A stretch of 11,745 nt of DNA from Candidatus Omnitrophota bacterium (GTDB taxonomy: Bacteria; Omnitrophota; Gorgyraeia; Zapsychrales; Fredricksoniimonadaceae). How positions within the stretch are numbered: the first letter of the stretch is position 1; the number at the start of each line of letters is the position of its first letter. The notes beneath the pieces are model-generated. The model searched no databases and was not told the DNA's origin. It saw only the letters and a program-made list of their open reading frames with translations. This document shows, one piece after another, positions 1-11,745 of the stretch. The position numbers and the translations under genes are program-made. The stretch covers positions 1 through 11,745 of the forward strand of contig JACQQW010000064.1 in the NCBI GenBank assembly GCA_016206745.1, written 5' to 3'.

Positions 1-349
1 GGGCCCCCTGGAAGGCGGACCAGTCTTTTTCCCGGCGAGGCAGCACATGGTCCACGCCCGCGGATTTAAATGCTTCCATGGCCTGCGCGGTGGTCAACAG
101 GCCCGTTTGAACAATGATGGCCGTGGAGGGGGACGCGGCCTTGATTTGCCCGGCCAGGGCCGCGCTGTCCGCGTCGGGCAAAGTGGCTGAAAGCACAATC
201 ACATCCGGCTTATGCTCCAAAACAGCTTCCATGGCCTTAAGGCCACAGGAAACCACTACGATATTCTTCAATGTCAATGATTCCAAAAACCCTGCCATTT
301 TAGGGGCGTACACCGGGTGCGCGTCAATGATCATGATCTTGGCATTCAT
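1..349 (-). CDS. Receiver-like domain protein with degenerate phosphorylation site (partial, runs off the left edge)
   Basis: The first 116 codons are present; the gene continues beyond base 1. The start ATG (349-347) overlaps the TGA of the upstream response regulator (348-346) and has a GGAAG ribosome binding site six bases away. The protein starts MNAKIMIIDAHPVY and follows the CheY-like alternation: strand 1 (residues 4-8), PDVIVLSATLPDAD (48-61), AIIVQTG (77-83) and AGVDHVLPRR (97-106). The expected phospho-acceptor aspartate after strand 3 is serine (S54). Only one acidic residue (D9) remains of the usual pair, and the strand 5 lysine is replaced by Pro/Arg. It is therefore probably a pseudo-receiver, or a receiver controlled without phosphorylation. 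What follows the receiver (output domain or stand-alone protein) cannot be seen. Its position as third gene in a kinase/regulator chain suggests the same signalling pathway. Confidence 0.8.
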   Translation of the reverse strand, partial: MNAKIMIIDAHPVYAPKMAGFLESLTLKNIVVVSCGLKAMEAVLEHKPDVIVLSATLPDADSAALAGQIKAASPSTAIIVQTGLLTTAQAMEAFKSAGVDHVLPRREKDWSAFQGA

Positions 350-1071
350 GGTTTCTTCCGCCGCTGTTGATACTGCCCGCGATAAACGCCGGGGGTCTTC
401 TTGACCTGACGTTTAAAAGCCCGCATAAACGATTCCGGGTTCTCATAACCGAGCTGGTAGGCGATTTCACTGACATCCAGCGACGACCGGCGCAGCAAAT
501 CCATCGCCTTTTCCATCCTGACTTTTAGTTTATACCCCCTGAAACCATACGGGTCATATCTGGTAAAAAGGCGGCCCAGATATTGAGGTGAAAGGCACAT
601 TTCTTTGGCGATGTATTCCAAAGAGGCATTGGTATAATTGCGCTGGATAAACTGGCGTATGCGCTCCATCTGTGTTTGGGGATCCCGCGCGCAATGGTCA
701 TAACGGGATTTTTCTTTAAGTATGAGCTTCACCCGCTCTCTAAGCTGATGGACATCAAATGGTTTTTCAATATAATCGTCGGCATGCAAACGCAAAGCTT
801 CCACTACAATGTCCTGGCTGCCATGGGCGGTGATGATCATGACCGCCATGTCTTCTCTTGCGCCTTTCAGCCGCTGTAATAATTCGATCCCGTTGAGGCC
901 TTTCATGCACACATCCACCATCGCCAAATTGACTTCATTGGGACCGGACAGGAAGTCCAGCGCCTTTTGAGGGTCCAAAAATGAAATCAATTGATGTTCG
1001 AATAAAACCGCTTTCAGGCTCTGATGGATCCGCGGATCATCATCCACCACCACAATTTTCTCAGAAATCAT
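346..1071 (-). CDS. Response regulator, receiver domain plus AraC-family DNA-binding domain
   Basis: A 241-residue two-component transcription regulator. The N-terminal receiver (about 1-120) has the acidic cluster VVVDDDP (8-13), the phospho-acceptor D53 in AMVDVCMKG, T81 in IITAHG and the conserved lysine K103 in IEKPF, so it should be phosphorylatable. The C-terminal part (about 133-235) is an AraC-type double helix-turn-helix: the first helix pair lies around LEYIAKEMCLSPQYLGRLF and the second around VSEIAYQLGYENPESFMRAFK, followed by the typical TPGVYR. The start ATG overlaps the stop of the histidine kinase by four bases (ATGA) and is preceded by AAGGTG, so it is probably translationally coupled to its kinase. 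AraC-type output usually means activation of nearby promoters; autoregulation of this operon is a reasonable inference, not shown. Confidence 0.95.
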   Translation of the reverse strand: MISEKIVVVDDDPRIHQSLKAVLFEHQLISFLDPQKALDFLSGPNEVNLAMVDVCMKGLNGIELLQRLKGAREDMAVMIITAHGSQDIVVEALRLHADDYIEKPFDVHQLRERVKLILKEKSRYDHCARDPQTQMERIRQFIQRNYTNASLEYIAKEMCLSPQYLGRLFTRYDPYGFRGYKLKVRMEKAMDLLRRSSLDVSEIAYQLGYENPESFMRAFKRQVKKTPGVYRGQYQQRRKKP

Positions 1072-2840
1072 CCCACACCTTTTCCCAGATGTTCACGCGT
1101 ATAAACCGGCAAAAACACGCGAAAAGCCGCCCCTTTTCCAATTTCACTGCTGACCTCTATACGGCCGCCGTGTTTATGGACAATATCCCGGCAAATGGCC
1201 AGCCCCAAACCCAGACCGGTATCTCTGGTGGTGAAAAACGGGTCAAAAATCCGCGCCAAATGTTCCGCAGCAATGCCTTCGCCTGAATTGGCCACTTCAA
1301 AACCCGCCGTCGTATTTCTCACCCAAATCTCCCCGCCGATGGGCGCGGCCTCCACCGCATTGGCAATTAAATTGACGATCACCTGTTTGATTTTACCTTC
1401 ATCCGCCCAGACCAGAGGGGCCGCATCAGATGTCTGGACATGAAAATGCACCCCCCGTTTTTCTACTTTCAATTTGGCTAAAAAAACCACCTCCTCGATG
1501 AGCGCATTGAGGTTGACGGGGGCAAAATCCAAAGGCATTTGCTCGCGCGCGAAATCCATCATATTGCGCAGCATCTCATTCCAACCGTCCAATTCTTTGG
1601 CGATCGTTTTCGTCGCATCCTGCACAAAAGCTTTGTCTTTATGGCGCTGGGGCATCAATTGCACGAAAGCCTTGACCAGCACCAGCGAATTCTTTAATTC
1701 ATGCGCGATGCTGGCCGCGGATTTACCGACGATAGACAATCGCTCCATCTGACGGGCTTTCTTGAGCTGCACGGTCATATGGTTAAATGCGAACTTCAGG
1801 CGGCCGATCTCGTCCCGGCGGTGGATCGGCAAAGAAACGGACAGGTCCCCCTTGGCCAGGCGGCGCGTGGCCTCGATCATCTCATGCATCGGACGGCTCA
1901 TCCACTGGGCAATGATAAACCCGATCAAGGCCGCCGCCAACACACTGAAGACCACCAAAATCCAGGAATGGTAATGCATAAGCCTCACAAAGGCAAAGGC
2001 CTCCCGGTACGGCTGGGCAAGGATCAAGCCCCATCCTAAAGAAGTGATCGGAGAATAGGCAACGATCCATTTCTGCTTGCGGGCATCGAGCACGGTGCGG
2101 GCAGCGTTTCTGCCCAGTTCCAAATCGCCCAGCACCTCCGGATAGGTAAACGTATTATTTTTCAGCACTTCCTTCTTGTCCGGGTGGGCCAGGATGCGCC
2201 CGTATTGGTCAACCAAAATAGCGCGGCTTTGCGGCCCGAATTGAATTTGGTCCACCACATCCCAAACACCCCGCAAACTATACTCGGCCGTCAATAGACC
2301 CTCCACCTTGCCGTAACGGCGGACAGGGACAGACATATCCATGACCGGCACATGGTCCGAAGCGGTGCGCACCTTCGAAACCCAACGGTTTTCACCGCGC
2401 CAGAGGCCAGGCACATCCGCATTCAACTCTTTGACCTGGGACGCAGCCAAATCGGAACATGCCACAGGGCGCCCTTTTGAGTTCACAGAACAAATACGCC
2501 TCAAAGAAGGATATTTTAAAGACAATGCCACCACCGCGGTTTCCTGACGCCATGCGTCCGCGTGCAAAGTGCCTAAAATGGAGGCCGTGGCCTCCAGGGC
2601 CCGGAAAGCCCCTTCATATTCATTCAATACTTCACCGGTGGCATGCAAGGCAATTTGCTTTAGATCACGGCTGACGGTCTCTTCGATGGTTTTTTGGCTG
2701 GTGTGAATGAGCAATGTCCCTAAAATAACCAAAGGGACAATCATCAGCCCCAGGAGGATAAAAAAAATCTGCTGCCATAAGCGCCGGGGGACCCACTTAT
2801 AAATGTGCATAGGGGGCATGAGTTTATTTAAATTGCTCAT
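1068..2840 (-). CDS. Membrane sensor histidine kinase (dCache-like sensor, HAMP, HisKA, HATPase)
   Basis: A 590-residue sensor kinase. A short cytoplasmic N-terminus is followed by membrane segment 1 (about 24-46), a periplasmic region (about 47-285) with the look of a dCache sensor (YGKVEGLLTAEYS, ILVDQYGRILAHPD, WIVAYSPITSLGWGLILAQP), membrane segment 2 (about 291-312) and a HAMP linker (about 313-365). The phospho-acceptor is H380 in ASIAHELKNSL. The ATPase domain shows the N box around N490 (VNLIANAVEAA), a G1 box as NSGEGI (518-523, Asn in place of the usual Asp, a known variant), an F box (FDPFFTT) and the G2 box GLGLGLAI (542-549). The gene begins 11 bases after the radical SAM gene and overlaps the response regulator by four bases. 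No clear ribosome binding site precedes the ATG at 2840; M8 and M11 are alternative starts. The periplasmic ligand is unknown. Confidence 0.95.
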   Translation of the reverse strand: MSNLNKLMPPMHIYKWVPRRLWQQIFFILLGLMIVPLVILGTLLIHTSQKTIEETVSRDLKQIALHATGEVLNEYEGAFRALEATASILGTLHADAWRQETAVVALSLKYPSLRRICSVNSKGRPVACSDLAASQVKELNADVPGLWRGENRWVSKVRTASDHVPVMDMSVPVRRYGKVEGLLTAEYSLRGVWDVVDQIQFGPQSRAILVDQYGRILAHPDKKEVLKNNTFTYPEVLGDLELGRNAARTVLDARKQKWIVAYSPITSLGWGLILAQPYREAFAFVRLMHYHSWILVVFSVLAAALIGFIIAQWMSRPMHEMIEATRRLAKGDLSVSLPIHRRDEIGRLKFAFNHMTVQLKKARQMERLSIVGKSAASIAHELKNSLVLVKAFVQLMPQRHKDKAFVQDATKTIAKELDGWNEMLRNMMDFAREQMPLDFAPVNLNALIEEVVFLAKLKVEKRGVHFHVQTSDAAPLVWADEGKIKQVIVNLIANAVEAAPIGGEIWVRNTTAGFEVANSGEGIAAEHLARIFDPFFTTRDTGLGLGLAICRDIVHKHGGRIEVSSEIGKGAAFRVFLPVYTREHLGKGVG

Positions 2841-2851
2841 AGCACAGTCTA

Positions 2852-4237
2852 CTATAAATCCCCTCCTGACTCAAAAAATAACCGCGCCCCCTTTTTATTG
2901 AAACGCGACTGGTATTCCTGTTTGATGATTTCAGGCGCCATTTTATTTAAATAGGGTTTGTGGCAGGTCGGGGTCCGAAAATTCCGGTTCTTTAAAAATG
3001 AAGATAAACGGCAACCCCCTGAACACATGGGCATATAGGTGCAGTCCTGGGGGCATTGATTATAAACGTCCAAATGTATGAACGTCTGGTGCTGCCGGTT
3101 ATAGTCATTGTCCCTGACATGGCCGGTGGACAGTTCCGGATGGCCGAGCATGGAGTTGCATTTAAAAATACGGCCTTGCTGGTCAACGGTGACCCCGGCC
3201 TCATTGCGCGTCACCGGGCACACGGATGTGGACATGCCGCTTTTCATTTCCAGGCCGTAATGGACCATCAATTCCCGGATGCGGCGGTTGGCCTGCACCA
3301 GCGCGTCATCTTCATAGTTGCACATGCAATGGGAGTTTTGGATTTTCTCGGTTTCCCCTTTGGCCCCCAGGGTCGCGTGTATGGGCGAAAAAATAAAACG
3401 GCCCAGTTTATGCAAAATGCCTTTATCTTTGCAGTAGGCAAACAATTTCTCGATGTGGCGCACGTCCCCCTTGTCAAAGCTGACCGATATTCCAACAGGC
3501 AGCTTGACGCATGAAGCGGTGATATTATTCATAATCACTTCAAACGTACTGCCGCCGCCGCGCAAAGGACGGTGCTTGTCATGGTCTTCCCCGACCCCAT
3601 CGACGGAAATGCGCACCTGGTCCAGGCCCAGTTCCAAATAACGGTCCACCAGTTGGGGCGTCATCAAATAACCGTTGGTTTGCATCATGAATTTAAATTC
3701 CATGCTCCGGTTTTTACACCACTCCTGCATGGAAGCGGCGATATATTCCAACACGGGTTTATTGAGCAAAGGTTCTCCGCCGTAAAAATTCAAATACAGG
3801 CGGCGGTATCCCAGTTTAAGGACCTTGGCCTTGAGCCAGTCCATGGTGTGGTCGGCCGTTTCCATCGACATTTTTTCATTGACGCGCGAACTTTCCTCAA
3901 AACAATACACGCATTTGAAATTACAGGCATAGGTGGTCAAAATGGTCGCAAAACAGCAATCGGTATTGACGCTGTATTTGATCTGGCCCATGTGCGCTTT
4001 CAGGCGGGTAAAATCTTCCGTTTCGTCATGCGCCAGGATGCCCATCTTATGCAGCCCGATGACATCGTCCGCGTATTGGAAACGCAAACGGAAATATTCC
4101 GCGCTGTCAAAATGGTCGATGAGGTCCTTGAGTTCATGGTTAATCTTGACCATGGCCTGGGAACGGGTGTTATACAGCAAATATTCACCGGGATCAGGAT
4201 AATCAGGAATGATGATGGTATGAAAAGAAAATCGCAT
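2852..4237 (-). CDS. Radical SAM/SPASM domain peptide maturase
   Basis: A 461-residue radical S-adenosylmethionine enzyme. The SAM-binding [4Fe-4S] motif CxxxCxxC is at C105, C109 and C112 in YACNFKCVYCFEES. The GGEP motif is at 153-156 and a SVDG strand at 211-214. The C-terminus is a SPASM domain that should carry auxiliary Fe-S clusters: C340, GRIFKC ending at C360, then C395, C399, C405, C409 and a final C425. The spacing matches the SPASM consensus except that the first pair after the gap is CX3C rather than CX2C. The N-terminal ~90 residues (EYLLYNTRSQAMVKI) resemble the leader region of other peptide-modifying SPASM enzymes. I chose ATG 4237 over the upstream GTG at 4258 because AAGGGGTG lies at ribosome-binding distance. 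The adjacent 33-residue Cys-containing gene is the obvious substrate candidate. The chemistry (thioether, C-C bond, epimerisation or other) cannot be read from sequence. Confidence 0.93.
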   Translation of the reverse strand: MRFSFHTIIIPDYPDPGEYLLYNTRSQAMVKINHELKDLIDHFDSAEYFRLRFQYADDVIGLHKMGILAHDETEDFTRLKAHMGQIKYSVNTDCCFATILTTYACNFKCVYCFEESSRVNEKMSMETADHTMDWLKAKVLKLGYRRLYLNFYGGEPLLNKPVLEYIAASMQEWCKNRSMEFKFMMQTNGYLMTPQLVDRYLELGLDQVRISVDGVGEDHDKHRPLRGGGSTFEVIMNNITASCVKLPVGISVSFDKGDVRHIEKLFAYCKDKGILHKLGRFIFSPIHATLGAKGETEKIQNSHCMCNYEDDALVQANRRIRELMVHYGLEMKSGMSTSVCPVTRNEAGVTVDQQGRIFKCNSMLGHPELSTGHVRDNDYNRQHQTFIHLDVYNQCPQDCTYMPMCSGGCRLSSFLKNRNFRTPTCHKPYLNKMAPEIIKQEYQSRFNKKGARLFFESGGDL

Positions 4238-4263
4238 AAACACCCCTTCAAAGATCACCCGTT

Positions 4264-4297
4264 AAAAAATACGCCGGGGTGAATACCACCCCCGGCG
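4264..4297 (-). terminator. Rho-independent terminator or attenuator between precursor peptide and maturase
   Basis: On the transcribed strand an 8-bp GC-only stem (CGCCGGGG at 4297-4290 with CCCCGGCG at 4279-4272) closes a 10-base loop and is followed by TATTTTTT. It lies 24 bases after the stop of the small peptide gene and 27 bases before the maturase ATG. Partial termination here would give many precursor transcripts per maturase transcript, a common arrangement in peptide-modification operons. A 7-bp inverted repeat that would compete with this stem is described separately. Confidence 0.75.
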
Positions 4298-4306
4298 CGG
4301 GTATTC
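4281..4306 (-). promoter_or_regulatory. Possible competing (antiterminator-like) hairpin
   Basis: GAATACC (4306-4300) and GGTATTC (4287-4281) form a perfect 7-bp inverted repeat with a 12-base spacer on the transcribed strand. Its spacer contains the 5' arm of the terminator stem, and its 3' arm lies in the terminator loop, so the two stems cannot both form as ordinary secondary structure. The terminator stem is longer and richer in G and C, so it should dominate unless something stabilises this one. Whether it acts in regulation is inference. Confidence 0.4.
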
Positions 4307-4320
4307 CTGTTAGCACTGTT

Positions 4321-4422
4321 TTATTGCGTGGGAAATTCCAGACTTTCCGACCCTGGCGGCCAGCAGCAATTTAATGCGGCCATTTGATTGATGTCATCTG
4401 TGCCGTAATTAAGAATTTCCAT
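4321..4422 (-). CDS. Putative RiPP precursor peptide, 33 residues, with NCCWPPG motif
   Basis: A very short gene: ATG at 4422-4420, stop TAA at 4323-4321. It starts MEILNYGTDD, carries NCCWPPG at residues 18-24 and ends EFPTQ. There is no signal peptide or membrane segment. Translation is strongly supported by an ideal Shine-Dalgarno sequence (AAAGGAGGTGA) four bases upstream. It begins four bases after the stop of the solute-binding protein and is followed by a terminator-like hairpin and then a radical SAM/SPASM enzyme. That setting is typical of a modified-peptide precursor with an N-terminal leader (about 1-17) and a C-terminal core. C19, C20 and W21 are the likeliest modification sites. 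I do not recognise it as a member of a named precursor family. The alternative is a short leader peptide that only helps regulate the maturase gene. Confidence 0.78.
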   Translation of the reverse strand: MEILNYGTDDINQMAALNCCWPPGSESLEFPTQ

Positions 4423-4426
4423 AGTT

Positions 4427-4437
4427 TCACCTCCTTT
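4427..4437 (-). promoter_or_regulatory. Strong Shine-Dalgarno sequence of the precursor peptide gene
   Basis: AAAGGAGGTGA on the transcribed strand is a near-perfect complement of the 16S rRNA 3' end, four bases before the peptide ATG. It is built from the last codons of the binding-protein gene (AGG AGG TGA, encoding Arg-Arg-stop), so ribosomes ending there stand right at the peptide start. No other gene in the window has so strong a site, which fits high expression of a precursor. Confidence 0.85.
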
Positions 4438-6034
4438 CCTGAAGAATATACCAATGTTTAATCAAATAATCCGGCATATGTGGAGAAAAAAATATATCCA
4501 TATTTTGAATACGGGTACTGACCGCATGAAACGTGGTCAGAAAAAATAAAAAACAGGCGGGCTGGTCATCATAAATCAAAGCATGCATTTTGCGGTATAG
4601 ATCCGCGCGCTGCTGTCCATCTTTCAGCATACGCCCTTGCTCAAACAATTGATCGATAACGGCATCTTCATAAGACCACAAACGCCCAAATTCACTGGAG
4701 GTTGAATACCAACTACGGGCCATATCCGAAGGATCATTGCCGTTCCCCAGGAACATCCGCAGCCACATTTGGGGTTTGACTCGCGCTATATAATCCTGAG
4801 TGAGCTGGCTTTCATCATCGTAAAACACAATTTTCAAACCTATGCCAATCTCGGATAATTGCTGGCGCAAAATAAGCGCCATTTGGCGGCAATCCGGACG
4901 GTTGTGGTTAACCAGCATGGTTAAAATTAATGGCCGCCTTCCTTTTCTAAGAATCCCATCATCTCCTAAGTTCCACCCGCGGCCTGCCAATAATAATTTG
5001 GCCCGTACAGGATTATAGGAAGCAGGTTCGACCTCGCTGTTAAATCCCGGAGATTGCGGGAAAAAAGGGCCATTGCTTTCTATTCCGTTGATCCCAACCG
5101 ACTGCATCAAGGCCTGACGGTCTATGGCATAGCCCAGGGCATGGCGCAGATCGCGGTCATATAAAATGGGATCGTGCGTATTATAAACAACCGCGAAATA
5201 CATGCCGCTTGGGATCTGATAGGTCTTAAATGCCGGGTCTTTGCTTAAAACTTCATAATCTTGACGGTTAAGGAATTTAGCCAAATCCAATTCCCCCCGC
5301 ATCAACGCCGCCCATAATGCGGCATTGTCCGCGTAAACCTTAATGACAATCTTGTCTAAAAAAGGCCGCCCTTCAAAATAATTGGAGTTGGCCGCTAATT
5401 CTATTTCCTGATTTGAACGGTCCCATCGTTTAAAAACAAACGGTCCTGTACCGACAGGATGATAATTAAAAGATGAATCTGTCAAATGCGTTCCTGAAAA
5501 ACCATGCGCGGGAATGATGTACCGGATCATTTTCCTCAATAAAAACGGATACCTTTGCTTTAAAACCACCCGGAATACATGCCGGTCGACCGCTTCAAAC
5601 CGGTCGACCAGAGTAAAATCGGATTGGTAAATCGAAAATCCCGTCCCCTGCTTCATTTGATCATAAGTAAATTTTACGTCCTGGGCCGTGCATTCATGGC
5701 CGTCATGAAAATAAACCTCTTCCCTTAAATAAAAAGTATAGATCAACCCGTCTTCCGAAATGTCCCACGATTTCGCTAAATTCGGCTCAACCAAACCATT
5801 GGAATTAATGCGCACCAACCCGTCGAATAATAAAGGAATGATGGCTGCGGAAACGCTATGGGAAGTCAACACCGGATTAATGATCGTCGGAGGGTTGATG
5901 GTCCCCCACACCATGGTCCCGCCGTAACGGGAATGCTTTGCCGGGGGAATATAGGCGGGCTGCTGAACATCCGAAGATAGTGAGGTTAACAGTATAGTCA
6001 TTATGAATAGCGGGACACTTTTGAATATATTCAT
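4427..6034 (-). CDS. ABC-type extracellular solute-binding protein, family 5 (peptide/nickel/metallophore type)
   Basis: A 535-residue protein of the DppA/OppA/NikA family (SBP_bac_5). A hydrophobic N-terminal segment (about 5-20, VPLFIMTILLTSLSS) looks like a signal peptide. There is no cysteine for a lipoprotein anchor, so the protein should be free in the periplasm. Family hallmarks include PLLFDGLVRINSNGLVEPNLAKSWDISEDGLIYTFYLREEVYFHDG (in pieces over 67-112), the AQDVKFTYDQ helix, HPVGTGPFVFKRW (192-204), DRDLRHALGYAIDR (293-306) and a C-terminal RADLYRKMHALIYDDQPACF (476-495). No permease or ATPase lies in the window, so it is an orphan binding protein. It stands between a TonB-dependent receptor and the putative precursor peptide, like MbnE in methanobactin operons. 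Binding of the mature peptide, or of its metal complex, is inferred. The gene reads somewhat richer in A and T than its neighbours. Confidence 0.92.
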   Translation of the reverse strand: MNIFKSVPLFIMTILLTSLSSDVQQPAYIPPAKHSRYGGTMVWGTINPPTIINPVLTSHSVSAAIIPLLFDGLVRINSNGLVEPNLAKSWDISEDGLIYTFYLREEVYFHDGHECTAQDVKFTYDQMKQGTGFSIYQSDFTLVDRFEAVDRHVFRVVLKQRYPFLLRKMIRYIIPAHGFSGTHLTDSSFNYHPVGTGPFVFKRWDRSNQEIELAANSNYFEGRPFLDKIVIKVYADNAALWAALMRGELDLAKFLNRQDYEVLSKDPAFKTYQIPSGMYFAVVYNTHDPILYDRDLRHALGYAIDRQALMQSVGINGIESNGPFFPQSPGFNSEVEPASYNPVRAKLLLAGRGWNLGDDGILRKGRRPLILTMLVNHNRPDCRQMALILRQQLSEIGIGLKIVFYDDESQLTQDYIARVKPQMWLRMFLGNGNDPSDMARSWYSTSSEFGRLWSYEDAVIDQLFEQGRMLKDGQQRADLYRKMHALIYDDQPACFLFFLTTFHAVSTRIQNMDIFFSPHMPDYLIKHWYILQERR

Positions 6035-6061
6035 ACTTTATCAAAACCAGGCGGGCTGAAC

Positions 6062-6101
6062 ATGACTTTATAACACTTAAGACTGACATTTTATGACTTT
6101 A
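6062..6101. repeat. Short direct repeat ATGACTTTA, two copies 31 bases apart
   Basis: On the plus strand ATGACTTTA occurs at 6062-6070 and 6093-6101, the second copy overlapping the stop codon of the TonB receptor. A related CATACTTTA (6032-6040) covers the start codon of the binding-protein gene. Spacings of about 30 bases equal roughly three helix turns, so the copies would face the same side of the DNA. They could be operator half-sites, but they are short and A/T-rich. Confidence 0.3.
6067..6075 (-). promoter_or_regulatory. Candidate extended -10 promoter before the solute-binding protein
   Basis: TGTTATAAA on the transcribed strand matches an extended -10 (TGn plus TATAAA). I see no convincing -35. 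Transcription would start near 6060, leaving a leader of about 25 bases before the ATG at 6034. The 64-base gap between receptor and binding-protein genes is the longest between genes before the precursor gap, so an internal promoter is plausible here. Confidence 0.3.
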
Positions 6102-6971
6102 AAAGTTGACCGATACCCCGCCCTCAACATAGCGGCCGGGCAGAGGGTAAGTGGGCGAAGACAGGTGCTGGCTGTTGGTGATATTATAAAGGTTGAAAAA
6201 AATTTCCATGTCCACGTCCCTTAAAACATCGGGAATGTTCTGGTTGAGGCGAATGTCGAAAATGGGTCTGTGGTCCTTGGCCTGATCAGGAGATGAACTC
6301 CACCGGTTATAATACCCTTGCAGATAAAATGTCAGGCCAAACGGCCAGGCATAGGATGAACCCCATTTAAAACTTTCCCGGGCCGTCCCCGCGTCCCGGA
6401 CAATCTTTTTTGTCTGCACATCCCGCACATCATTGAACGTTGCTGCGGCAAACGAACGCCACCGCTCACCGAAAACATAATCCATACGGACTTCTCCTCC
6501 CTGCCGGACAAATTTCTTAAAATTACGGCTTTGCCGGATAAGCCCGACAGTTGGAACCGTAGAAATCGCATCCTTGACGTCCGAACGGTACAGATTAAGC
6601 GCTCCTTTAAGCCCATGGACAATCAACGGGCCTTCAACACCAATTTCATAAAGCATGGCCCTTTCCGCTTTTAAGTCCGGATTAGGCGCCACTCCCTGGT
6701 TGGGATCATCATTGTAAAGCCACAATAAAGGCGGGGCGCTGAAAACCCTGGAGGCCCTGGCCCGTACCCGCCCCGTTTCCCATCCCGGCACATGGTACAC
6801 CAGGCCAAAACCGGGACTCAGTTGGGACCCAAAATGGCTGTTGCGGTCATAACGCAGCGCCGGAATAAAATCCCAATCCCCCGCCGCCCAAGCCAAATTG
6901 GCATAGGGCGACTGCGCATTGACCTTGTGCTTTGGTAAGATAATTGCTTGATTTAAGCGCATGCCAGTCAA
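6099..6971 (-). CDS. TonB-dependent receptor, C-terminal part after a frameshift
   Basis: This open frame holds the last half of the outer-membrane beta-barrel of the receptor begun at 8001. It has alternating amphipathic strands (for example WDFIPALRYDRNS, FGLVYHVPG, GEVRMDYVFG, FYLQGYYNRW), an ELKAERAMLYEIGVE-like barrel segment (DLKAERAMLYEIGVE) typical of receptors of this family, and a C-terminus ending VEGGVSVNF, with the terminal aromatic residue expected for outer-membrane insertion. The first in-frame start is only a TTG with no ribosome binding site inside the preceding open frame, so it is unlikely to be translated by itself. Homology-like reading should join at about 6926-6940 (KHKVNAQSPYANLAW). 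Joined to the upstream part the protein is about 634 residues, a normal length for a BtuB-type receptor. Confidence 0.85.
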   Translation of the reverse strand: MTGMRLNQAIILPKHKVNAQSPYANLAWAAGDWDFIPALRYDRNSHFGSQLSPGFGLVYHVPGWETGRVRARASRVFSAPPLLWLYNDDPNQGVAPNPDLKAERAMLYEIGVEGPLIVHGLKGALNLYRSDVKDAISTVPTVGLIRQSRNFKKFVRQGGEVRMDYVFGERWRSFAAATFNDVRDVQTKKIVRDAGTARESFKWGSSYAWPFGLTFYLQGYYNRWSSSPDQAKDHRPIFDIRLNQNIPDVLRDVDMEIFFNLYNITNSQHLSSPTYPLPGRYVEGGVSVNF

Positions 6972-8001
6972 AATCCATGCCCATGGTCAATGTCCGGTCG
7001 CTGTGCCATTCATACACATCATTGAAACTCAGGCCCTGGTAAAAATTATGGCTGACGGTGGAAGAGACCCTGGCACCGGTCGATGAATTATACGTGTCCG
7101 TTGTAATGTCCTGGTCATTGTATTTGTAGGCGGTGCTCACACGATGCTCCATTGTATCGGTCTTCAATTCCACGGCCCCGTAACGGGAAATATAAGGCTG
7201 GTCGAAAATACGGCCGGCATTGGTGGGACCATAACGCAACTGCGCGCCGCTGTAACCAAAACTCGCGCTTATGTCCGTCGATGGATTAAAATCGTATTTG
7301 ACCTTGGTAAAATTCTTGATCTCCTGCGTGCGGGAGTCCGCTAAATGCCCGTCCGCATGCAAAAAACTGCCGAAGGCGGAATAGCCCGCGGCCCCTGCCT
7401 TACCATCAAGCTCAAGGCTGTTTTTGGCCGCGGCAAATTGGGCAAAGCTGGTCGTCAAACGGCCATGCGGCTTGGGGCCGGTGCCGGGCGGTTTGGTGAT
7501 AACATTGATCACTCCACCGAGGCTCGACCCCCATGCGCTGGAATCCCCTCCTTTGATCACCTCCACCTGCGCAACATTCTCGAGGGGAATCCGGCTTAAG
7601 TTCGCCTGTCCGGACAATTGCGTATTAAAAGGGATGCCGTCCACCATGACCAGGACCTGGCGCGAATTAGAACCGCGGATGGAGACTGCGGTGGCCTGGC
7701 CAAACGGCCCGTTATTTTGAATGTCCACCCCGGGCATGTAATTGAGAGCCTCGGCCAGATTCCGGGCGGGCAGCCCATGCAAATCTTCCGCGGTAAAAAC
7801 TTCCACCTGGCCGGCAATGCGGCTGGAAGGCACGGGGGAACGGCCGGGGGAAACAACAATCGGATCCAATAAAATCCTGTCGTAGTCCGCCTCCTTGGAC
7901 CACGCTCTATCGACCGGGCAAACAGTGCAGTAAAAAATCATCACGCCATACAAAAGAAAAACCAGGCCTTTCATCAAAAAAATATGACCATAGAGAGTCA
8001 C
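6847..8001 (-). CDS. TonB-dependent outer-membrane receptor (BtuB-like), N-terminal part, frameshifted
   Basis: It encodes a hydrophobic signal segment (about 10-30), a TonB-box-like DPIVVS (46-51), a complete plug domain (about 55-170: VEVFTAEDLHGLPARNLAEAL, SIRGSNSRQVLVMVDGIPF, VAQVEVIKGGDSSAWGSSLGGVINVITK) and the first barrel strands. The frame then breaks: sensible sequence runs to about NYLTK and is followed by an unrelated low-quality tail (GLGGGGLGFYSG) ending at 6847, while barrel sequence continues in the next frame. The GTG start at 8001 overlaps the gpsA stop by four bases (GTGA) and has GAAGG just upstream; an ATG at 7974 is an alternative that still keeps the signal segment. The family imports scarce complexes such as cobalamin or metallophores using TonB energy. 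Substrate is unknown; position before the binding protein and putative precursor suggests uptake of the modified peptide. Confidence 0.9.
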   Translation of the reverse strand: MTLYGHIFLMKGLVFLLYGVMIFYCTVCPVDRAWSKEADYDRILLDPIVVSPGRSPVPSSRIAGQVEVFTAEDLHGLPARNLAEALNYMPGVDIQNNGPFGQATAVSIRGSNSRQVLVMVDGIPFNTQLSGQANLSRIPLENVAQVEVIKGGDSSAWGSSLGGVINVITKPPGTGPKPHGRLTTSFAQFAAAKNSLELDGKAGAAGYSAFGSFLHADGHLADSRTQEIKNFTKVKYDFNPSTDISASFGYSGAQLRYGPTNAGRIFDQPYISRYGAVELKTDTMEHRVSTAYKYNDQDITTDTYNSSTGARVSSTVSHNFYQGLSFNDVYEWHSDRTLTMGMDFDWHALKSSNYLTKAQGQCAVALCQFGLGGGGLGFYSGAAL

Positions 8002-9002
8002 TCTGCCTTCACTTGCCGGCCCATCAAGTCAGCCATGGCTTTGCGGGGATTTTTTCGTTGAAAAATAATCTTATACACCTGTTCCACGATGGGCATGGGA
8101 ATTTTTCGCGCGCGGCTTAGGCGATAAACGGCCTTGGCCGTCACAACGCCTTCGGCGATGGCATGCATTTTCCCTAATATGGATTTAATGCCCTTTCCCC
8201 TGCCTAAAGCTTCACCAACGGTGCGGTTGCGGCTGCTGGGGCTAAAACAGGTGGTTGCCAGGTCCCCCAGGCCGCTTAAACCATAGAATGTTTCTTTGCG
8301 GCCGCCTAAGGCAATGCCCAAACGGGTGATTTCCGCCAGCCCGCGGGTCAAAATGGCCGACTTGGCGTTGGTGCCCAGCCCCAAACCATCACACACCCCG
8401 CAGGCAATGGCAATGACATTCTTGACACTGCCGCCGATCTCAACCCCGGCGACATCCGTATTGGTATAAATACGGAACGCGGCGGAATGAAACACCTTTT
8501 GAATGGCCCTGGCCAAAGACAGATCGGCACAGGCGACCACTGCGGTGGTCGCTTTGCCCGCCGCTGTTTCTCCCGCGATGGTCGGCCCCGAAAGGACCGC
8601 CAGGGGCACTTTGCCCAAATGCCGCTCTATCATTTGCGTCATGCGCCCAAAGCTCTTGGGATGTATGCCTTTAATGACGCTTAAAAATATTTTCGCGCGA
8701 TAGGCCGTGGTTTTAATCTTGGCCAAAGTCCCCTGTAAATATTCCGACGGGCAGGCCAAAACAACCAAATCACCGGGACCAATGGCTTGATGGATGTCGG
8801 CCGTTAAAAACACCGACGGCGGGATTTTATGGCCGGGCAGGAATTCTTTATTCTCACGGGACGCGGCCATGGCGGCGATATGGCCGGCAAACGCGCCCCA
8901 CAGGGTGACTTTATACCCTTTTTGGGCCAAATGGATGGCAAGCGCCGTGCCCCACCCGCCATCACCGATGATGCTTATGGACTTAATGGGATTGCCGCGC
9001 AT
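7998..9002 (-). CDS. gpsA: NAD(P)-dependent glycerol-3-phosphate dehydrogenase
   Basis: A 334-residue cytoplasmic enzyme that interconverts dihydroxyacetone phosphate and sn-glycerol 3-phosphate, the backbone precursor of phospholipids. The N-terminal Rossmann motif is SIIGDGGWGTALA (10-22). Other family signatures are LSVIKGI (107-113, with the conserved Lys), LSGPTIAGE (137-145), the catalytic lysine K194 in GGSVKNVIAIACG, TRGLAEITRLG (219-229), GLSGLGDLATTC (241-252) and SRNR (257-260). Length is normal for the family. The start ATG shares one base with the TAA of the upstream membrane protein (TAATG), and its TGA overlaps the GTG of the receptor gene. Its place between cell-envelope sugar-transfer genes and a transport gene may reflect simple operon clustering. 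No sign of truncation. Confidence 0.97.
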   Translation of the reverse strand: MRGNPIKSISIIGDGGWGTALAIHLAQKGYKVTLWGAFAGHIAAMAASRENKEFLPGHKIPPSVFLTADIHQAIGPGDLVVLACPSEYLQGTLAKIKTTAYRAKIFLSVIKGIHPKSFGRMTQMIERHLGKVPLAVLSGPTIAGETAAGKATTAVVACADLSLARAIQKVFHSAAFRIYTNTDVAGVEIGGSVKNVIAIACGVCDGLGLGTNAKSAILTRGLAEITRLGIALGGRKETFYGLSGLGDLATTCFSPSSRNRTVGEALGRGKGIKSILGKMHAIAEGVVTAKAVYRLSRARKIPMPIVEQVYKIIFQRKNPRKAMADLMGRQVKAE

Positions 9003-10678
9003 TAACGGTTTACCTTATATAAAGCAAAGACCTCATTTTGATACATTTTTGCCAAAACTGGATTCGCTTCCCTGGGTTGATAATAATTCATAAACACAAT
9101 ATAGTCCACTTTATATTTGAAGATCGCGTTAATTAAGGCATGGTCAATGCTTTGATTGGTCATGACCTTGAATTCTTCAATGTCTTTGATCCTTTTACGC
9201 CACTCCACCGCCGCGTTATAATCAAAGCCGATGATCCCGCAATCCCGGTAACAGGCCAGGATTTTACGTTCCGAATAAATCCTGAAACCGCCGGTTTCCG
9301 TGTCATAAGGGGCCAGGATCAGGGCGTCTTTAGGGGTGTGGGCGCGGACATGCTTTTGCATGTCCACCCAGTTGCGGTGCATCTGCCAAAGGCCGGCGCC
9401 GGATTTTCTGGCTTGTATATACTGATAATGATAAAGGGTAAAACTGATAAAACTCGCCGCGATCGGCAAAATAATGAACGCCCGGCGCAGCCACGGCCAT
9501 CGGGGCCTGTAATGAAGCCCAATAAATAAAACAATAAACAAAGCCGGGACATACGCGTATTTCTTTAATTTCAAAATGAAAAACTCCAGGCCGTTAAAAC
9601 CTGCCAGTAACAAGAACATTCCGGCAAACAATACCTGCCATGGCTTTCCTTCCTTCGCCAGCCGGCAGGCAAACACGGTGGCGTATCCCATCAGCATAAA
9701 GCGCGCGAATTGTTCATTGCGCAATAAATTCAGGTCCACCACAAACCGGCTGGGGACAATGTAAGAGAAAACAAAAGAAACCAAAATCAAAACATACGCC
9801 ACCGCGACCAGGGCGCGCAATTTCTTATCGCTTCTGGCCTTTGGCTCAAGAACGCATAACAGCGCGTACAGGCCTAAAAGGAACAAATATGGCCCCAGCC
9901 GTCCCAGGACAAAGGCGGTATTTTGAAACGCTTCATTGAGCGGCAAGGTCCAAAACAAGAAATTCTGCTGGCAAGAAATTAAATACAAAGGCATCCATTC
10001 ACCCACCGGCACGTGGCCGGACCTTGCCAAAGATTTTGGGATTTGCCAGAGTAAAAAAGGCAGGGCAAACAAGGCAAACGCAAGGCCAGCCTTGGCGGCC
10101 ATCGGCCAACGGTCTTTGCGGCAAAACAACAAAAACGCCAGCATATACAGCATGGGAAACAAACTATAAATGGCGTGGAAGTTGGCCCCCAGCCCGAAGA
10201 GCATGGCCGCCAGAATGAAACGCTCCCGGTAAAAATAATAAAACCCGCCGAACATGAAAATATAGCTGAACTCCTGGTGGGAAAAAGTGCGGTACAAGAA
10301 TTCCTCAGTGCGGCCCATCAGAACGAACATCAGCACGGCCATGGCCGCCGCCCATTTTTCCCCGGCGATCCATTGCCATAAACGGTATACCCAATACAAC
10401 ATCATATACCGGGAAATTAAAAACAAGACCAGATAGGCCGCCGGGACCTGCGCGGTGCTGATGCACTTGGCCAGGATCGGATACAAATACGAAGAGAATT
10501 TCCCGGCCAGGCCCTCCACGTAATAATCGCCTTTATATAGGGAAGGGTCAATGAGGTGTTTAAGCAGGGGGATTTCTAAATGCTGGTCGTCCCAGGCGTA
10601 AATGTAACTGTTGGTCAACAGGTAGGCAATTAAAAAAAGCAGGGCGGCAAACCAGTCGCTTTGAAGAAATTTCTTCAT
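9002..10678 (-). CDS. Polytopic membrane protein with GT-C-like architecture and soluble C-terminal domain
   Basis: A 558-residue integral membrane protein with about ten or more hydrophobic segments between residues 10 and 415 and a polar C-terminal domain (about 425-558). After the first membrane segment comes YAWDDQHLE (27-35); an acidic pair in the first outward loop is the hallmark of GT-C glycosyltransferases that use lipid-linked sugars. The C-terminal region (PKDALILAPYDTETGGFRIYSERKILACYRDCG in pieces over 449-481, VDYIVFMNYY 524-533) reminds me of the DUF6798-type domain. No defined function is known to me for it. ATG 10678 is preferred over an upstream TTG because it overlaps the glycosyltransferase stop as ATGA. 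Tight coupling to a polyprenyl-phosphate-type glycosyltransferase suggests the two work in one sugar-transfer pathway: one loading the lipid carrier, the other using it. That is inference. Confidence 0.8.
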   Translation of the reverse strand: MKKFLQSDWFAALLFLIAYLLTNSYIYAWDDQHLEIPLLKHLIDPSLYKGDYYVEGLAGKFSSYLYPILAKCISTAQVPAAYLVLFLISRYMMLYWVYRLWQWIAGEKWAAAMAVLMFVLMGRTEEFLYRTFSHQEFSYIFMFGGFYYFYRERFILAAMLFGLGANFHAIYSLFPMLYMLAFLLFCRKDRWPMAAKAGLAFALFALPFLLWQIPKSLARSGHVPVGEWMPLYLISCQQNFLFWTLPLNEAFQNTAFVLGRLGPYLFLLGLYALLCVLEPKARSDKKLRALVAVAYVLILVSFVFSYIVPSRFVVDLNLLRNEQFARFMLMGYATVFACRLAKEGKPWQVLFAGMFLLLAGFNGLEFFILKLKKYAYVPALFIVLFIGLHYRPRWPWLRRAFIILPIAASFISFTLYHYQYIQARKSGAGLWQMHRNWVDMQKHVRAHTPKDALILAPYDTETGGFRIYSERKILACYRDCGIIGFDYNAAVEWRKRIKDIEEFKVMTNQSIDHALINAIFKYKVDYIVFMNYYQPREANPVLAKMYQNEVFALYKVNR

Positions 10679-11379
10679 CGCCAGATGAAAATTTCCCGCC
10701 AAATTTCAAACATGTACGCCGCCCCCCATTTAAGGACCTGCAATTTGCGCTCCCCGCCTTCGCGGGCGGGTTCATCGCCGGGGATTTCCGCAATTTTTAA
10801 CTTGCGCTTGGCGGCGCGGATGGACAAAAGCGGCTCCCAGCTGATTTTGGTCTTAAACAGGTTTTCTTCAAAGGCGTAGCTGGCGTCTTTGTCCAGGTCC
10901 AGATCGTAAATCAATTGCTTTTTATACGCGCGGTAAATGACCATGGCGTCGGTGTACCGGGCCCGGTGCAGGAGGTTGATCGACGCGGTGAACAGCCAGT
11001 TGCCGAAACTTGTGACCGCGTCGTCATCATAGCTTTTGGCCCCGGCCGCGTAACGCGACACAATGACCATGTCATGACCCTCTTTGAGTTTATCAATGCA
11101 GACAGGGATCAACTCCGGGATGGAATTTCCATCGGGACTGAAAGTCAAGATCACATCGCCTTTGATGAAGGCAAGGGCATCCATGTAGGCCCCGCGGATC
11201 CCGGGGCTTTTCTGCATCACCACATCGTAGCCCATGGCGCGGGCGATGCCGGGGGTGCCGTCTTTGGAATTGCCGTCAACGACCAGGATTTGGTCCACCC
11301 ACTCTTTTTTGACCTGCGGCATTACGTTGCGCATGCCGACGGCTTCATTGAGGGTGGGGATTAAAAGAGTTACCTTCAT
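10675..11379 (-). CDS. Family 2 glycosyltransferase (dolichol-phosphate mannosyl/glucosyltransferase-like)
   Basis: A 234-residue GT-A fold enzyme. Visible motifs are LLIPTLNEA (5-13), ILVVDGNSKDGT (31-42), a divalent-metal region FSPDGNSIPEL (80-90, one Asp at 83 where many relatives have DxD) and YTDAMVIYRAYKK (142-154). A basic PGDEPAREGGERKL segment (200-213) precedes an amphipathic tail. It lacks the C-terminal membrane segments of some relatives. The family usually moves a sugar from a nucleotide donor to polyprenyl phosphate at the inner face of the membrane; the exact sugar is unknown. ATG 11379 is preferred to a TTG at 11406 because it begins the canonical strand 1 and lies directly below a promoter-like -10; there is no good ribosome binding site. 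Its TGA overlaps the ATG of the next gene by four bases. Confidence 0.9.
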   Translation of the reverse strand: MKVTLLIPTLNEAVGMRNVMPQVKKEWVDQILVVDGNSKDGTPGIARAMGYDVVMQKSPGIRGAYMDALAFIKGDVILTFSPDGNSIPELIPVCIDKLKEGHDMVIVSRYAAGAKSYDDDAVTSFGNWLFTASINLLHRARYTDAMVIYRAYKKQLIYDLDLDKDASYAFEENLFKTKISWEPLLSIRAAKRKLKIAEIPGDEPAREGGERKLQVLKWGAAYMFEIWREIFIWR

Positions 11380-11388
11380 AATTCGGTC

Positions 11389-11397
11389 ATTATACCA
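11389..11397 (-). promoter_or_regulatory. Extended -10 promoter (TGGTATAAT) for the glycosyltransferase operon
   Basis: The transcribed strand reads TGGTATAAT, a perfect extended -10 (TGn-TATAAT), nine bases before the ATG at 11379. There is no clear -35, which extended -10 promoters can lack. A start six to seven bases below the -10 would give an mRNA with only two to four leader bases, which agrees with the missing ribosome binding site. Transcription could also come from the tRNA genes upstream, since no terminator is visible between them. Confidence 0.5.
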
Positions 11398-11435
11398 GGC
11401 AGGCAAGAAAACTTCGCTGCTTTAATATTTATTTT

Positions 11436-11509
11436 TGGAGCGGGCGATGAGAATCGAACTCACGTTACCAGCTTGGAAGGCTGGAGTTCTACCACTGAAC
11501 TACGCCCGC
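11436..11509 (-). tRNA. tRNA-Gly (TCC anticodon)
   Basis: A complete cloverleaf on the minus strand: acceptor GCGGGCG (5' end at 11509) pairs with CGCCCGC, anticodon stem CCAGC/GCTGG holds loop CTTCCAA with anticodon TCC, and the T arm contains GTTCGATTC. Discriminator T is followed by an encoded CCA (11438-11436), unlike the two other tRNAs here. It is the last tRNA of the cluster, 56 bases before the glycosyltransferase start. Confidence 0.97.
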
Positions 11510-11518
11510 GTTATAAAA

Positions 11519-11601
11519 TGGGCAGTGAAGGATTCGAACCTCCGAAGCGCAAGCGCAACAGATTTACAGTCTGTTCCCGTTGACCACTTGGGTAACTGCC
11601 C
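11519..11601 (-). tRNA. tRNA-Tyr (GTA anticodon)
   Basis: A class II tRNA of 83 bases: acceptor GGGCAGT (5' end at 11601) pairs with ACTGCCC, discriminator A at 11519, anticodon stem ACAGA/TCTGT with loop CTGTAAA (anticodon GTA), a long variable arm with GCGCTTGCGC and a T arm with GGTTCGAATCC. CCA is not encoded. It lies nine bases before tRNA-Gly, so the two are surely cotranscribed. Confidence 0.98.
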
Positions 11602-11606
11602 TAAAT

Positions 11607-11673
11607 GGGACATGTGCCTGATTCGGGGACATGTACGGTTTTTGTACGTGTCCCCGAATTAGGTGCGCGTCCC
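11607..11673. repeat. Long imperfect inverted repeat (30-bp arms, 7-base loop) between tRNA-Thr and tRNA-Tyr
   Basis: Left arm 11607-11636 (starts GGGACATGTG, contains ATTCGGGGACATGTAC) and right arm 11644-11673 (starts GTACGTGTCCCCGAAT, ends GCGCGTCCC) flank the loop GGTTTTT. On the plus strand the hairpin has 24 Watson-Crick pairs, five G-T wobbles and one A-C mismatch; on the minus strand the wobbles become A-C mismatches, so the plus-strand single strand folds much better. The left arm also contains a tandem GGGACATGT motif. It resembles the REP-like palindromes mobilised by Y1 (REP-associated tyrosine) transposases, though no transposase is present in the window. Confidence 0.85.
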
Positions 11674-11689
11674 CTTATTTCCAATAATA

Positions 11690-11745
11690 AGCTGGCGAGA
11701 GGCCTCGAACCCCCGACCTGCTGATTACAAATCAGCTGCTCTACC
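11690..11745 (-). tRNA. tRNA-Thr (TGT anticodon), partial at the right edge
   Basis: The window holds the 3' 56 bases or so: part of the D arm (GGTAGAGC), anticodon stem GCTGA/TCAGC with loop TTTGTAA (anticodon TGT), the T arm with GTTCGAGG and the 3' acceptor strand CGCCAGC with discriminator T. The 5' acceptor strand lies beyond base 11745. CCA is not encoded. The order Thr(TGT)-Tyr-Gly(TCC) equals the E. coli thrU-tyrU-glyT cluster. Confidence 0.95.

Follow-up and report, generated by a model that had tools for sequence, protein, structure and literature searches.

A conserved Cys-Cys precursor peptide and its probable radical SAM maturase in a transport and sensing operon of Omnitrophota

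Closest described systems

NCBIfam already contains a pair neighboring the one described here, the geopeptide precursor (TIGR04229) and its maturase (TIGR04280). A full-text literature search, with most subscription journals outside its reach, found no paper on geopeptides and none on the CCWPPG motif discussed below; the Cys-Cys peptide treated here as a geopeptide feature is drawn from the loci themselves rather than from a published definition. Methanobactin operons encode a TonB receptor (MbnT), a binding protein related to OppA/AppA (MbnE), and an exporter (MbnM), according to the available portions of two reports (PMC7558416 and PMC3621798). Among enzymes acting on cysteine, PapB forms Cys-to-Asp/Glu thioethers (PMC9413430) and the SPASM radical SAM enzyme SbtM converts Cys to thiooxazole, removing four hydrogens in the process (PMC11002830), while the copper-binding thiooxazole peptides described are products of oxygen-using MNIO enzymes (PMC13097082), as far as the accessible parts of these sources extend.

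The window (the whole 11,745-nucleotide stretch of Omnitrophota DNA that was analyzed) resembles the methanobactin operon in combining a short Cys-containing precursor, a TonB receptor, an OppA/AppA-like binding protein, and regulators, and most window relatives share its possession of an exporter. Methanobactin uses MbnB/MbnC, whereas the window operon has a radical SAM enzyme instead; neither MbnB (DUF692/MNIO) nor MbnC was found among the window proteins scanned (best 25 matches of the long NCBIfam lists), and MbnE (5ICQ) is not among the matches listed for the window binding protein. Unlike methanobactin operons, window relatives mostly carry an ABC exporter (a MATE exporter in the Spirochaetales locus L012) and two-component regulation.

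Similarity to ranthipeptide/SCIFF systems (PapB and CteB) lies in the enzyme. Its closest PDB relative among the matches listed is the thioether maturase CteB, its predicted fold is CteB-like, and the PapB-family model matches it, but scores fall below the cut-offs of both the PapB-family (124.6 bits, cut-off 340) and SCIFF (91 bits, cut-off 425) models. The window peptide has two adjacent cysteines rather than the repeated CX3D of ranthipeptides or the six cysteines that SCIFF peptides have, going by their family name, and peptide alignment A3 (19 peptides) contains no invariant Asp/Glu acceptor. The SbtM precursor is predicted to carry selenocysteine, whereas the window peptide has ordinary Cys codons at both positions. 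The available part of the Cariaco Basin paper (PMC9902471) contains no mention of the window system.

Precursor peptide

The features of the peptide gene are as follows.

4321..4422, minus strand: precursor peptide gene, 33 residues (sequence, relatives in 25/25 loci, purifying selection)
4430..4437, minus strand: ribosome-binding site AAAGGAGG of the peptide gene, within the final codons of the solute-binding-protein gene
4369..4422, minus strand: leader-like part, residues 1 to 18 (alignment A3 of 19 peptides, codon table of 17)
4351..4368, minus strand: CCWPPG core motif, with Cys-Cys at 4363 to 4368

The open reading frame translates as MEILNYGTDDINQMAALNCCWPPGSESLEFPTQ. The initial annotation had noted a tiny gene with a good ribosome-binding site before a radical SAM enzyme, and this is confirmed, as AAAGGAGG is a strong site seven bases before the peptide ATG. 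Its pairing of precursor and maturase is also supported: translation upstream of homologous enzymes gave a Cys-Cys peptide just before the enzyme in 25/25 loci (the window and 24 other genomes of the phylum), including L127, which is split by a run of N. The leader-like part has the consensus MEIIxxG[ST]xDVxxxxxLx in both the alignment and the codon table.

Conservation of the proposed CCWPPG core is narrower than had been suggested. Cys-Cys is invariant in all 25 peptides, where it is the sole residue pair conserved throughout, and Pro at +3 is retained in 23, but Trp at position +2 occurs in only 14 (F in 6, Y in 2, and M, G, and V in 1 each), and the Asn preceding Cys-Cys varies. DNA encoding CCWPPG occurs 25 times across 368 genomes; nine copies have a leader-like N terminus, of which eight belong to loci of the enzyme and the ninth lies where a contig stops (genome G053), and the remaining 16 lie in unrelated frames.

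In all 136 pairs among 17 peptides, which are non-independent, pN was lower than pS, and codons change synonymously at the invariant Cys, Cys, and Pro. The 17 peptides, compared on ungapped columns, include L157 from G053; L122, L125, L127, L128, and L130 to L134 were excluded beforehand for spacing, truncation, or divergence. It is strongly supported, and close to certain, that this 33-residue gene encodes a genuine and conserved precursor.

Probable radical SAM maturase

The enzyme gene follows the peptide gene and has the following features.

2852..4237, minus strand: radical SAM/SPASM-type maturase, in an open reading frame readable from GTG at 4258
3902..3925, minus strand: CX3CX2C radical SAM cluster motif
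2963..3220, minus strand: seven SPASM-type auxiliary-cluster cysteines
4046..4219, minus strand: RRE-like N-terminal domain of three strands and three helices, from predicted secondary structure and labeled by analogy

The ATG at 4237 is probably the true start, because relatives begin at Met8 of the open reading frame. The predicted order of elements in the N terminus fits a winged-helix-like RRE. The auxiliary cysteines are laid out as C-x14-G-x4-C, then CX3C, x5, CX3C, and a final C; the second block is CX3C where the SPASM consensus has CX2C. Of the full SPASM cluster-binding set claimed initially, all ten cysteines are present and do not vary across an alignment of 24 sequences (the window enzyme plus 23 homologues from the matches listed, 120 of 956 proteins), but the Pfam SPASM model PF13186 does not match the window enzyme. 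The SPASM label is retained because of the cysteines, a full-length match to TIGR04280 (254.8 bits, cut-off 400), and the CteB-like predicted fold. The one PF13186 match in the genome of the window is a gene on another contig.

The peptide is very probably modified by the adjacent enzyme. Distribution across the phylum is patchy (20 of 384 genomes). In L011, the enzyme is cut short and a peptidase gene comes next, instead of an exporter or kinase.

Relationship to geopeptides

The system had been presented as a new RiPP pair, a description that the TIGR04229/TIGR04280 neighbors qualify, even though the window enzyme lies below the TIGR04280 cut-off. Related loci were drawn from the 80 listed out of 507; the surroundings of the gene were examined in L006 to L020 and L025, and 7 others served solely as tree outgroups. 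L006 to L010 were treated as L115, L121, L114, L120, and L123 and were counted once each. In a tree of 43 sequences (one FastTree run, rooting uncertain), the window enzyme falls inside a CC[WFYM]PxG clade (FastTree support, 0.97) adjoining the geopeptide-type enzymes. Enzymes of L014, L015, L017, L019, and L025 score 528 to 615 bits against TIGR04280, and L016 and L018 group with these five scanned loci in the tree; four Omnitrophota relatives (L111, L129, L131, and L133) score 228 to 334 bits. No convincing peptide was found at L013 (Omnitrophota) or L020 (archaeal), both of which lie outside the Cys-Cys clade.

Geopeptide and window systems share full-length maturase similarity, a short invariant Cys-Cys precursor directly before the maturase, and a nearby TonB receptor and two-component genes. 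They differ in that several geopeptide-type peptides are Lys-rich, with Cys-Cys but without WPPG, and in the binding protein, which belongs to PF04392 at geopeptide-type loci (cluster c5, near the enzyme in 7/7, with Pfam run on 2) and to the unrelated SBP_bac_5 family in the window. We place the window system, with its maturase score below the cut-off, as a sister branch to the uncharacterized geopeptide family.

The precursor model TIGR04229 matches the L019 peptide weakly (12.6 bits, cut-off 30) and the CCMPPG and CCYPTG relatives' peptides not at all, even at an E value of 10, and sub-cut-off matches also appear in 7 of 14 control genomes. The model is narrow, because none of nine genomes reached through the loci contains a match over the cut-off and five of these have over-cut-off maturases.

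Probable capture, export, and sensing genes

The pair lies within an operon for transport and sensing, which the initial annotation lacked and which offers the best clue to function. Its order is TonB receptor, family-5 solute-binding protein, peptide, enzyme, (ABC exporter), dCache histidine kinase, and response regulator, and the window contains the following genes.

6099..8001, minus strand: TonB-dependent receptor, as two overlapping open reading frames (6847 to 8001 and 6099 to 6971)
4427..6034, minus strand: family-5 solute-binding protein (SBP_bac_5), co-occurring with the enzyme
1068..2840, minus strand: dCache-sensor histidine kinase
346..1071, minus strand: response regulator with AraC-type DNA-binding domain
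2..349, minus strand: receiver-domain protein, incomplete at the contig end

The binding-protein gene lies directly upstream in 25/25 loci, although four of the copies are fragments cut by contig ends. This binding-protein subfamily is present in 12 and the enzyme in 11 of 81 genomes of the order, with 10 common to both (chance of this overlap, 4e-10, shared ancestry ignored), and the three mismatches all sit at contig ends and are uninformative. The N terminus of the window protein is signal-peptide-like, as judged by eye, and its closest PDB relatives among the matches listed are AppA (peptide) and NikZ (nickel).

Of the 21 loci with a long enough contig on that side, 20 have a TonB receptor upstream. 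The receptor lies downstream on the opposite strand in L131, and none is present within 5.5 kb before the enzyme in L012, which has a family-5 binding protein alongside its MATE exporter. In the window, the receptor gene changes frame near 6924. An ABC exporter follows the enzyme in 18 of 24 loci that reach (Pfam was run on one exporter) and is absent from the window and five others. In exporter-less L111, L116, and L132, Pfam searches of ten proteins further downstream revealed Mla-type lipid transport and unrelated genes and no peptide exporter. No metal-specific gene and no leader peptidase were recognized, the one exporter scanned having no peptidase domain, and Pfam and NCBIfam revealed no importer permease among the window's proteins.

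Proposed function and alternatives

The bacteria probably make, release, and retrieve a small peptide, because the peptide gene sits with enzyme, capture, and sensing genes. The enzyme, through its RRE-like N terminus, would likely bind the MEIIxxGT leader and modify Cys-Cys, most simply to thioether crosslinks or cysteine heterocycles. In most relatives the product would leave through the ABC exporter encoded next to the enzyme, and in the window by another route; it would re-enter through the TonB receptor and be bound in the periplasm by the family-5 protein, as the co-occurring neighbors suggest. The dCache kinase and its regulator may control the operon by responding to the product, to its binding protein, or to demand for the product. 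Export and recapture of the product are likely. The whole reading, a RiPP operon with modification, export, recapture, and sensing and most likely a metallophore-like purpose, is one that we consider reasonably probable; that the product is a metallophore rather than a signal or antibiotic is plausible but tentative. The best reading by analogy is a logic close to that of methanobactin, with a radical SAM enzyme replacing MbnBC. More speculatively, and with low probability, the system could be an anaerobic, radical-SAM-made methanobactin counterpart, in which Cys-Cys becomes a compact metal-binding unit, e.g., fused thioether rings or the thiooxazoles that SbtM produces from Cys. The 33-residue peptide or part of it would then be exported, take up a soft metal, e.g., Cu(I) or Ni, and be retrieved by the dedicated TonB receptor and binding protein and sensed.

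The foremost alternative, though less likely, is a secreted signal (pheromone): after export and return to the periplasm, the modified peptide would be passed by the binding protein to the dCache kinase, which would drive the operon via its response regulator. This fits the kinase, found downstream in 22/22 loci reaching that far, the dCache domain in all four Omnitrophota/Spirochaetales kinases scanned, the window proteins without a recognized importer permease, and the fold neighbor AapF of the binding protein, solved with a signaling molecule. The pairing of a TonB receptor with two-component genes would suit a signal as well, but such a receptor would be costly for signal reception. dCache domains sense many small molecules, and the kinase of geopeptide locus L015 has no Cache domain at an E value of 1e-5. 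Regulators also occur in methanobactin systems, according to the available portion of PMC3621798.

An antimicrobial peptide, with the receptor and binding protein in a Trojan-horse or self-protection role, is improbable. Many radical SAM RiPPs are antibiotics, and the exporter and patchy distribution would suit one, but uptake genes co-occur with the producer's own enzyme and the core is strongly conserved across families, unlike those of typical bacteriocins, which undergo arms races. We give still less credence to a peptide-derived redox cofactor or quinone-like carrier of the PQQ/mycofactocin kind, shared and then retaken. SPASM enzymes produce such cofactors from peptides, the precursor is short, and the PqqU receptor model matches the window TonB gene, albeit weakly (63 bits, cut-off 1200). 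Against it, Cys-Cys is the only pair conserved throughout, and no user enzyme stands out, because beyond clusters c0 to c4 no gene cluster is common to at least three Omnitrophota loci. That the small open reading frame is untranslated as a precursor and the enzyme has another substrate is very unlikely: the window peptide matches no Pfam or NCBIfam model (NCBIfam at an E value of 0.01), but the strong ribosome-binding site, the peptide's presence in every locus, and the codon evidence all speak against it.

With modification, export, and recapture as the preferred reading, an orphan maturase family becomes a testable system, with a Cys-Cys peptide as probable substrate, a single receptor together with the co-occurring binding protein as probable means of retrieval, and one kinase as possible reader. 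Should the product bind metal, a radical SAM enzyme would give anaerobic bacteria a means of methanobactin-like scavenging. Geopeptides would, if this is true, gain a function, and a RiPP metallophore class would take in Omnitrophota and Spirochaetales together with the orphan geopeptides found in Nitrospirota and Desulfuromonadaceae.

Intergenic hairpin

The gap between the peptide and enzyme genes contains one further feature.

4264..4296, minus strand: hairpin (4273 to 4296) and T-rich run

At gathering scores, Rfam found tRNAs alone in the window. A search with the hairpin pattern gave matches in 6 of 10 genomes, and a reversed control pattern gave 2 matches. The gap (4238 to 4320) folds with a minimum free energy of -33.8 (z of -3.1), and 24 of 31 loci folded have a z of -2 or lower in the gap; the hairpin is possibly a leaky terminator or attenuator.

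Conservation of the precursor/maturase pair

The initial annotation proposed a RiPP precursor with a Cys-Cys-Trp-Pro-Pro-Gly motif and a SPASM maturase, and both reading frames were recovered at exactly the positions it gave. The pair is real and well conserved.

Features in the window:
2852-4258, minus strand: reading frame of the radical SAM/SPASM-type enzyme
4273-4296, minus strand: hairpin, followed by a T-rich run
4321-4422, minus strand: reading frame of the 33-residue candidate precursor
4430-4437, minus strand: ribosome-binding site of the peptide gene, within the end of the upstream family-5 solute-binding protein gene
11439-11745, minus strand: a run of three tRNA genes, at the contig end

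Loci of the enzyme family were sampled from overlapping genome sets of the order (11/81 genomes), class (19/384) and phylum (20/384), and stretches of ≤20 kb from each of 24 genomes besides the window were examined. A script located a short Cys-Cys reading frame directly upstream of the enzyme gene at 24 of the 25 loci; at the other (L127) it is split by an assembly gap, with CCWPAG still readable. The expected peptide upstream of homologous enzymes is therefore present at 25/25 loci, whereas the CCWPPG core is not conserved as such: Cys-Cys is kept, but Trp occurs in only 14/25 and is replaced by Phe (6), Tyr (2), Met (1), Gly (1) or Val (1). Cys19, Cys20 and Pro22 are invariant in an alignment of 19 peptides, whose leader-like consensus is MEIIxxG[ST]xDV. 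Among 17 peptides, pN was lower than pS in all 136 (non-independent) pairs, with medians of 0.34 and 0.80, and the codons of both Cys residues and of Pro varied only synonymously. The Pro at +3 is absent from two deep Omnitrophota relatives, L131 and L132, whose cores are CCGFD and CCVSD. DNA encoding CCWPPG occurs 25 times in 368 phylum genomes; nine copies carry the leader, eight at the enzyme and one 35 bases before a contig end, and the remaining 16 lie in unrelated frames.

Family and predicted structure of the enzyme

The nearest NCBIfam model is the geopeptide maturase TIGR04280 (254.8 bits versus a cut-off of 400), and the next among the matches listed are all peptide maturases: CefB, TIGR04463, Clo7bot, FlmE/OhkG and PapB. 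Pfam matched the radical SAM domain, and its SPASM model gave no match in the enzyme. The window's enzyme and 23 homologues, 24 sequences in all, share ten invariant cluster cysteines. Structure prediction (pLDDT 88.8) gave a model whose N-terminal unit of three strands and three helices resembles RRE domains; the model's best fold match is CteB (Foldseek E value, 3.4e-18), followed by TigE and anSME; CteB was also the best match in a sequence-profile search against the PDB.

In a FastTree phylogeny of 43 sequences, enzymes paired with CC[WFYM]PxG peptides form one clade (support, 0.97) within a wider clade (support, 0.97), and all precursors found in the wider clade carry Cys-Cys. This wider clade includes five enzymes above the TIGR04280 cut-off (528-615 bits), and the window's pair is a sub-cut-off branch beside the uncharacterized geopeptides. 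An Ignavibacteriales record (L011) nests within the Omnitrophota branch; it has a CCFPAG peptide and a shortened enzyme (match to residues 8-340) followed by an S9 peptidase gene. The copy may be decayed or misassembled, and its placement could reflect transfer, decay or misassembly.

Gene layout and intergenic hairpin

In the window, from a genome 69% complete, the genes discussed here are all on the minus strand. The TonB receptor comes first, then the binding protein, the peptide and the enzyme; a dCache histidine kinase, a response regulator of the AraC type and a receiver protein truncated by the contig end follow. Because the ribosome-binding site of the peptide gene overlaps the end of the binding protein gene, the two are probably cotranscribed. 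Homologues of the enzyme begin at residue 8 of its reading frame, so its start is probably the ATG at 4237. The TonB receptor lies in two overlapping frames, and its similarity to the L111 receptor switches frame near 6924, through either assembly error or natural change.

A stable stem-loop occupies the peptide-enzyme gap at many loci. The window's gap (4238-4320) folded with an mfe of -33.8 and a z of -3.1, and z was -2 or lower at 24 of 31 loci folded; five loci (L117, L125, L127, L130 and L133) have a weak hairpin or none, and L025 and L012 fall just short of -2. The loop is GCGGCCGA in eight related Omnitrophota loci (L123-L130), except for GCGGCCGG in L130, and GCGGCCGA recurs in L011; all nine keep GCGGCCG[AG]. 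Stem letters differ among the eight, mostly in step, although L129 and L130 break some pairs in a simple register. A search pattern for the loop was found once per genome, always in this gap, in 6 of 10 genomes searched, against two matches of a reversed control in the same search; it is unable to match the L127 and L130 types, both of which were found with a different pattern. The plain reading is a leaky terminator keeping the peptide above the enzyme, and the fixed loop sequence hints at a bound factor.

Operon neighbors and binding protein

The binding protein gene is upstream at 25/25 loci (as contig-end fragments in L117, L122, L127 and L128), and a TonB receptor is upstream at 20 of the 21 loci reaching that far, the exception being L131, where it is downstream on the opposite strand. 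An ABC exporter lies immediately 3' of the enzyme at 18/24 loci reaching that far, and the one scanned has no peptidase domain; the window, L111, L113, L116, L120 and L132 lack an exporter at that place. Two half-size ABC genes follow the enzyme in L131. A regulator directly precedes the TonB receptor in L123-L126, L129 and L132, that of L129 being a sigma-54 activator with a receiver domain.

The binding protein subfamily, defined at E ≤ 1e-100, occurs in 12/81 order genomes and the enzyme in 11/81, with 10 common to both (hypergeometric P, 4e-10, ignoring shared ancestry). The three apparent mismatches all fall at contig ends: G017 has a binding protein fragment only, G053 has binding protein and peptide before the contig stops, and in G046 the match ends with the contig. 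The binding protein therefore looks dedicated. Its closest relatives by sequence and fold, among the matches listed, are AppA (nonapeptide) and NikZ (nickel), so that its ligand may be a peptide or a metal complex.

Putative function and chemistry

The operon is probably an export-recapture-sensing unit around the precursor/maturase pair: the enzyme would modify Cys-Cys, and the product would then be exported, recaptured and sensed. A kinase is downstream at all 22 loci reaching that far, and the strongest rival explanation is that the product acts as a peptide signal detected by the dCache kinase. The gene arrangement is that of methanobactin operons, described as having the receptor MbnT, the OppA/AppA-related MbnE and the exporter MbnM (PMC7558416, PMC3621798), but a radical SAM enzyme stands in place of MbnB/MbnC. 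Thioethers of the PapB type (PMC9413430) would fit the enzyme's nearest families. The SPASM enzyme SbtM has been demonstrated to form a thiooxazole from Cys (PMC11002830), and copper binding is reported for thiooxazole peptides that other enzymes produce (PMC12538549, PMC13097082). As Cys-Cys alone is universally conserved, conservation argues against a Trp-centered cross-link as the shared reaction.

Geopeptide-type and Spirochaetales loci

Seven loci from Nitrospirota and Desulfuromonadaceae (L014-L019 and L025) are of geopeptide type, five by enzymes scanned above the TIGR04280 cut-off and two (L016 and L018) by the tree. Like the window, they have Cys-Cys peptides (7/7) and a nearby TonB receptor (6/7; downstream on the opposite strand in L014); the L016 contig begins right before the enzyme. 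Unlike the window, all seven have a nearby member of an unrelated binding protein family, PF04392 (opposite strand in L014 and L019), grouped as cluster c5 and checked with Pfam in L015 and L017. In a Spirochaetales relative (L012), the same enzyme type is surrounded by a family-5 binding protein, a MATE exporter, a dCache kinase and a GSCCSW peptide, with no TonB receptor seen within 5.5 kb upstream of the enzyme. As an independent line of evidence, two unrelated kinds of binding protein adjoining the same peptide/enzyme type argue for a product that would be captured outside the cytoplasm. The L015 regulator is of the sigma-54 type, and the L018 and L025 precursors have long Lys/Ala-rich, histone-like N-terminal parts.
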